The notes under the pieces were generated by a model. The model had not been told where the DNA came from. It searched no databases and saw only the letters and a program-made list of their open reading frames with translations. Source: Acidobacteriota bacterium (GTDB taxonomy: Bacteria > Acidobacteriota > Terriglobia > UBA7540). From it: a stretch of DNA of 64,000 bases. The position numbers and the translations under genes were made by a program. Below, one piece after another: positions 1-64,000 of the stretch (positions are counted from its first letter, which is position 1; each line of letters opens with the position of its first letter). The stretch spans positions 1 to 64,000 of the forward strand of contig SCRD01000023.1 in assembly GCA_004298155.1 (NCBI GenBank), written 5' to 3'.

Positions 1-285
1 CCTCCGCCTTCCCTTCCATATCTGCCATCGCCTCTCCTCCTTCCCGGGGCCCATTCCCGCCCGCCCCAAACCCCTCTCTCCCCACTCCCCTACCGAATTC
101 TTCATGGTAACAGAGTCAGCAACGCGATTGACACGGCTTAAGGCGATTGGATTGATATAGCTGCTTCGCTCCTCGAATCGCATCGAGACCCACTCAACGA
201 AGCTAAGCCAATCGCAAGATATAGCTGGGTTGCAACGCGCTCATTGGTGACATATGCTTTCACCGATTCCCGATTGGAGGCAACC
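1..285. other. Intergenic region upstream of the GH3 gene
   Basis: No gene is seen here. Bases 1-95 are strikingly pyrimidine-rich on the plus strand. A TTGACA hexamer lies at 128-133 but has no convincing -10 partner. The ten-base word GATATAGCTG occurs at 154-163 and again at 218-227, and GCGATTGG (143-150) is inverted as CCAATCGC (208-215). Such paired words are compatible with a repressor operator for the downstream glycosidase, but this is inference. Confidence 0.4.
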
Positions 286-2967
286 ATGTTCAGTGCACCA
301 AAGCGCATCAGAGTTGCAGCTATGATCAGTTTCTTCCTGTTTTTCGGACTAAGGTGCATGGCAGCAGGCCCAATCGGAAACAAGTCCGAAGCCCTCTACA
401 AGAACCCATCACTGCCGATTGCGGAGCGAGTGAATGATCTCGTCTCGCGGATGACGCTTCAGGAAAAGGTTCTTCAGATGCAACACACGGCTCCGGCAAT
501 CCCCCGGCTTGGCATTCCATCATACGACTGGTGGAATGAGGCGCTGCACGGAGTGGCGCGCTCCGGTTACGCCACAGTGTTCCCACAGGCGATCGGAATG
601 GCTGCCACGTGGGATTCCGATCTCGTATACCAGGAAGGCCGCGTCATCTCAACCGAAGCCCGCGCCAAATACAACCAGGCGCAGCGCGAGGGAAATCATA
701 GCATCTACTATGGACTCACATTCTGGTCGCCCAATATCAATATTTTTCGAGATCCCCGTTGGGGACGCGGCCAGGAGACCTACGGTGAGGACCCGTTTCT
801 GACCTCACGGCTCGGAGTCGCGTTTGTCCGTGGCATGCAGGGTGATAATCCGAAATACCTCGAGGTGGTAGCGACGCCCAAACACTTCGCGGTGCACAGC
901 GGCCCGGAATCCCTCCGGCACGGGTTTAACGCCAAAGCCTCCGAGTACGATATCGAAGATACGTACTTCCCTGCTTTCCGTGCGACACTGGTTAATGCGC
1001 ACGCTGGTTCCACGATGTGTTCCTACAATGCGATTAACGGCCCGCCGGCTTGCGCGGACACATTTCTCCTGCAAAAGACCTTGCGCGGTGATTGGGATTT
1101 CCATGGCTACGTCACCTCTGACTGTGGCGCGGTGGACGATATCTTCTCTGGACATCACTTTACGCCCGACATCGAGCACGCTTCTGCCCTGGCTGTAAAA
1201 GCGGGAACGGACACAACCTGCGGAAACGAGTACATTACGCTGGTCAAGGCCGTCCATGATGGGCTGATCAAAGAGAGCGAAATTGATACGTCCGTGAAGC
1301 GCCTGTTTACGGCCCGTATGCGCCTGGGGATGTTTGATCCTCCATCTGCCGTTCCCTTCAACAAGATTCCCATGTCAGAAGTTAATTCGCCGACCCATCG
1401 CCAGCTTGCCCTTCGGGCAGCGCGGGAATCCATTGTCCTGCTGAAGAACAATGGCGCCCTGCCTATTAAGGCCAGCGTAAAGACCATAGCCGTAATTGGT
1501 CCCAACGCCGAGTCGCTCCCGGCAATTGAAGGCAACTATCACGGAGTGCCCGTCCACCCCGTCCTGCCTATTGATGGATTCCTCAAGGAGTTTGCCGGCA
1601 AAGCGAAAATTCTCTACGCCCAAGGCTCGCCCTACGTAACGGAACTGCCCGCACCAGTGCCGCAGGCTGCGTTTCATCCCGCGGGCAATCTATCTGTTTC
1701 AGGACTCAGAGCCGCGTATTTTCCGAACGCTGGCTTTTCGGGGAGGCCAACTCTGGTGCGCACGGACGCGCAGATCCAGTTCGACTGGAATGCAGCTTCG
1801 CCCGCACCCGGGATCCTGCTGAATGCTTTTTCCGTGCGCTGGACGGGAACCTTTACACCGCCGGGCCCAGGAGATTACACGTTCGGCATCCAGCAGCCGC
1901 ACTGCTATCCCTGTGGTGACCACGAGACCTTCCAGGTCTATCTGGATGGAAAATCTGTTCTCAGCAGCGTGGACTACAATCGCAATCCGCGGCCGGGCAC
2001 ATTCGAGGTGCACTTCAGTGACACCAGGCAACACGCTTTCCGGCTTGATTATTCTCACCGTTCGCCGCTATTCGGCGCCGGGGTCACGCTGGTCTGGAAA
2101 GCTCCCGTCGATTTGCTGCACCAGCAGGCCGTGCAGATTGCTCGCCAAGCTGATATTGTGGTGGTTTTCGTCGGCTTATCACCACACCTGGAGGGCGAGG
2201 AGATGCCACTGCACATTCCTGGCTTTGACGGCGGCGACCGGACAAACCTGAAGCTGCCGGAAGTCCAAAGGGAACTCCTCGAGGCATTGGCAGCGACCGG
2301 CAAACCTCTAATCGTCGTACTCTTGAACGGCAGCGCGCTGGCCGTGAACTGGGCGCAGGAACATGCAGCAGCCATCCTTGAAGCCTGGTATCCGGGTGAA
2401 AGCGGCGGAACGGCGGTCGCCGAAACCCTGGACGGTTCGAATAATCCCGCCGGCAGGCTGCCGGTAACGTTTTACCGGTCGGTAGATCAGCTTCCGGCCT
2501 TTACGGATTACTCGATGCAAAACCGGACGTATCGGTATTTCCATGGCGACCCGATGTACAGTTTTGGATATGGCCTCAGCTACTCAAATTTCGCGTACAG
2601 CAATCTTCACATCTCATCGAACCGAATTACAGCCGGCCAGAATCTCACGGTCGAGGCTGACGTAAAAAACACTTCCGGCATCGCAGGGGATGAAGTTGCC
2701 GAACTGTACCTGGAATATGGACAAAAGGCGGGTGCTCCGATTCGGGCCCTTAAGGGATTTAAACGCCTCCATCTGGCGGCGGGGCAGACCCGCCGTGTCA
2801 GCTTTACTCTTGACCCGCGAGATTTGAGCATGGCCACGGAAAACGGCGAACGCATGGTGTTCTCCGGCAGCTACACGGTGTTCGTCGGGGGTAGCCAGCC
2901 CGGTAAAAGCGCAAGCGGCGTCAGCGCCAATTTACAGGTCCGCGGCCAACTGAAGCTGGCGCAGTAG
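286..2967 (+). CDS. Secreted GH3 beta-xylosidase/beta-glucosidase with PA14 domain
   Basis: Glycoside hydrolase family 3 enzyme, about 893 aa, expected to release terminal xylose or glucose from plant oligosaccharides in the periplasm or outside the cell. The ATG at 286 has GGAGG at 276-280, so it is preferred over the upstream GTG at 244. A hydrophobic N-terminus (residues about 8-25) looks like a signal peptide. The motif WWNEALHGVAR is typical of the xylosidase-like GH3 branch. VTSDCGAVDD carries the predicted nucleophile Asp279. A PA14 domain sits inside the second GH3 domain (residues about 460-600), and a fibronectin-III-like domain ends the protein. Substrate cannot be fixed from sequence; beta-xylosidase is the first guess. 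Confidence 0.9.
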   Translation: MFSAPKRIRVAAMISFFLFFGLRCMAAGPIGNKSEALYKNPSLPIAERVNDLVSRMTLQEKVLQMQHTAPAIPRLGIPSYDWWNEALHGVARSGYATVFPQAIGMAATWDSDLVYQEGRVISTEARAKYNQAQREGNHSIYYGLTFWSPNINIFRDPRWGRGQETYGEDPFLTSRLGVAFVRGMQGDNPKYLEVVATPKHFAVHSGPESLRHGFNAKASEYDIEDTYFPAFRATLVNAHAGSTMCSYNAINGPPACADTFLLQKTLRGDWDFHGYVTSDCGAVDDIFSGHHFTPDIEHASALAVKAGTDTTCGNEYITLVKAVHDGLIKESEIDTSVKRLFTARMRLGMFDPPSAVPFNKIPMSEVNSPTHRQLALRAARESIVLLKNNGALPIKASVKTIAVIGPNAESLPAIEGNYHGVPVHPVLPIDGFLKEFAGKAKILYAQGSPYVTELPAPVPQAAFHPAGNLSVSGLRAAYFPNAGFSGRPTLVRTDAQIQFDWNAASPAPGILLNAFSVRWTGTFTPPGPGDYTFGIQQPHCYPCGDHETFQVYLDGKSVLSSVDYNRNPRPGTFEVHFSDTRQHAFRLDYSHRSPLFGAGVTLVWKAPVDLLHQQAVQIARQADIVVVFVGLSPHLEGEEMPLHIPGFDGGDRTNLKLPEVQRELLEALAATGKPLIVVLLNGSALAVNWAQEHAAAILEAWYPGESGGTAVAETLDGSNNPAGRLPVTFYRSVDQLPAFTDYSMQNRTYRYFHGDPMYSFGYGLSYSNFAYSNLHISSNRITAGQNLTVEADVKNTSGIAGDEVAELYLEYGQKAGAPIRALKGFKRLHLAAGQTRRVSFTLDPRDLSMATENGERMVFSGSYTVFVGGSQPGKSASGVSANLQVRGQLKLAQ

Positions 2968-3126
2968 CGCGCGCCGGCCCTGACTATTTTGGCAGCTTTA
3001 AAACCAGGAACGCCGCCGTCCAATCAAATCAACACACTGAAGAATAGGCCAATTGACAACGCTGGAGAATTAAGTTTGTCGTAACATGGCTTGCCTATTG
3101 CCAGCTTTGAAGCTCGAAGCCGCGAT

Positions 3127-4011
3127 TCAAGCATGAATCGCGAGCACGGGGCAAGGCCCCAGTTGCAGCACTCGATGCGTGGTTGAGCCAAATAGCGCCA
3201 GGTCCAGGGCGTTCCGTCCGCGCACACCTACGATGATCAAATCGGTCTGGTTCTCCTCTGCAAGTTTGATGATTTCCTCGTACGGCTTGCCTGACCGGAC
3301 GAATGCCTTGATCTTGCAGCAACTCCGCTCTTTCTCAGGGACCTCCCCTTCCAGCAGATGAATAACGCGAGCTTTCTCCCCTTCAAATTGCACATCACTG
3401 GGTAAATGCTCCAGGACATGAAGAAGTGAGAGTTCGCCTCCAAATTCCGTCGCCAGTGAAAGCGCGTACTGCAAGGCCCGTTCGGAGCATTCCGAAAAAT
3501 CCGAGCAGAGCAGAATTCTGCGTAGATAGACAGGTTCTCCCCCGCTCTCGGGCCCTACAAAATCGTGAGCAGGCTGGCGAACTGCCAGCACTGGACAACC
3601 TGCCTTTCGCAGCACTTTCTCGGTCACCGAGCCCAGCGTCAGCCTCTGGAACCCGCGCCTGCCGTGGGTCCCCATCACGATCATGTCCACGGAGTTTTCA
3701 CGTGCAAAATCCAGAACCGACTCTGTTACGACTCCCTCCTCCACTGCCACTACTGCCTGCACCCCTCCTTCCGCGTGGGCCTTGGCAAATTCCCGTAGCT
3801 GCTCCTCGGCATACTCGCGCAGTTCCCCGTAGAATTCATTGACGGAATCAGGAATGGCATACTCCGGGTAACCAATCATCACCGGTCGCACAACGTGCAG
3901 CAGAAACAGTTCAGCCTTGTAATGGCGGGCGAGTGTAAGGGCGTATTGGTAAGCTCTCTCTGAAAAATCAGAAAAATCCGTGGGGCAAAGGATGCGTCCG
4001 ATTTTTAGCAC
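3127..4011 (-). CDS. Tandem universal stress protein (two Usp domains)
   Basis: A 294-aa cytoplasmic protein of two UspA domains in tandem (about 1-150 and 165-294). Both keep the ATP-binding pattern G-2x-G-9x-G-S: GTHGRRGFQRLTLGS in the first and GVRGRNALDLALFGS in the second. The start is GTG at 4011 with GGAGGT just upstream. It lies 105 bases downstream of a second tandem Usp gene in the same direction, so the two may be co-transcribed. Proteins of this type help cells survive starvation, low oxygen or oxidative stress. The specific trigger here is unknown. Confidence 0.9.
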   Translation of the reverse strand: MLKIGRILCPTDFSDFSERAYQYALTLARHYKAELFLLHVVRPVMIGYPEYAIPDSVNEFYGELREYAEEQLREFAKAHAEGGVQAVVAVEEGVVTESVLDFARENSVDMIVMGTHGRRGFQRLTLGSVTEKVLRKAGCPVLAVRQPAHDFVGPESGGEPVYLRRILLCSDFSECSERALQYALSLATEFGGELSLLHVLEHLPSDVQFEGEKARVIHLLEGEVPEKERSCCKIKAFVRSGKPYEEIIKLAEENQTDLIIVGVRGRNALDLALFGSTTHRVLQLGPCPVLAIHA

Positions 4012-4116
4012 GACTCACCTCCGGTTAAGGCCACAGATCCATCCTTCTTCGGTGGAAATGCCCCTCATCAGCCCGCTGTCATCAAATCCTTCTCTTGCAG
4101 CAACCCAGCAACTCAC

Positions 4117-5025
4117 TCAAGTCGTGGCACGAACCGTCAGCACCGGGCAATCGGCGCCCGCGACAACCGGGTACGCAACGTTGCTGATATGCTGTCTGGC
4201 CAGGGCCTCCGGGCTTCGAACACCCAGCACAATAAGGTCCGCTTTCCGCTCCTTTGCAATTCGCAGGATCGTCCCCGCCGGCTCACCGCTCTCAACAATG
4301 CACTCCGGCTCGCACCAGGCTGCCGTTTCCGAAGGAAATATCTCCTGCAGTTCGTCACGGAAGGCGCGTGCCAGAAGCCGCGCGCTGGTCTGGATGGCAG
4401 CAGGGACCACGTGCAGAACCGTCAGGTGCGATTCGTATTCCAGAGCAAAAGAGAGAGCAAACGGCGCGGCAGCAAAGGCATCTGCGGATAGGTCTGTGGG
4501 GTAGAGGATCTGCCGTGGTGCAATCTCTTCGGCCGGGCGATCCAGGGCATGGGGCCCCACTGTGAGGACCGGACACTCCACCGTCCGCCAGATTTCTTCT
4601 GCCACTGAACCCAACAGAAAACGCCGAAGGCCGCGGCGGCCGTGCGTTGCCAGGACCAGAAGATCAATCTGATGATCCCTGATCATCGAATTCACTTCCT
4701 CCGCAACTTCGCCATGACCCAGGAGAACCTCGTGTGGGACACCTCGGAGCTCATCGGATTCCGCCAGTGCCACCAGTCGCTTTGAACTGCCCCGGCGGAG
4801 GTCCTCGACGTAGGGCACGGCCTCCGGAGACACCATCGGATAAGGATGAGGCACCATCACGTGCGCCAGATAAACTCTGGATTCATACCGTCGGGCAAGA
4901 GCAACGGCATGCGGAAGGCTGCCCTGGGATGCCGGTGAAAAATCTGTTGTCCAGAGGATTTTCTTCAATTTGACAGGCTTCGCTGTGATGTGTTCGTGGA
5001 TGGGGACCGGTTTGGTTTTTTCCAT
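4117..5025 (-). CDS. Tandem universal stress protein with degenerate ATP motifs
   Basis: A 302-aa protein with two Usp domains. The N-terminal domain has ATHGRRGLRRFLLGS, in which the first glycine of the G-2x-G-9x-G-S motif is alanine. The C-terminal domain has GVRSPEALARQHISN, which has lost most of the nucleotide-binding glycines. It may therefore bind ATP poorly, or act as a regulatory partner of the intact Usp downstream. The ATG at 5025 has a strong AAAGGAGG ribosome-binding site. A perfect 16-bp CRP/FNR-type palindrome lies 58 bases upstream of the start, pointing to control by a Crp/Fnr-family regulator. Confidence 0.88.
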   Translation of the reverse strand: MEKTKPVPIHEHITAKPVKLKKILWTTDFSPASQGSLPHAVALARRYESRVYLAHVMVPHPYPMVSPEAVPYVEDLRRGSSKRLVALAESDELRGVPHEVLLGHGEVAEEVNSMIRDHQIDLLVLATHGRRGLRRFLLGSVAEEIWRTVECPVLTVGPHALDRPAEEIAPRQILYPTDLSADAFAAAPFALSFALEYESHLTVLHVVPAAIQTSARLLARAFRDELQEIFPSETAAWCEPECIVESGEPAGTILRIAKERKADLIVLGVRSPEALARQHISNVAYPVVAGADCPVLTVRATT

Positions 5026-5352
5026 AGGTCCTCCTTTAGGCTCACTTCTGATTTCACGCTAGCAATCGCAAGGCGAATAAGCTGTGACCTCGGTCACAAG
5101 CCAAGGTCTGGGATCGGTTTCAGCACTATTCCGAGAAGCGCATGCAGCAGATAAGTTCCAGTGCCTGCGCAAGGAACATAGGCGCTGGCCAGGTTGCTTG
5201 CGGACAGTAGAGGAAGATGGCCAACACTGTCTGCCTCACGTGTAGTTCCCATCGAACTCGGTCGATTGGGACAGAAGCAGTCCGGAACAAATCCTGCCAG
5301 CCTTACACATCGGCTTCGCCACAGCAAACAGGATATCAGAATCACCATGAAA
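5026..5352. other. Intergenic region between the Usp gene and the 609-aa gene
   Basis: Apart from the palindrome at 5083-5098 and the ribosome-binding site of the Usp gene, no coding region is supported. Short reading frames here lack ribosome-binding sites and family resemblance. No terminator with a T-run was recognised downstream of the 609-aa gene, which ends at 5353 on the minus strand. Confidence 0.4.
5083..5098 (-). promoter_or_regulatory. CRP/FNR-family operator upstream of the usp gene
   Basis: The sequence TGTGACCTCGGTCACA is a perfect inverted repeat with seven-base arms around TC. It matches the E. coli CRP consensus TGTGA-N6-TCACA at every fixed position. Its centre is about 65 bases upstream of the usp start codon, a normal place for an activator. 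Which Crp/Fnr-family protein binds it cannot be told from this window. No clear -10/-35 pair was found next to it. Confidence 0.7.
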
Positions 5353-7182
5353 TTATTTCCCGTTGGTGGACAATGTGAATAAAATCTCCTGTTGATGCGG
5401 GCGGATGAATCCATGCTGCGACTTCAAGTCAAGCGGGATCGTAAGCCTGCCGACTGCGTGTTCCAGCGTTTTTTCCGGGGCATTCGCGTACGGGTTGTAG
5501 GGATATATGGGCCATTGCAGGCGTGCTGCGGGATCAACTTTAAGCGTCCAGTTGCCCTGCCGGATCCAGCCGCCAAGATCATCCGGCCCGAGGTCAACCC
5601 GGTCACTTCCGAGTGTGAACTTCTTTCCTGCACCCGTTTCAAGCACCTGGCCGGACTTCAGCACCAGTTGCAGGTTCAGTTCAGCTTCGTCCGGAGGCGT
5701 GCCCTTGCCCGTAATCTCGAACCGAAGAGTGACGGAATTGGCGGCTGGCGACGGAACGTAAAGGTCAACAAAGAACTTGTTGTAAGCAAGCGAAAGCCTG
5801 TCTGAGCCGTTGCCCATTTGCAGACGGCTGCTCACAGGCATCGCGTTCGTGTTGCCGCCAAATCGTTCCATGAACGTTGCCAGCTCCGGCTGCCGTTTTG
5901 AATTAGCGCCAGAGATAATCAGGCCCAGCTTCTGGTTAAAGACGCTCACGTTGGATTGCCGATCGATGTAGAACTGATTGTCTATAGCGGGAGGTTCGAC
6001 GATGCCGGAGAAGCCCACTTCCCAAGGGCCGGTCTTGCGGATTCCGGCTGGGATGCTCAGCCGATGGGAAAAGCTTTCCATGTCTTGCGGGATGGGCGCT
6101 GTGGGGCCGGCGTGGTAGTAAAGGGCATCTTGTGAAAGGCGCCCGAGTTCGTCCATCGTCAGGTGCCCCGGTCTGAAGAAGTCGACCAGGAATTCATCGT
6201 AACGACGTCCGTCGGGAAAATTGGAGAACCCAAACTGTCCCCAGGCCGGGACAGTCCAATAACGATTCCGGTTATTGACCACTTCAACCGGCGTCCCGTC
6301 CAGATAGGTAAAGTACTTGTGAAAGTCAGTCGAGCGGCGCAATGCCTTTAAGGCCGCGGGATCTCGGCTGTATTCCCAATAGAGCGCAACCTGTGTCAGT
6401 GTAATGTAATCGTACCCGGTGGTCGGCCCCATGCGGCTAAATTCACCCCAGTAACCATCGGGAGTCTGCTCCACAGTCGAATAACGGTGCAGGATCTTAT
6501 TGCCAAGGTCACGCCAGTCAGGTTTACCGAAAACCCGGCCGGAAAGCATCAGCAGGCTGGCCCATTGCGCATAGTGGTTGGGCGACGTGCCGATATACGG
6601 CGTGTTGTACCAGGGGAAGTCCACCATCTTTAAGGCTGAATCATAAAATGGCGCCGCGTTCTCAAGGATAGCTTTCTTCCACCGTGCGCTACGCTCGGCG
6701 CCCAGTTCCGGTTGAAGCAGGCGGTAGGCTTCCAGCCACATGTAGGTGTCCCAATCACTATCCAGCCGCGGGGTAAAAATCCCTTTTTCATTCTGGCCGG
6801 CAAAGTAGTCGCCAAGCTTAATGGCCTCAGCCAGCATTTTCGGATCGTGAAAGTGCTGGTTGGCAGGATCGCGTTTAGAGTAAAGGACCGCAGGCGCAAG
6901 GATGGAATACGGGAGATGCTTCCACCCGGACTCGTCTTCGAGTGATGGCAAGTCCGCTCCAGGGTGCTGGCTCATATGTTCTTGAACTTGCGCAACGCCA
7001 GAAACCATCAGACGAAAATATTGACCGGGCAATAAGGGAGACGACTTGGCAAACAGGTTCGCGCCCAGCATCAGGCAGAACAACATTGCACCCGCAACCC
7101 GGATGGGAATTTGCGACTCAGCTTTACAAACTCCCACACTGTTTGTAGTGAAACCGTCCATCAGCCTGTGCAAGGCCTTCAT
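5353..7182 (-). CDS. Secreted protein of unknown function, possibly alpha-toroid fold
   Basis: A 609-aa protein with a likely signal peptide (residues about 20-46, hydrophobic, ending near LFAKSS). The first two thirds are rich in aromatic-containing helical repeats (for example GYDYITLTQVALYWEYSRDP), reminiscent of the (alpha/alpha)6 barrels of polysaccharide lyases and unsaturated glucuronyl hydrolases. The last third looks beta-rich (SVTLRFEITGKG). No catalytic motif was recognised, so the lyase or hydrolase idea is only an inference. The ATG at 7182 has GGGAGGT upstream. It follows the glycerol facilitator gene by 61 bases on the same strand. Confidence 0.75.
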   Translation of the reverse strand: MKALHRLMDGFTTNSVGVCKAESQIPIRVAGAMLFCLMLGANLFAKSSPLLPGQYFRLMVSGVAQVQEHMSQHPGADLPSLEDESGWKHLPYSILAPAVLYSKRDPANQHFHDPKMLAEAIKLGDYFAGQNEKGIFTPRLDSDWDTYMWLEAYRLLQPELGAERSARWKKAILENAAPFYDSALKMVDFPWYNTPYIGTSPNHYAQWASLLMLSGRVFGKPDWRDLGNKILHRYSTVEQTPDGYWGEFSRMGPTTGYDYITLTQVALYWEYSRDPAALKALRRSTDFHKYFTYLDGTPVEVVNNRNRYWTVPAWGQFGFSNFPDGRRYDEFLVDFFRPGHLTMDELGRLSQDALYYHAGPTAPIPQDMESFSHRLSIPAGIRKTGPWEVGFSGIVEPPAIDNQFYIDRQSNVSVFNQKLGLIISGANSKRQPELATFMERFGGNTNAMPVSSRLQMGNGSDRLSLAYNKFFVDLYVPSPAANSVTLRFEITGKGTPPDEAELNLQLVLKSGQVLETGAGKKFTLGSDRVDLGPDDLGGWIRQGNWTLKVDPAARLQWPIYPYNPYANAPEKTLEHAVGRLTIPLDLKSQHGFIRPHQQEILFTLSTNGK

Positions 7183-7243
7183 CAGAACCTCCCTTTCTCA
7201 ATACGGGTTGGAGGCAATACCACGATCGTCTCCGATTCCTTGT

Positions 7244-8107
7244 TCAAGACGCCTCCGGATGGCGGTCGGCAGGAACCTGCTCCGGAGCCCGGATCAGGAA
7301 GGGGCGCACAAGGCCATCGTACACAAGCCCGCCTGCAATTCCTCCTACTAAAGGCGCCAGAATGTAGATCCACCACTCATTTCCTCGTGGCCCAGGAAAA
7401 GCAATTGATCCATATCCCACCAGAAAGCCGAAAAGCCTGGGGCCGAAGTCCCTTGCGGGATTCACCGCGTCCATCGTCAACGGAGCGCCGATGCCCACAA
7501 TGGCCGCCACCGTCAGGCCGATGAACATAGCGGCCATGTTGCTACCGGGAGCCGCCGTATTGCGCGAATCAATCAGCGCCAGGATTGCAACTAGCAGGAA
7601 CACGGTCAGGACGGCTTCCACCAGGAATGCTGTGCCACCCGTTACCTTTGCAAAGTCCGCTGGCGTTACCCCAACGATGCCAGGGTTCGGATAGAAGCAA
7701 CTGAAGATCATCATCAGTTTCTGGCTTCCGGGCTGCCCGACCCTCACACCCAGCTTTTGTGCAGTGGGCGTCCAAAAACCGTACCAGCAGTAAAAAAGGA
7801 CAAGCGATGCCGTGAACGCACCGATAGTCTGGGACAGCACATAGGGCACAATCTTCCTGCCGGGAAACTTGCGGAAAATCGCAAAGCAGGCGGTCACAGC
7901 CGGATTAAGGTGCGCTCCTGAAACGCCGCCTGAAATGTAGACCGCCAACAGGACAGCGAAGCCCCACAGCAGGGCGACTCCAGTCAAATCGTAAGCATTT
8001 GTAAATACCGCTACGGCGACGGCGCCGTCTCCGATCAGGATCAGAACAAAGGTGCCGACAAATTCTCCCAGGCATTCTCCCATCAGGGATCCTTGTAATC
8101 TCTTCAT
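7244..8107 (-). CDS. glpF: Glycerol uptake facilitator (MIP family)
   Basis: A 287-aa inner-membrane channel of the major intrinsic protein family with about six hydrophobic segments. Both half-helix motifs are present: HLNPAVT near residue 65 and NPARDFGPRLFG near residue 210. The Asp after the second NPAR is the hallmark of glycerol-conducting aquaglyceroporins, so passive glycerol uptake is the likely role. No glycerol kinase or glycerol-3-phosphate dehydrogenase gene is in the window, so the pathway link cannot be shown here. The start is ATG at 8107. Length is normal for GlpF. Confidence 0.88.
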   Translation of the reverse strand: MKRLQGSLMGECLGEFVGTFVLILIGDGAVAVAVFTNAYDLTGVALLWGFAVLLAVYISGGVSGAHLNPAVTACFAIFRKFPGRKIVPYVLSQTIGAFTASLVLFYCWYGFWTPTAQKLGVRVGQPGSQKLMMIFSCFYPNPGIVGVTPADFAKVTGGTAFLVEAVLTVFLLVAILALIDSRNTAAPGSNMAAMFIGLTVAAIVGIGAPLTMDAVNPARDFGPRLFGFLVGYGSIAFPGPRGNEWWIYILAPLVGGIAGGLVYDGLVRPFLIRAPEQVPADRHPEAS

Positions 8108-8380
8108 GTCTGCTCCGCAATTCTGGCTGTGAATAAACTACTGCGCCAAAGTTTTCGCTTCAGAAGCTCTGTGGCACCAAAAGTTCCCGCCCCATGCTGG
8201 CAGGGACAGCGATCTGCGACCCGTTGGATTTTGCCACGGATACTTCCCGAATCCAAGCAGAACAACAACCGGCCCGCGAGACCGTCAGGCGGCTAAGGCA
8301 GGCAAGCTACATCGGCGGGCCTGGGTATGCCAGAACGGCAGTAGGCAGCACATAGAATCCAGAGACGCCCGGGCGTCCAA

Positions 8381-8929
8381 CTATTTAAAGCTGATTGTAT
8401 TGAATATTTCTGAGTTGGCGGGTTTCAGAGGAACGGAAGGCGGCGCCACGCGGACGGAGAGCTCAAACGAGACGCTAGTGGGCGGCAGGCAGGCATAATC
8501 ATTGCAGGCCTGATACATGAATTTCCCGCGCAGAGTGTAAGTGCCCGGCTTTACAGAACCATCAACCTTCAGGACAGATCCCAGGCGAACTTCACTTTCA
8601 TAAACCGAAATCGGCGAATCCAGGAAATCAAATTTCACCATTTTGCCGCGAGGGTACATAACTTTCTCCACTCTCAATGAGGGAGAAGCGTCAAATTCCA
8701 CCTGGGTAGGAATCAGATAATCCAGCGAAGGCTTGTGGTCGTTGATGTGGTAGCCAGGCTCAATTCTGGCCAGCACTGCCAGCTTCGCCGTCTGCCCGGC
8801 ATGGACTGCGTTGGTTGCAAGAATGGTCCGCGTAGACACAACGGCCGGCGGCCCGGCGGCATTCCCAGCGCCGGTGGAAAGCAAAACCCATAACGTGGCT
8901 GCCATCAATCTCATCGTCCGGTTGCCCAT
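8381..8929 (-). CDS. DsbD N-terminal (alpha) domain protein, periplasmic
   Basis: A 182-aa secreted protein. Residues about 6-24 form a signal peptide. The rest resembles the immunoglobulin-like alpha domain of the thiol:disulfide interchange protein DsbD, including the paired cysteines in QACNDYACLPP, the redox-active pair of the family. In DsbD the alpha domain takes electrons from the membrane and thioredoxin-like domains and passes them to periplasmic clients. Here it is a separate gene downstream of tlpA-like, lgt and ccdA genes, which supply the other parts. The ATG at 8929 has a close AAAGG; an ATG at 8914 is an alternative. Confidence 0.8.
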   Translation of the reverse strand: MGNRTMRLMAATLWVLLSTGAGNAAGPPAVVSTRTILATNAVHAGQTAKLAVLARIEPGYHINDHKPSLDYLIPTQVEFDASPSLRVEKVMYPRGKMVKFDFLDSPISVYESEVRLGSVLKVDGSVKPGTYTLRGKFMYQACNDYACLPPTSVSFELSVRVAPPSVPLKPANSEIFNTISFK

Positions 8930-9006
8930 TGCCTTTATCCCAACAGAAGAACTCGATCAAGCCTTCGGCCCAGCACACAAATGCCACGACCGTACAACCC
9001 TTCGGG

Positions 9007-9828
9007 TTATCCGTGGTGTTCTTTCAGGAACTTCGCGTACTCATCTTTTGCCGTCTGCAGGCTGACCTGGCAGGATGAGTCCACTTGCCTGCACTTCAGC
9101 AGCGTATAACCGCAGCCGCAGCTGCATTTCTGCTGCGCCAGGTGCTTTTGGAACTCGGTCAATTCGGCCGGGCTCAGTTTTGAGACGTCAACCCCGGGCA
9201 CCACTGAGTTCACCTCTGCCGGCGTACTGGTACGGATATCTTGCGTAGCCGTGTAGCCGACCGTTTTGAAGTCAGCAACCCTGCGGTCCGGGGCCGCCGC
9301 AAGCAACTCTTTGATTTCGGATTCAAAAATGGAAGCATCCGTCAAGCCGACGTGCTTGGCATAGATCCTGCCGTCGCGGCCGATCAGGAAGCTGGTAGGG
9401 AGTCCCAGAATTCCTCCGTAAAGCTCGCCCAGATTGTCAGAACCCATGGCGACCGGGTAATTCATGTGGAAATCCTGGTAAAACTTGCGAACGGGTTCCG
9501 GGCCGTCGTCCATCGAGACCCCGATGATCGCCAGGCCCTGGCTCCCGTACCGATTTTGAAGCTGCACAAAGCCGGGAATTTCAATCCGGCAGGGGCCGCA
9601 CCACGTCGCCCAGAAATCCAGCAGGACTACCTTGCCCTTGTAGTTCTGCAGGTCGATTTTGTCGCCCGTGAGCGAGGTCAGCGTAAACCCCGGGGCCTGC
9701 GGATATTCAACGTTGGCTTTTGCGGCTTTAGTGGTCGCGGGCGCAATCCAGTACTTGTTCACAAAAAACAGGCCCACAGCGGCTACTATCCCAAGAACCA
9801 CACCGAGAAGAACTTTGCCTTTCTTCAC
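9007..9828 (-). CDS. TlpA-like membrane thioredoxin with cysteine-rich tail
   Basis: A 273-aa protein anchored by an N-terminal membrane segment (residues about 5-28) with a periplasmic TlpA/ResA-type thioredoxin fold. The active site is WCGPCRIE. It should reduce disulfides in cytochrome c apoproteins or similar clients, fed by CcdA. After the thioredoxin domain comes an extension (about residues 190-273) with a cysteine cluster, KCSCGCGYTLLKCR then a further Cys, which is not part of ordinary TlpA. The GTG at 9828 has GGGAG at a good distance. It sits between lgt and the DsbD-alpha gene in a same-strand group. Confidence 0.88.
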   Translation of the reverse strand: MKKGKVLLGVVLGIVAAVGLFFVNKYWIAPATTKAAKANVEYPQAPGFTLTSLTGDKIDLQNYKGKVVLLDFWATWCGPCRIEIPGFVQLQNRYGSQGLAIIGVSMDDGPEPVRKFYQDFHMNYPVAMGSDNLGELYGGILGLPTSFLIGRDGRIYAKHVGLTDASIFESEIKELLAAAPDRRVADFKTVGYTATQDIRTSTPAEVNSVVPGVDVSKLSPAELTEFQKHLAQQKCSCGCGYTLLKCRQVDSSCQVSLQTAKDEYAKFLKEHHG

Positions 9829-9913
9829 AATAATCTCCCTTCCTGCAAAACTCTTCGTACGTTACGGACCTGCCCCGGAACCCGGCCGGCGCCTGTTTCC
9901 GACAATCAGATTT

Positions 9914-10750
9914 TCACTTGGTATGCAAAGGCGCCTTTGCATTTACGTTGCCCGCAAAACCTCCGGCCTTGCTTCCCGGGCCGTACCACCGGTATGCCAG
10001 CACGGCCGCGACTCCCATCATCAACAGCGCAATAAACTGCGAAGTTGAGAGCAAATGATTGAACACAAACCCACGGTCGGGATCGCCTCGCAGGAATTCC
10101 AGGAAAAACCGCGCCACTGCATAGAGCAGAATATAAAGCAGGAAGATTTCTCCATCACGTGCCTTGTGCCGGTACCGCCAGATCAGAATCCCAAAAAGAC
10201 AGAGCAGCGTAATGGAATCAACAATCTGCCACGGAAACAGAGGGATGCCAAGAGGCACTCCGGTCATCTGATGGCTGAACTCACTGCTGAACGTCACCGC
10301 CCAGAAGGACTTGCTGGGCACTCCGTAGTCGCACCCGGCCGAAAAACATCCCAGCCTTCCGATCGATTGGCCCAGCGCGATGGCGGGCGCAAAAACGTCG
10401 AAAGTCTTCCAGAATGGCAGCTTATAATTGCGAACGTACCAGACGGCAAAAACTGTTGCGGCAACGAATCCGCCGTAAAAGACCCCGCCGGCCTCGAGCG
10501 TCGCTAAAGAAAATATCTGGCCCGGATTGTGGCTGTAGAAGGTCCACTCCGTCAGGATCAACAGGATTTTCGCCCCCAGAAGCGCGGTGACAATGATCCA
10601 GGTGCTGAAGTCTATCAGCCGGCCCGTGTCCAGACCTTCGCGGCGTCCGAGGCGTACCACGGTGTAAAGGGCCACAATCAGCGCGGTGGCCAGCAAGACC
10701 CCGTAAGTTGGCAACTGAAAAGAACCGATCTTGATTAGAATCGGATGCAA
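9914..10750 (-). CDS. lgt: Prolipoprotein diacylglyceryl transferase
   Basis: A 278-aa integral membrane enzyme that attaches diacylglycerol from phosphatidylglycerol to the lipobox cysteine of prolipoproteins, the first step of lipoprotein maturation. The N-terminus HPILIKIGSFQLPTYGVLLA and the signature region SIGRLGCFSAGCDYG match the Lgt family, with about seven hydrophobic segments. The start is a TTG at 10750 preceded by AGGA; no ATG fits better. The placement between ccdA and tlpA-like genes suggests a shared cell-envelope maturation operon, though lgt is normally a housekeeping gene. Confidence 0.9.
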   Translation of the reverse strand: MHPILIKIGSFQLPTYGVLLATALIVALYTVVRLGRREGLDTGRLIDFSTWIIVTALLGAKILLILTEWTFYSHNPGQIFSLATLEAGGVFYGGFVAATVFAVWYVRNYKLPFWKTFDVFAPAIALGQSIGRLGCFSAGCDYGVPSKSFWAVTFSSEFSHQMTGVPLGIPLFPWQIVDSITLLCLFGILIWRYRHKARDGEIFLLYILLYAVARFFLEFLRGDPDRGFVFNHLLSTSQFIALLMMGVAAVLAYRWYGPGSKAGGFAGNVNAKAPLHTK

Positions 10751-10860
10751 GCTCTTATCCTGACATCAGCGCACGGTCTGAGACGTCGGGCCGCCGGCCG
10801 GGTTCCCCATCATGCCACGCCATCTCTAAATCCGCTACCCAGCCCTGCTTTCCCCCACAA

Positions 10861-11586
10861 TTACAGAGTAAACCGGCTGAGAAAAGAAAGATACCCTGAG
10901 AGCATGGCCATTTTGTGGGTGGCCATCAGCACTCCAATGCCGATGAGCAGCACGCCGGAAGCAACTTCCACCGCCCGCATGTGCTTTCGAAAGCGGGCGT
11001 AAAACTTGATGAACCTTCCCACGCCAAAAGCCGTCAACAGAAAAGGGATAGCCAGGCCCGCCGAATAAACTGCCAGCAGAAACATGCCTTGAAATACGGT
11101 GTCTTTGATGGCGGCCAGCGCCAGGATCCCGGTCAGGATCGGGCCAATGCAGGGGGTCCATCCAAAAGCGAACGCAAACCCCAGGACGAACGACCCTGCA
11201 ACTCCCCGCTTGGGAGTCAGGGTATTCATCCGGGCTTCCCGGTACAGGAAAGGAATCTTCACCAGTCCCGTCAGGTGCAGGCCAAAGATGATGATGACCG
11301 CACCCGCCACAATGTCAAAAACTCCACGCTGTGAAAGCAGGAATTTGCCCACGGCGGTGGCCGAAGCGCCAAGAACGATGAATACCACCGAAAAGCCGAT
11401 GACGAATGCAACGGAGTTGCGGAGGATCAACGCCGTTACCTTTTCGCTTACCTCCCCGCGCAGATCTTCCATCGAGAGACCCGAAAGCATGGAAATATAT
11501 CCGGGAATCAGCGGCAGGACGCAGGGAGACAAAAACGACACCAGGCCGGCAACAAAGGCGACGGGAATGCTCAGGTTATGAGTCAT
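10861..11586 (-). CDS. ccdA: Cytochrome c biogenesis protein CcdA (DsbD beta-type)
   Basis: A 241-aa, six-helix membrane protein that carries reducing power from cytoplasmic thioredoxin across the inner membrane. The two conserved cysteines sit in VSFLSPCVLPLIPGY near residue 22 and FGWTPCIGP in the middle of the protein. It is the first gene of a minus-strand group with lgt, a TlpA-like thioredoxin and a free DsbD alpha domain. Together these supply separately the three parts that are fused in E. coli DsbD. The ATG at 11586 has only a weak ribosome-binding site. Confidence 0.9.
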   Translation of the reverse strand: MTHNLSIPVAFVAGLVSFLSPCVLPLIPGYISMLSGLSMEDLRGEVSEKVTALILRNSVAFVIGFSVVFIVLGASATAVGKFLLSQRGVFDIVAGAVIIIFGLHLTGLVKIPFLYREARMNTLTPKRGVAGSFVLGFAFAFGWTPCIGPILTGILALAAIKDTVFQGMFLLAVYSAGLAIPFLLTAFGVGRFIKFYARFRKHMRAVEVASGVLLIGIGVLMATHKMAMLSGYLSFLSRFTL

Positions 11587-12045
11587 GGCGGCTCAACTTC
11601 GCTTCCATTCACGTATCATTATTTTCGATGCTCCAGAAACGGCCTCGATACAAGCTCTCTGGAACGCTAAACCAGGCCTGAGGCGGCAGCAGTGGCAGCC
11701 TTGCGGCACACACCCCGAAAGTGTATCATACCGCGCCCTGTTGTATGCTGTGTTGGCTGGGAACGTGTAGCGGTCAATTTGAAATGCTTTCTCTTTTCTC
11801 TTGCATCTCACCTAGCCAAGTGCCGCAGTCGAATTATGTTTAAGCGGTCTACAACCGGTCCGACGCTAATGGCCAAGACGGGTATGGTCATATTAGAGCC
11901 GAAGGGAAGGATCCAGCCGCCGTAGCGATCGCGAAGCGAGGGGGCAAGAACGGCGGGCCCGAGAGCGTTTTACCCCTAAGCTTCGAAAAAGCATCAAAAA
12001 TCGCAAGGATAGTGCTATGCCAAGGTGGGACGAGCGAACCCGCGG
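11587..12045. other. Gene-free stretch at the edge of the AT-rich block
   Basis: No supported gene, tRNA or repeat was found. A short plus-strand frame near 11837-11922 has no ribosome-binding site and no recognisable family. Composition changes from G+C-rich to AT-richer towards 12,050, so this may be one boundary of the acquired segment. No flanking direct repeat or integrase was seen. Confidence 0.35.
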
Positions 12046-12906
12046 CTAAGATGGGTTCGCCAAATCTCTTGACAGTTTCCTCTTCATTCTCTCTCGTCGC
12101 CTACTTGCTGTTTCTCGGAATTTCTGCTGTTTTTCTCGAAACTCCACTATCCTCTCCTTTAAATTGTTCATAACAGCATCAACGTATTCGGAATCAATAG
12201 TCGCATCGGACTTGGCCTCGATGTCCAAGATGGAGATTATGAGCCTAAGTGTTTCAGTCAGGTCAGCAGCATAGTCTTCCGCGCTTCTAATTTCATTTGG
12301 CAATATGCGTTCGATGCGGGATGGGGGAGTGTTATGGACGACCAACATTCGAGTGTCGCCACCACAATAGTTAACGTGATCCTTTGCGGCTTTTACACAC
12401 ATTGCTGCCACCAGCTTCGCGCTTTCGATATTTTGATCCCAAGAAGTCATTAGCCTTAATGCATAGTCAGTAACATAGAAGCCCCAACCGATGCTGCAAT
12501 AATTGCCTCCTACGTGGTGTACGGTTGTTTCTTCCGTCTTATAGAGATGGAACCCATCCTGATAGGTCCAGACGCCAAGTATCAGTTCAAAATCAGCTCC
12601 TTGCTGCTTGGATGGCGGCATCGGATAAATGTGGTCTCGGAAAAATTGGAGTAGCGTATCCTCCACTTTTAGCCTAATTTCTTGGCAAGTCGGGCTGCTT
12701 AAGTTTTTCAGCGCATGCTCTATTTTCTCGACGGCCCTTTTCATAAACGACACTCTGCCCGCACCAGCTATAGCCGTTGCAAAATTGCCATTATCTGCAC
12801 ATATAAAGAGTTTCGGGCCGTCTGTCTTTGCTGGCCCCATTGTGTATTGTGTGTCAGTGGACAGGACGATCCCGTCGTCACATCTGAACCCTATTGCGAC
12901 AGTCAT
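12046..12906 (-). CDS. Proteasome-beta-like Ntn hydrolase, function unknown
   Basis: A 286-aa protein whose N-terminus reads like a mature proteasome beta subunit or HslV: M-TVAIGFRCDDGIVLSTDTQ. If the initiator Met is removed, Thr2 becomes the catalytic N-terminal threonine. Asp18 falls at the place of proteasome Asp17, and Lys32 is close to Lys33 (a loop two residues shorter). A central GxG segment follows, and a basic, helical C-terminal tail of about 60 residues is unlike HslV. No ATPase partner gene is nearby. The surrounding DNA is AT-richer than the window, suggesting transfer. Fold assignment is fairly secure; substrate is unknown. Confidence 0.72.
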   Translation of the reverse strand: MTVAIGFRCDDGIVLSTDTQYTMGPAKTDGPKLFICADNGNFATAIAGAGRVSFMKRAVEKIEHALKNLSSPTCQEIRLKVEDTLLQFFRDHIYPMPPSKQQGADFELILGVWTYQDGFHLYKTEETTVHHVGGNYCSIGWGFYVTDYALRLMTSWDQNIESAKLVAAMCVKAAKDHVNYCGGDTRMLVVHNTPPSRIERILPNEIRSAEDYAADLTETLRLIISILDIEAKSDATIDSEYVDAVMNNLKERIVEFREKQQKFRETASRRRERMKRKLSRDLANPS

Positions 12907-13150
12907 AAGCGGAGTATCCCTATGAGATTTTGACGATCTAAAAGAATATGACTTGGATGACCCGATGTCAAAAACGCCTATGCATGTGATACAGCCGCTG
13001 ATCTATTTGGCGTGGTGTGCACCGCTCCCCTTGTTATATTTGCTGTGGAAGTTGGATTAGCATCAACCGTTTGAGAAGTTACCGATTTTTTGTAGTTATC
13101 TGAAAAAGAAGCACCAATAGCAGTCCAATTTCGCGATAGAATTTCGAGCC

Positions 13151-13930
13151 ATGACACATTTGTGCTCCTCGGTGCTATTGGTGGCCCTAATCGGCCCGTC
13201 GCCAGTAATACAATTTGCCAAAAAAAAGCAACCCCAAACCGCGGAACAACAGTACCGAATTGGAAACCATAAGTCGTCAAGAGCGTCCTCTCGGGTAAAT
13301 GACCCAACCATACCCATAAAGGAAAGCCGCACCTTCCAAGAGGCACAGTATCGTTGGGACGACCCTATCTGGCCAGATTGGGCGCTCGTGATAGTGGGAG
13401 CCGGGGCAGCCGTTGTTGGACTTGGAAGCTTGTTTCAGATTAAGCGACAGGTCGGATTATCGCTTCGCTTCGAGCGACCTTGGACTGTTGTATGGATAGA
13501 CTACACTAGTTTCAGCGGTGCGGTTGAGATGGGACTTCTCGAAATCCCGATAGTGGTGGTGTGTAAGAACTTTGGCAGAACTCCAGCATGGATCGAATCG
13601 ACCGGAATTCGTACTTGGACAGGCTCTGAAGGAGAGTTCAGGCCTGCATGGGATACTAATTGGGTCGAACAGTCCACAGCTGTATTAGCTCCTGGTAACC
13701 CCGATTCTTTCATGCAACAAGTGTCGACAATTTCCTACCGAGATTATATGGAGATGAAGGCAGGCGCCCGAACGGGATTTGTTTATGGGATAGTCATCTA
13801 TAAAGATGCTGCGGATGCTACCCATATAACGAGATTTTGCTATAGGTATAAGTTTGTGGGAATTATTGGCGGAAAGTCCATTGAGGGGTTCTATACCGGG
13901 GGACCAAGTGGGTATAACAAATACACATGA
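13151..13930 (+). CDS. Membrane-anchored hypothetical protein
   Basis: A 259-aa protein of unknown function in the AT-richer block. One strong membrane segment is seen (DWALVIVGAGAAVVGLGSLF, about residues 77-96). A beta-rich soluble part follows, containing FERPWTVVWIDY, resembling widespread single-helix proteins of unknown role. The part before the helix is polar and low in conservation signals, so the true start may be further downstream than 13151. It lies divergently from the Ntn hydrolase gene, separated by about 245 bases. Nothing in the sequence shows whether the two act together. Confidence 0.55.
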   Translation: MTHLCSSVLLVALIGPSPVIQFAKKKQPQTAEQQYRIGNHKSSRASSRVNDPTIPIKESRTFQEAQYRWDDPIWPDWALVIVGAGAAVVGLGSLFQIKRQVGLSLRFERPWTVVWIDYTSFSGAVEMGLLEIPIVVVCKNFGRTPAWIESTGIRTWTGSEGEFRPAWDTNWVEQSTAVLAPGNPDSFMQQVSTISYRDYMEMKAGARTGFVYGIVIYKDAADATHITRFCYRYKFVGIIGGKSIEGFYTGGPSGYNKYT

Positions 13931-14049
13931 GGCAATGAAACCCTTTGCAACCTTCCCTCTAAATTCCGGCCGAAATGGAATTGGCCCACTACCCGGAGAA
14001 AGGCCGGTAGCAGTCGCCGTCCCAACCTATTGGCTCTGGAGGACTTGCA

Positions 14050-14739
14050 TTGCTGCGAACCATCATCTTTGACTTTGACGGCATTATCGTCGATTCCGAG
14101 CCGATCATCATGAGGCTGACGCAGGAGATGGCGGCCAAAGAAGGCTGGGTGGTCTCCGAGGACGACTATTACCGCGACTACCTGGCGCTCGATGACCGCG
14201 GCATCGTTGAACACCTATTTCTGACCCATGGCCGCCCTGTGGACCGTCCTCGCGTGGAAGAACTGGTGAGCTGGAAGTCCCGCGTTTACGGAGAGATCAT
14301 CGAGGACGGCCTGCCCACGCTTCCCGGTGCAGTCGATTTTGTTCGCCAGGCCGCGAAAACTTATCCCCTGGCAATTGCCAGCGGCAGCGCCCGCAGTGAA
14401 ATCGAACATCTTCTCGGCAAGCTCCAGCTTCTCAGCGATTTCCGGGTCATCGCGAGCGCCGATGATTGCGTGCGGTCAAAGCCTGACCCCGAGGTTTACC
14501 TGAAAGCTATCGCCGGTCTCGAGGCGCTTCCCGAATTCAAGGACAAGCCCCTGCGCCCGTCCGAATGCGTGGCCATCGAGGACGCTCCCGGCGGCATTGA
14601 AGCCGCCCACGCCGCAGGAATCCGGTGCATTGGCCTTGCGCACAGCCGCACTCAGGAAGACCTGCTCCACGCCGACTGGGCTTTCAGGGGATTTGAAGAA
14701 TTGGACTTAGACGCAATCGCCAGGGAATTTGAGCCTTAA
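14050..14739 (+). CDS. HAD-superfamily hydrolase (beta-phosphoglucomutase-like)
   Basis: A 229-aa cytoplasmic phosphatase or phosphomutase of the HAD family, subfamily with a helical cap. Motif I is DFDGIIVDSEP with the nucleophile Asp and acid Asp. Motif II is ASGSARSE, motif III includes KPDPEVYL, and motif IV is AIEDAPGGIEAA. The first residues and cap resemble beta-phosphoglucomutase and phosphoglycolate phosphatase, but substrate cannot be set. The start is a TTG at 14050 with an excellent GGAGGA at 14038-14043; a more distant start would break the ribosome-binding site spacing. Confidence 0.85.
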   Translation: MLRTIIFDFDGIIVDSEPIIMRLTQEMAAKEGWVVSEDDYYRDYLALDDRGIVEHLFLTHGRPVDRPRVEELVSWKSRVYGEIIEDGLPTLPGAVDFVRQAAKTYPLAIASGSARSEIEHLLGKLQLLSDFRVIASADDCVRSKPDPEVYLKAIAGLEALPEFKDKPLRPSECVAIEDAPGGIEAAHAAGIRCIGLAHSRTQEDLLHADWAFRGFEELDLDAIAREFEP

Positions 14740-15070
14740 CAGGCTGCTCAAGAGGCCGCGCCTGGCAGAAGAATATCTTCGTCTCCGTCTGGTTGTTCAG
14801 TCGGGCGCAGCCGGCGATCCGGACCGGCCGAGCCGAGGCCTCAATTCGCCTCCACTCCCGCAAACCTGATTGCGTCTGGAAGGTCAGTAAAAACTCGCCG
14901 ACGCCGTCATTCCGGGGGCCGATTTGTTCTCGGACCGAGGAACAATGCAGATCCTTCGCGGAGTTTATCCTGAGCCAGCAGCAGATTCCTCGCTACGCTC
15001 GGAATGACAGCCGAAGGGCTCCGGATGACGCCGGGCGGAAGATTTTCAGCAACCTGTTGGAAAAGGCCTG
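14740..15070. other. Intergenic stretch containing a palindromic repeat
   Basis: No gene is supported here. The region holds one member of the dispersed repeat family (14906-15008, listed separately). The rest shows nothing recognisable apart from the convergent ends of the HAD gene and the propeller gene. Confidence 0.4.
14906..15008. repeat. Dispersed palindromic repeat, copy 1
   Basis: A roughly 103-base element bounded by GTCATTCC and its inverse GGAATGAC. It contains a 28-base segment (14948-14975) that recurs identically at 16154-16181 inside copy 2. Repeats of this make-up are common between genes in Acidobacteriota. They are likely REP or MITE-like, but no transposase is present here. 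Confidence 0.7.
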
Positions 15071-16063
15071 TCAATTATTGGCCTGGTAAACGCGGATTTC
15101 TGCAGCCTGCGCGCCGCGGTGTGGAACGGCAAGATACAAACGGCCCAACGCGGGGACAAAAAGCGAGGTGCGGGCGCCGGGGGCAGTAGGAACGTTCTCC
15201 CGCAGCCGGTAATGGTCAGCGTCCAACTGGTTTACGACGCTGATGATTCCCTGCCCGCCGGAAACGTAGATCCTTCGCCGTGCTCCATCGTAGTAAACAT
15301 CGTCGGCATCGCCCGCCACGGCGAGATGCGCAACCACTTTGCCCGACTCGGGATCAAGGGCCAGGAGCTCAGCAGGCCTCCGGCAAACCACAAAGAGCCG
15401 ATGCTGCGATCTGTCAAACGCCATGGGAAAATTGTCCCGATAGTTTTCCATCGGCCATCGGAGGATGACGGACCGCCGGTCCCAATCTGCCACCGCAATT
15501 TCCCGTGCGGCGGGAATGTTGACGTAAATCCTTGCCCCGCCGTCTTCCACCTCAAAAGCTTCCGGATGCCCCTGCAACGGCACAGTCCCCAGTTCTTTGC
15601 CTGTCATGGCGTCCAGGACGCCCAGGCCGCCGCTTCCATAACCGACGTAGACGCGCTTGTGTGCGGCGTCATAGCGGATGTCGTCCGCGTCTGAAGGAAA
15701 CTGTACGGTTGAGAGCCGCTTGTAACTGCTGCCATCCAGCACTTGCACGGAGCCGTCGCCGCCATTGGCGATAAAAATCCGGTCCGACTCCGGGGCATAA
15801 AACACGCCTTGCGGTTCCTGGACTCCGGCGATCGAGTGAATGTCTTTGCCCGAGGCAAGGCCAATGACTTCCACCGTGTCGTTGCCAAGGGCAGAAACAA
15901 ACAGCCGGCGGCCCTTCACATCAACGCTGAAATGATCGATGCGGCCGCGCACGCCCGGCATTGGAATTGTCTCGACCAGCTTGAGCGGCGGCCCCGCCTG
16001 GGCGTAAAGTCCCGGCACACAGGCCAGCCAGCAGAGCAACAGGAACCAAGCGCACTTTTTCAT
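15071..16063 (-). CDS. Secreted YncE-like beta-propeller protein
   Basis: A 330-aa exported protein. The ATG at 16063 has AGGAGA upstream and opens a signal peptide (KKCAWFLLLCWLACVPGLYA); the longer frame to 16126 has no such support. The mature part has repeated blades such as SVDVKGRRLFVSALGNDTVE and YDAAHKRVYVGYGSGGLGVL. These are typical of YVTN/YncE-family seven-bladed propellers. Proteins of this kind are usually scaffolds or substrate binders rather than enzymes, and no catalytic motif is visible. It is convergent with the HAD gene and stands alone. Confidence 0.8.
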   Translation of the reverse strand: MKKCAWFLLLCWLACVPGLYAQAGPPLKLVETIPMPGVRGRIDHFSVDVKGRRLFVSALGNDTVEVIGLASGKDIHSIAGVQEPQGVFYAPESDRIFIANGGDGSVQVLDGSSYKRLSTVQFPSDADDIRYDAAHKRVYVGYGSGGLGVLDAMTGKELGTVPLQGHPEAFEVEDGGARIYVNIPAAREIAVADWDRRSVILRWPMENYRDNFPMAFDRSQHRLFVVCRRPAELLALDPESGKVVAHLAVAGDADDVYYDGARRRIYVSGGQGIISVVNQLDADHYRLRENVPTAPGARTSLFVPALGRLYLAVPHRGAQAAEIRVYQANN

Positions 16064-16434
16064 GACTCTTTCTCCTAAGCAGGTTGGCGGCAACGCCGAT
16101 CCGTCACGCTGAGCAAAGCGAAGCATCTGCTCTGACTTACTGATTGTGAGAAACAGATCCTTCGCGGAGTTTATCCTGAGCGAACTGCCGTGATCCTTCG
16201 CTTCGCTCAGGATGACAGGCGAACGGGCTCAGGATGACGTGGCGCAGGGGGATCCTGCAAACTGTTCGATGGCAATTGCAACCTCGGTGTAAGGTAAACC
16301 CCCGCCTTTCCATTCACTCGCCCTAAATCATATCGTTTCCATGGCCTTCCCGGTATACTCTTTTCGTTGGAATGAGTTTCAGGTTTCATGTTCGACAAGT
16401 TCGAGCGAAAACCACAGATAGCGGGAGGTAAAAG
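16064..16434. other. Divergent intergenic region with palindromic repeat
   Basis: This lies between the divergent propeller and DUF4139 genes. It contains repeat copy 2 (16103-16216) and the ribosome-binding sites of both genes. A promoter pair could not be assigned with confidence. Confidence 0.4.
16103..16216. repeat. Dispersed palindromic repeat, copy 2
   Basis: About 114 bases. The ends form a long imperfect inverted repeat of about 25 bases with 21 matches (left arm starts GTCACGCTGAGC, right arm ends CTCAGGATGAC). An internal 28-base block at 16154-16181 is identical to 14948-14975 in copy 1. A transcript would fold into a long hairpin. Confidence 0.75.
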
Positions 16435-17898
16435 ATGTTCATTCGACGGCGGCGGGCGCAAATGCTCGCGGGGCTCATCGCAGCCGCTCTGGCTGCGGCA
16501 AATATCACCCTGGCGCAGACAAAAGCGACTTCAACCGAAGCCGACCAGCAGGGGCTGAGCCTCACCGTTTATAACTCGAATACCGCCCTGGTGCGGGACA
16601 TTCGCACGCTGCGGCTCCCTGCCGGTAACCTGGAACTGCAGTTCACCGATGTTGCCTCCCAGATCCGGCCGGAAACGGTCCGGATTGTTTCGCTCACCGC
16701 ACCCAAACAGTTGAGTGTGCTGGAACAGGATTACCGGTACGACCTGCTGAGTCCGGCGAGGCTTCTGCAGTATTACGTGGGAAAGCAAGTCACGCTGGTT
16801 CGCCAGGCAACGGAGAACAATTCAACCAAGGAAGTGACCATAAAGGCCACGCTGCTTTCAGACAACGGCGGCCAGGTGTGGCAAGTCGGCAATGAAATCA
16901 TTACTGGCATGTTCCCCGGCATGTTCCCCTATCAGTACATCTTCCCCGCCTTGCCGCCCGGCCTTTACAGCAAGCCCACGCTGGTGTGGCTGCTGGAAAA
17001 CAAGAATGCGGGAGAGCAGAAACTTGAAGCCGATTACATGACGGGGTCTGTCAACTGGAATGCGGACTACGTTCTTACCCTGCCGGCCGAAGACGCGGTG
17101 GCAGGCCTGAACTCGTGGGTAACGGTGAGCAACTCGAGCGGCGTCGATTTTCGGAACATCCGTCTCCAGCTTGTCGCCGGACAGGTGCATCAGGCGGTGC
17201 AGGCGCCGCGGCCTGTGGGGTTTGGGGGCGCGATGGCGATGGAAGCGAAAACCGCGGCCCCTGGAATTTCAGAAGAAGGGCTTTCCGAATATCACCTCTA
17301 CACCATTGAGCGGCCTGTGACGCTGCCCAACAACAGCAGCAAGCAGATTGCCTTTGTGCGCGCAGGCGGCATCAAGGTGCAGAAGACTTATGAGATCACG
17401 GGCCAGCAATATTATTTTTACAGCCTTTACATGGGCGGCGAGCCCGCCAAGCAACCCGTGGAGGCGCACCTGAAATTCAGAAACTCTGAGAACAATTCGC
17501 TTGGCGTACCTTTGCCGGCGGGGACCGTTCGCGTCTACCAGGCGGACTCAAATGGGCGAATGCAATTTGTAGGTGAAGACCGCATCCCGCATACGCCCAA
17601 AGATGAGGACCTGAACCTCAACATCGGGAACGCTTTTGACGTTACCGCGGATAGAAAGCAGACGGACTTTCAAAACCTCGGGCGGGATGCTTATGAATCG
17701 GCCTTCCAGATCACCATCCGAAATCACAAGAAAACAGCCATCACCGTTGATGTGAACGAGCCCGTCACCGGCACATGGACCGTGTTGCAATCGAATTACA
17801 AGTACGAGAAAACCTCGGCGTTTTCCATCCGGTTCGAGGTGCCAGTCGAGGCGGACGGGCAATCCGTTCTGAATTATCGTGTGCGCGTCCACCGCTAG
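16435..17898 (+). CDS. Secreted DUF4139 domain protein
   Basis: A 487-aa protein with a signal peptide (residues about 9-28, ending ITLAQ). It resembles DUF4139 (mucoidy inhibitor A-like) proteins: an N-terminal beta domain with LTVYNSNTALVRDIRTL, a central region around WNADYVLTLP, and a C-terminal DUF4139-like domain with ITGQQYYFYSLYMGGEPAKQ and IRNHKKTAITVDVNEPV. The biochemical role of the family is not settled; a cell-envelope or surface function is likely. The ATG at 16435 has GGGAGGT eight bases upstream. It stands alone, divergent from the propeller gene. Confidence 0.8.
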   Translation: MFIRRRRAQMLAGLIAAALAAANITLAQTKATSTEADQQGLSLTVYNSNTALVRDIRTLRLPAGNLELQFTDVASQIRPETVRIVSLTAPKQLSVLEQDYRYDLLSPARLLQYYVGKQVTLVRQATENNSTKEVTIKATLLSDNGGQVWQVGNEIITGMFPGMFPYQYIFPALPPGLYSKPTLVWLLENKNAGEQKLEADYMTGSVNWNADYVLTLPAEDAVAGLNSWVTVSNSSGVDFRNIRLQLVAGQVHQAVQAPRPVGFGGAMAMEAKTAAPGISEEGLSEYHLYTIERPVTLPNNSSKQIAFVRAGGIKVQKTYEITGQQYYFYSLYMGGEPAKQPVEAHLKFRNSENNSLGVPLPAGTVRVYQADSNGRMQFVGEDRIPHTPKDEDLNLNIGNAFDVTADRKQTDFQNLGRDAYESAFQITIRNHKKTAITVDVNEPVTGTWTVLQSNYKYEKTSAFSIRFEVPVEADGQSVLNYRVRVHR

Positions 17899-17935
17899 CG
17901 TTGCGCGTCTGGCAGTTATTTACATTGCCAGTATG

Positions 17936-17991
17936 CGGCGCGGGCGTCCCGCCCGTGTCATAACACGGTCAGGATGGCCGTGCCACAAATG
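17936..17991. repeat. Double-hairpin intergenic repeat
   Basis: Two small palindromes lie side by side after the DUF4139 gene: a CGGGCG/CCGCCCG hairpin, then a CACGG/CCGTG hairpin around TCAGGATGG. The G+C-rich, REP-like make-up resembles extragenic palindromic repeats. It has no T-run, so it is not a classic terminator. Confidence 0.4.
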
Positions 17992-18066
17992 CTGCGCCTT
18001 ATGCCTATCTGGGCTGCACCACACCAACGGGCTGGCAAGGCCGTAGTCACACCTCCAGGCAGAAAT

Positions 18067-18525
18067 ATGCGAATGACGCCCGGTAAATCCACGGGAGTGC
18101 GTGTGCGGCCTGCGCAAATCGAAGACGCCGGGGCCATCGCTGTTCTTTCCGGGCAGTTAGGCTATCCCTCGTCTCCCGCCAGCGTGCGGAGCAGGCTGCG
18201 CAGCCTGCTCCTGGACCCGGACCATGCAATCTGGGTGGCGGAAAACAGCGGAGGAAGCGTCGCGGGCTGGATCCACGTTTTCGTCCACCAGGTGCTTGAG
18301 AGCGACCGCGAAGCGGAAATCGGCGGTCTCGTCATCGATGAAGACTTTCGCGGCCAGGGAGCGGGCAAAGCCCTCGTCGCGCAAGCCGAGCGATGGGCAA
18401 GAGCGCGCCGGCTGAAGTCCATCTACGTGCGATCAAACATCATTCGCAAAAGCGCGCATGTTTTTTACCAGAAGCGCGGCTATGAAGTCATCAAGGCCCA
18501 GCTGGCTTTTCGCAAGCCTCTTTAG
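18067..18525 (+). CDS. GNAT family N-acetyltransferase
   Basis: About 152 aa, the normal length of a single GNAT domain, which transfers an acetyl group from acetyl-CoA to an amine. The domain begins at VRVRPAQIEDAGAIAVLSGQ. The acetyl-CoA loop RGQGAGKALVAQAE fits the R/Q-x-x-G-x-G/A signature, and HVFYQKRGYE is the typical C-terminal motif. The frame is open back to 17974, but the first 30 residues are unlike the family. ATG 18067 (or 18073) is therefore chosen, with a weak ribosome-binding site. Substrate is unknown. Confidence 0.8.
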   Translation: MRMTPGKSTGVRVRPAQIEDAGAIAVLSGQLGYPSSPASVRSRLRSLLLDPDHAIWVAENSGGSVAGWIHVFVHQVLESDREAEIGGLVIDEDFRGQGAGKALVAQAERWARARRLKSIYVRSNIIRKSAHVFYQKRGYEVIKAQLAFRKPL

Positions 18526-18547
18526 GGGCGGTGCTCACGGCCTCTCG

Positions 18548-19633
18548 TTAGAGGATCAGCATGCAATCGCCGTAGCTGTAAAAGCGGTAACGCTCCTCAA
18601 TGGCGTGCCGGTAGGCAGAGAGGACCAGGCCGCGCCCGGCAAACGCCGAGACCAGCATCAACAGCGTCGATTTCGGCAGGTGAAAATTGGTCAGCAGCCC
18701 GCGAACCGCCTGAAACCGGAATCCCGGCACGATGAAGAGGCTGGTTTCCCCACGGCATGGAACAACCTTCCCCTCGTTTTGGAGTGCCACGGATTCGAGC
18801 GTCCGCACGCTGGTGGTGCCCACCGCAATCACGCGGCGACCGTCCTCGAGAGCATGATTGATGCTCGCGGCTGCCGCTTCCGAAATTTCAAACTCTTCCG
18901 GCTCCATTTTATGGTCTTCTACGCGCTCGGTTTGGACCGGACGGAAAGTTCCCGGCCCTACGTGAAGCGTAATTTCGCAGACTTCAATCTTCCTCGCGCT
19001 CAGCGCATCCAGGACGCGCTGAGTAAAATGAAAGCCTGCTGTGGGGGCGGCAACCGCGCCGCGCACGCGGGCATAAACCGTCTGGTAGGTTTCGCGGTCT
19101 GTCGCGTCGTCAGGACGGTCTATGTAAGGCGGCAGAGGGACATGTCCCAGGCGATCGATGGCGCCTGCCACGCTGCCCTCCCGCGCTCGCAGAAGCACCC
19201 GGCGCACGCCGCATTCACCGCGTCCCAGGACTTCCGCCTCGAGCTCGCCCCCGCCAAAAACGAGCACTTCGCCCGTGCGGACTTTGCGTCCGGGGTGCAC
19301 CAGTCCCTGCCACACGTCGCCTGTTTCATTCCGAGTCAGCAGGAGTTCGACCTCGGCGGTCAGATGCTCGCGCGCTGCGGGGTTGCCCTTGCCGATGGCC
19401 TGAGCCTGCGTGCCGACGCGCTTTCCCAACAACCGAGCGGGAAATACCCGCGTATTGTTCACGACCAGCAAGTCGCCCGGCGCAAGAATTTCAGGCAGCG
19501 AGAGGAACGCGCAATCTCTATAGGACTGCCGGGCGCGGTCCAGCAGCATCATCCGCGAGGCATCGCGTTCCTTCAAAGGCCGCCGGGCGATCAGCTCTTT
19601 CGGCAATTCATAATCAAATTCTTCAAGCAGCAT
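18548..19633 (-). CDS. queA: tRNA S-adenosylmethionine ribosyltransferase-isomerase QueA
   Basis: A 361-aa enzyme that transfers and isomerises the ribose of S-adenosylmethionine onto preQ1 in tRNA to give epoxyqueuosine, the penultimate step of queuosine synthesis. The N-terminus EEFDYELPKELIARRPLKER, the block VGTTSVRTLES and the C-terminal NFHLPKSTLLMLVSAFAG are QueA signatures, and the length is normal. The ATG at 19633 has no clear Shine-Dalgarno sequence. It is convergent with the GNAT gene (ends 22 bases apart) and divergent from rlmI. No other queuosine genes are in the window. Confidence 0.95.
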   Translation of the reverse strand: MLLEEFDYELPKELIARRPLKERDASRMMLLDRARQSYRDCAFLSLPEILAPGDLLVVNNTRVFPARLLGKRVGTQAQAIGKGNPAAREHLTAEVELLLTRNETGDVWQGLVHPGRKVRTGEVLVFGGGELEAEVLGRGECGVRRVLLRAREGSVAGAIDRLGHVPLPPYIDRPDDATDRETYQTVYARVRGAVAAPTAGFHFTQRVLDALSARKIEVCEITLHVGPGTFRPVQTERVEDHKMEPEEFEISEAAAASINHALEDGRRVIAVGTTSVRTLESVALQNEGKVVPCRGETSLFIVPGFRFQAVRGLLTNFHLPKSTLLMLVSAFAGRGLVLSAYRHAIEERYRFYSYGDCMLIL

Positions 19634-19821
19634 GCAGAAACCATTTTACGCTAAACCCCGCAGGACTCGTTTGCCGCACGCGAGAGCGTGGCCGCGAACC
19701 TATCCCGACAGGAGGGGCGCGTAACCGCGAAATTATCTCGCCACGCGGCGGCTCAAACCCGGCGCTACCACTCGCGGCGACCCGCACGGCGCGCTCCCGG
19801 CCGGTGTGATAAAGTTTCTAA

Positions 19822-20988
19822 ATGCCCCAAGCCACCGTAACTGTTTCCCCGCGCGGGATTGAAAGGATTTTCGCCGGCCACCCGTGGATCTACCGGAGCG
19901 ACGTTTCCGCCTCCGCGAATATCGAACCAGGAAGCGTTGTCAGCATTCAGGACCGGCGCAAGCGGTTTCTTGGGCAGGCCCTTTACAGCAACAAATCGCA
20001 AATCGCCCTGCGTTTTTTGACCCGTGAAAAGCACGCCATTGACCGCGCGTTTCTGGCCGGGAGAATTCAAGCAGCGGCGGATTATCGCGGCCAGGTCGTC
20101 AAGGAATCAGAAGCCTTCCGCCTGGTTGCCTCTGAAGGCGACCTTCTGCCGTCCCTGGTGATCGACCGATACGGCGAATATCTTGTTGTGCAGACGCTCA
20201 GCCAGGGAATGGAAAAGCTGAAGCCCATCATTATCGAAATCCTGCAGGAGCAGTTTGCACCGCGCGGCATCGTGGAGCGGAATGACGTTGCCGTCCGCGC
20301 GCTCGAAGCGCTGGAACAGGCCAAAGGCACCCTGGCCGGCGAGGTCCCGGAAGAGGTCATCGTTTCCGTCAACGGGCTCCGCTTTGCCTTCAACCTGCTG
20401 GAAGGCCAGAAGACCGGGGGCTTTCTTGACCAGCGGGAAAACCAGCGGGCGGCGCAGAGTTATGCTTTCGGCCGCGCGCTCGATTGCTTCACCTACTCGG
20501 GAGGCTTTGCACTGAACATCAGCCATTGCTGCAGCTCCGTTCTGGCCATCGATTCTTCCCAGGAAGCCCTGCGCCTCGCCCAGCGCAACGCGGAACTGAA
20601 TGGCGTTTCTAACATCGAGTGGAAGGAGGCCAACTGTTTTGATTTTCTCAAGGCCGCTGACCAGGCCGGCGAGCGCTTTGATGTTGTGGTGCTTGATCCT
20701 CCGGCCTTCGCCCGGCAGCGGTCAAACCTCGACTCTGCTCTGCGCGGCTACAAGGAGCTCAACCTGCGCGGCCTGAAAATTCTGAACCCGGGCGGTTATC
20801 TCATCACCTGCAGTTGCTCCTATCACGTCACGGAAGCGGACTTTCTTGAAGCCATCGCCAGCGCAGCCGTGGACGCCCACCGGACCGTCACGGTGGTCGA
20901 GCGCCGCACGCAGGGCCGCGACCATCCCATCCTGCTGACCGTGCCTGAAACCCACTACCTGAAATGCCTCATCCTGCGCGCGCTATAA
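19822..20988 (+). CDS. rlmI: 23S rRNA m5C1962 methyltransferase-like protein
   Basis: A 388-aa class I SAM-dependent methyltransferase of the RlmI type, expected to methylate a cytosine in 23S rRNA. Residues about 1-75 form a PUA-like RNA-binding domain (RGIERIFAGHPWIYRSDV). A linker follows, then the Rossmann methyltransferase fold: ALDCFTYSGGFALNISHCC, then VVLDPPAF (motif IV) and TCSCSYHV, which carries the catalytic-type cysteine region. No obvious Shine-Dalgarno was seen before ATG 19822. The next gene starts 10 bases after its stop, so the two may be co-transcribed. Confidence 0.9.
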   Translation: MPQATVTVSPRGIERIFAGHPWIYRSDVSASANIEPGSVVSIQDRRKRFLGQALYSNKSQIALRFLTREKHAIDRAFLAGRIQAAADYRGQVVKESEAFRLVASEGDLLPSLVIDRYGEYLVVQTLSQGMEKLKPIIIEILQEQFAPRGIVERNDVAVRALEALEQAKGTLAGEVPEEVIVSVNGLRFAFNLLEGQKTGGFLDQRENQRAAQSYAFGRALDCFTYSGGFALNISHCCSSVLAIDSSQEALRLAQRNAELNGVSNIEWKEANCFDFLKAADQAGERFDVVVLDPPAFARQRSNLDSALRGYKELNLRGLKILNPGGYLITCSCSYHVTEADFLEAIASAAVDAHRTVTVVERRTQGRDHPILLTVPETHYLKCLILRAL

Positions 20989-20998
20989 GGCGCCCGGC

Positions 20999-22213
20999 GT
21001 GGCTGAGAATTCGAGTAAAATACAGGTTGTGAATCGCTTTCGCCCCTTTGCTGCAACCCTCCTGTTCACGCTGTTATGCGCGGTCTCCGGCCGCGCGGAA
21101 GATCTCAAACTGCTGGTTTCCGTTCAGCAACAGAGCATCATGGCGCCCAATCCGCTGCGCGCTACTTTGCGCTTCCACAATTCCGGCAGCCAGACTCTGT
21201 GGCTCTACCGGCCCGTGCTCAGTGAAATTCCGGGTGACCGGCTTGGCGCCGTCGCGCCCCGGCCAGAGGAGCTCCGTCCCGGAGAAGCTTACGGCGGCTC
21301 ACGCCTCGAAATCCACATGGCGCCGCAAAACGCTCCAGCCCAGGGAAGCGGTGGAAATGTGGAAGCAGGCAGCGGCTTCGCCCTGGCTCCAGACGCTCTG
21401 CCCTATCCAAGGCTGGTGCGCCTGGCGCCGGGAGGGGATTATGAGGAAAAAGTCAGCATTCACGTCGAACCCGCCGAGGCAAAGTCAGGAACGGGCAATC
21501 AGCCTGTCTGGGGCCCATATCAATTTTCCGTGGTCTATTCCGCGGACTATTCAAACGCAGACTCGTTGGCTCGCAACATGAGTGCCAACCTCTGGCATGG
21601 CCAGGCTACCAGCAACACGGTGACCCTTGAGCTGCGGCCATCGCCGGGCCGGGGCTCGATTGAGGGAACGGCGGTTGACTCCTTTGAGCGCCCGTACGGC
21701 GATGCCCTGGTTACTCTCAGCAACGATAATGAAAACCCACTCGATCAAATTTTCTCGGACGGCCAGGGCCGCTTTTCTTTCGCGCGCCTGTCTCCGGGCC
21801 GTTACTGGCTGGCAGTGCGCGCGCCCGCTTCTGAGCACGATACGTCCGTCTTCCGCCAGGTCGAAGTTGGCGAGACGGCTTCGCCCGCAACGGCTGACAT
21901 CATGATGTTGCCGGTCGAATCCGATCGGGGCGACCGCCTGCTGCACAAGCCGGTGCTCTACCATATTGTAGATAACCAGGGCCACCCTCTGGCGAATGTC
22001 AGAATTGCGATTCTGTATTCAGCCGGCAATGTGGTAGAAAACCAGAAGGCGCAAACCGGCGATGACGGATTCGCGGCCGTCAGCTTGATTCCCGGAACAA
22101 TTTATGTGACGCTCCAGACGGCAGGGTGCAAGAAACAAGAGCGGCGGGCCGACGTTGTGCCGGGCCCGGGAGTGGATGGGTTCAAGTTCACCTACGACTG
22201 CTCCGGCAATTGA
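20999..22213 (+). CDS. Secreted protein with carboxypeptidase-regulatory-like domain
   Basis: About 404 aa. A signal peptide is seen around FAATLLFTLLCAVSGRAED. The C-terminal half contains a carboxypeptidase-regulatory-like beta-sandwich (GSIEGTAVDSFERPYGDALV then GRFSFARLSPGRYWLAV) and a second similar domain (VDNQGHPLANVRIAI). These are common in Acidobacteriota surface proteins. The N-terminal half is beta-rich with no assigned family. GTG 20999 has AAGG upstream; GTG 21029, just before the signal sequence, is an alternative. Binding or structural role at the cell surface is an inference. Confidence 0.75.
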   Translation: MAENSSKIQVVNRFRPFAATLLFTLLCAVSGRAEDLKLLVSVQQQSIMAPNPLRATLRFHNSGSQTLWLYRPVLSEIPGDRLGAVAPRPEELRPGEAYGGSRLEIHMAPQNAPAQGSGGNVEAGSGFALAPDALPYPRLVRLAPGGDYEEKVSIHVEPAEAKSGTGNQPVWGPYQFSVVYSADYSNADSLARNMSANLWHGQATSNTVTLELRPSPGRGSIEGTAVDSFERPYGDALVTLSNDNENPLDQIFSDGQGRFSFARLSPGRYWLAVRAPASEHDTSVFRQVEVGETASPATADIMMLPVESDRGDRLLHKPVLYHIVDNQGHPLANVRIAILYSAGNVVENQKAQTGDDGFAAVSLIPGTIYVTLQTAGCKKQERRADVVPGPGVDGFKFTYDCSGN

Positions 22214-22345
22214 CGCATCGGGCCGGCGCCGATTGAGTTTTGCGATGGGCAGGGCCGGCGCCGGAAGCAAATCATGACTCCAGCCGAAACTGAGCACCTG
22301 GTGCGGTGTTGCGCAAAATGGTGAAACGCGCACGACGCCTGCCAT

Positions 22346-22422
22346 CGTGCTGAGCGAAGCGAAGCATCGCTGTATTTCTCCGAAAAGAAATGCAGAGACC
22401 CTTCGCTGCGCTCAGGGTGACA
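22346..22422. repeat. Dispersed palindromic repeat, copy 3
   Basis: A shorter member of the same palindromic family. The left arm contains CTGAGCGAAGCGAAGCATC and the right arm CCTTCGCTGCGCTCAGGGTG, which are nearly inverse to each other around about 35 bases. It lies in the 284-base gap between the secreted regulatory-like protein and the glycosyltransferase cluster, which otherwise shows no gene. Confidence 0.65.
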
Positions 22423-22497
22423 AGCCTCGGGTGTAACATTCTTTTCTGTAACACGATACTCGCGCGCCCATGAGCTGCCGCCGCGATTGATATTTCC

Positions 22498-24348
22498 GTG
22501 CAGGGTGGTCATCAATCCGTGAAATGCAGTGTGATCATTCCAACCAGACGCCGGGCCGGCCCATTGCGCGAAACGCTGGATTCCCTGCGCCTGCAGACGA
22601 ATAGAAACTTTGATGTCATCGTGGTGGTTGACGGCGAAGACCCGGAAACCTTTTCTCTTGCCGAAAACTGCAAGACTGAATTTCCGCTGTACTGGATTTT
22701 CGTGCCCGAACACAAGGGGCAGGCTTCCGCGCGAAACGCCGGCGCGGAAGCAGCAGAGTCAGAGATCCTGGCCTTCCTCGATGACGACACCCGGCCGGTG
22801 CGTGATTGGGTCTACCATCATTTGAAGCATCACCGCGCAAACACCAGAGAGAGCTTGAAGGGCGTCCTCGGGAAAGTGGCCGACCTCTATGCGGGACCTC
22901 CAGGCTCGCGCACAGAGCAATATCTGCGGGAGTCGCGAAACCCCACACTTGCCCAATTTGAAGGCTGCCTGAAAAACCAATCGCTCGATTTCGCCAAAGT
23001 GGCAGCCTTTGGGCTCAACACCTCGATTTCCCGACAGTTGTTTTTCGCTGCCGGCGGGTTCGATCCAAAATTGAGCTCGCTCGATGAGGATACGGATTTC
23101 GGCGCCCGCTTATACAACTGCGGCACCCGTTTTATATTTGAGCCTGAGGCGCTCGTGCATCACCACGATACCAAGAACGCTTTGGCCCATCACTACGCCA
23201 TTTTGCGCGCTGCCGGAAAGCTTGACGTTTACCGCAGGCGCGAAAAGAAACAGTGCAATGGGCGGCTCCAACTGCTGGCCCAGATGCACTGCGGAAGCCC
23301 GCTGCGGAAGATGGCCCACCGCGCGGCGTGGCACGTCCCGTGGCTTTTTCAACTCACGGCCTCGCTTGCCAGGAAAACCACCGACCTCACCGGTTCGAGG
23401 AGCAGCTTCCGCCTCTGGTATCGCTCGACCGCCGCGGAGTATTGGAAAGGCCTCCGCGCAGCCGGAGAAACCGTCGATTCATTGCGGGATTTATATCCGG
23501 CGCGAACGCCGATCCTGATGCTGCACAGCGTCTCAGCGCCGGCGGAACTGCGCCTTAAGTCGCTCTATATATCCCCGCGGCGCTTTACACGATTCATGAA
23601 GTGGCTGAAAAAGGTGGGTTACACATCCGCATTGCCCGCTGGATGGGAAGAACGCGCGGCCTGCAGGCGCCGGGTGATTCTGACTTTCGATGACGCTTAT
23701 GATGACTTCATAAGCGACGCCTTCCCCGTCCTTCACCGCCTGGGCTTTACCGCAACTGTTTTTGTTGTGGTTGACCGCATTGGAAAAACCAATGACTGGG
23801 ATGAGCGGAGAGGTTACAAATCGCGGCGGCTGCTCTCGCTCGGCGAGATTCGAGAATTGCACAACCATGGAGTCCATTTTGGATCGCACACGCTGACGCA
23901 CGCCTGGCTTACCAGCGCGTCCGACCGTGATCTTGAGCGCGAGGTGGGAGATTCCAAACGCAAGCTGGAAGACCTGCTCGGCGCCGAGGTTTCATCCTTC
24001 GCCTACCCGTGGGGGATTGCCGACATGCGCGTCCGCAGCGCCGTGGCGCGCGCCGGTTATAAAACAGCATTGACCACGCAGGAAGGTTTGAACGGGTCGG
24101 AAGATCCTCTTTCGCTGAAGCGAATCAACCTGGCTGAAGTTGACACTTTTGCGGAGTTTGCTTTCAAACTGGCGACTGGCAGAGACTTGCGCCAGATGAC
24201 CAAGGCATACATGGCAAGGAAAGGACTCTTCCGCGGGCCGGAGCCGGCCCCGGAGGATGAAGGCGGCAGCCGGCGGAGTGGGGAATCAAAAGCGTCCCGT
24301 AACTCCGCCGGAGTTGTGATGCCGCGCGTTTCAGGTCCCGGCCATTGA
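22498..24348 (+). CDS. Fusion of GT2 glycosyltransferase and polysaccharide deacetylase
   Basis: A 616-aa two-domain protein. Residues about 8-290 are a family 2 glycosyltransferase (CSVIIPTRRRAGPLRETLDS; DDD at AFLDDDTRP; acceptor region SLDEDTDFGARL). Residues about 340-570 are a NodB-type deacetylase with TFDDAYDD for the catalytic base and metal Asp, and SHTLTHAWL for the metal-binding His pair. The fusion suggests that a sugar is added and N-deacetylated in the same surface glycan. The start is uncertain: GTG 22498 has no Shine-Dalgarno, and GTG 22519 is an alternative. The next GT2 gene begins within its stop codon. Confidence 0.85.
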   Translation: MQGGHQSVKCSVIIPTRRRAGPLRETLDSLRLQTNRNFDVIVVVDGEDPETFSLAENCKTEFPLYWIFVPEHKGQASARNAGAEAAESEILAFLDDDTRPVRDWVYHHLKHHRANTRESLKGVLGKVADLYAGPPGSRTEQYLRESRNPTLAQFEGCLKNQSLDFAKVAAFGLNTSISRQLFFAAGGFDPKLSSLDEDTDFGARLYNCGTRFIFEPEALVHHHDTKNALAHHYAILRAAGKLDVYRRREKKQCNGRLQLLAQMHCGSPLRKMAHRAAWHVPWLFQLTASLARKTTDLTGSRSSFRLWYRSTAAEYWKGLRAAGETVDSLRDLYPARTPILMLHSVSAPAELRLKSLYISPRRFTRFMKWLKKVGYTSALPAGWEERAACRRRVILTFDDAYDDFISDAFPVLHRLGFTATVFVVVDRIGKTNDWDERRGYKSRRLLSLGEIRELHNHGVHFGSHTLTHAWLTSASDRDLEREVGDSKRKLEDLLGAEVSSFAYPWGIADMRVRSAVARAGYKTALTTQEGLNGSEDPLSLKRINLAEVDTFAEFAFKLATGRDLRQMTKAYMARKGLFRGPEPAPEDEGGSRRSGESKASRNSAGVVMPRVSGPGH

Positions 24349-25415
24349 TGCCGCGTGATGAGGAGGCGATGAGCGCGCCCGAAGCGCAGGACCGAAAAGC
24401 GGAACCGCCAACGGCCGGCGTGAAGTTCACGGTGGTTGTTACAACGTACAATTACGCCCACCTGCTGCCCGATGCGCTGCGGTCACTTGCCGCGCAGACA
24501 GTCCCTGACTTTGAACTTCTGATTGTTGACGATGGCTCAACAGACAAGACCGGACAGGTGGTGGAGGAATTTCGTCCCCGGTTTCGAGATTTCCGCTATC
24601 TGAAGAAGCTTAATGGCGGGCCTGCAGACGCAAGAAACTTTGGCGTGCAGAATGCCCGGGGCACGCATATCGCCTTTCTTGACGCGGACGACCTGTGGTC
24701 GCCCCGTTATCTGAGCGAGGTTCGCAAGACTTTCAACGCGCATCCGCGGACGGAGATCGTATTCTGTAACGGCTTCCGCATCAACGGCAGCGGGCGGGTC
24801 CTTCGTCCGGTTTTCCCGCCCGGGCTGGCTGCGATTGACGGGCCCATCAACTCCGCAGAGGAATTGTTCTTGTTGTGCAAGCATTTTGTACCGACAGGCA
24901 TGGTGTTTCTGAAGCCGCTCTATGACCGGGTTGGACCTTTCGACGTTCGCTTTCGGCACGGCGATGATGTCGATTGGGTAATCCGGGCCGCGATGGCGGG
25001 CGCTTATTGCGTGCGGATCGATCAGAAGCTGTTTCTCTACCGCATCCACGGCGGCAATCTAACCAATGACGCCATCGCCTTTCTGGACACCTGGCTCAAA
25101 ATCTACGAAGAGCAACTGAAGCAGAGCCGCCTGGGCCCCGAGTGCGAACGACGGGGCAGAATCTTTGCCCGCAACTACGCTCTGCGCCTGCTCGGGAACT
25201 GCTCGCCTGCGGAAGGCAGGGCGCTGCTCGCGCGAACCATCGAAACCGTGCGCGGCGATTTCATCCTCCGCAGCGCATATTTTTCCACCTATCTGGGGTC
25301 GAGCTACACAATCAGACCGTTAAGATGGACAAAGCGCCTGCTCCTGAAACGGCCTGCTGCCGTGCCGAAGGTTGATCTTGGCGCGCCGCCTGAAATAATC
25401 TTTCAGGGCCTATGA
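24348..25415 (+). CDS. GT2 family glycosyltransferase, tandem copy A
   Basis: About 355 aa. The GT-A fold has the N-terminal VVVTTYNYAHLLPDALRSL, the nucleotide-sugar block LLIVDDGSTD, the DxD at LDADDLWSP, and the acceptor Asp region HGDDVDWVIRAA. It should transfer a sugar from a nucleotide donor to a cell-surface glycan. Its ATG overlaps the stop of the upstream fusion gene (TGATG), which implies translational coupling. Much of its length is closely similar to the next gene, so the two arose by tandem duplication. Donor and acceptor are unknown. Confidence 0.85.
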   Translation: MPRDEEAMSAPEAQDRKAEPPTAGVKFTVVVTTYNYAHLLPDALRSLAAQTVPDFELLIVDDGSTDKTGQVVEEFRPRFRDFRYLKKLNGGPADARNFGVQNARGTHIAFLDADDLWSPRYLSEVRKTFNAHPRTEIVFCNGFRINGSGRVLRPVFPPGLAAIDGPINSAEELFLLCKHFVPTGMVFLKPLYDRVGPFDVRFRHGDDVDWVIRAAMAGAYCVRIDQKLFLYRIHGGNLTNDAIAFLDTWLKIYEEQLKQSRLGPECERRGRIFARNYALRLLGNCSPAEGRALLARTIETVRGDFILRSAYFSTYLGSSYTIRPLRWTKRLLLKRPAAVPKVDLGAPPEIIFQGL

Positions 25416-25515
25416 AGAGCCGCAGGCCCTTCGTTTGCGCGCGTGGCCGGCAGGCGTGAACTGGCCGTTCAACGGATTTTCCTTAACTGAATGTGTGTTT
25501 GCCGGCTCAACCGTT

Positions 25516-26526
25516 ATGAGACTTTCAGTCGTGGTCTGTACTTATAATTCCGCGCACCTTCTCCCGGACGCTCTGCGGACGCTTGCCGCGCAGACCAGGC
25601 CAGACTTTGAGCTCGTAATTGTTGACGACGGATCGACAGACAACACCGAGGAGGTAGCGGAGCAGCTTCGACCGCAGTTTCAGGATTTCCGCTATCTGAA
25701 GAAACCTCACAGAGGCCCTGCCGACAGCAGGAACGCGGGCGTGCGCGCCGCCCGCGGCACGCACGTCGCCTTCCTTGACGCGGATGATCTTTGGTCGCCC
25801 CATTACGTGAGTGCGGTCTGCAAAACCCTGAACGTCCGCCCGCAGTCAGACCTGGTGCTGTGCGAGGGGATTATTGTCCGAAGCGAGAAGGGAGTGATTA
25901 CCGAAGCCGTCTCGCACCGGGGCCTTCCTGAGCTGTGCGGGCCTGTCCGTTCGCCGGCCGATATCTTTGGCATCGTTCAGGCATTTTCACCTTCCGGCAT
26001 GGTGTTCTCAAAGGACCTCTACAACCGTACCGGCCCTTTTGACGTTGAAACGTTCGGATGGTTTTCCGAGGACATCGACTGGATGTTCCGCGCGCTCAGA
26101 GCTGGAGCGTTTTGCGTTTGCCTGAAACAGAGGCTCTATCTTTACCGGCGCCACGGCGGCAATCTGACCAATAAGGCCAGTGGCTCTTTCCGTTCATGGC
26201 TCGATCTTTATTCCAGAACGCTGAAAGAAAGCCGCAACGACCCGCAATTTGAATCGCTGGCACGGGGCGTTATCCGGTCGAGCTCGGTGCGCTTCCTCAC
26301 CACGTGCTCAACTTCAGAGGGAAGGTCTCTGCTGAAGCGGGCCATCGAGACCCTGGGCGGCGAACCGCTGATCAGGCTTTATTACTTCGGAACATATCTG
26401 GGTCTGGCCAGCTTGCTGAAACTTCTTAAACAATTCAGGCAGCTCTTGCGGCGCATTTTTCGATCGAGACTGGCGATTGATCTGAGTTCATCATCCGCGT
26501 CGGTATTCGGCTCAGTGAAAGATTAG
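25516..26526 (+). CDS. GT2 family glycosyltransferase, tandem copy B
   Basis: About 336 aa. It is similar to the upstream GT2 almost residue for residue over the first 120 amino acids: VVVCTYNSAHLLPDALRTL, LVIVDDGSTDNTEEV and LDADDLWSPHYVS. The acceptor motif is FSEDIDWMFRALRAG. The frame is open to a TTG at 25435, but ATG 25516 places the domain start correctly; no clear Shine-Dalgarno is visible. The C-terminal 60 residues differ most from copy A. It forms a glycan assembly cluster with the two genes before it and the membrane protein after it. Confidence 0.85.
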   Translation: MRLSVVVCTYNSAHLLPDALRTLAAQTRPDFELVIVDDGSTDNTEEVAEQLRPQFQDFRYLKKPHRGPADSRNAGVRAARGTHVAFLDADDLWSPHYVSAVCKTLNVRPQSDLVLCEGIIVRSEKGVITEAVSHRGLPELCGPVRSPADIFGIVQAFSPSGMVFSKDLYNRTGPFDVETFGWFSEDIDWMFRALRAGAFCVCLKQRLYLYRRHGGNLTNKASGSFRSWLDLYSRTLKESRNDPQFESLARGVIRSSSVRFLTTCSTSEGRSLLKRAIETLGGEPLIRLYYFGTYLGLASLLKLLKQFRQLLRRIFRSRLAIDLSSSSASVFGSVKD

Positions 26527-26611
26527 CGGTGGTAACCTGCCGCCGGGCAGAAAGCTTTGTGTCGGCAGTTTCTTGGCCCATTCGCTTTGGTGCTTGATCG
26601 CGCACGCCCGT

Positions 26612-26689
26612 ATCCATTAGAATCTCGTATTCCACATGGCGGCTTGCACCGGGGGGCCACAAGCGCGCAGCTTTTTCTGTCTAATGGAT
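26612..26689. promoter_or_regulatory. Ten-base perfect inverted repeat before the GT-C-like gene
   Basis: ATCCATTAGA at 26612-26621 is repeated inverted as TCTAATGGAT at 26680-26689, 58 bases apart, ending 30 bases before the start codon of the membrane protein gene. It could form a looped leader RNA or a paired operator. The function is unknown. Confidence 0.45.
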
Positions 26690-26718
26690 TGTTGGCATTG
26701 TGTTGTTAACTGCTCCTT

Positions 26719-28392
26719 ATGGATTCGTTTAACGAAGAGCATCCATTTCTGCTGACCGCCCTCATCCTTATCGGCGGCTATATTTTTCTTTATTTCAACC
26801 TCTTTTCTCTGCCCGCCACACCTTTCCATTTTCTGTCTGGCGACGCGACAACCTATCTGTTTAATGCCCGCCGCATGCTGAGAGGCGAGGTGATTTACCG
26901 CGATTTCTTCCAGTTTACGACGCCGGCCACCGAAGTATTTTTCCTTCTGCTCTTCAAGATTGCCGGTGTGCGGGCGTGGATTCCGAATGTTGTCCTCATC
27001 GGGCTCGGGCTCGGCATCGCATGGCTGATGATTGTAATTTCAAAGCAAGTTATTCCCGGCCGGGCTGCCTATTTACCAGCCGTGCTTTTCCTTGTGGTTC
27101 CATTCCGCGGCCAGCTTAATCCCACGCACCATTGGTTCAGCATGCTGTTTGTGATGGCAGCACTTACCCTGCTCGTGGAACACGCCTCCGCCCTGCGGCT
27201 GGTGGGAGCCGGAACGCTCTGCGGAGTAGCCATGTGCTTTACCCAGTCGACCGGCTTGACTGCGGAAGTGGGACTCGCTCTGTTTTTGCTCTGGGCGGCC
27301 TGGACAGGCCAGATGAGCTGGGAAAATTTTCGCACAGCCCAATCCTATATCTGGGTCCCTTTTGGCACGGTGGTTGTGCTGTTCAATGCCTATTTCATGA
27401 TTCGCGCCGGTTTCACGAATTTCGTACATGATACCGTTGTGTTTGGCCTGCGGTATTGGCCTTCCGGCCAATCGAACACAATCCGCGCTTTTATGACGGA
27501 CATGCCAGCCTCCCACCCCTGGTACCGATCGACGGCCCTCGCCATCTGGGCCTCCATCTACTTGCTGGTGCCGCTCATTTACATTCTGTTCTTCGTACGA
27601 TACAGGGACGAGAAAGAAGACCGGCCAGCGGAAGCGTGGGACCGCCTGGTGCTGATTGCCATCATGGGAGCCATGCTCTTCCTCGGCGTGGCAGCCTCGC
27701 CCACATGGCCCCGGTTGTGCACTGTGGCAGCGCCGGGCGTGATTCTGTTCGTCTGGTTCCTGAATTCTCCCGGGCGGTTGCGCGTGATCCGGACCACCGC
27801 CATTTGGGCGGTTGCCGGCGTCCTTGCCCTCGGCGAATGCGGTGGGCGGCTGATGGCGTGGCGCCAGACCGTCAGGCTCCCCATCGGGCAAGTCGCCGTA
27901 ATCAATCCCATCCAGTATGAGGAAGTAAATTTTTTGCTCGCCCGCACAAAACCCGGAGATTATTTTTTTGGGAGCAATGAGCTCAACTACTTGCTTGACC
28001 TGCGCGATCCGTCGCCATTGCCGTATGTCACCGCTTCGGACTACACGCGGCCTCAACAGGTCCAACAGACCATTCAGGGGCTTGAAAAGCATCCGGTAAA
28101 ATACGTTTACTGGCCGTCCATTCTCGACATGCCGCCTGAAGACGGCCATGGCCCCAATCACCTGCGCCCCCTGCGGGCCTATCTGGAGTCTCACTATCAG
28201 ATTGTACAGACGGTGGAGGGCGACGACTTCGCCCGCAGTTTCTGGGAAAAAGTCAGCCTGTCAGCTCCGATCCCACTTCCATCTCTCGAGCCCCAGCCAA
28301 CACAGGGGCAGCCGGGAGGAGCGCCCGCCGGTACATCCAGCCCGGCCCGGCCGTTAGCTGCACCTCTTGACGCCCCGGCGCGAGTTCCTTAG
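26719..28392 (+). CDS. GT-C-like polytopic membrane protein
   Basis: A 557-aa inner-membrane protein with about ten hydrophobic helices and a large soluble C-terminal part. The pattern near residues 40-75 (GDATTYLFNARRMLRGEVIYRDFF split by a helix) resembles dolichyl-phosphate-type GT-C glycosyltransferases such as ArnT and PMT, which use polyprenyl-phosphate sugars. The acidic loop catalytic residue would be Asp41. The last 40 residues are rich in Pro and Ala and probably disordered. It follows the GT2 genes in the same direction and is likely part of the same glycan pathway. No ribosome-binding site is obvious. Confidence 0.7.
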   Translation: MDSFNEEHPFLLTALILIGGYIFLYFNLFSLPATPFHFLSGDATTYLFNARRMLRGEVIYRDFFQFTTPATEVFFLLLFKIAGVRAWIPNVVLIGLGLGIAWLMIVISKQVIPGRAAYLPAVLFLVVPFRGQLNPTHHWFSMLFVMAALTLLVEHASALRLVGAGTLCGVAMCFTQSTGLTAEVGLALFLLWAAWTGQMSWENFRTAQSYIWVPFGTVVVLFNAYFMIRAGFTNFVHDTVVFGLRYWPSGQSNTIRAFMTDMPASHPWYRSTALAIWASIYLLVPLIYILFFVRYRDEKEDRPAEAWDRLVLIAIMGAMLFLGVAASPTWPRLCTVAAPGVILFVWFLNSPGRLRVIRTTAIWAVAGVLALGECGGRLMAWRQTVRLPIGQVAVINPIQYEEVNFLLARTKPGDYFFGSNELNYLLDLRDPSPLPYVTASDYTRPQQVQQTIQGLEKHPVKYVYWPSILDMPPEDGHGPNHLRPLRAYLESHYQIVQTVEGDDFARSFWEKVSLSAPIPLPSLEPQPTQGQPGGAPAGTSSPARPLAAPLDAPARVP

Positions 28393-28507
28393 ACTCGCTG
28401 CGTCTTCTGCATCTCTGTTTCTCGCCGGCCTTTCTCCGGCGTAAGATTCGAAGGCTGGAATTTTGTGCATTGCGGGCGGGCGGCAACTAAAAATCAGCGA
28501 GGCGTGA

Positions 28508-29974
28508 TTGGCATTCAGTTGGATCGATCTGGTTGTTGTCATCGTTTATCTGGCAGTGGTCACGCTGCTGGGTGCGCGTTTCGGCAAGCGCCAAAAGACC
28601 CTGCACGACTACTTCCTGGGCGGCCGCCAGCTTCCCTGGTGGGCCATAGCCCTTTCCGTCGTTTCCGCTGAGACCAGTATTCTCACCATCATCAGCACTC
28701 CGGGAATCGCCTATACCGGCGACATGGGCTTTCTCCAGCTTGTCTTTGGATATCTGGTGGCGCGCGTCGTTGTCAGCTTTATCCTCATCCCAAAATACTT
28801 TGCCGGCGAACTCTTCACCGCCTACCAGTTAATCGAGCGCCGTTTTGGGCGCGGGCTTAAGGTCTTCACGGCCGGCCTGTTCCTGGGCAGCCGCGCGCTG
28901 GCGGAAGGGGTGAGGGTTTTTGCGATCTCAATCGTAATCGAAGTGATTTTCAAGACCGGTGTCCTGACCGCCGTCCTGATCATCACCGCACTCACGCTGT
29001 TCTATACGTTTGAAGGCGGGCTTACGGCAGTTATCTGGACTGACGTCACGCAGCTTACCATTTACATCACGGGGACTGTCATCGCCTTGTTGCTGGCCGT
29101 CAGGGCTATTCCGGGCGGCTGGGCGGAAGTGGCGCACCTCGCCGCCGTTTCGGGAGGCAAGTTCACCATCTTCCATTTCCAATTCAACTGGCATGACCCA
29201 TACCTGTTCTGGTCCGGCCTGATCGGCGGCACGTTTCTCACCAGCGCCAGCCACGGGACCGATCAATTGATTGTGCAGCGGCTGCTGGCAGCAAAAAACA
29301 AACGGCAGAGCCAGGGAGCGCTGCTGTCCAGCGGGCTGGTGATTCTGTTCCAGTTTGCGCTGTTCCTGGTGATGGGCGTGGTCCTTTTTGCTTTCTATCA
29401 TTTTCATCCGCCGGCCCATCCTTTCACGCGTCCGGATAAAATCTATCCCACATTCGTGGTCACACAGTTGCCCACAGGGTTGGCGGGATTGCTGACGGCA
29501 GCCATCATCGCGGCGGCCATGGCAAACCTGAGCGCCGCGTTCAATTCTCTGGCTTCCAGCTCGGTGGTGGATTTTTACCGCCCTTTTTTCCGCCCGGACG
29601 CGGACCAGAAGCATTACGTGCGGGCCTCACGAGTCCTGACGCTTTTCTGGGGGGGAGTCCTGATTCTGATCGCGATCATCTCCCAGTATCTGCATGAGGG
29701 CGTACTGGTGCTGGCGTTGACGATCGCTTCGGTTCCTTACGGGGCCATGCTGGGAATCTTTTTACTGGGTGTTCTGACCAGGCGGGCGACCTCGCGAGGC
29801 GCGCTGGTGGGGGCAGCATTGGGTTTAACCGTTCTCATCCTGATTTTGATTGGAAAAGCGTTCGGGGTCATCAACATCGCATGGACCTGGTACGTGGTGA
29901 TTGGGACTCTGACCACCTTTTTCGGAGGATGGATCGCCAGCGTGGCGCTTCCCGGCCACAACATAAGGCAATAA
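28508..29974 (+). CDS. Sodium:solute symporter family transporter
   Basis: A 488-aa inner-membrane transporter of the SSS (SLC5) family with about 13 helices, driving uptake of a small solute with Na+. Family blocks are visible: the first helix WIDLVVVIVYLAVV, then DYFLGGRQLPWWAIALSVVS, and SHGTDQLIVQRLLAAKNKRQ. Length is typical. The start appears to be TTG 28508 with GCGAGG upstream. The substrate cannot be read from sequence. Because GH18 and muramic acid genes lie nearby on the same chromosome arm, an amino sugar is a possible cargo, but this is a guess. Confidence 0.87.
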   Translation: MAFSWIDLVVVIVYLAVVTLLGARFGKRQKTLHDYFLGGRQLPWWAIALSVVSAETSILTIISTPGIAYTGDMGFLQLVFGYLVARVVVSFILIPKYFAGELFTAYQLIERRFGRGLKVFTAGLFLGSRALAEGVRVFAISIVIEVIFKTGVLTAVLIITALTLFYTFEGGLTAVIWTDVTQLTIYITGTVIALLLAVRAIPGGWAEVAHLAAVSGGKFTIFHFQFNWHDPYLFWSGLIGGTFLTSASHGTDQLIVQRLLAAKNKRQSQGALLSSGLVILFQFALFLVMGVVLFAFYHFHPPAHPFTRPDKIYPTFVVTQLPTGLAGLLTAAIIAAAMANLSAAFNSLASSSVVDFYRPFFRPDADQKHYVRASRVLTLFWGGVLILIAIISQYLHEGVLVLALTIASVPYGAMLGIFLLGVLTRRATSRGALVGAALGLTVLILILIGKAFGVINIAWTWYVVIGTLTTFFGGWIASVALPGHNIRQ

Positions 29975-30012
29975 AGATCCTGGAGGCCGAATTTCGCATT
30001 GACGAACGGCGA

Positions 30013-31206
30013 ATGCTGCGATTACTCTCATCGAAACACTTAAAAACGAGGGACCTGTTGACAAGATACCTAAACCGCGCACCGCTGATGATTGCATCCC
30101 TGCTTCTGGCGCTCCTCCCGGTAAAATTTCTTACCGCCCCCGGCGGCCCCGACCAGACCAACCGGTCCGCGCCGGAGAGCCTCGCGCGCGGCACTGAAAA
30201 AGCCCAGAAGGACCCTGATCTGACCCTGAAATCGATGCGCGAGCGGGTGATGGCAGCAAGGCCGCTCGCCATGTATTACACTTCCGGCGGCGTGTCCGGA
30301 CTTGATTCCGTCGAGCAGCACGCTTCAGACATCACCATTCTGGCGCCCCAGTGCTATTGGCTGGACCAGAACGGAAACGTCCAGGGAGGCGTTCCTGCGG
30401 CCACGATGGACGCGGCCAGGCAGTCAGGTTTACCGGTCATGGCCCTGCTTTATAACGAGGATTTCAGCCGGCGGGTGGCTTCAGCGGTGCTGCACAACCA
30501 GGACCTGCAGAAGGCCATCATCAAAAATCTTTCAGAGATCGCCAGGAAGGAAGATTTGCTGGGCTTCCAGCTCGACCTTGAAAACATTGACCCCGGCGAT
30601 ATCAACCTTTATACCCGATTCGTGCAAGATGCCGCAAACGAGTTTCACCACGAAGGGCGGATGTTGAGCGTCGCCGTCGTTCCCCGCTTCCTGAATTCCG
30701 TTCCCAGCCAATGGGCAGCCGCTTATGACTACTCGGCGCTTGCCCGGCGGGTGGATTTCCTGACCCTGATGGCCTATGACAACTCCGGCAGGCTTGGCCA
30801 GCCTGGTCCCATCGCCGGCTACAATTGGGTCAGGAAGGCGCTGGAATATGCCCGCAGCCGTGTGCCCACGGACAAACTCCTGCTGGGCATTGCCCTCTAT
30901 GGCCGCGAGTGGAGTGATAACGGGCACGGCCTCCAGGCCCGCACCATGGCCTTCCCCGAAACCCAGGCCCTGCTCAACCGGCTCTCGTTGACTCCGCGAT
31001 GGGATGAAAGCCAGCGTTCGCCCTGGTTCGAGTATCGCAGCAGCGGGACTGTCAACCAGTTGTGGTACGAAAACGCCAGGAGCATTCAGGAAAAGCTGAG
31101 GCTCCTCGATGAATACCGGCTGCGGGGGTTCGCCGCGTGGCGCCTGGGGATGGAAGATCCGCGCATCTGGTCCATGGTTACAGCGGTGAGCCAAAGCCAG
31201 CCATAG
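30013..31206 (+). CDS. Exported glycoside hydrolase family 18 protein
   Basis: About 397 aa from ATG 30013; the frame continues upstream over the symporter gene, which is unlikely to be real. An N-terminal hydrophobic segment (LMIASLLLALLPVKFL) acts as a signal or anchor. The TIM-barrel GH18 active-site strand reads GFQLDLENI, giving the D-x-E pair with the catalytic Glu. MAYDNSG is the usual substrate-positioning strand. It is closest in style to YaaH/SafA-type GH18 enzymes acting on peptidoglycan or chitin oligomers. It starts 39 bases after the symporter stop, so the two may be co-transcribed. Confidence 0.8.
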   Translation: MLRLLSSKHLKTRDLLTRYLNRAPLMIASLLLALLPVKFLTAPGGPDQTNRSAPESLARGTEKAQKDPDLTLKSMRERVMAARPLAMYYTSGGVSGLDSVEQHASDITILAPQCYWLDQNGNVQGGVPAATMDAARQSGLPVMALLYNEDFSRRVASAVLHNQDLQKAIIKNLSEIARKEDLLGFQLDLENIDPGDINLYTRFVQDAANEFHHEGRMLSVAVVPRFLNSVPSQWAAAYDYSALARRVDFLTLMAYDNSGRLGQPGPIAGYNWVRKALEYARSRVPTDKLLLGIALYGREWSDNGHGLQARTMAFPETQALLNRLSLTPRWDESQRSPWFEYRSSGTVNQLWYENARSIQEKLRLLDEYRLRGFAAWRLGMEDPRIWSMVTAVSQSQP

Positions 31207-31358
31207 GCCCATGAGGGTCATCGCGCCGCGGGTTATGGCCCTGGTCCTGACAATTTAAACCGCGCCGGTCTTTTACGGTAGAAATTCGTGGTAAGCTCCG
31301 CCTTCGCCCCAGATTGGTACGGCCGGCCTGAATGAATCCAGAAGGATGAAAGGTTCAC

Positions 31359-31946
31359 ATGAGTTTTCGGTTTCGGCGTTCGTTCCTGTTTGCCATCATC
31401 TTTGCAGCGGTCATTGCCTACGGTTATTTTTCAGGCTCCGGGCGGCAGGTTCCTGCCAGCACTCCTTCAGAGACTCCAATCACCGTCTCAGGCGGGTCCT
31501 CCATCGAGGGTCCGTATTTCTCTGACCGCGACCGTATTGCCGACCGTGTCATTGCGGCCATCAATCTTACGCGGCACAAGATGGACATAGCCGTCTATAG
31601 CATCACGCAACCCGATATCGCGGCCGCCATCCAGGCAGCGAGCCGGCGTGGAGTGCAGATAAGAATTGTTACGGACGCGTGGCAGGCTTCTGACCGGCAT
31701 TCGGAGATCGCTTTTTTCAAGTCGGCAGGAATTCCCGTCCGGCTAAGTCTTGGCTTCCGGGGAAAACGCTCGCTGATGCACAACAAGTTCGCTGTTTTCG
31801 ACGGAGAAGTGGCTGAAACGGGGAGCTTCAACTGGACCACCAGCGCCACCAGCTTTAACTTTGAAAACGCTGTCTTCATTCGCGATGCCAAAGTTGCAGC
31901 GCGCTACGAGGAAGAGTTTCAACATCTCTGGGCACAGGCCCAGTGA
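31359..31946 (+). CDS. Exported phospholipase D-like nuclease (single HKD)
   Basis: A 195-aa protein with an N-terminal signal anchor (FLFAIIFAAVIAYGYF). One complete HKD motif is present, HNKFAVFDGEVAETGSFNWT, with H, K and D in the H-x-K-x4-D spacing and the trailing GSFNW. Single-motif members such as the Nuc endonuclease act as homodimers and cut phosphodiester bonds in DNA or phospholipids. Location outside the cytoplasm suggests a nutrient or defence nuclease role. The ATG at 31359 has AAAGG upstream. The size is normal for this subfamily. Confidence 0.85.
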   Translation: MSFRFRRSFLFAIIFAAVIAYGYFSGSGRQVPASTPSETPITVSGGSSIEGPYFSDRDRIADRVIAAINLTRHKMDIAVYSITQPDIAAAIQAASRRGVQIRIVTDAWQASDRHSEIAFFKSAGIPVRLSLGFRGKRSLMHNKFAVFDGEVAETGSFNWTTSATSFNFENAVFIRDAKVAARYEEEFQHLWAQAQ

Positions 31947-31986
31947 ATCCAGCGTCATCGCGCAGGGAGCCAGCGGGAAGCAACAT

Positions 31987-32520
31987 TTACTTCTTTTGCA
32001 GGGCCGGCAGAAGATACTTGGTGATCAGCATGTCGTAATCCTGCCGGGCCTCGTCCGTAATGGGCGCAGTGACCAGCGGACCGTCTGCTGACGCTTTCAG
32101 GTAAAGATCGCCGGTCCCACCTAATTCCCCCGGATCGATCTTCTCATACTTGGTGTCGTCCGATTCTCCAAAATCGTAAACCTGCTTGGCATCGTATGTT
32201 TTCATCTGGTCCGGTGTGAGCTGGCCAACGCTGCGCACGTAAATACGCAACCGCCCAAAGAACCGGGCTTTGTCATAGTCAACGCAAATGACACGCTGGA
32301 GCTGGCTCGATGGGGCCTGGGGATCGGGATAAAGATTCGCGAGCAGATAATAATCCGTGAGCTTGCCACCGTAAGAGTCATTCAACAGTTGATAGAGCTT
32401 GTAGGTCGGATCGTCCGGGCTGACGGATTCGTGCCTCTTTTTTGCCCAGGCAGAAGGCATCGCAATCGCAAGCAAACTCATGGCTGCCAGGATGGCAACC
32501 ATATACTTCTTCTTTCTCAC
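31987..32520 (-). CDS. Small exported hypothetical protein
   Basis: A 177-aa protein of unknown function. The first 26 residues form a clear signal peptide ending AMPSAWA, and the mature part is acidic with many Tyr and Asp residues. No motif or family was recognised. The GTG at 32520 has a strong GGGAGGG. It is convergent with the PLD-like gene (41 bases between the stops) and stands alone. Confidence 0.65.
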   Translation of the reverse strand: MRKKKYMVAILAAMSLLAIAMPSAWAKKRHESVSPDDPTYKLYQLLNDSYGGKLTDYYLLANLYPDPQAPSSQLQRVICVDYDKARFFGRLRIYVRSVGQLTPDQMKTYDAKQVYDFGESDDTKYEKIDPGELGGTGDLYLKASADGPLVTAPITDEARQDYDMLITKYLLPALQKK

Positions 32521-32832
32521 TTCACCCTCCCCCGTCCTGATGGCAGCCAGTGAATTTTAGCGCGGACGGCACTCAGACAGGAAAAAAGCATACCACGGTT
32601 TCCCGCTGGGTCAATACCAACCGCTCCAATCATAATTTTCGCGGATGTTCGAGTGGAAAATACTATAGCCACGTTGTGCAAATGAATATATTACTTTGAC
32701 ACGCTCCGGCATCAGGCCGCGCTTGCCGGGGCCACCGGGGTCCTGCTGCTTGCCAATGGCCCCGGTTCACGGAGGTCTACGCCATTCGCACTGCAAAATC
32801 GCAGAACGTGGTTCATGCGACAAACCCGGCTC
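32521..32832. other. Intergenic stretch with a strong hairpin
   Basis: No gene is seen. A perfect nine-base stem, CCGGGGCCA (32726-32734) with TGGCCCCGG (32757-32765), lies about 70 bases downstream of the AmiE-NamZ stop codon on the minus strand. It may protect or end that transcript, but there is no T-run. An AT-rich patch at about 32,630-32,700 may hold the promoter of the small exported protein. Confidence 0.45.
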
Positions 32833-35235
32833 TTAATAGGCCAGGTATTTTGCGCGCATTTTTCGGAAATTCATCAAGGGCTCTTGCCACAGGTATTCAA
32901 TCCGGGTTGGGTCGAAGTTGTTCCGGATATCATCCAGCACCCAGCGCGACCCGATCAGCGGAAGCGTTTTATCCAATTCAAAGTTTTTGGGATAAAGCTG
33001 GTGGAGGGCTGAAGCGAGTTCGATGCCAAGTTCCGGGGCATTGAGCGCCTGGCGGTCCACCAGATGGATCTGAACGCCGTGGCACACCTGGCCGGCAAAC
33101 CTGCTGCTTTGCGGCGTGAAGTCCACAGGAAGAAAACGCACACCTTGAATGTCGCGGGAGTTCAGGTAAACCGCCAGCCACTTTCCATCGATCCAGGGCG
33201 CGCCCAGCAGCTCAAAGGGCGTATCAGTCCCTCGGCCGACGCTGATGTTGGCTCCCTCGACCATCCCGACTCCTGGATAAAGGATCGTTTCGGTCAGCGA
33301 ACGCAGGTTGGGCGAAGGGTTCCTCCATTTCAATCCTGTTTCGTCGAACCAGTCGGTCCGCTCCCAACCCTGCAGCTTGATGACGTGCAGGTTGGCGCCC
33401 AGGTGCTCTTCGCCATTGAACATTTCCGCCAGTTCGCCCATGGTCATGCCGTAGCGAACGGGCAGCGCGTAGTAGGCGACGAACGATCGCAGGTCCGAAT
33501 CAAGGATGGGCCCTCCCACAATAGACCCTCCAATCGGGTTGGGGCGGTCCAGAACATAAAAAGCCATGTGGTTCCGCACGGCCTCTTCCATGGCATAAGC
33601 CATGGTGGTGATGTAAGTGTAAAAGCGCACTCCGGCATCCTGAATGTCAAACACCAGGGCGTCCAGTCCCTGGAGCATCCGGGCAGTGGGCCGCTCTGTC
33701 TCGCCATAAAGGCTGTAGACCTGAAGCCCGGTGACCGGCTCTTTGGTGGAGGCCACGGAACTGTCCTCTTTGCCCCAGAGGCCGTGCTCCGGGCTGAAGA
33801 TGGCCTTGAGTTCGACGCCGGGCGCGTGGTTGAGCAGATCAATGGTCCGACGTCCTTCGGAATCCACGCCCGTCTCGTTGGTGATAAGGCCAACGCGCAG
33901 GCCCTTCAAAGGCGCAAAGTTTTCACTTTCCAGAACGTCAATCCCCGTCTTTACGTTCCCGTTCCGCAGCCCGCTCACCCTGTAACTCCTCATCAGCTCG
34001 TAGTAACCCGTGAGCGACTTGTGCGAGTCCAGGACCTGCTGGTCGGACACCGGACCGAGCGCAGCCGCGATGGCGGTGTCAATCATCGAGCGGAGAGCAA
34101 CCACATCGCCCGCCCCGTTCGGGTGGACGCGGTTGGCGAGGAAAACCACGTAGGTGCGCGTTACGGGATCAATCCACAGCGAGGGCCCTGTAAAACCGGT
34201 GTGGCCAAATGATCCCACCGGGAAAAGCTGGCCGCGATTAGAAGTAAAAGGCGAAGCAATATCCCAGCCAAGCCCGCGCACCGCCATCTTGTCAACCGGC
34301 GATTGTGGCGTTGTCATCTTTTCCACGGCCAGCCGGTCCAGGATTTGCACGCCGTGAAATGTTCCGCCGTTCAGCAACATCTGGCAGAAAATTGAAAGGT
34401 CGCGGGCATCAGAGAATAGCCCGGCATGGCCCGCCACGCCGTCCATCCGCTGGGCCGTGGGATCGTGGACCTCGCCCCACAGGATGGGGCCGGTACTTCC
34501 GTCAACGTGCTGAGTGGGAGCGATGCGAAAGCGCAGAGTTGCGGGGGGAGCAAACATGGTGCTGGTCATCCCCAGGAGCTTGAAAATGTGCTGTTCGCAA
34601 TAGACGTTGAGCGGCTCGCCGGAAATGCGATGGACCAGTTCGCCCAGGGTCTCAAAATTGATATCGCTGTAAATGAATCGCGTCCCGGGCGGCACGATGG
34701 GAGCCGTGTCGATGATCATCTTCATCGCCGTGTCGTAACCGGACCAGTCGTAGCTGAGGTCCAGATCGGGCGGCATGCCGGAATAGTGGGTCATCAGTTC
34801 GCGGACCGTGATGTCCTGCTTGCCGTTGGCAGCAAACTCGGGCCAGTATTCAGAAACTCGATCGTCCAAGCGTATCTTGCCTTCCTGGAAAAGCTGCATG
34901 ATGGCGGTAGTGGTGGCCACAACCTTGGTGCAGGATGCCATGTCAAATATGGTGTCCAGAGACATCGGCAATTTCCGCGGGACCAGTCGGCGATAGCCAA
35001 TGGCGCGCTGATAAACCATCCTGCCGTCATGACCCACCAGAATAACGGCCCCGGGGGTTTTGCCCTCCTGCATGGCCTTTTCGACTACCCCGGGCAACTG
35101 CCGGAGCCGGGCTGCAATGGGCCCCGACCCTGCTGCCGAGACACGCCTTCGCGCCTGCCCCGCCGTGACCGTTGGAGCAGCAACCGCCACAAGAATGAAA
35201 AGGAAAAAGGTTTTAAAAACGCGAAGCATCTGCAT
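32833..35235 (-). CDS. AmiE-NamZ fusion: serine amidase plus exo-beta-N-acetylmuramidase
   Basis: About 800 aa, exported (signal peptide LRVFKTFFLFILVAVAAPTV). Residues about 40-390 are a beta-lactamase-fold serine hydrolase with the SxxK motif SCTK, YSD, and a C-terminal HTGFTGPSLW, like the MurNAc-L-Ala amidase AmiE. Residues about 410-800 are DUF1343, now known as NamZ (GH171), with FDIQDAGVRFYTYI, DRPNPIGG and GRGTDTPFELLG. In B. subtilis AmiE and NamZ are separate proteins of one MurNAc-recovery cluster. Here they are one chain, divergent from murQ-nagA. ATG 35235 was chosen because it precedes the signal peptide. Confidence 0.85.
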   Translation of the reverse strand: MQMLRVFKTFFLFILVAVAAPTVTAGQARRRVSAAGSGPIAARLRQLPGVVEKAMQEGKTPGAVILVGHDGRMVYQRAIGYRRLVPRKLPMSLDTIFDMASCTKVVATTTAIMQLFQEGKIRLDDRVSEYWPEFAANGKQDITVRELMTHYSGMPPDLDLSYDWSGYDTAMKMIIDTAPIVPPGTRFIYSDINFETLGELVHRISGEPLNVYCEQHIFKLLGMTSTMFAPPATLRFRIAPTQHVDGSTGPILWGEVHDPTAQRMDGVAGHAGLFSDARDLSIFCQMLLNGGTFHGVQILDRLAVEKMTTPQSPVDKMAVRGLGWDIASPFTSNRGQLFPVGSFGHTGFTGPSLWIDPVTRTYVVFLANRVHPNGAGDVVALRSMIDTAIAAALGPVSDQQVLDSHKSLTGYYELMRSYRVSGLRNGNVKTGIDVLESENFAPLKGLRVGLITNETGVDSEGRRTIDLLNHAPGVELKAIFSPEHGLWGKEDSSVASTKEPVTGLQVYSLYGETERPTARMLQGLDALVFDIQDAGVRFYTYITTMAYAMEEAVRNHMAFYVLDRPNPIGGSIVGGPILDSDLRSFVAYYALPVRYGMTMGELAEMFNGEEHLGANLHVIKLQGWERTDWFDETGLKWRNPSPNLRSLTETILYPGVGMVEGANISVGRGTDTPFELLGAPWIDGKWLAVYLNSRDIQGVRFLPVDFTPQSSRFAGQVCHGVQIHLVDRQALNAPELGIELASALHQLYPKNFELDKTLPLIGSRWVLDDIRNNFDPTRIEYLWQEPLMNFRKMRAKYLAY

Positions 35236-35590
35236 TCCGGACCCCCGGCTAATATATTTATGCGAGTAGAGCATTTTGCTATAGACTCAGGGGTTCGTGT
35301 CAATGAAAGATTCACTCCGTGGCGGTTGCACAATTTGAGAGACGAGGCATGCACCGAATTTTGCCAGACGAGCGCGGCTGTCGCGGAATCGCCCACATGA
35401 AAACGTAAGGAGTTGGTACACTGATACTTGGCCGCGCGATGACGCTCCAGGCCATTACGGATATGGCTGCAGGAGCACGAAGCGGGCGTCATGATTTGCT
35501 TTCACCTTCTCGGGTCCAAGTAGAACCCGAAGGTGGTTTGTTATTCTGAAAGTTAAGTTTCGCATTCGATGTTCCTCCAGATCGCCTGAA
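35236..35590. other. Divergent control region between amiE-namZ and murQ
   Basis: A 355-base gap between divergent genes of one pathway. A bulged hairpin of eleven pairs lies at 35503-35535 (CACCTT-ct-CGGGT against ACCCG-AAGGTG). No coding region is supported. A MurR-type regulator gene was not found in the window. Confidence 0.45.
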
Positions 35591-36547
35591 ATGAAACGTC
35601 AGACAATAGAACGCGTCACGGAAAGGAAGAACCCCGCAGCAGATTCTCTCGACACCCGGAAGACACACGACATTCTTGCCTTAATGAATCGTGAAGACCA
35701 GAAGGTTGCCGTGGCGGTCCGCAAGACATTGCCGCAAATCACCCGCGCAGTTGACCTGGCCGCCAACGCCATGGCAAAGGGAGGGCGGTTGGTTTACCTG
35801 GGCGCGGGAACCAGCGGGCGGCTAGGCGTCCTGGATGCTTCCGAGTGCCCGCCGACGTTCGGTACGGACAAGGTCGTGGCGGTTCTGGCTGGCGGCCCAA
35901 AGGCAATGTTTAAGGCCGGCGAGGGCATTGAAGACAATCGCGCTAGCGCGCGCAGGGACCTTGAACGCATCGGCCTGGGCAGGACGGACATTCTGGTAGG
36001 GATTGCGGCGAGCGGGCGCACCCCGTACACGCTCGAAGGATTGCGGTATGCAAAGCAGAGAGGCGCTTTAACCATTGGCGTAACGGCCAATCCTGATTCG
36101 CCCATGCGCGGGCTTGTGGACGTTGAAATTGCCGTCAACGTCGGTCCCGAGATCATTGCAGGCTCAACCCGGCTGAAAGCAGGGACGGCCCAGAAACTCG
36201 TCCTGAACATGCTCTCCACGGCCACAATGGTGAAGCTGGGACGCGTCTTTTCCGGATTAATGGTCCACATGGAGATGAAGAATGCCAAGCTCCGGGAGCG
36301 CGGGCGGTCCATCCTGGCCAGGGCCACGGGAGTCGGTCCTGCAACGGCTGCCCGGGCGATGAAGGCTGCCGGCTCAAACCTTCCCGCAGCCCTGCTGATG
36401 ATCTGGAAGAATGTCTCAAGGAGCGAAGCCCTCGATATTCTCAAGCAACAACCCAATACGGCCCTTGCGCTTCGTAAGGCGCGCGCAGAATATCTTAAAG
36501 AACACGCACGCGCCGGCAGTCGAAAGCGCTCCAGGGGGAAAGCATGA
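35591..36547 (+). CDS. murQ: N-acetylmuramic acid 6-phosphate etherase
   Basis: A 318-aa cytoplasmic SIS-domain enzyme that cleaves the lactyl ether of MurNAc-6-phosphate, giving GlcNAc-6-phosphate and D-lactate. The signature GAGTSGRLGVLDASECPPTF and the second SIS block GIAASGRTPYTLEGL are clear. A C-terminal helical domain follows. The next gene, nagA, overlaps its stop by four bases (ATGA) and uses its product. The upstream neighbour is the divergent AmiE-NamZ fusion, which would supply MurNAc from muropeptides. A MurNAc kinase or phosphotransferase, needed in between, is not in the window. Confidence 0.95.
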   Translation: MKRQTIERVTERKNPAADSLDTRKTHDILALMNREDQKVAVAVRKTLPQITRAVDLAANAMAKGGRLVYLGAGTSGRLGVLDASECPPTFGTDKVVAVLAGGPKAMFKAGEGIEDNRASARRDLERIGLGRTDILVGIAASGRTPYTLEGLRYAKQRGALTIGVTANPDSPMRGLVDVEIAVNVGPEIIAGSTRLKAGTAQKLVLNMLSTATMVKLGRVFSGLMVHMEMKNAKLRERGRSILARATGVGPATAARAMKAAGSNLPAALLMIWKNVSRSEALDILKQQPNTALALRKARAEYLKEHARAGSRKRSRGKA

Positions 36548-37731
36548 AAGCCGTTAAAGCCATTATTGCCGGAACTATTTATACTCCGGCGGAAGAAATC
36601 CGCAACGGCGTAATTCTTGTCGAAGGGCACCGGATTGCCAAGGTTGGCCCGCGTGAGCAGGTAAAGATTCCGCAGGGTGCGGCGGTTATCGATTACCAGG
36701 ACCGCACCGTCGTTCCTGGATTTATCGACATTCACATCCATGGCGCCGTCGGTTACGACCTGATGGAAGCCACTCCCGAAGCCGTTGCAGCCGTGGGAAA
36801 GTACCTGGCGCGGCACGGAACAACCTCCTACGCAGCCACTACAGTCGCCGCCAGTCTCGACAGGACATTGAACGCTGCCAAGGGCCTTAGTGAAATCATT
36901 CGGGCCTCCAACAGTTCCCACGTGGTTTCTGACAAGGTGGTCGGGGCCCAGCCGGTGTGCATCCATCTCGAGGGGCCTTTCCTGAACATTAAGCGCCGCG
37001 GCGCGCACCCGGCATCGCAAATCCAGAAGCCTTCCACCGAATTGCTGTCGAAATTTCTCGACGCCGCAGGCGGCGCCGTGCGCCTTCTCACTCTGGCGCC
37101 GGAACTCGAAGGCGCGCTCGCGGTCCTCGAGTTTGCGCGAAGCAAGGGCCTGAAAGTCGGCATCGGACACTCCAACGCCACTTATGAGGAGGCGAAGAGC
37201 GCCATCGATGCCGGGGCCACTCATGCGGTCCATTGTTTTAACGCCATGCGTCCTTTCATGCATCGTGACTCCGGAATCATCGGCGCGGTCCTCACCGATG
37301 ACCGCGTCAGCGCCGAGCTGATCTGCGACGGCATCCACGTGGAACCCACCGCCATCCGCCTGCTGGTGCGATCAAAAGGAGTTGAACGGCTGATCCTGGT
37401 GAGCGACAGCCTGAGTGGAGCCGGCATGCCCGACGGCAACTACCGCCTGGGGAACTTTACGGTGCACGTGGCCGGCGGAGTGTGCCGGACGGTCGATGGC
37501 AACCTGGCAGGCAGCACCATTATGCTTGATGCCGCCTTGCGTAATCTCGCAGCCTTTACGGGGCTCAGCTACACGCAATGCCTGCCCTCCGTAACCAGCA
37601 ATCCGGCCAGGATTCTTGGACTCGAAAATCAGAAAGGTGTCATTGCTCCCAGGGCCGATGCCGATCTGGCAGTCCTCGACCAGCAGTTTTATGTGACTCA
37701 AACGTACGTTCGAGGCCGACCGGTTCTCTAG
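36544..37731 (+). CDS. nagA: N-acetylglucosamine-6-phosphate deacetylase
   Basis: A 395-aa metal-dependent amidohydrolase turning GlcNAc-6-phosphate into glucosamine-6-phosphate and acetate. The metal-site motifs are seen in order: IDIHIHGAVGYDLMEA, the Glu in HLEGPFLN, GIGHSNATYEEA, and HAVHCFNAMRPF, followed by the catalytic Asp in LVSDSLSGAG. It overlaps murQ by four bases and so is translationally coupled to it. Together they feed muramic acid carbon into amino sugar metabolism. Length is normal. Confidence 0.95.
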   Translation: MKAVKAIIAGTIYTPAEEIRNGVILVEGHRIAKVGPREQVKIPQGAAVIDYQDRTVVPGFIDIHIHGAVGYDLMEATPEAVAAVGKYLARHGTTSYAATTVAASLDRTLNAAKGLSEIIRASNSSHVVSDKVVGAQPVCIHLEGPFLNIKRRGAHPASQIQKPSTELLSKFLDAAGGAVRLLTLAPELEGALAVLEFARSKGLKVGIGHSNATYEEAKSAIDAGATHAVHCFNAMRPFMHRDSGIIGAVLTDDRVSAELICDGIHVEPTAIRLLVRSKGVERLILVSDSLSGAGMPDGNYRLGNFTVHVAGGVCRTVDGNLAGSTIMLDAALRNLAAFTGLSYTQCLPSVTSNPARILGLENQKGVIAPRADADLAVLDQQFYVTQTYVRGRPVL

Positions 37732-37761
37732 ATCAGCCGTCCCGGACGCCTGGAAACGAAT

Positions 37762-39030
37762 ATGGATAAGTTTCTGATTACCGGAGGCCGTCCGCTCGAC
37801 GGGCAGGTGACCATCAGCGGCGCAAAAAACGCCGCCCTCCCCGCCCTGGCTGCGGCGCTTTTGACGGAAGACCGGATTGTCCTCCGGAATGTGCCACGAG
37901 TTCGCGACATCGGGACCATGCGCAGCCTGATGGACGAACTGGGCGTCGATTCGTCCGTTACACACGAGGAATGCGGCAATCGGGTCGAAATCGAGGCGCG
38001 CCGCCTGTTGAATCCGATGGCGCCTTACGAGCTTGTCAAACAGATGCGAGCCTCCATTCTGGTTCTGGGGCCGTTAGTGGCCCGCTTTGGACACGCGCGC
38101 GTCTCTTTGCCGGGAGGATGCGCCATTGGAGCGCGCCCCGTCAATCTTCACATCCGGGGTCTGGAAAAGATGGGCGCGTCAATCCAGATTGAGCACGGTT
38201 ACATCGAAGCCCGTGCTGACCGGCTGCGGGGCGCTGTCTTCACTTTTGACGTGGTCTCCGTCACCGGGACCGAAAACCTGATGATGGCCGCCACGCTCGG
38301 AGACGGTGAAACGGTGCTTGAAAACGCCGCAAAGGAACCGGAGGTTGTTAACCTTGCCGAATTATTGATCAAGATGGGAGCCAGGATCGAAGGTGCGGGA
38401 AACGATGAGATCCGTATTCGAGGAGTCAGCCGGTTGCACGGCACGGAACATGAGATCATCCCTGACCGGATCGAGGCCGGGACATTCCTGGTTGCGGCTG
38501 CGATCACACATGGGCATCTCCTGCTTGACCGCGTCAATCCTTCCCATCTTACAGCCGTTATCAATAAACTTTCTGAAGCGGGCGCTCAAATTCACGAACC
38601 CTGCCCGGGAAAAATCGAGATCACGGCAGACCACTCTATTCAGGCGGCTGACATGACCACTCAGGAATATCCCGGCTTTGCTACGGACATGCAGGCACAA
38701 TACATGGCCCTGATGACCCAGGCCCAGGGATCTTCCCTGATTACCGAAACAATCTTCGAAAACCGCTATCTCCACGCCCTGGAACTGATGCGGATGGGGG
38801 CCGACATCGCAGTGAACGGGCGGCGAGCGGTGGTTCGAGGCAAGACCGCCCTGAGCGGAGCCAAGGTGCAGGCATCCGACCTGCGTGCAAGCGCCTCCCT
38901 GGTGCTGGCGGGGCTCGCGGCACAGGGTGAAACCCTTATCGATCGCGTCTATCACATTGATCGAGGTTATGAGCGGATCGAGGAAAAACTAATCCACCTC
39001 GGGGCAAGAATCGACCGGGTTTTTGAATAA
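37762..39030 (+). CDS. murA: UDP-N-acetylglucosamine 1-carboxyvinyltransferase
   Basis: A 422-aa enzyme that transfers enolpyruvate from PEP to UDP-GlcNAc, the first committed step of peptidoglycan synthesis. It is a two-domain inside-out barrel with the N-terminus ITGGRPLDGQVTISGAKNAA. The active-site cysteine is Cys120 in LPGGCAIGARPVNLH, so the protein should be fosfomycin-sensitive by this criterion. It begins 30 bases after nagA and is probably co-transcribed with murQ-nagA. This places recycling and new synthesis of muramic acid precursors together. Confidence 0.96.
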   Translation: MDKFLITGGRPLDGQVTISGAKNAALPALAAALLTEDRIVLRNVPRVRDIGTMRSLMDELGVDSSVTHEECGNRVEIEARRLLNPMAPYELVKQMRASILVLGPLVARFGHARVSLPGGCAIGARPVNLHIRGLEKMGASIQIEHGYIEARADRLRGAVFTFDVVSVTGTENLMMAATLGDGETVLENAAKEPEVVNLAELLIKMGARIEGAGNDEIRIRGVSRLHGTEHEIIPDRIEAGTFLVAAAITHGHLLLDRVNPSHLTAVINKLSEAGAQIHEPCPGKIEITADHSIQAADMTTQEYPGFATDMQAQYMALMTQAQGSSLITETIFENRYLHALELMRMGADIAVNGRRAVVRGKTALSGAKVQASDLRASASLVLAGLAAQGETLIDRVYHIDRGYERIEEKLIHLGARIDRVFE

Positions 39031-39081
39031 GCCCGGGATTCACGCTTCCCCTTGGATCACGTGCCTTGCCGGACCGCATCT

Positions 39082-39097
39082 GGTAGCCAAGGCTACC
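39082..39097. promoter_or_regulatory. Perfect GGTAGCC palindrome after murA
   Basis: GGTAGCC-AA-GGCTACC lies between the convergent murA and FecR-like genes. It may be a small hairpin at the murA transcript end or an operator. No T-run follows directly. Confidence 0.35.
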
Positions 39098-39251
39098 CAG
39101 CATAAAAGCAGACGATCTGTAAAACTTTGCATTCTGAGGGATGCCCTTGCGGTTGCCAGGGTAAAACGCCCCTAAACGAGAAGTGGGCGGCAGCCTGTTC
39201 CGGCCGCCACCCACGTTGCAATCCTTCTTCTGTTTTCTTACTGCTTCGTCC

Positions 39252-40100
39252 TTAAGGGCAACTGAATCCTGCCGGCGGCGTGTACGGACTCGGCGTCCCT
39301 GGATGCTCGTTTGCGTTCTCAATGTTCTCCGCGCAGCCCGATGCGTTTGCCGCCGCCGCTGCCGCATTCGCAGCAGCTGCTGCTGCATTCGCGGCCGTCG
39401 TCGCGTTGGTCGCTACCGTCGTCGACGTGTTCGCCGCTTTCTCCGCCTCGCTCGACTCCGCCAACCCCAGCCCCGCCAGCGTCGCTGCCGCCACTCCCAC
39501 TCCCAGCGTCATCACCCCCAGCGCCGTTGCCGTCGTGATATGCGCATTCCCGGCCTGCGGCACCGCAGGACTCGGCGCCGGAGCCGCCGCCGTCACCGGC
39601 AACGTCACTGTCTTGCCTTCCCTTACCTGCTCCGTCCGCCCCTGCCTCTCCACCTGCAGCGTGCCTTCCTTTGCCGTCACCACCAGCGACCCGTCCAGCA
39701 TAGCCACTTCGCCTCGCGTCGCGTATCCTGCCCCAGGCCTCACCGTCACGCCCGCGGCCTTCACCTCCACCCCAACGCTCGCTCCCGGGTGGTACATCGA
39801 AACATTTCCTCGCCTCAGCAGCACCGTCACGTCCTTCGCTTCCCGCAGGAATGACGCCTCGGTCTCTTGCCCGAACACCATCCGGTTCCCCTGATCCAGG
39901 GCTACGACCGCTACGCCATCCCTCACTTGTAACTTGTCACCGCTGAACACCGTCGTGTTGGGCACCAGGGCCTCTCCACTCAACGTCGCGTTTCGGCTTC
40001 CGGCTATCGATCCTACCGCCGCCGATCCCGCCAGCATCGGTATCACACCGATCCCCATCACCGCTGCCACCGTCAGCGTAAGTTGAACCAGCCTTCTCAT
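39252..40100 (-). CDS. Exported FecR-like protein with Ala/Asn-rich tail
   Basis: A 282-aa protein. The signal peptide is residues about 1-28. Residues about 35-175 resemble the FecR domain (VFSGDKLQVRDGVAVVALDQ, LRRGNVSMYHPGASVGVEV). A hydrophobic segment (ATALGVMTLGVGVAAATLAG) follows, then a low-complexity stretch with repeated NAAAAAA units, and a short Pro-rich end. Unlike sensor FecR, no sigma factor gene is adjacent. AAGGAG precedes ATG 40100, and a consensus promoter lies 90-118 bases upstream. It may be an envelope-anchored structural or signalling protein; the role is unknown. Confidence 0.7.
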   Translation of the reverse strand: MRRLVQLTLTVAAVMGIGVIPMLAGSAAVGSIAGSRNATLSGEALVPNTTVFSGDKLQVRDGVAVVALDQGNRMVFGQETEASFLREAKDVTVLLRRGNVSMYHPGASVGVEVKAAGVTVRPGAGYATRGEVAMLDGSLVVTAKEGTLQVERQGRTEQVREGKTVTLPVTAAAPAPSPAVPQAGNAHITTATALGVMTLGVGVAAATLAGLGLAESSEAEKAANTSTTVATNATTAANAAAAAANAAAAAANASGCAENIENANEHPGTPSPYTPPAGFSCP

Positions 40101-40189
40101 ACCTTGTGCTCCTTTTCAGGGAGGGCAGATAAATCCCCGCCGCTTCAGGAATTACTCACCAACCAGCCTCGCGTGTACATTAAGAAATA

Positions 40190-40218
40190 CTTATATTTCA
40201 CTTGGGCAACGGTGTCAA
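40190..40218 (-). promoter_or_regulatory. Sigma70-type promoter of the FecR-like gene
   Basis: On the minus strand TTGACA (40218-40213) and TATAAG (40195-40190) are separated by exactly 17 bases, an almost perfect housekeeping promoter. Transcription would start near 40183, leaving a leader of about 80 bases before ATG 40100. Confidence 0.75.
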
Positions 40219-40357
40219 GATTTTTCTGGCTGGCTGCAACCCCTGGCCTGGGGCATTGTGATGCTGCTAATCAACACACTTTACAGATCTTAATGGAGGT
40301 TCCAGGCATTTCTAAATATGGCAATGCCCGTACACATCGAGCCCATTGCTGTTGAAT

Positions 40358-41803
40358 TTACCGCAGGGCGCCAGGGGAGACTCCAGTACCCCGGCTGGCA
40401 GGCATTTTTGCAAGGTCTTTCCACAGCCGCTTGAGGATACGATTTGCTGCGGCAAGCTGGCTTGAAACCTGGCTGGGTGCAGTTCCCCCGATCGCATTCT
40501 TTCTGCGGACCGACAATTCGGATGAGACGGCGGTCCTGGCCAGAGTTTTGTCCCAGGAGGCGATAAGACGCCGCCCTTCATCCAGAGTAAGGTCTGCAAA
40601 GGTCTTGTTGTTATCCACGCAATACCTGACGAGCTTTCCGACCTGTTCGTGGGCCTGGGCGAAGGCGATGCCCCGATGGACCAGAGCGTCTGCAATTTCC
40701 GTAGCAGTCAAAAAGCCCAGCGCGGTGGCCTCGCGCATCCTGTCAGCCCGGATGCGCAAAGTCCCGACAACGCGCCCGGCCAGAACAAGGCAATCAGAGG
40801 TGGTGTCAACGGCGCTGAACAGCACTTCCTTGTCTTCCTGGAGGTCACGATCATATGCCAGAGGAAGGCCCTTCAGAAGAGCAAGCATTGAAGTAAGTCC
40901 GCCCAGAACACGCGCTGCTTTGGCCCGAATCAGTTCGAGCGTGTCGGCGTTTTTCTTCTGAGGCATCAGACTGCTGCCGGTGGCATAGGCGTCATGGATC
41001 TCGACAAAACCCAGCGCAGGAGTCGAGTAAATAATGAAATCCTCGGATAGCCTGCTGAGATGAATCAGAATCATCGAACACGCGAAGAGCAGGTCGCAGA
41101 CGAAATCACGGTCGGAAGTGACGTCCAGGCTGTTGCGAGCTACGCGGGCAAATCCCAGATCGCGCGCCAGCCGCGAGCGGTCAATGGGAAAAGCAGAACC
41201 GGCCAGGGCGCCGGCGCCCATGGGAAGTTCATCCACACGGGCGTAACATTCCTGCAGCCGCGCGACATCGCGCATCAGCATTTCAAAATAGGCCAGCAGA
41301 TAGTGGGCGAACAGGACCGGCTGGGCAGGCTGCAAGTGCGTATATCCCGGGAGGATCACCGGCTGATTTGCCCGCGCCTGGTGAAGCAGCGCCTCCAGGA
41401 CGCCTGCCACATTATTCTGAAGTTCACAAACGGCGTCCTTCGCATACAAACGAGTTTCTGTTGCGACAAGATCGTTGCGGCTGCGTCCAGTGCGTAGTTT
41501 TCCGGCCACGGGCCCGATCTGTTTCTCGAGCCGGGCCTCGACCCAGCTATGGACGTCTTCACTCTCCTGCCTCGCGGCCCAGCGGGGATTCTGCTTGACG
41601 TCGCGGGCAATCGTATCGAGTCCGCGCGTCAAAGCAGAAACTTCGTTCCGGGTGAGCACCTGCACACGCCCGAGTTCCCGGACGTACGCCAGGTTCACCC
41701 GCAGGTCATACGCAATCAGCCGCTGATCAATGGAAAACGACTCCGAGAATTTCTCAAACAGCGGATCGCGCCGCCCTTCAAAACGCCCGCCCCAGAGCTT
41801 CAT
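40358..41803 (-). CDS. argH: Argininosuccinate lyase
   Basis: A 481-aa cytoplasmic enzyme that splits argininosuccinate into arginine and fumarate, the last step of arginine synthesis. The family signature [20 protein letters not shown] carries the catalytic Ser loop. [15 protein letters not shown] and [14 protein letters not shown] are also seen. Its ATG at 41803 overlaps the argG stop by four bases, so the two are translated as a coupled pair. Length is slightly over the usual 460 because of a short Pro/Gly-containing C-terminal tail. Confidence 0.95.
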
Positions 41804-43059
41804 TTCTTTCTCCCGGATGGCCGTTTCCGGCCGCCCTTCTCCCCTCCTCTCAACATCAACGCCGCCAGTTTGGTGGGAAGCCCCAGGATGTTGATGAATC
41901 CCTCGGCATCCTTCTGGTCGTAATCAGCCCCCATGGTGAAGGCTGCAACGCTGGGGTTGTAGAGTGAGTAAGGCGAGCGGCGGTCAAGAACGCGCACGTT
42001 CCCCTTGTAAAGTCCCAGGGTCACTTCTCCGGTCACGTTCCGCTGAGTGGTCTCCACAAAACTCTGCAGAGCTTCACGGAGCGGAGTAAACCACTGTCCA
42101 TAATAGATGAGTTCAGCGTAGCGGAGGGCCAGGCCCTGCTTGTAGTGGAAGGTCTCGCGGTCAAGGCATAGAGCATCAAGCTCGTGGTGCGCCGCATGAA
42201 GGACCTCTCCGGCAGGCGTCTCATAGGCGCCGTGGGACTTCATGCCCACCAGTCGGTTCTCCACCAGGTCCGTGCGGCCGACGCCATTCTTCCCTGCAAT
42301 CCTGTTCAGCTTCTGCATCAGCTCGATGGGGCCCAGCTTTTCGCCGTCCACCGAAACAGGCGCGCCGGTTTTGAAACCGATCGTCACCTTCGTCTCACGG
42401 TTAGGGGCGCGGAGCGGGCTGACGGTCAGCTTCCAGGCGTCTTCCGGAGGCTCCCCCAGAACAGTCTCGAGGGGACCGCCTTCGTGGCTCAGGTGCCAGA
42501 GATTTTCATCCCGGCTGTAAAGGTCCTTCCTGGATACTGGCACAGGTACCTTGTGCCTTCGCGCATAATCCAGCGCGTCTTCACGCGAAACAATCGACCA
42601 CTCCCGCCATGGGGCAATCACCTTGAGGTTGGGGGCGAGCGCCTTGAAAGCCAGCTCAAACCGCACCTGGTCGTTCCCCTTGCCGGTACAGCCGTGCGCC
42701 AGGGCATCTGCGCCCGTTTGTAACGCGATTTCCACCTGACGTTTGGCCAGGATCGGACGTGCCAGCGAGGTACCCAGCAGATACTTGCCCTCATAAATGG
42801 CGCCGGCCTGGAGCGCTTTCCATAGATAGCCGGTAATAAATTCTTCCCGCAGGTCTTCCACAAACACCTGCGAGGCGCCGCTTTTCAACGCTTTTGCGCG
42901 CAATGCCTTGTAGTCGTCGCCCTGTCCCACGTCGCCGACCATGGCAATTACTTCACAACCGTAGTTCTCCCGCAGCCAGGGAATAATGATGGATGTATCC
43001 AAACCTCCGGAATATGCGAGCACAACCCTTTTAGCTTTTTGTAATGGATTCCCAGACAC
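41800..43059 (-). CDS. argG: Argininosuccinate synthase
   Basis: About 419 aa. It condenses citrulline and aspartate with ATP to argininosuccinate. The N-terminal ATP-pyrophosphatase P-loop is [20 protein letters not shown], and [15 protein letters not shown] is the second signature. The frame extends upstream to 43236 over argR, but the GTG at 43059 has AAAGGAAAG upstream and gives a normal N-terminus, so it is chosen. argR lies 73 bases upstream in the same direction and argH overlaps downstream, forming an argR-argG-argH operon. Confidence 0.94.
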
Positions 43060-43132
43060 TGTCGTTCTTTCCTTTCTTTTTTTGTTTTCTCTATTCGAAT
43101 ATTCCATTCGTCGCGTGAATGATGGCGGTTCT

Positions 43133-43579
43133 TCATTGGCCGACAAGATCGAGGATTTTTCTTCTGATTCGCGCGGCTTCCTGGGCGCCCCCCGTCGCGA
43201 GAAAAATCGTGTCGTCACCCGCCACTGTGCCCACAACCTCAGGCCACTGCTCGGCGTCCAGTGCGGCTGCCACTGAGTGCGCGTTTCCTGGGTGCGTTTT
43301 AATTACCACCAGATTGGAAGCCTTGCGCACTTCCCACAAAAATTCCTTCAGAATAACCGGCAGCGCAGGCTGAGGCGACTTGGGAGGCACAGGAGGCCCC
43401 GGCATGCGATACCCTTTCCTGGTTTTGATCAAACCCAACTCTTCGATATCGCGCGAAACCGTGGCCTGCGTCACCTGGATGCCTCGCCGGGCAAGCTTTT
43501 CACACATCTCCGACTGGGTCCCCACGGCCTCCCTTTTCAGCAAGTCCAGGATTTGGATGCGGCGGTAAAGCTTGTCCAT
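43133..43579 (-). CDS. argR: Arginine repressor
   Basis: A 148-aa repressor with an N-terminal winged helix ([20 protein letters not shown], then [18 protein letters not shown]) and a C-terminal hexamerisation and arginine-binding domain ([15 protein letters not shown]). It should bind ARG boxes when arginine is plentiful. It heads the argR-argG-argH operon. Its start codon overlaps an ARG-box-like palindrome and has no Shine-Dalgarno sequence. The promoter lies so close that the mRNA leader would be only about 15-17 bases. Confidence 0.93.
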
Positions 43580-43609
43580 GCAAATTTATGCAATCGATTT
43601 ATAAATACT
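43578..43609 (-). promoter_or_regulatory. ARG-box-like tandem palindromes at the argR start
   Basis: Two AT-rich palindromes overlap the argR promoter and start codon: TGCAAATTTATGCA (43579-43592) and ATTTATAAAT (43597-43606). The first resembles the ArgR/AhrC consensus TGAAT-N4-ATTCA with a C in each half. Their position over the transcription start would allow autorepression of the whole operon. Assignment rests on resemblance and context. Confidence 0.55.
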
Positions 43610-43630
43610 CTAGATAGCAGTTTTTGGCAA
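43602..43630 (-). promoter_or_regulatory. Promoter of the argR-argG-argH operon
   Basis: On the minus strand TTGCCA (43630-43625) and TATTTA (43607-43602) are 17 bases apart. The start of transcription would fall near 43595, about 16 bases before the argR ATG, so the leader is too short for a normal ribosome-binding site. Confidence 0.65.
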
Positions 43631-43646
43631 GCACAACACAAAGTCG

Positions 43647-43676
43647 TTGTCAGTGTGGCGCATCCTCGGGTATCAT
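43647..43676 (+). promoter_or_regulatory. Promoter of the initiator tRNA gene
   Basis: TTGTCA (43647-43652) and TATCAT (43671-43676) are separated by 18 bases. The tRNA begins five bases after the -10 box, so the 5' leader of the precursor is very short or absent. Confidence 0.6.
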
Positions 43677-43681
43677 ACTTC

Positions 43682-43758
<77 letters not shown>

Positions 43759-44073
43759 ACCTCAATCCGGTTAGTCAGTCATACAACCTCCAGGCTAATG
43801 CGAACCCATGCGGATCCGTTTTGGGTCTGGGGTCTCCCTGAGGTGTTAGCGCGAGTCGGCATCCCGCAAATGCGCAGCAGTCTTCTGATGGTTTTCAAAA
43901 AGGAAATGGAATCTGCCCTGCCAGTGCAATGCGAAGACAGCTTATGGCAGAGGCAGCCTCCCGTTATAGCGATCCATGTCCAGCTCCGGCGTTCCCTGAT
44001 TAGGTCTCTGCGTGACCCTGCCCAGGCGAAGGGCTGGCCGTCTCAAGGGCAGATGGCTCTAACCGCTCGGAGA
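43759..44073. other. Gene-free stretch after the initiator tRNA
   Basis: No reading frame with a ribosome-binding site or recognisable family was found, and no second tRNA. No clear terminator for the tRNA gene could be identified. Confidence 0.35.
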
Positions 44074-44370
44074 TTAAGCCAGCAGGCGCTGGCGTTGGGA
44101 GTCATGCAGGTAGCGGCGAAATTCCCGGCAGATCTGACTGCGGTCAGCGGCAGAAAGTGCGGCCAGGGCCTCAGCGGGTGCAGGATAGCGGTCGGCAAGA
44201 TGATACTTGCCGCTCAGGAGGGCAGTCACTGCAATAAGGCTTAGGATTTCCTCGTCCCTGGGTTCGCGGTCGGAAAAATAAGCGGCAAACCCCTGACTAT
44301 CTTTAGAGGAATTCTCCACTAGAATTCGTGCCTGACGGATGAAATAATCTCTGATTTTCTTACCTGGCAT
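44074..44370 (-). CDS. Small hypothetical protein
   Basis: About 98 aa from ATG 44370; the frame runs up to 44460 but its first 30 residues are low-complexity and unlikely. The protein is helical and rich in charged residues (KKIRDYFIRQARILVE, ILSLIAVTALLSGKYHLADR). No family was recognised. No good ribosome-binding site is visible, so both start and reality are moderately uncertain. Confidence 0.45.
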   Translation of the reverse strand: MPGKKIRDYFIRQARILVENSSKDSQGFAAYFSDREPRDEEILSLIAVTALLSGKYHLADRYPAPAEALAALSAADRSQICREFRRYLHDSQRQRLLA

Positions 44371-44576
44371 AAGAACCCATGAAGTCCAGGAGCACTCCGT
44401 CGGCTTAGATGCCGGCCGAACACGTCCGGTTCTGCGATCCCCTGGAGACGGCCTTGGCATTCAACAGTCTATGGAAAATTCTCTTCCTTTCAGTGCTACC
44501 TTGGCCGCCAGAAAGTTATCGAACCGAATTCCACGCACGCGAATTTTTCGGGCGGGAGATCTTCTAACGCTATTTC

Positions 44577-44822
44577 TTAACAGGCCAGCCTTTCCGTCCG
44601 GAGGGCCAGGTCTCGCAACAATCCCTCTTCACCCAGTTCGGCTCTAAGCCTTCTACAGGAGGGGCAAAGCAGGATGATGCTGGCGACCCGCTCACCCTCG
44701 ATGCGCTTGACGTCCCAGCCCGTGTTGACAGCCTCTTCCTCTTCAGGAAGTTTTCGGTCGCAGTACCAGCAATATCCTTCCCCTGTACTGCAGATCGCCC
44801 TTAAAGCCTCGTTAACATCCAT
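44577..44822 (-). CDS. Small zinc-ribbon-like protein
   Basis: An 81-aa protein with two CxxC knuckles, GYCWYCDRKL near residue 20 and LLCPSCRRLR near residue 55, spaced as in zinc ribbons. Function is unknown; such proteins often bind nucleic acid or another protein. ATG 44822 has GGGAGG four bases upstream. A stem-loop with a T-rich tail lies directly upstream of the ribosome-binding site and may act as terminator or attenuator. Confidence 0.65.
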   Translation of the reverse strand: MDVNEALRAICSTGEGYCWYCDRKLPEEEEAVNTGWDVKRIEGERVASIILLCPSCRRLRAELGEEGLLRDLALRTERLAC

Positions 44823-44843
44823 GGGTCCTCCCAAAACAGAAAG

Positions 44844-44869
44844 GGGCTGCCTCGCTCCAGAAGCAGCCC
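44844..44869 (-). terminator. Terminator or attenuator before the zinc-ribbon gene
   Basis: On the minus strand GGGCTGC (44869-44863) pairs with GCAGCCC (44850-44844) around a 12-base loop. It is followed by CTTTCTGTTTT and then by GGGAGG of the downstream gene. It could end the transcript of the 93-aa gene or attenuate read-through into the zinc-ribbon gene. Confidence 0.55.
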
Positions 44870-45009
44870 TCCACTAAATCACCTGGGTTCGAATCGAAAG
44901 AACTTTCAAAGGTTGCCTGTACTCCACAACTCCAGAATTAGCTTTCCACCTGCCATGCCCTCTTGCGCAATGCCAGGGAAATTGCGGAGAAACGGAAGCA
45001 GCCCGTTTC

Positions 45010-45291
45010 TTAATTCTTCAGCCACTCTCCAACTTCTGAAACTTCGACGGCCAGCCGATAATGGTTTCCAAAGTCATGCACCAGGAGACCTTTGGATTGC
45101 AGCTCGTGGAAACCTTCCAAATAAGCAGCTGTGATCTTGGGGTTCCTGTGATCAAGGAAGTGGTGAGGGCCGGAGGCAACCCATTTTCTCGCTGTTGAGC
45201 TTCGCAGCAGGTAGACTTCGCCGCGGCCTCTCGCAGCGTCCAAAATCTCCTTTGCCTGAAGTGACAGCCTTTTTGCGGACCCATCGGGCAT
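45010..45291 (-). CDS. Small hypothetical protein with structured leader
   Basis: A 93-aa protein of unknown function (KRLSLQAKEILDAARGRG, then HYRLAVEVSEVGEWLKN). The helical N-terminus and a short beta segment could be a small winged-helix fold, but this is only an impression. ATG 45291 has GGGAG ten bases upstream. A near-consensus promoter lies about 215 bases upstream, giving an unusually long foldable leader. The stem-loop at 44844-44869 may end its transcript. Confidence 0.6.
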   Translation of the reverse strand: MPDGSAKRLSLQAKEILDAARGRGEVYLLRSSTARKWVASGPHHFLDHRNPKITAAYLEGFHELQSKGLLVHDFGNHYRLAVEVSEVGEWLKN

Positions 45292-45302
45292 GTGTGGCTT
45301 AC

Positions 45303-45507
45303 TCCCTTCGTCGGAGCTTCGAACTAACTAAACGCCCCACACCTGAATCACTCGTAAGAAGTGCTTCTCAACAGCCATACGCCTGTATCCACACAGGTTA
45401 GAATGAGCCTGCCGAGCGATCCATTGTCCGCGCCGGGCTTTTCCACTGTCGCTTTTGAGCTCTACAGATCCCGCTTCCCGCGCCCCGAAGGGACCCCGAC
45501 GCGCAGC
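45303..45507 (-). ncRNA. Structured leader or small RNA upstream of the 93-aa gene
   Basis: Two competing pairings are visible in the minus-strand transcript. CGTCGGGG (45501-45494) can pair with CTCCGACG (45316-45309). Alternatively TCCCTTCG (45493-45486) pairs perfectly over eight bases with CGAAGGGA (45310-45303), which contains the ribosome-binding site. Internal hairpins such as CCTGT-GTGGAT-ACAGG are also seen. The two folds share bases and so exclude each other, as in a translational switch. A 6S-like free RNA was considered but no terminator was found. Confidence 0.45.
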
Positions 45508-45514
45508 ACTTACA

Positions 45515-45543
45515 TCTATATACGATGGAACCTCCTTTGTCAA
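45515..45543 (-). promoter_or_regulatory. Promoter for the structured leader and 93-aa gene
   Basis: On the minus strand TTGACA (45543-45538) and TATAGA (45520-45515) are 17 bases apart, close to the sigma70 consensus. Transcription would begin near 45508, just before the first pairing arm of the leader. Confidence 0.7.
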
Positions 45544-45680
45544 CAATCAATTACGCCCAGTAAATACCATTACGATTGCCCGTCGCGTAACCATCTGAGT
45601 TGCGCTCACTTGTGAAAAACCGGCTGGACTGGATTTCATCAGGGCCAGCGGCTGCCAGCCAGGGTGAACTGCGCGCCTCG

Positions 45681-45704
45681 CCTAAAATGCTCTCTTTACG
45701 AGCA
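45681..45704 (-). terminator. Weak terminator overlapping the nrdJ stop
   Basis: On the minus strand TGCTC (45704-45700) pairs with GAGCA (45692-45688), followed directly by TTTTAGG. The nrdJ stop codon lies in the loop. The stem is only five pairs, so strength is doubtful. Confidence 0.35.
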
Positions 45705-48590
45705 ACCACTGGTCGATCCGCAGTTCATGCACCGATAGCAGGCGCCGTTACGCACCATGATGGCTCCGCAGTCCGCACAGGAAGGCGCGTCATCAACTGC
45801 GGATTCCACGCCAGCCAGGCCAGCCTGGCCGGCTCCTGCGGCAGCAGAAGGTCCGACTACGGCTCGGGAAAACTTTTCAGCCAGATCAGCGGCTTTTGTG
45901 GTCTCTTTGCCGTTCATCGTCTCGATGCTGGCGTTTTCACGAGGCTGTGCATCCCTGGGCAGAAACTTCCATGCCAGCCACCGGAATATGTAATCCATCA
46001 CGGACTTGGCATACCGGATTTCCGGATGCGGGGTCCAACCACTCGGCTCAAACCGGGTATGGCTGAACTTGTCACAGAGGACCTTAAGCGGAACTCCATA
46101 CTGGAGCGCCAGTGAGACCGCTGTGGCAAAGGAATCCATCAGCCCTGAAACGGTTGACCCTTCTTTGGCCATGGTGATGAAAATCTCGCCCGGCTGGCCG
46201 TTTTCATAGAGTCCCACAGTCAGGTAGCCTTCGTGGCCTCCCACGGAGAATTTGTGCGTAATCGCGCGACGCTCATCCGAAAGCTTGTGCCGGAACGCCT
46301 TGCCCTCGGGAGTCGCTGCCTGGATATCTTCCGATTCTCCACCCGCTGCCGTCTGGCTTTTTTCCCGCTTCGCGTCGGAGGTGTTCAAAGGCTGGCTGCG
46401 CTTTGACCCGTTACGGTAAACGGCGATAGCCTTCAATCCCAGCCGCCAGGCTTCAATGTAAGCTTTCTCAATGTCTTCAACCGTGGACTCCTCGGGCAGG
46501 TTGACTGTCTTCGAAATAGCACCCGAGATAAAAGGCTGGACGGCCGCCATCATGCGGATGTGCCCGCTATAATGGATGGAACGTCTGCCCTTCGCCGGTT
46601 TCAGCGAACAGTCAAACACCGCCAAGTGTTCACTCTTCAGATGCGGAGCACCCTCGATGGTGCCGTTCTGGTCAATGTAATTCACAATTTCCGAAGCCTG
46701 CTGCTCCGTATAGCCAAGCTTCAGCAGAGCCATGGGAACAATGTTGTTGACGATCTTGATGAGGCCGCCACCAACCAGCTTCTTATATTTCACCAGGGCC
46801 AGGTCCGGCTCGACACCGGTGGTGTCGCAATCCATCATGAAGCCGATGGTACCCGTCGGAGCAAGCACCGTAACCTGCGCGTTGCGGTAGCCATGCCTTA
46901 CGCCGCTGGCCATGCACTCATCCCACACTTCGCGGCAGGCTTCCAACAGACGCTCCGGAACGTTCCGTGGGTTGATGTTATTTAGGGCATTGCGGTGCAT
47001 CGAGACCACTTCCAGAAAGGAATCCCGGTTGTCGCCATACCCTTTACAGGTGCCAACTTGCGCGGCTATGCGCGAAGAAGTCAGGTAAGCCTGCCCGTGC
47101 ATCAGCGCCGTGATCGCCGCGGCAAAATCGCGCCCGCCATCCGAATCGTATGGCAGCCCGTTAGCCATCAGTAGTGCGCCCAGATTGGCATAACCGAGGC
47201 CCAGGGGCCGGAAGTTGTGCGAGTTTTCCGTGATCCTTTCAGTTGGGTAACTGGCGTTGTCGACCAGGATTTCCTGCGCCGTGATCACCACGTCCACGGC
47301 ATGCTGGAAAGCCTGCCCGTCGAACTTCAGGTCCGGCGTTACAAATTTCATCAGGTTCAGCGAGGCCAGGTTGCATGCAGAATCATCCAGGAACATGTAC
47401 TCGCTGCAGGGATTGGAAGCGTTAATTCGCCCGGCAGTCTTTGAGGTATGCCACTTGTTTACCGTCGTGTCAAACTGCATGCCCGGGTCGCCGCACTGCC
47501 AGGCGGATTCTGCTATCTTGCGCATCAGGTCTCGCGCGCGGTAGGAAGCGATCGGCTCACCCGTGGTTACCCGACGGGTCGCCCAATCCTTGTCTCCAAC
47601 AACCGCCCCCATAAAATCATCCGTAACGCGAACACTATTGTTGGCGTTCTGGAAAAAGATGGAACTATATGCCTCGCCGTCGATTGCAGGGTCATAGCCT
47701 GCATCCACCAGCGCCCAGGCCTTCCGCTCTTCTTTAGCTTTGCATTCGATGAAATCAACAATATCAGGGTGATCGGCGTTCAGGATCACCATCTTAGCCG
47801 CGCGGCGCGTTTTGCCGCCGGATTTAATGACTCCCGCAAAAGCGTCGTATCCTTTCATAAAAGAGAGAGGTCCCGAGGCCACGCCGCCGCCCGATAGCGT
47901 CTCAACTGAGGACCGGAGTGGCGAGAGGTTCGTTCCCGTTCCTGAACCCCATTTGAAGAGCATCCCTTCGGTCTTCGCCAGTGTCAGGATGCTGTCGAGG
48001 TTGTCCTGGACGGAGTTGATAAAGCAGGCAGACACCTGGGGATGACGGTAGGCCTCGGATTCCTTTTTTACGCCGCCGGTGGCTTCGTCCCAGTACCAGC
48101 CATTGCCCTTGGAGCTGCGCTGATACTTATGCCATAAGCCGCAGTTGAACCACACCGGCGAATTGAATGCCGCCTTCTGGCGGACCAAAAGATGAGTCAG
48201 TTCGTCGTGGAACGCCTCGGCGTCCGCTTCAGTCAGGAAGTAGCCGCCCTCGATGCCCCACTCAGCGATCGTGTCCGCCACACGGCTCACCAGCTGGCGG
48301 ACGCTCGTTTCACGCTCGGGCGTTCCCGGCTTGCCATGAAAGTATTTCGAAGCCACGATGTTCGTGGCTGTCATCGACCAGTCCTTAGGGACCTCGACGT
48401 TCCGCTGCTCAAAAACTGTTTCGCCCTTCTCATTCAGGATGGACGCTGTGCGGATTTCCCACTCCATCTCATCAAAGGGATGAACGCCTTCGGTGCTGAA
48501 AAGGCGCTTCACCGTAATTCCAGCCTTGTTGCACGTTTTCGAACCCGCCATGTTCAAGGCTTCCGTCGAAGTAGTATCGCGTTCCGGCAT
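45696..48590 (-). CDS. nrdJ: Class II (adenosylcobalamin-dependent) ribonucleotide reductase
   Basis: A 964-aa enzyme that reduces ribonucleotides to deoxyribonucleotides using a B12-generated radical, independent of oxygen. The N-terminal substrate domain has the paired cysteine in SACFINSVQDN. The active-site block is NPCSEYMFLDDSACNLASLN with the C-x-E pair, and MDCDTTGVEPD is a class II signature. The C-terminal tail has two CxxC knuckles (CADCGAIM, CYRCMNCG) that relay electrons from thioredoxin. ATG 48590 has GGGGG upstream. Tandem NrdR boxes, a consensus promoter and a long leader precede it. Confidence 0.95.
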   Translation of the reverse strand: MPERDTTSTEALNMAGSKTCNKAGITVKRLFSTEGVHPFDEMEWEIRTASILNEKGETVFEQRNVEVPKDWSMTATNIVASKYFHGKPGTPERETSVRQLVSRVADTIAEWGIEGGYFLTEADAEAFHDELTHLLVRQKAAFNSPVWFNCGLWHKYQRSSKGNGWYWDEATGGVKKESEAYRHPQVSACFINSVQDNLDSILTLAKTEGMLFKWGSGTGTNLSPLRSSVETLSGGGVASGPLSFMKGYDAFAGVIKSGGKTRRAAKMVILNADHPDIVDFIECKAKEERKAWALVDAGYDPAIDGEAYSSIFFQNANNSVRVTDDFMGAVVGDKDWATRRVTTGEPIASYRARDLMRKIAESAWQCGDPGMQFDTTVNKWHTSKTAGRINASNPCSEYMFLDDSACNLASLNLMKFVTPDLKFDGQAFQHAVDVVITAQEILVDNASYPTERITENSHNFRPLGLGYANLGALLMANGLPYDSDGGRDFAAAITALMHGQAYLTSSRIAAQVGTCKGYGDNRDSFLEVVSMHRNALNNINPRNVPERLLEACREVWDECMASGVRHGYRNAQVTVLAPTGTIGFMMDCDTTGVEPDLALVKYKKLVGGGLIKIVNNIVPMALLKLGYTEQQASEIVNYIDQNGTIEGAPHLKSEHLAVFDCSLKPAKGRRSIHYSGHIRMMAAVQPFISGAISKTVNLPEESTVEDIEKAYIEAWRLGLKAIAVYRNGSKRSQPLNTSDAKREKSQTAAGGESEDIQAATPEGKAFRHKLSDERRAITHKFSVGGHEGYLTVGLYENGQPGEIFITMAKEGSTVSGLMDSFATAVSLALQYGVPLKVLCDKFSHTRFEPSGWTPHPEIRYAKSVMDYIFRWLAWKFLPRDAQPRENASIETMNGKETTKAADLAEKFSRAVVGPSAAAGAGQAGLAGVESAVDDAPSCADCGAIMVRNGACYRCMNCGSTSGCS

Positions 48591-48644
48591 GCTTGACCCC
48601 CATCAAAATCTCGTTGGTTAGATGTCAACTATTCAGTCCAGGCC

Positions 48645-48765
48645 AGCCGATCATTGCCAACCCTGGACCCATCGGCAGCAAGGAAAACCTCGCTTTATGG
48701 ATTTCTGAAGTCATGTGTGAGTGAGGTTTATTCTCTACCATTGGCAGCACCGCATTTGATCGGCT
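48645..48765 (-). ncRNA. Structured 5' leader of nrdJ
   Basis: The predicted leader is about 188 bases and folds with three nested perfect stems. Nine pairs close it (minus-strand AGCCGATCA at 48765-48757 with TGATCGGCT at 48653-48645). Six pairs follow inside (TGCCAA at 48746-48741 with TTGGCA at 48660-48655), then seven more (AAACCTC at 48729-48723 with GAGGTTT at 48691-48685). The nested order suggests a real RNA element. The core of the cobalamin riboswitch was not recognised. A candidate cis-regulatory RNA before nrdJ genes has been reported from bioinformatics; identity with it was not tested. Confidence 0.55.
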
Positions 48766-48784
48766 TTAAAAGGCGCTTCGCGGA

Positions 48785-48813
48785 ATGTAACGCTCAGGGA
48801 GGGGCTATGTCAA
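48785..48813 (-). promoter_or_regulatory. Promoter of nrdJ
   Basis: On the minus strand TTGACA (48813-48808) and TTACAT (48790-48785) are separated by 17 bases. The start of transcription would be near 48778. The two NrdR-like boxes lie immediately upstream. Confidence 0.65.
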
Positions 48814-48821
48814 GCAAAAAG

Positions 48822-48868
48822 CTACAAAAGGTAGGGTATTTTTATGCTTTGACTACAACATCTTGTAC
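48822..48868 (-). promoter_or_regulatory. Tandem NrdR boxes upstream of nrdJ
   Basis: CTACAACATCTTGTAC at 48853-48868 (plus-strand reading) matches every strongly conserved position of the NrdR box acaCwAtATaTwGtgt. A second copy, CTACAAAAGGTAGGGT at 48822-48837, has one core mismatch. The two are 31 bases apart, start to start, which is three helical turns and the spacing typical of paired NrdR boxes. NrdR is the ATP/dATP-sensing repressor of ribonucleotide reductase genes. Confidence 0.72.
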
Positions 48869-48999
48869 AACTGGATTTCCTGGCAAAGCTCCTGTATAGC
48901 TGAAAGAATAGGCCCTCCCGTCGAAATATTCCTCTTTTTCAGGATACTTCCGGGCGGGTCCTCGCGCAAGAAAAACTCCCCCATGAGAAAAACTGGGAA

Positions 49000-49034
49000 A
49001 GGGGCCATTCCCTCAACCTGATGGAACGACCCCT
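49000..49034 (-). terminator. Terminator downstream of carD
   Basis: On the minus strand AGGGG-TCG-TTCC pairs with GGAA-TGG-CCCCT (nine pairs with a symmetric three-base internal loop) around an 11-base loop. It is followed by TTTCCCAGTTTTTC. It lies about 50 bases after the carD stop codon. Confidence 0.6.
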
Positions 49035-49082
49035 CCCTGACTGATAAAAGCCAAGATTGAAATTGAATGCGGTGAAACTTAT

Positions 49083-49592
49083 TCAGCTTGGGAGTTGGAC
49101 TTTCAGGTTCGACCGCGTAAAAGCCTGGACAAGTTCTGCTTCAATTGTCTCTCGCCCTTCGCCCCGGGCGACTGCAATCTCGTCCACCAGCAGTAGCCAT
49201 GATCGGTCGAACATCTTTTTTTCACGGAATGAAAGGGATTTGCCCTGACTCAAAACAAGCAGGCTCTTGAAAACTTCCGCAACCTGCTGTAGTGAGCCAC
49301 TTCGCATCTTCTCGGAGTTCTCTTTGAAGCGCCCTTTCCAGTCCTGTTGGGTTTTACACTGGCCCTTGCGGAGGAACTCGAGGATAGTGTCAACATCCTT
49401 CCCACGAACGACCTTCCTCAAGCCCACATTGCCAACATTGCTGATCGGCACCATAACTCGAAGGCTGCTTGAATTTAACTTTAACAGATAGAACATTTCG
49501 GGGTTGCCGGTCAGGTTTCGTGTTGATATCTGCTCGATAATACCTACTCCCTGATTGGGATAGACTACTTTTTCGCCTATTTGAAATGCCAT
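49083..49592 (-). CDS. carD: CarD-family transcription regulator
   Basis: A 169-aa protein of the CarD/CdnL family. The N-terminal RNA-polymerase-interacting Tudor-like domain is AFQIGEKVVYPNQGVGIIEQ. The C-terminal helical DNA-binding domain contains FLRKGQCKTQQDWKGRFKEN. It stabilises open complexes at housekeeping promoters, often rRNA. ATG 49592 has GAGGT eight bases upstream and a good promoter about 40 bases further. It is separated from nrdJ by a terminator, so it is probably monocistronic. Confidence 0.92.
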   Translation of the reverse strand: MAFQIGEKVVYPNQGVGIIEQISTRNLTGNPEMFYLLKLNSSSLRVMVPISNVGNVGLRKVVRGKDVDTILEFLRKGQCKTQQDWKGRFKENSEKMRSGSLQQVAEVFKSLLVLSQGKSLSFREKKMFDRSWLLLVDEIAVARGEGRETIEAELVQAFTRSNLKVQLPS

Positions 49593-49915
49593 ATCAAGAT
49601 GACCTCGTTTTGATGCAGGTATGCACTCTTCAGATTAGTTCCTGGCAATCCCAAAGTCAAGGCAATGAACTCGTCCGGGAGGAAATAACATCTGGGATGC
49701 TTTGTTTTGTATGCGGACCGGGCGAAGGTCTGGAGAGCGGAGATATAGCTGAGAGGCTGGCGCCCCGGCCTGCCAACGTTCTCTGTCATTTGACCCCGCA
49801 AAAGCTTGGCTTCCAAAAGCCCTGCAATGGTAGGCCTGGCAAAAACCGCAAGGGTGTGATCATGTATAGTAGACGAGGAGACTGCTGATCGAGTTTGTGT
49901 TTTCCATAGTACCCG
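49593..49915. other. Divergent region between carD and the MFS gene
   Basis: Besides the carD promoter (49632-49660) nothing is supported. A TATAGT hexamer near 49866-49871 on the plus strand may be the -10 of the MFS gene, but no matching -35 was found. Confidence 0.35.
49632..49660 (-). promoter_or_regulatory. Promoter of carD
   Basis: On the minus strand TTGACT (49660-49655) and TAATCT (49637-49632) are 17 bases apart. The leader to ATG 49592 would be about 33 bases and contains GAGGT. Confidence 0.65.
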
Positions 49916-51208
49916 ATGGATCCCTTTGATTCAGAATTGCATCATGAACCCAAATGCGCCGTCGGGCCCCCCCGGCGCGTCATGATGTTCCGTTCGCTCT
50001 ACCACAGGGACTTCTCTATTTTCTGGGCTGGCAACTTCCTCTCAAATATCGGGACCTGGATGCAGTATATAGCGCTCGGATGGGTCATCCTGCTGGTTTC
50101 CAATTCGCCGTTTCTACTGGGGTTGAATGGCTTTCTGGCCCAGATACCCTCGCTCGCGTTCGCCCTTCCTGGCGGGGCCATTGCCGACCGCCTGAACCGC
50201 CGGAAGCTTATGCTGATCACCCAGACCTCGATGATGTTGCTGGCGCTGGTGCTTGCCATCCTCACCTCGATCCGCCAGATCACTATCCGGGAAATTCTCG
50301 CCATCAGTTTTCTGACTGGGATCGCCTCCGCACTGAATTATCCGGCCTACCAGGCCCTGATCCCGGACCTGGTTCCCCGCGAAGATCTGATGAACGGCAT
50401 TGCGCTCAACTCCGCGCAGTTCAATATGTCACGGGCTATAGGCCCCACAGCCGCAGGGCTCGCGATGGGGGCGCTCGGCGCAGCCGCCTGCTTCTATTTG
50501 AATTCGATCAGCTTTCTTGCCCTGATCATTGCACTTCTGGTCATCACCATCCCTCCCGTGCAAAGTGCCAATGGCGGGCATTTTTGGGGATCAATGATGG
50601 ATGGTCTCCGCTACCTGAACGAGCATCGGATGATCATTGTGCTGCTCACGGTGCCAGCCATTCTCAGCCTGCTGGGTCTTCCTTTCATCGTGCTGATGCC
50701 GGCTGTTGCGCGCAACCTGATCGGCGTGGGCGCCTCCGGACTTGGTTTTTTGATGGGAGGAGCAGGATTGGGAGCCGTTGCCGCCGCGCTGTTCATCGCG
50801 GGCAGGCGAACCCCTGAACATGGAGGCCGGCTGATTCTTACAAGTGCAACCCTGTTTTCGCTGGCGCTGATTTTCCTTTCGCGCGCTCACACCTTCTGGG
50901 TAGCTTTTCTATTGCTGGCCGTCATGGGAGGCACTATCGTGGGCACACTTACGTTAGCCAATACCACGCTGCAAATGACCACCCCACACGGGCTGCGCGG
51001 CAGAGTCATGGCCATGTACTACATATCAATGACGGGACTGATGCCGTTTGGAAACCTGCAGGCTGGTGTAGTCGCGCAGACTGCCGGCACGCGCTTTGCT
51101 CTGGGTTTAGGGGGGACCGTCTGCCTGATCTACTTTCTGATTCTGCAAATATCGCTTAGCCGGCTGCGCCGTGAAGGGCCGCTCTCGGGTTATCCCGAAA
51201 CAGAGTGA
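49916..51208 (+). CDS. MFS exporter (enterobactin-exporter-like)
   Basis: A 430-aa, 12-helix major facilitator protein of the branch that contains the enterobactin exporter EntS and macrolide efflux proteins. The first helix FRSLYHRDFSIFWAGNFLSN, the motif A loop GGAIADRLNRRKLMLITQ, and NYPAYQALIPDLVPREDLMN are typical. Export of a siderophore, drug or lipid is likely, but the cargo is unknown. ATG 49916 lacks a good ribosome-binding site; ATG 49982 or 49985, just before the first family block, is an alternative. It is convergent with the DsbA-like gene. Confidence 0.85.
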   Translation: MDPFDSELHHEPKCAVGPPRRVMMFRSLYHRDFSIFWAGNFLSNIGTWMQYIALGWVILLVSNSPFLLGLNGFLAQIPSLAFALPGGAIADRLNRRKLMLITQTSMMLLALVLAILTSIRQITIREILAISFLTGIASALNYPAYQALIPDLVPREDLMNGIALNSAQFNMSRAIGPTAAGLAMGALGAAACFYLNSISFLALIIALLVITIPPVQSANGGHFWGSMMDGLRYLNEHRMIIVLLTVPAILSLLGLPFIVLMPAVARNLIGVGASGLGFLMGGAGLGAVAAALFIAGRRTPEHGGRLILTSATLFSLALIFLSRAHTFWVAFLLLAVMGGTIVGTLTLANTTLQMTTPHGLRGRVMAMYYISMTGLMPFGNLQAGVVAQTAGTRFALGLGGTVCLIYFLILQISLSRLRREGPLSGYPETE

Positions 51209-51253
51209 TGGAAAATTCCATTTCGTGATCCAGCACGCGCATTCGATCGCGAA

Positions 51254-52393
51254 CTACCTGGAAGCGCTGAGGTCCTTGTCGATCAGCGCATAGATGCGCT
51301 CGGCGGAAAGTCCCACCACCGGCGTGCCGTTAATAAAGAGCGTTGGGGTACTCATGATCTCCAGTTTGCGCCCCTCCTGCATGTCAGCCTCTACGCGCGG
51401 CAGCGACGCTTTAGAATCCAAGCAGACCGAAAGTTTCAGTTGGTTCAAGCCAGCCCGTTGGCCAAAATCCAGGAGCAGTTGACGGACGTTAGCCGCATTG
51501 ATCATGCCCTGGCTCTCGAAGATGATGGACCGATATCGGAAATAAGACGCAGGGTCCAATTGATAACCGCACTCATTGGCAATGGCAGCCTGCAGCGCCC
51601 AGTCGTGGATGGTGACCAGCGGAAATTCCTTAAACACAATCCTGACCTTATCGCCATATTTCGGAATCAGCTGGGTCTCAATGAATTTCTGCATCTCCGC
51701 ACAGGTAGGGCACTCGAGGTCCGCAAACTCCACAATCGTAACCGGGGCTTCGGCAGGTCCAACGGAAGGCTGGTTTCTCAGGCTGACTGTACTTTCTACT
51801 TCCCTGCGCGGATCGGCTCCCAGGTTAAAAACGCTTCCGATAACGGCATAACGCCCGTCCTTCGTCATAAAAGCCGGCGTTGCAGACTTCTTTTCGCCAT
51901 TCTGGCCGTAAATGGTAGTTTCGTAAAAATCGGCGAAATCGGAGCTGTGGAAAGGCCCCACGGTCAGCTTTACCTCCGCAGGGACCTTAAATGTGGTCCG
52001 AACATAGTCAACAATCTTCCGGTTGGTTGCCGAAGCATTCGCGGCAATGTTACGTTGCACAGTGGGCGAGGCGACCATCACATTCCCCAGCACCATGTAA
52101 CGTCCGTCCTTGGTGATCAGGGCGGGCTGAGCTTTCTTGTTCTTGCCGTCGTCAACCGAAATGACAGTCTTGTAAAAGTCCGTGTACTGTGAGTCCTGGA
52201 ACGGCGAAACGCTTAGCTTGACAGCATCGGGTATGCCGAACTTTTCCCGGACGTATTGAATAATCTTCTGGTTGGTAGCTGCGTTGGTTGCCGCAGCGGC
52301 GGTCCCTGCGGTCCGCAGGGAAATCAGCCCAAGCGATAAAGCGGCGATCAACCCTATGCTGGCAGTTAATTTGTTCCAGTGCCTCTTAATCAA
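51254..52393 (-). CDS. Exported DsbA-like thioredoxin with duplicated N-terminal domain
   Basis: A 379-aa periplasmic protein. A signal peptide is followed by two copies, about 70 residues each, of an unnamed module: NQKIIQYVREKFGIPDAVKL and, further on, NRKIVDYVRTTFKVPAEVKL, each ending with TKDGRY. The C-terminal part is a DsbA-type thioredoxin fold (APVTIVEFADLECPTCAEMQ) with active site CPTC. It probably oxidises or isomerises secreted proteins. The start is TTG 52393 with GGAAGGAG upstream. It lies 234 bases downstream of the TonB receptor gene on the same strand. Confidence 0.85.
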   Translation of the reverse strand: MIKRHWNKLTASIGLIAALSLGLISLRTAGTAAAATNAATNQKIIQYVREKFGIPDAVKLSVSPFQDSQYTDFYKTVISVDDGKNKKAQPALITKDGRYMVLGNVMVASPTVQRNIAANASATNRKIVDYVRTTFKVPAEVKLTVGPFHSSDFADFYETTIYGQNGEKKSATPAFMTKDGRYAVIGSVFNLGADPRREVESTVSLRNQPSVGPAEAPVTIVEFADLECPTCAEMQKFIETQLIPKYGDKVRIVFKEFPLVTIHDWALQAAIANECGYQLDPASYFRYRSIIFESQGMINAANVRQLLLDFGQRAGLNQLKLSVCLDSKASLPRVEADMQEGRKLEIMSTPTLFINGTPVVGLSAERIYALIDKDLSASR

Positions 52394-52627
52394 GCTTCCA
52401 GACTCCTTCCGAAATTGAAACTCCTTCGCCCAATATTGTCTGATTCTAACCGCGAGAACGGTTAAAAATCAATTTGGACAGGCGTGCGGGACCATGCTGC
52501 GGGTGCAGCACATTGCACCGTGGCCGTTCGTTATCAAGGGTAAGTTACCGTTATCGACCGAGTGCGGGTAAGACGTGCCAGCCAACTGATGCTTCCTCTT
52601 GCCTCGTTGCTGACTGCCGCTCTCTTA

Positions 52628-55294
52628 TTAAAAAAGGAAACCCAGTTCCACCTGAAGACTCCGCGGGGTCACAAAATGTGTCCCGCTAAACGTTGAAAGA
52701 AAATTGTAAAGGGCCACTTTGTTGGTGAGATTGATTGACGTGAGCTTCAAAGTGACCTTTGGATGTTCGGTGCGAAAGACATTGTCGAAGCCGATCGCGA
52801 AATCAAAGAGGTTGCGCGGCGCAATCCGCGGCGGATTCGTATCTGCATTTTCAGTTCCCGGAGCAGGGATTTGCACTCTCGTTGCACCCCATTGAGGGTA
52901 CGGGAGGTTGCAGGTTGTGACAGGGCTGGCCAACGTCGCAACCTGGTCTCCGCAAAAGAAGCCAATCGCCGCCTGCCGATCACCATCAAGAGACAACGCC
53001 GAGGGCAGATCCGGAACGGACCCATTCACCAGACCGCTTTCGAATTGCCAGGTCAACCCAACCCACGGGCGGCGTTCCGCAAGCTGGTGAAACTGATACT
53101 GGATATGGCTGGTTTGCTGGAATGCCTGGTCGTGGTCAATTCGGAAGACCGCGACGTTCAGCGGGGAGTTGAAAATCAGACCGCCGACTTCAGGCCCGAA
53201 AAAGCGTGACCGCGCGTGGCCTAAGACTGAGTACGCAGAGAAGCCGTGCCAATCCGTCATATTCACCCGGACCGAAGCGCCGTCAATTTTCGACTTACGC
53301 CATTGGATAGGAAAAGTTATCGGCGAACTGAAAAGGGTGTCAAAGTCGTAATCGTCCCGCGTGTATTTCCAGAAGTATCCGGCATTCACTACGATGTGCC
53401 GCCCGATGGCCTGTTCAATCCCGGCGTTGAATTGGTTGCGCCGTCCCGGCACAAGCGGGGATTCACCAAAAGCACCGATTCCCGTAGTCGCCAGTCCGCC
53501 AGCTCCCGTGGCGCTTGAAAGCAGCAGGTTTTCGTAATAGGGAGTGACAAACAATCGTGCGTAGCCCATGCGGATAACAGTGTTGGTGGGCTTGATGTTA
53601 TATGAAATGCCGAGGCGGGGTTCGAGAGCGCTGGCATTGCTCCGCCCCCGGTAGATATCCTCGCGCAAGCCGCCGTCCAGCCTCCATCCACCCAAGGCCA
53701 CGCTGTCCTGGGCGTAGAGGCTCATTTCCTTGATGCTCGAGTAGCCGTGGAATCCAAACAGGCTTCCGCCGCGCGTCAAATCGTAGGGAACAAGGCCCGG
53801 CGCGAGCGACGCGTTGGGAGCATATCCATTGGCAGTGCAATTGTTCGGGTTTGTGAGCATTGGGTCAAGCACCGGGCTGCCATCCGACATGAGGCAAACA
53901 GGATTGAACGATGGATCGGTGATTCCCAGCCCAAAACCTTCGGTGACGGGCGACGCGACGAATTGCATCCCCGCTCTGGCCGTGTGGTTCGCGTGATTGT
54001 AGGTAATGTCAGCAGTGAATCCCGCGTGCTCCAGCCGCCGACTCTGGCTTACCGTTGCTGGCAGATCAGAAAAGAGGTCGCGGCTGGGGAAATATTTAAC
54101 ATGGGTGATCCGTAAAAAAGGCTGGAAGGCAAGCAATGTGTTTGCGCTGAACAGGTGCGTCCACTCAGGCGAGAGATTCAGGGACTTGATCTGCTCACGC
54201 TGGTCCTGGCCCGCAGCGAGCTGATTGTAGGTATTCGGAATCTGGAACCAGGAGCGTCCCAGGGAAAGGTCAAGATGAGCTGTATTATTGGCGTTTGGCT
54301 GCCAATCCAATCGGTCGAAGAAACTCTCATCATTACCCTTGTCATGGAAAGCTGTAAACTCAGGTGAGTCGAGAAAGCGGCTGGAGCCGTCACCATTCAG
54401 CGACAGGAAGTTTCCCCATTTATTGCCTCCCATGCCCAGCGTGAGCGCCTCCGACCAGGAACCGAATGATCCGTACTGGCTGGTAAAGCCGCCATGCAGC
54501 CCTTGAACGCCCAGGCCGGACTTCATCGTCGTGTTAATGATCAGGCTGGTCATGTCACCGTACTGGGCGGGCGGCGTGCCAGAAACGACTTCCATGGATT
54601 GCACGGCACTGAGCGGGACCTGGTTCGCGAAGATCTTGCTCTGCTGGTCACTGATAGGCTGTCCATCCACCGAGATGGTAGTGTCCGAGTGCTCGCCCAG
54701 GGGATGAAAAAAGCCATTCGCATCCGCGACGACTCCCGGTGTAGCATTCGTCACGACCTGGCTCAATCCTATGGAAGGGCTCTGAATGGGAAGGTTCGAA
54801 ATGAGACTCTGATCAACGTCTGTGTGCGCCGCAGGCGTCTTTTCAAGGAGATCGCTTCCCTCCGTCGTGACCGTCACGTTGGTGGCAACCGTACCCAGTT
54901 GCAAGGCAATATTCAGTTGCACGGGCAGGCCTGACGCCACATCAACATCCTGGACCGCCGGTTGAAACCCCGCGCTCGTGACAGTCAGATGATAGGGATT
55001 GAACGGGACGTTCGAAAATGCAAATTTGCCTGAAGTGTCGGTAGCCATCGATTGAACGTAACCGGATACAGGATTTCTGATTTCAACCGCAGCACCGACG
55101 ATTACAGCCCCTGTCGGGTCAACCACGGTTCCCTGTACGCTTCCAGAGGTGCCCAGGGCCTGCGCCAGCGCTGTTCCGACAGGGAGCATCACGCCGCAGA
55201 CCAACAGCACACCAACCGCCAACAAACGGCTTCCGTACAGAATTGTCCAAGAGGCAAATGCCGCGAGTGCATCGCGACGAAGAATCGTGCGCAT
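52628..55294 (-). CDS. TonB-dependent outer-membrane receptor
   Basis: An 888-aa outer-membrane protein. After the signal peptide comes a carboxypeptidase-regulatory-like beta domain (GSVQGTVVDPTGAVIVGAAV), then the plug (LSQVVTNATPGVVADANGFF, VVSGTPPAQYGDMTSL), then the long beta-barrel ending in LQVELGFLF with the terminal Phe. Such receptors import chelates or glycans using TonB energy. GAGGAGGA precedes ATG 55294. It follows the czc-type genes and the small CxxC protein on the same strand, so it is probably tied to metal handling rather than glycan uptake. Confidence 0.88.
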   Translation of the reverse strand: MRTILRRDALAAFASWTILYGSRLLAVGVLLVCGVMLPVGTALAQALGTSGSVQGTVVDPTGAVIVGAAVEIRNPVSGYVQSMATDTSGKFAFSNVPFNPYHLTVTSAGFQPAVQDVDVASGLPVQLNIALQLGTVATNVTVTTEGSDLLEKTPAAHTDVDQSLISNLPIQSPSIGLSQVVTNATPGVVADANGFFHPLGEHSDTTISVDGQPISDQQSKIFANQVPLSAVQSMEVVSGTPPAQYGDMTSLIINTTMKSGLGVQGLHGGFTSQYGSFGSWSEALTLGMGGNKWGNFLSLNGDGSSRFLDSPEFTAFHDKGNDESFFDRLDWQPNANNTAHLDLSLGRSWFQIPNTYNQLAAGQDQREQIKSLNLSPEWTHLFSANTLLAFQPFLRITHVKYFPSRDLFSDLPATVSQSRRLEHAGFTADITYNHANHTARAGMQFVASPVTEGFGLGITDPSFNPVCLMSDGSPVLDPMLTNPNNCTANGYAPNASLAPGLVPYDLTRGGSLFGFHGYSSIKEMSLYAQDSVALGGWRLDGGLREDIYRGRSNASALEPRLGISYNIKPTNTVIRMGYARLFVTPYYENLLLSSATGAGGLATTGIGAFGESPLVPGRRNQFNAGIEQAIGRHIVVNAGYFWKYTRDDYDFDTLFSSPITFPIQWRKSKIDGASVRVNMTDWHGFSAYSVLGHARSRFFGPEVGGLIFNSPLNVAVFRIDHDQAFQQTSHIQYQFHQLAERRPWVGLTWQFESGLVNGSVPDLPSALSLDGDRQAAIGFFCGDQVATLASPVTTCNLPYPQWGATRVQIPAPGTENADTNPPRIAPRNLFDFAIGFDNVFRTEHPKVTLKLTSINLTNKVALYNFLSTFSGTHFVTPRSLQVELGFLF

Positions 55295-55340
55295 ACATTC
55301 CTCCTCGATTGATTTTTTCGGCTGAAGCTAGAGTGGCTGA

Positions 55341-55715
55341 TCAGCCGCGAGGAGGATCTCGACCGGAGGGGTGAAGAATTAAAACTACAGGAACGCTGGC
55401 AGGGCTGACAGGCGACACAAAGGCCACTGCCTGGAGTGGCAAAAGTCCAGGGTTTTCGACGGCAGGTTGCACGGCTCCCTGCCGGACGATTTGGCAAACC
55501 GGGCAGAAAGGCTGCGGAGCCCGAGATGGATGCGGTATGGTCCAACCGGCACTAACCTTCGCCGCGTCTCTCAAAATGTGGTGATCTTGCGCGCGCTGGT
55601 GCAAGTCCAGGTGGAACAATACATTTAACTGCACCAGGACAGACATCCACACGATCAGGAGCCGCAGAGAGCGGCGCCCGCGAAAAATGGACGAACTTTT
55701 GAGATCGAGGTTCAC
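55341..55715 (-). CDS. Small membrane CxxC/His protein A (DUF2946-like)
   Basis: A 124-aa protein with one membrane segment (LLIVWMSVLVQLNVLFHLDL), a His pair (HHILRD) and the cysteine motif FCPVCQIVRQGAVQP. It resembles DUF2946-type small proteins found with metal transporters, and it is a paralogue of the protein encoded at 61445-61912. Its GTG start at 55715 follows the czcA stop codon by only three bases, so it is the fourth gene of the efflux operon. Metal chaperoning in the periplasm is an inference from Cys and His content and context. Confidence 0.65.
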   Translation of the reverse strand: MNLDLKSSSIFRGRRSLRLLIVWMSVLVQLNVLFHLDLHQRAQDHHILRDAAKVSAGWTIPHPSRAPQPFCPVCQIVRQGAVQPAVENPGLLPLQAVAFVSPVSPASVPVVLILHPSGRDPPRG

Positions 55716-55718
55716 AAT

Positions 55719-58700
55719 CTAAACCTGCAATACGTCGCCGTCCCGGGCTACCAGGCTATAAAGGATCGGGTTAACAAAAAAGCCCAGTAGCAAGGGAGAA
55801 ATCAACCCGCCTACAATAACAATAGCAAATGGCCGCTGCGTGTCAGACCCGATTCCGTGTGAGAGCGCCGCCGGCAGCAGCCCCAGGCAAGCTACGAGGG
55901 CCGTCATCATGATTGGCCGCAGCCGGAGCAAGGCCGCCTGGCGCGTGGCTTCGCGGATGTCCTTCCCTTCCAGCCGCAGCTTGTTGATGTAAGAATAAAG
56001 CACCACTGCCATCTCTGTGGAAACGCCCATCAGAACAAGCAGCCCAAGGACAGACGACACGCTGAAAGGCGTATTCGTAAACCTGAGCGCCAGCAGCGCC
56101 CCCACGGGCTCCGTGGTCACCACGCCGACGGCAATCGCCATGGGAAACTTGAAGTTTCCATAGAGGGCGAAAAGGATCAGAAAAATCAGCAGGACAGTCA
56201 GCGGGGCGATCACGTTCAGCTGCTTTCTGGCGGCAAGATATTCGCTGTACTCACCGCCCCAGGTGACACGATAGCCCTGCGGCAAGCTGCTCACGATCGG
56301 CGCAATGGCACGCTGACCGGCGGCGACGGCGCCCGCCATGTCTCGCCCCTCAACGCTGTACTGGATGCCGATATAGCGCGAGTTATTTTCCCGGTAGATG
56401 AATGATGCGCCACTCCCGACGCCGATATCCGCCAGGTCTTTTAGCGGGATCTGCTGGCCGTCCGGAGTGCCCACCAGCAGGTTGCCGATTGTGCCCGGAT
56501 CAGACCGGAACTGTGGTTCCATTCGAACTATCAAATCAAACAATTTTTCGCCCTGGATCACCTGCGTGGCGGGCTGGCCGCCAACCGCCGCTCCGATCAC
56601 CGCCTCGACGTCGGACACATTCACGCCGTAGCGCGCAATCTTCTGGCGGTCAATGTGAATCAGAAGGCTGGGTTGACCCAGCTCGCGCACCACAACAAGG
56701 TCTGCGAAGCCAGGGACTTTTTCCAGCCTGGTCTTGATTTTCAGCGCCGTCTTCTGCAAGACCTGCAAGTCAGGGCCATAAACCTTGACGGCAAGAGCGC
56801 TCTTGAGTCCTGTCAGGGCTTCGTCCACAGCGTCTTCGGCAGGCTGCGTGTAGTTAAAAATGATGCCCGGGAAAGTCGTGAGCTTGCCGTCGATGGACTT
56901 GATGAGCTCTTCTTTGTTTCGGATCGGCCCGGTCTTCCAGGATTTGTCGTTATAAGGCTTCAGGCCGACGTAATACTCGCAATTAAAGAATCCTGTAGGA
57001 TCAGTCCCGTCATCGGGGCGGCCAAGCTCAGAACCAACTTCCGTCACCTGGGGATAAGACATAAGAATGCGGCGGAACCGGGGCGCAACCTTGGCGGCCT
57101 CCTGCCAGGAAATCGTGTAGGGCATGGTTGCCCGCACCCATAAGGCGCCTTCATCGAGGTGCGGCATAAACTCACCGCCGATCAGCGGCACCAGCAACAT
57201 GACGGCGCCAAAGATCGCGAAGGCAACTCCCATGGTCAACGCGCGATGGTCGAGCGCCCAGTCCAGTTGACGGCCATATACGCGCTTGACCCATTCGTAA
57301 GGCCGGTTCACCTTTTCCCTGACGCCGGATTTGAACCAGTAGGAAATCAGGACCGGCACAAGGGTCAGAGAAAGCAGGAGCGCGCCCACCAGGGCATAGG
57401 ACATAGTGTCGGCCATGGGGTGAAAAAGCCGGCCCGAAGCGCCCTGCAGTGCATAGATGGGCAGATAACCCGCAATAATCACGGCGACCGAATAGAAAAC
57501 GGGGCGGTCCACATCGCGAGCCGCGTGAAGAATGGCTTCCTTCAGGTCATATTCCTGGCCCTCGCGCAAGCCTAGCTCGCGATAAATGTTCTCCATCATA
57601 ACTACGGTACCGTCAATGAGGATGCCAAAATCGATGGCGCCAATGGAGAGCAAATTGGCGGAGACGCCTTCCAGATGAAGGAATATAAAGGAGAACAGCA
57701 GGCAGAGCGGAATGGTCAGGGCGGTAATAATCGCCGCGCGAACGCTCACCAGAAAGAAGATCAGAACAATGAGGACCAGAATCATCCCGCGCAGCAGGTT
57801 GCCCTCCACCGTTGAGGTTGTCAGGTCCACCAGGCCGCTGCGGTCGTAAAACGTGTGGATCTTGACATCTTTGGGCAAGACCTGATTATTCAGGTAATTG
57901 GTTTCCTGCTCGATGCGCTGCAGCACGTATTGCGTCTGCTCGTCGGTGCGCATCATGATGACGCCCTCCACGGCGTCGTCGTTATCCATAAAGCCGAATT
58001 CGCCCAGGCGCGGCGCATGGTCAACCACCACCTTTCCCACGTCTCGCATATAGATGGGCGCGCCCTGGTGGCTGGCCACCACGATGTTTTCAATGTCCTT
58101 TGTATCGCGAATCAATCCGATCCCCCGGACGTAATAAAATTGCCCGCCCTGGGAATAGAAGCCGCCGCCGGAGTTGGCATTGTTGGCCGATAGGGACTGC
58201 ATCACCTGCGGAACAGTGACGTGATAGCTGTAAAGCTGCGACGGATCCAGCAGCACCTGGTACTGCATGGTTGTTCCGCCAAATCCAGAGTCATCAGCTA
58301 CGCCGGGAATGGCGCGATAAGCGTGGTTGAGAATCCAGTCCTGAATCGTTTTAAGTTCCTGGGGAGTGCGGTCAGGACTCTGAACAACGTACCGGTAAAT
58401 CAGATTGCTGGGGCTCGAAAGGGGGGCAAGGCCGGGTGTTACGCCGCTGGGCAGTTGCGCTCCCGCAAGGCGCTCGAAGGCAACCTGGCGGCAAAAATAC
58501 TTGTCCGCACCAAACCGGAACGACATGATGACATCCGATAGCCCATATAGTGAAATCGAGCGCATCGCATCGAGGCCTGGTACACCGTTCATCTGGATTT
58601 CAATAGGGACACTGATCAACCGCTCGACTTCCTCAGCGGCATGGCCGGGCCATTGGGTGATGACCTCAACCCTCGGAGGTGAAAGGTCGGGATAGGCATC

Positions 58701-58808
58701 GACGGGCATCCTTTGAAAAGACACGATACCTCCAACAATCAGGAAGCCCACGAGAACGATAATGAAAAACCGCTGATGCAGAGCAAAATGAACAATGCGA
58801 TGGATCAT
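55719..58808 (-). CDS. czcA: CzcA-family heavy-metal RND efflux pump
   Basis: A 1029-aa inner-membrane proton/metal antiporter. The fourth-helix motif DFGILIDGTVVMMEN holds the Asp, Asp and Glu typical of pumps for divalent ions such as Zn, Co, Cd or Ni rather than Cu or Ag. The N-terminus (RMPVDAYPDLSPPRVEVITQ) and PNVE-like porter loops are normal. It forms a tripartite system with the downstream-listed adaptor and outer-membrane genes, which precede it in the operon by 51 and about 1,240 bases. The ion specificity is inferred from the motif only. Confidence 0.92.
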   Translation of the reverse strand: MIHRIVHFALHQRFFIIVLVGFLIVGGIVSFQRMPVDAYPDLSPPRVEVITQWPGHAAEEVERLISVPIEIQMNGVPGLDAMRSISLYGLSDVIMSFRFGADKYFCRQVAFERLAGAQLPSGVTPGLAPLSSPSNLIYRYVVQSPDRTPQELKTIQDWILNHAYRAIPGVADDSGFGGTTMQYQVLLDPSQLYSYHVTVPQVMQSLSANNANSGGGFYSQGGQFYYVRGIGLIRDTKDIENIVVASHQGAPIYMRDVGKVVVDHAPRLGEFGFMDNDDAVEGVIMMRTDEQTQYVLQRIEQETNYLNNQVLPKDVKIHTFYDRSGLVDLTTSTVEGNLLRGMILVLIVLIFFLVSVRAAIITALTIPLCLLFSFIFLHLEGVSANLLSIGAIDFGILIDGTVVMMENIYRELGLREGQEYDLKEAILHAARDVDRPVFYSVAVIIAGYLPIYALQGASGRLFHPMADTMSYALVGALLLSLTLVPVLISYWFKSGVREKVNRPYEWVKRVYGRQLDWALDHRALTMGVAFAIFGAVMLLVPLIGGEFMPHLDEGALWVRATMPYTISWQEAAKVAPRFRRILMSYPQVTEVGSELGRPDDGTDPTGFFNCEYYVGLKPYNDKSWKTGPIRNKEELIKSIDGKLTTFPGIIFNYTQPAEDAVDEALTGLKSALAVKVYGPDLQVLQKTALKIKTRLEKVPGFADLVVVRELGQPSLLIHIDRQKIARYGVNVSDVEAVIGAAVGGQPATQVIQGEKLFDLIVRMEPQFRSDPGTIGNLLVGTPDGQQIPLKDLADIGVGSGASFIYRENNSRYIGIQYSVEGRDMAGAVAAGQRAIAPIVSSLPQGYRVTWGGEYSEYLAARKQLNVIAPLTVLLIFLILFALYGNFKFPMAIAVGVVTTEPVGALLALRFTNTPFSVSSVLGLLVLMGVSTEMAVVLYSYINKLRLEGKDIREATRQAALLRLRPIMMTALVACLGLLPAALSHGIGSDTQRPFAIVIVGGLISPLLLGFFVNPILYSLVARDGDVLQV

Positions 58809-58859
58809 AAAGATTTCAATCTCGGCGTAAGATAGTCCTCCCCCGAATGTCCGCTCTCA

Positions 58860-60047
58860 TTATTGCGTTAGCGACCTGGCAAATTGCAGGAACAGGCTGC
58901 CGTTGCCCGCTACCTTGTCACCTTCCTTGAGCCCGTTGAGTATTTGGGTCTGCCCATCCTCGCTGCGGCCGATTGTCACCAGGCGCTGCGAAAACTGGTT
59001 CGTCCCCGACAGAACGTAAACGAACGGTTCGTTCACGTCGTTCCTCAGAACGGCATCGTCCGGAACCGTAAGCGCCTTCGTCTCTCCGGCCTGCACGACA
59101 GCCGTCACGTACATATCTTTCTTGAGCATTCCGTGAGGGTTGCTCGTGACAATACGGACCTTGAGGGTCCGTGTATCCTGGTCAAGCGCTGGAGCGATAA
59201 AGGAAATCTTTCCGTGGAAGGTTGTCGGGAAGGCATTGGTCTCAACCGTCACAGGATCGCCCATGTGGATATAAGAGAGGTCATTCTGGTAGACGTTCAC
59301 CAACACCCACACCGTGCTCATGTCCGAAATGGTGAACACCTGAGTTGCTCCAGCCTGGATCACCTGGCCGGGCTGCACCGTCCGTTCAACGACCTCTCCG
59401 GCAATGGGTGCCAGCACTGAAACCCGTGAACTGGCCGGGCCATTGGCAAGGCGGCCAGGGTCCCTGATGCCAATCACCTGCAAGGCCTGCACAGAAGCCT
59501 GCAGGTCAGCCAAGGCCTGATTGCGGGTAGATTGCGCCTGCAGCAGATCAGCCTGTGCCACAGCGTGGTGAGCAAAAAGGTCCTGGTCGCGTTCCAGATT
59601 GCCCTGGGCAAGCTTATAGGCGTCATTGGCCTTGAGATAGCTCGATCGTAACTGGGCAAAATCGGCGCTGCTGACGTAAAGCATCGGCTGTCCGGAGCGG
59701 ACTATCTGGCCAGGATAGACCGGCACCTGCATTACCGGTCCGCTGACCTGGGTGATCACTGGCGTTGTCTTGAAAGCGTTGTAAGCAACAGACCCGGACA
59801 ACCTCAGGACCACCGGAAAGGTCTGCTGTTCGGCAGTCACAATTTGCACATGTCCCATCTGGTCCTGCGGCACGCTGAACAGCTCTGCCTTAGCAGCGCC
59901 GGATGAACCGTAGGCGGTGGTCTGCGCTGCGCTTGGGCCGGCATCCCTGGGCCCGCAGGCCGAAAGGACCAAGAAAGAAGAGATCAATGTCGCCAGAAGG
60001 GCAAACTGCAATCTCCGCATGGTCAGGGTATGTATTTTCAAATTCAT
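58860..60047 (-). CDS. czcB: RND efflux periplasmic adaptor lipoprotein (CzcB-like)
   Basis: A 395-aa membrane-fusion protein linking CzcA to the outer-membrane channel. The lipobox LVLSACG near residue 30 marks it as a lipoprotein. Barrel-sandwich halves (SGPVMQVPVYPGQIVRSGQP and APIAGEVVERTVQPGQVIQA) flank an alpha-helical hairpin. The C-terminal beta-barrel contains TLKVRIVTSNPHG. Its start overlaps the outer-membrane gene's stop by four bases, so the two are translationally coupled. No extra His-rich metal-binding N-terminus is seen. Confidence 0.9.
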   Translation of the reverse strand: MNLKIHTLTMRRLQFALLATLISSFLVLSACGPRDAGPSAAQTTAYGSSGAAKAELFSVPQDQMGHVQIVTAEQQTFPVVLRLSGSVAYNAFKTTPVITQVSGPVMQVPVYPGQIVRSGQPMLYVSSADFAQLRSSYLKANDAYKLAQGNLERDQDLFAHHAVAQADLLQAQSTRNQALADLQASVQALQVIGIRDPGRLANGPASSRVSVLAPIAGEVVERTVQPGQVIQAGATQVFTISDMSTVWVLVNVYQNDLSYIHMGDPVTVETNAFPTTFHGKISFIAPALDQDTRTLKVRIVTSNPHGMLKKDMYVTAVVQAGETKALTVPDDAVLRNDVNEPFVYVLSGTNQFSQRLVTIGRSEDGQTQILNGLKEGDKVAGNGSLFLQFARSLTQ

Positions 60048-61351
60048 GGCATTGGCCTCGCGCCGACCGCTTCATGCAGTTGATCAACGGCCAGCATGTA
60101 TGTCGCCAGGGTTGCCCGGTACGCCAACTCAATCGAGCGATAACTGCGCTCTGCGTCCAGAAAGTCCAGCAGGCTGGCGGCGCCCCGCTGGTAGGCATAC
60201 TGGCTGATATCCAACGATTCTTTGGAATCTTTCAGGTAACCGGATTGATAAAGCTGGACGATTCGCTCGCCGGTCCTCACGGCTTCATACGCGGTGGCAA
60301 CGTCGGTCATCACGGCCTGCTGGGTAGCGTTTTTGGTTTCTTCAGACTGCGTGATGGCCGCGTGCGTGCGCGCGATCTCGCCCTGGTTGCGGTCGTAAAG
60401 CGGGATCTCCATGTTGACGGAGAAGCTCGCGTCATTGGCGGCCGAAACGTGGCTATAGCCCGAGGTAAGAGTCAAATCCCGCTTGCCGTTGGCCTTGGCC
60501 AGCCTGTAGTTGCTGTTCGCAGCAACCACCGCCTGATTGGCAGCGCGCAAATCCGGCCGCAGATTGAGAGCTTTCGCCTGGAAATCCTCCACACTGCCCT
60601 GAATGGGCGCGTAGGCCAGGTTGCCGGCAACGTCGTAATTTTGTGGGACGGATTCATACCCCAGCAGGTCACGCAGGGAGTCCAGCGCCTGCTGCCGGGC
60701 CAATTTCGCCGAGGACACGTCCTCTTGAAATTGCAGCCTCTGGAGCCTGATCTTGAGCAGGTCGCCTTCGCTGATGGCTCCTTTCTGGTAACGTTCCTGG
60801 CTTACGTCCAGCGTCTGCTGAAAGCTCTCAAGGTTCTGCTGCGCAAACGTGAGGGATGACTCGGCCAGCAGGACGTTTACGAACTGCTGCGCCACGTTAA
60901 AGGAGAGGGCGCGCTCGTTGTCCTGTACCTGCGACTGCACGACGGCTGTGTTGTCCCGCGCGTTCTGCATGCGCCATTTGCGTTTGCGCCCTCTCTCAAA
61001 TGTGTAAGAGAACAAAAGGTCAAATTCGCTGGCGTTGTTAAGGTAGTCGCCGTTTAGCTGGCTGGGAGTGAAAACAGGCAAGAAGAAGTCATTCCAGGTA
61101 AAGACGGGGTTAGGCCTCAGGGAAGCTGTCATCTCGTTCGCTTTGCTTTGCGTCACCTGCGTCCTGGCTGCCTGCAACGCATGATTGTGCGCAAGCGCCA
61201 GCTGGATGGCACGCTCAAGGTCAACCCTCATCGTTGGCGGAAGCTGCTGCGCGCTAGCAACGGCTTCCCCGCCTAAAAACAGGCAGGCCATCGCAAACAG
61301 AATTAAAACGCCGGGTCTTCCAGGCCGGGAACGATCATGCAGGTCAGTCAT
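60044..61351 (-). CDS. czcC: TolC-family outer-membrane efflux channel (CzcC-like)
   Basis: A 435-aa outer-membrane protein of the TolC/CzcC family, made of two repeats of helical coiled coil and beta-barrel strands. AIQLALAHNHALQAARTQVT and LNLRPDLRAANQAVVAANSN are the usual repeat starts. A signal peptide (GVLILFAMACLFLGGEAVAS) precedes them. It is the first gene of the czcC-czcB-czcA operon on the minus strand, with a second small CxxC protein gene 93 bases upstream. Confidence 0.9.
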   Translation of the reverse strand: MTDLHDRSRPGRPGVLILFAMACLFLGGEAVASAQQLPPTMRVDLERAIQLALAHNHALQAARTQVTQSKANEMTASLRPNPVFTWNDFFLPVFTPSQLNGDYLNNASEFDLLFSYTFERGRKRKWRMQNARDNTAVVQSQVQDNERALSFNVAQQFVNVLLAESSLTFAQQNLESFQQTLDVSQERYQKGAISEGDLLKIRLQRLQFQEDVSSAKLARQQALDSLRDLLGYESVPQNYDVAGNLAYAPIQGSVEDFQAKALNLRPDLRAANQAVVAANSNYRLAKANGKRDLTLTSGYSHVSAANDASFSVNMEIPLYDRNQGEIARTHAAITQSEETKNATQQAVMTDVATAYEAVRTGERIVQLYQSGYLKDSKESLDISQYAYQRGAASLLDFLDAERSYRSIELAYRATLATYMLAVDQLHEAVGARPMP

Positions 61352-61444
61352 ATTTCAATCCATTCGCAGAAATACACGAGGAGCGGGTTTCGCAATCAAG
61401 GCAGATTTCGCAAACCCAATGTCAAAAGAGATCAGGGAAGGGTG

Positions 61445-61912
61445 TCATGCAAGAGGAGGGGCACGCCCATGCCGGTAGGATGTCTGGACAGAAAGCACAA
61501 CGGTTGCAGATAGGGGCGCCAGGAACGGCGCAACCGCAGAACGGCTCGGAGCGGGGTTGCCAAGAGAAGGGCGGACGGCGCTGTGGCGGAGGATCTGGCA
61601 GGCTGTGCAGAAACCATGCTCGACGCAAGACGGCTGAGATGGCCTGTCCGTCTGGCCCAGGCTTGTTCTCGTCTTTGAGAATTCCAGCGGGATCCCGCGC
61701 AGGACATGATGGTGCAGCACAAGCACCATCAGCAGGTGCAACTGCATCACCGCCAGCAGCCAGGTTGTTGCGCTTCGCCACCTTCGATTTTTCAACAATC
61801 TAAACACAACGTTTTTTCTGGACCGTATCAGGTGTTGTAACGCGCGGCCAATCGGCCTTAGGGAAAAGGAGACTTCCGATTTGACTCCAGCCTGGCCCGA
61901 GGACCGCAACAC
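61445..61912 (-). CDS. Small membrane CxxC/His protein B (paralogue of protein A)
   Basis: Up to 155 aa. A membrane segment (ATTWLLAVMQLHLLMVLVL) is followed by HHHVLRG and by GFCTACQILRHSAVRP, aligning with HHILRD and FCPVCQIVRQGAVQP in the protein encoded at 55341-55715. The true start is unclear. The frame opens at GTG 61912, but the similarity begins near GTG 61807, and neither has a Shine-Dalgarno. The Cys/His make-up and its place just before czcC suggest a metal-responsive or metal-carrying role. It may be the first gene of the efflux operon. Confidence 0.55.
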   Translation of the reverse strand: MLRSSGQAGVKSEVSFSLRPIGRALQHLIRSRKNVVFRLLKNRRWRSATTWLLAVMQLHLLMVLVLHHHVLRGIPLEFSKTRTSLGQTDRPSQPSCVEHGFCTACQILRHSAVRPSLGNPAPSRSAVAPFLAPLSATVVLSVQTSYRHGRAPPLA

Positions 61913-62187
61913 CGGGTGCTAAAAGGTACATGGATGCTGTTCTCTGCTCTCAGGTTGCAAGCAGCGCCGGAAACCACCACACCCAATGGCCTCGAACACA
62001 CAGGCCCGGACACAGCTCCAACGGGCGCCCGCGCGAGCGCCGGAACAACCCAAACATTACAAAATGGATATCATATGTCAAGCTTTATGTGGAAAATTCT
62101 GGCCATAGCTTGATCAAACCCGGCCTTCCATGCGCGCCACGGCCGGTTATCCAGGCGAATTTTCTCCGTGGTTTGATGGCGCAGTGT

Positions 62188-63207
62188 TCACTTTTTCTTT
62201 GCGGGGGGCCCACCTGAAAGCTCTTTGACTTTCTGCGCCAGTGCGGGCAGGCGGCTGAGGTGGGCGTACATTTTTTTGAACTCGCTCAGTGGCCGCGCGG
62301 GCGTACCCCACATGACGCTGCCTTTCCGCACGGCCTTGCCTGTCGGGATGCCCGCCTGCGCTCCGATGACGGCGCCATCTTCAATTCGAACATGGTCGGC
62401 CACGCCGACTTGTCCTGCCAGGGTCACAAAATCGCCAATCTCGGCACTGCCGGAAATTCCGGTCTGCGCCGCTATTACCGCGTGGCGGCCGATTCTGACG
62501 TTGTGCGCCACCTGCACGAGGTTGTCGATCTTGGTGCCTTCCCCGATCCGCGTGGTTCCCAGTGACCCGCGGTCCACAGTGGTGTTGGCTCCGATCTCAA
62601 CATCGTTCTCGATCACCAGCCCGCCGAGCTGAGGAAACTTCTGCTGGCGCCCTTCCGCAAAAAGATAACCGAACCCCTCTGACCCCAGGACAACCCCGGC
62701 ATGAAGAACGACGCGGTCGCCCACTTGCACGCCCGGATAGATGCTGACCCGGGGATGAAGTATACAGCGGGCGCCCAGCGCCACTCCTTCGCCCACATAA
62801 ACCCCTGCGCCCAGACGCGATCCCGCTCCAACTCTGGCACCCGATTCGATAACGCAATAAGGCCCCACGCTGACCTCAAGCCCCAGGTGCGCATCGGCTG
62901 CGATTAACGCGGTTGGATGGATGCCGTGCGGCGCTTTGGGCGGAGGCTGGAGCGCCTCGGCGGCACGAATGAAGGCCAGTCGAAGGTTCCGCACTGCAAT
63001 GGTGGTCCGGCCGGCTACTGAAGTTCCTTCCGGCACAAGAATGCACCCGGCGCGGGAATCCGCCGCTTGACGCAGCGCGGGCCCGCCGTCGGCGAAAGCC
63101 AGGTCCTGCTCCGTCGCAGAATCGAGGGCGGCGACGCCCGTGATGTTCTTTTCTTTCTCGCCATTCGCTTCCCCGCCCACCAGGCGCGCGATTTCGCTGA
63201 CCTTCAT
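62188..63207 (-). CDS. lpxD: UDP-3-O-acylglucosamine N-acyltransferase
   Basis: A 339-aa acyltransferase adding the second hydroxyacyl chain to UDP-3-O-acyl-glucosamine in lipid A synthesis. An N-terminal uridine-binding domain ([20 protein letters not shown]) is followed by a left-handed beta-helix of hexapeptide repeats ([20 protein letters not shown]). The catalytic His lies in [14 protein letters not shown]. It is 65 bases downstream of a lipid A acyltransferase gene on the same strand. Its presence shows an outer membrane with lipid A. Confidence 0.95.
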
Positions 63208-63272
63208 TTTGCCTCCCGGATTTCATTCAGGCAGCCGTCCCGGCGTCATCCTGCCCGCCGTCCATTCAAAGC

Positions 63273-64000
63273 TCAGAAAGGATACAGAGGGGGCTCGCCG
63301 GGCGGGCGTGTTTTCCACCGGCGATGCACCCAGAGCCACTGGTCCGGGTATCGGCGGATATAATCCTCGATGCGCCGCGTATAATTCGCCGTGTTTGCCT
63401 CGATTTCCTTTTCGGGGTCCTGGCACCTGACCCAATCAACCCTGTCAAACCTCAGCCGGTACTTCTTCAGTTTTGAATCCCAGATTACGAGCCCCAGAAC
63501 GACGGGCGCGCCGGTCCTTCGCGCCACGCGCGCCGGCCCCGTGGTGGTTGAAGCAGGCAGCCCGAAAAAATCCACAAAGGCTCCTTCCCCTGCAAGCATG
63601 TTCTGGTCCATCAGGATGCCTACCGCCTCATTCCGCTCAAAAGCCCGGAGGGTCTGGCGGGCGAATTCTCTCTTTTCGATTGCGCGCCCGCCGCTTGCGC
63701 ACCGGTATCGGTTGATAAGCCCGTCCATCAGGGGATTGTCCATTTCCCGCACCACGAAATTGCAGGGATAACCGTAAATGCCGTGGGCGAATGATCCGAG
63801 CTCCCAGTTGCCAAAGTGTGCGGTCAGAAAGATGATTCCCCTGCCCTTTTTCCGGGCTTCATCGTAATTTTCAAATCCGTCATAGATAATCAGCCGATCG
63901 ATGTTCTCACGGTCCAGGCGGGGAAAATGCGAAAAGTCGGCCAGCATGCGCCCCAGATTGAGAAACTCTGCGAACAGGACCTTCCGCCGCCGCTTGTCGG
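63273..64000 (-). CDS. Lipid A biosynthesis lauroyl-type acyltransferase, 5'-truncated by window
   Basis: The C-terminal 242 residues of an LpxL/HtrB-family lysophospholipid acyltransferase. The reading frame stays open to the right-hand edge (residues DKRRRKVLFAEF precede the first Met), so the start lies outside the window. The catalytic H-x4-E motif is TAHFGNWELG, and a second block is GILMDQNMLAGEGAFVDFFG. It transfers a secondary acyl chain to Kdo-lipid A at the inner membrane. lpxD follows 65 bases downstream. Confidence 0.88.
   Translation of the reverse strand, partial: DKRRRKVLFAEFLNLGRMLADFSHFPRLDRENIDRLIIYDGFENYDEARKKGRGIIFLTAHFGNWELGSFAHGIYGYPCNFVVREMDNPLMDGLINRYRCASGGRAIEKREFARQTLRAFERNEAVGILMDQNMLAGEGAFVDFFGLPASTTTGPARVARRTGAPVVLGLVIWDSKLKKYRLRFDRVDWVRCQDPEKEIEANTANYTRRIEDYIRRYPDQWLWVHRRWKTRPPGEPPLYPF

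Follow-up and report, generated by a model that had tools for sequence, protein, structure and literature searches.

The locus examined here raises the question of how a soil acidobacterium might release MurNAc from cell wall fragments, take it up and return it to metabolism. The window (the whole stretch of 64,000 nucleotides that was analysed) carries on its reverse strand a single gene, at 32833-35274, encoding a protein of 813 aa in which an S12 serine hydrolase is joined to NamZ, and this gene faces murQ, nagA and murA. A sequence-only reading of the stretch had described an AmiE-like amidase and NamZ in one exported chain, had proposed muropeptide scavenging, and had left uptake and phosphorylation as open questions. 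Considering the results below, this is quite probably a periplasmic module that scavenges or salvages muropeptide sugars by a route of the MurT-MurK-MurQ type and has its exo-enzymes in fused form.

The gene is one ORF without internal stop, and 51 full-length relatives could be aligned with its product. The domain order is an export signal (at residues about 14-41, judged by eye), an S12 domain of the beta-lactamase family (PF00144, residues 63-390, 34105-35088, E 2.7e-75), NamZ_N (PF07075, residues 461-660, 33295-33894, E 3.5e-82; 275 bits versus a cut-off of 26.9) and NamZ_C (PF20732, residues 664-813, 32836-33285, E 9.6e-47; 160 bits versus a cut-off of 25). All three Pfam domains scored well above their curated cut-offs, which bears out the fusion. 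The S12 and NamZ parts are separated by a flexible linker (residues 419-436, 33967-34020) with pLDDT < 50; in the AlphaFold model (pTM 0.54) this linker is disordered and the predicted placement of the domains relative to each other is uncertain, so that the direct handover from amidase to NamZ suggested in the sequence-only reading is no more than a possibility. About 30 genomes of the family encode full-length relatives (60-87% identity) whose open frame spans about 740-880 aa, indicating that the fused frame is no assembly accident.

The NamZ half contains both Pfam domains in order, with the motifs PEHG (495-498), DIQD (543-546) and DRPNP (576-580) in NamZ_N and GRGT (680-683) in NamZ_C. 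Its fold matches that of the solved DUF1343 protein 4k05 (TMt 0.89, 39% identity), with which PEHG, DIQD and DRPNP also line up. As the sequence-only reading would have fallen if conserved NamZ residues were lost, the alignment of the 51 fusions was inspected, and ten residues (P495, E496, G498, Q545, D546, D576, S678, G680, R681 and G682) were invariant. Membership in the NamZ (DUF1343) family thus has domains, fold and motif residues behind it, and from this membership the half is predicted to be an exo-beta-N-acetylmuramidase.

The S12 half (beta-lactamase/PBP4B/AmiE-like) carries the catalytic motifs SxxK (S114-K117), Y202-S-D204 and H358-T-G360, whose residues are invariant in the 51 fusions save for conservative positions within the motifs. 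Enzymes of the S12 family shift substrate readily and include esterases, DD-peptidases and beta-lactamases. In the tree, the S12 halves of the fusions fell in a 39-row clade with E. coli YfeW (PBP4B) and NagZ-fused S12 domains, apart from AmpC/AmpH (support 88/71), the position of YfeW itself being weakly supported (80/42). YfeW is the nearest characterised reference that was compared; it has GV(A/S)GHAGLF in common with the fusion subfamily, as well as GHTG, and its gene comes after murQ-murP. However, YfeW is single-domain and uptake in E. coli is by MurP, whereas the S12 domain of the window is fused to NamZ. The same subfamily is also fused to NagZ-type GH3 in four further proteins, three of which adjoin murQ; there the S12 belongs to a sister clade and is likewise joined to an exo-hexosaminidase, but the place of NamZ is taken by a GH3 that bears the NagZ motif, and such fusions are absent from the window's genome. 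In Gemmatimonadota and archaeal clusters, the subfamily occurs as a free gene beside NamZ. Since S12 is repeatedly paired with exo-glycosidases that act on bare sugar, an amidase fits best, and we infer an AmiE-type role for this half. The half might instead be a DD-carboxypeptidase, an endopeptidase or an esterase that prepares the substrate for NamZ by shortening the peptide or taking off a substituent; the top NCBIfam match is the PBP4B model at 192 bits (related, but below the equivalog cut-off of 385), and the nearest solved folds include the esterases EstG and EH7 as well as AmpC. Against the pairing with NagZ next to murQ and with free NamZ, we regard such a non-amidase activity as unlikely.

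Divergent from the fusion gene are murQ, encoding the MurNAc 6-phosphate etherase (35591-36547 (+), TIGR00274, 340.4 bits versus a cut-off of 302), nagA, encoding the GlcNAc-6-phosphate deacetylase (36544-37731 (+), TIGR00221, 329.9 bits versus 225.65), and murA (37762-39030 (+), TIGR01072, 573 bits versus 393), so that the proposed gene order holds. The murQ stop and the nagA start overlap by 4 bases (ATGA, 36544-36547), and the translational coupling suggested for this pair is judged from that overlap. With S12-NamZ next to murQ-nagA-murA, the simplest reading is use of muropeptide sugars, as had been proposed, but two genes had been overlooked: a sodium:solute symporter (SSF) gene at 28508-29974 and a gene for a GH18 glycosidase ending at 31206, which resembles peptidoglycan glucosaminidases; both lie shortly outside the span 32833-37731 that had been described. 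The latter (29881-31206 (+), PF00704) is of the YaaH/SleL (cortical-lytic enzyme) type; its best PDB match is YaaH (4s3k, 2e-41) and its third a cortical-lytic enzyme (4s3j, 9e-35). The real start of this gene probably lies downstream of 29881.

The fusion is widespread and not special to the window locus. A search for the same protein and its neighbours, which the sequence-only reading had suggested, showed that most genomes of its family have it, as do genomes of other families (about 45-55% identity) and classes of Acidobacteriota; plasmids of Burkholderiales also carry it. It is divergent from murQ at 12 loci within its family, that of the window included. Two genomes of another class have a BadF kinase, murQ, an SSF symporter, a GH3 with the NagZ motif and S12-NamZ, in this order, in one operon, and a further locus has the arrangement BadF-SSF-murQ-nagA. 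One S12-DUF1343 protein, YP_439122.1, was already tabulated in a 2008 survey of serine proteases (PMC2605481); this protein and those of the Burkholderia/Cupriavidus plasmids have the same single-chain domain order (identity 41-43%, length coverage 91-95%). The plasmid loci differ from the window in their neighbours, a polysaccharide deacetylase and a DUF4015 glycosidase, with no murQ within 6 kb (two plasmids).

Uptake, treated too pessimistically in the sequence-only reading, has a candidate in the window that fusions in relatives tie to the enzyme. The symporter gene (28508-29974 (+), PF00474, 163 bits) lies 3 kb from the fusion gene, beside the GH18, and encodes a candidate MurNAc/GlcNAc importer. 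In 14 genomes of one other family, a symporter, S12 and NamZ are joined in frame in one protein (SSF-S12-NamZ), and one genome of another family has a further tri-fusion with a symporter of a different clade; in the symporter tree, joining to S12-NamZ occurred at least twice. The window symporter groups with the symporter halves of the 14 tri-fusions (support 88/92), inside a wider clade of 34 rows (100/97); the six other symporter matches in the window's genome fall outside this wider clade. Five long frames, four of 1092-1273 aa and one of 997 aa, were not counted as tri-fusions, having no in-frame symporter; another, of 1390 aa, is S12-NamZ only, with a symporter gene in a separate ORF upstream. 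That two symporter lineages are joined in frame to the amidase-muramidase pair strongly indicates, on genetic grounds, which transporter carries MurNAc, a question that is now directly testable through expression of a single gene.

A second symporter type is encoded between the fusion and murQ in 8 of the 12 divergent family loci. It is absent from the window's genome, where the best match has 33% identity, so that a copy merely lying elsewhere in the genome was rejected. Nor could this type as a whole be taken as a MurNAc family, as a contig scan with symporter peptides mostly gave symporters without nearby MurNAc genes. Given its absence here, what supports the role of the first type, to which the window symporter belongs, is its position and its tri-fusions in another family. 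The window symporter could carry another substrate, such as sialic acid, GlcNAc or another carboxylated sugar, its closeness to the fusion being incidental here: it is 3 kb away and next to a GH18 gene, in some relatives this type adjoins an amino acid permease, and its nearest solved structure is 5nv9, a sialic acid symporter entered as 'putative sodium:solute symporter'. We consider this unlikely, as it is at odds with the clade common to the 14 tri-fusions and with the retention of the first type near the fusion or NamZ in four families. The window symporter thus probably imports the released sugar.

As to phosphorylation, leaving it as an open question was likewise too narrow. AnmK and MurK had been named as enzymes to look for elsewhere: AnmK is encoded in the window's genome, as are two BadF-type MurK/NagK-like kinases, whose best solved relative is 8zo3, an 'N-acetylmuramic acid/N-acetylglucosamine kinase'; all three are encoded outside the fusion locus. 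AmpG gave no match in this genome at E 1e-3, while the same search detected AmpG in E. coli and in four other controls, which makes uptake of intact anhydromuropeptides via AmpG unlikely. A NagZ-type GH3 (KHFPGHGD motif) was not found in the genome, which is 97.6% complete: the four GH3 genes are xylosidase/glucosidase-like, lack the motif and reach at most 24.6 bits with the NagZ model versus a cut-off of 207. There are about ten GH20 matches.

Two further known systems offer a comparison. The B. subtilis cluster murQ-murR-murP-amiE-nagZ-ybbC(namZ) (PMC5061867), in which amiE, namZ and murQ are separate genes, as had been stated beforehand, and amiE carries PF00144 (PMC10653849), has the same set of chemical steps, with an S12-family amidase, NamZ and MurQ. 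In contrast to the window, amiE, nagZ and namZ are not joined there, nagZ is present, and MurP, a PTS transporter, mediates uptake; the window locus has a symporter, with no MurR or MurP. The second system is MurT-MurK-MurQ with NamZ1/NamZ2 of Tannerella forsythia (PMC5790795, PMC10465942), where a symporter-type importer, a MurNAc kinase and MurQ recur. MurT, which imports MurNAc, is a member of the sodium symporter superfamily, and its gene shares an operon with murK and murQ (PMC5790795); the window symporter likewise belongs to that superfamily and is linked to MurNAc genes. The window differs in that the kinase lies outside the locus, and neither S12-NamZ nor symporter-S12-NamZ fusions are described for Tannerella in PMC5790795 and PMC10465942.

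We infer enzyme activities, symporter substrate and order of steps from domains, motifs, gene context, tri-fusions and gene presence or absence, as follows. The exported fusion would act at the non-reducing end of peptidoglycan fragments, where the S12 domain would strip the stem peptide off the terminal MurNAc and the NamZ domain would then free that MurNAc. The GH18 may provide fragments starting with MurNAc, and GH20 enzymes may stand in for NagZ, which is missing. Free MurNAc (possibly GlcNAc as well) would be imported by the SSF symporter and phosphorylated by a BadF-type MurNAc/GlcNAc kinase, after which MurQ would open MurNAc phosphate to GlcNAc-6-P and NagA would deacetylate it; the adjacent MurA would fit the sugar's return to wall synthesis. 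This is a concrete route for cell wall sugars without PTS, AmpG or NagZ in abundant, poorly studied soil acidobacteria.

Whether the fragments come from outside is nearly evenly balanced: with slightly less than even probability, the module recycles the cell's own wall, processing turnover fragments in the periplasm while the symporter stops loss of sugar. The adjoining of murA to nagA and the presence of AnmK, which would handle the anhydro-MurNAc that the cell's lytic transglycosylases produce, are consistent with recycling, and lack of AmpG would require a periplasmic route for own turnover too; on the other hand, the GH18 of YaaH/SleL type and the roughly ten GH20 matches suggest external polymers, and the Burkholderiales plasmid fusions, in their setting of deacetylase and glycosidase without murQ nearby, also speak against recycling.

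For several acidobacterial genera, we tentatively speculate, while thinking it somewhat improbable, that a single membrane protein combines MurNAc transporter, amidase and exo-muramidase. What was once the signal peptide would have become a transmembrane segment holding both enzymes on the periplasmic side at the mouth of the sodium symporter, so that a single chain would cut and import the sugar; the window locus would be the unfused form, and its symporter would belong to an undescribed lineage of MurNAc transporters. It would in itself be unusual for a transporter to be covalently tied to the very hydrolases that supply it.

The gene immediately downstream of S12-NamZ, at 31987-32520 (-), encodes a small exported protein without Pfam or NCBIfam match, which is kept as a neighbour in the loci of 7 relatives.

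The S12-NamZ fusion gene (32833-35274, minus strand) encodes an 813-aa protein that runs from an export-signal-like N-terminus through an S12 serine hydrolase domain (PF00144) to two NamZ exo-muramidase domains (DUF1343), each domain well above its Pfam cut-off. Divergent from it lie murQ, nagA and murA, each above its curated NCBIfam equivalog cut-off, with murQ and nagA overlapping in a common ATGA. The sequence-only reading of a fused protein facing murQ-nagA and murA was thus borne out by ORF, Pfam, NCBIfam and overlap evidence, and the locus is a predicted module for the uptake and use of muropeptide sugars. A small exported protein that matches no known family (31987-32520, minus strand) is kept directly downstream of the fusion in the window and in loci L041, L042, L044, L046, L047, L049 and L050, and is possibly its partner.

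The full-length fusion was found at 60-87% identity in about 30 genomes of the window's family. When 51 fusions from several families were aligned, both halves kept the following residues with no exception: S114, K117, Y202-S203-D204, H358 and G360 in the S12 half; P495, E496, G498, Q545, D546, D576 and G680-R681-G682 in the NamZ half. AlphaFold2 predicted both halves to be well folded (mean pLDDT 85) and joined by a disordered linker (419-436), which, together with a pTM of 0.54, means that their relative placement is not predicted. The NamZ half matched the solved DUF1343 protein 4k05 (TM 0.89 of target), and the fold matches of the S12 half were EstG, esterase EH7 and AmpC-type.

In a tree of 54 S12 domains, those fused to NamZ, those fused to NagZ (GH3) and E. 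coli YfeW (PBP4B) grouped together (joint clade 88/71, weaker for YfeW), with AmpC, AmpH and other same-class S12 proteins outside. YfeW and the fusions have GVxGHAGLF and GHTG in common, and neither motif was found in AmpC or AmpH. In E. coli, yfeW follows murQ-murP, and amiE, also PF00144, is part of the B. subtilis murQ cluster (PMC5061867, PMC10653849). Taken with the tree, these gene orders indicate that this S12 subfamily accompanies murQ in several phyla. From AmiE, we infer that the S12 half would be an amidase. NagZ-type GH3 domains fused to sister-clade S12 occur at L068:7218-10265, L069:7717-10674, L177:3723-6662 and L108:3618-6671, three of these four genes adjoining murQ.

Neither the architecture of the two-domain fusion nor its pathway is new, and one S12-DUF1343 example was tabulated in 2008 (PMC2605481). 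NamZ was present in 343 of the 399 genomes of the class; among the matches listed, fused frames of about 740-1000 aa were commonest in some families, and in others NamZ mostly stood alone, at about 390-520 aa. Further Acidobacteriota classes also carry the fusion, as do Burkholderia and Cupriavidus plasmids (41-43% identity).

The window's genome holds AnmK and two BadF kinases, whose nearest PDB entry is 8zo3 ('N-acetylmuramic acid/N-acetylglucosamine kinase'), ten GH20 matches and a NagB relative below cut-off. AmpG and NagZ-type GH3 were absent at the thresholds used; as genome completeness is 97.6%, these absences are probable, not certain. One MurK/NagK-like kinase directly follows a gene judged by eye to be NanE-like (ManNAc-6-P epimerase; L062:8305-10079, G000:C12), and may therefore act on a different amino sugar.

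Eight loci of the window's family have, between the fusion and murQ, a gene for a symporter of about 600 aa; this type was absent from the window's genome (best match 33%). A symporter of another type is encoded 3 kb from the fusion (28508-29974), adjoining a YaaH/SleL-like GH18 gene. The genus keeps it (L041), and in families f1, f5, f6 and f10 it has the fusion or NamZ nearby. Named by tri-fusions and pathway operons, it is the likely uptake gene of the window.

Complete operons, with all genes in the same direction, were found in another Acidobacteriota class (L227, 122-8335; L220, 6441-15934), containing a BadF kinase, murQ, a symporter, a GH3 bearing the KHFPGHGD motif of NagZ, and the S12-NamZ fusion. 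Locus L080 reads BadF-symporter-murQ-nagA, and Gemmatimonadota loci L103 and L104 carry NamZ and S12 as separate genes with two symporters and BadF. We consider novel both these operons completing the pathway and the tri-fusions that join the two enzymes to a sodium symporter, no earlier account of either being found in the literature searched.

In family f10, the 28508-29974 symporter type is in frame with S12-NamZ in 14 genomes of five genera (L057, 6381-10580; L159-L168; L213-L215), several from assemblies of few contigs. Genome G039 carries a fusion of the same domain order built on the other symporter type (L059:1051-5187), giving 15 genomes and two symporter lineages with open frames of about 1260-1700 aa. 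The two types stood apart with high support in the symporter tree and each fusion nested within its own type, indicating that the joining occurred at least twice. At the junctions examined, the last symporter helix is followed by a run of positive charge and a hydrophobic segment, several with a signal-peptidase-like site thereafter; judging by these residues, an ancestral signal peptide is probably now a membrane anchor, or is still cleaved. Six tri-fusions have nagA directly upstream, and several have a divergently oriented BadF kinase gene. In Gemmatimonadota, L116:2055-7833 holds two NagZ-motif frames and a 1408-aa symporter frame (3610-7833), which may be another transporter fusion.

On a plasmid of Halorussus halophilus, an archaeon with no murein of its own (L181, NZ_CP044525.1 210865-218856), AnmK, an S12 hydrolase, NamZ and NagZ are close together with a 412-aa protein without Pfam match, and this archaeon apparently has the means to live on bacterial wall material. 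Several haloarchaeal plasmids carry S12-NamZ sets of this kind.
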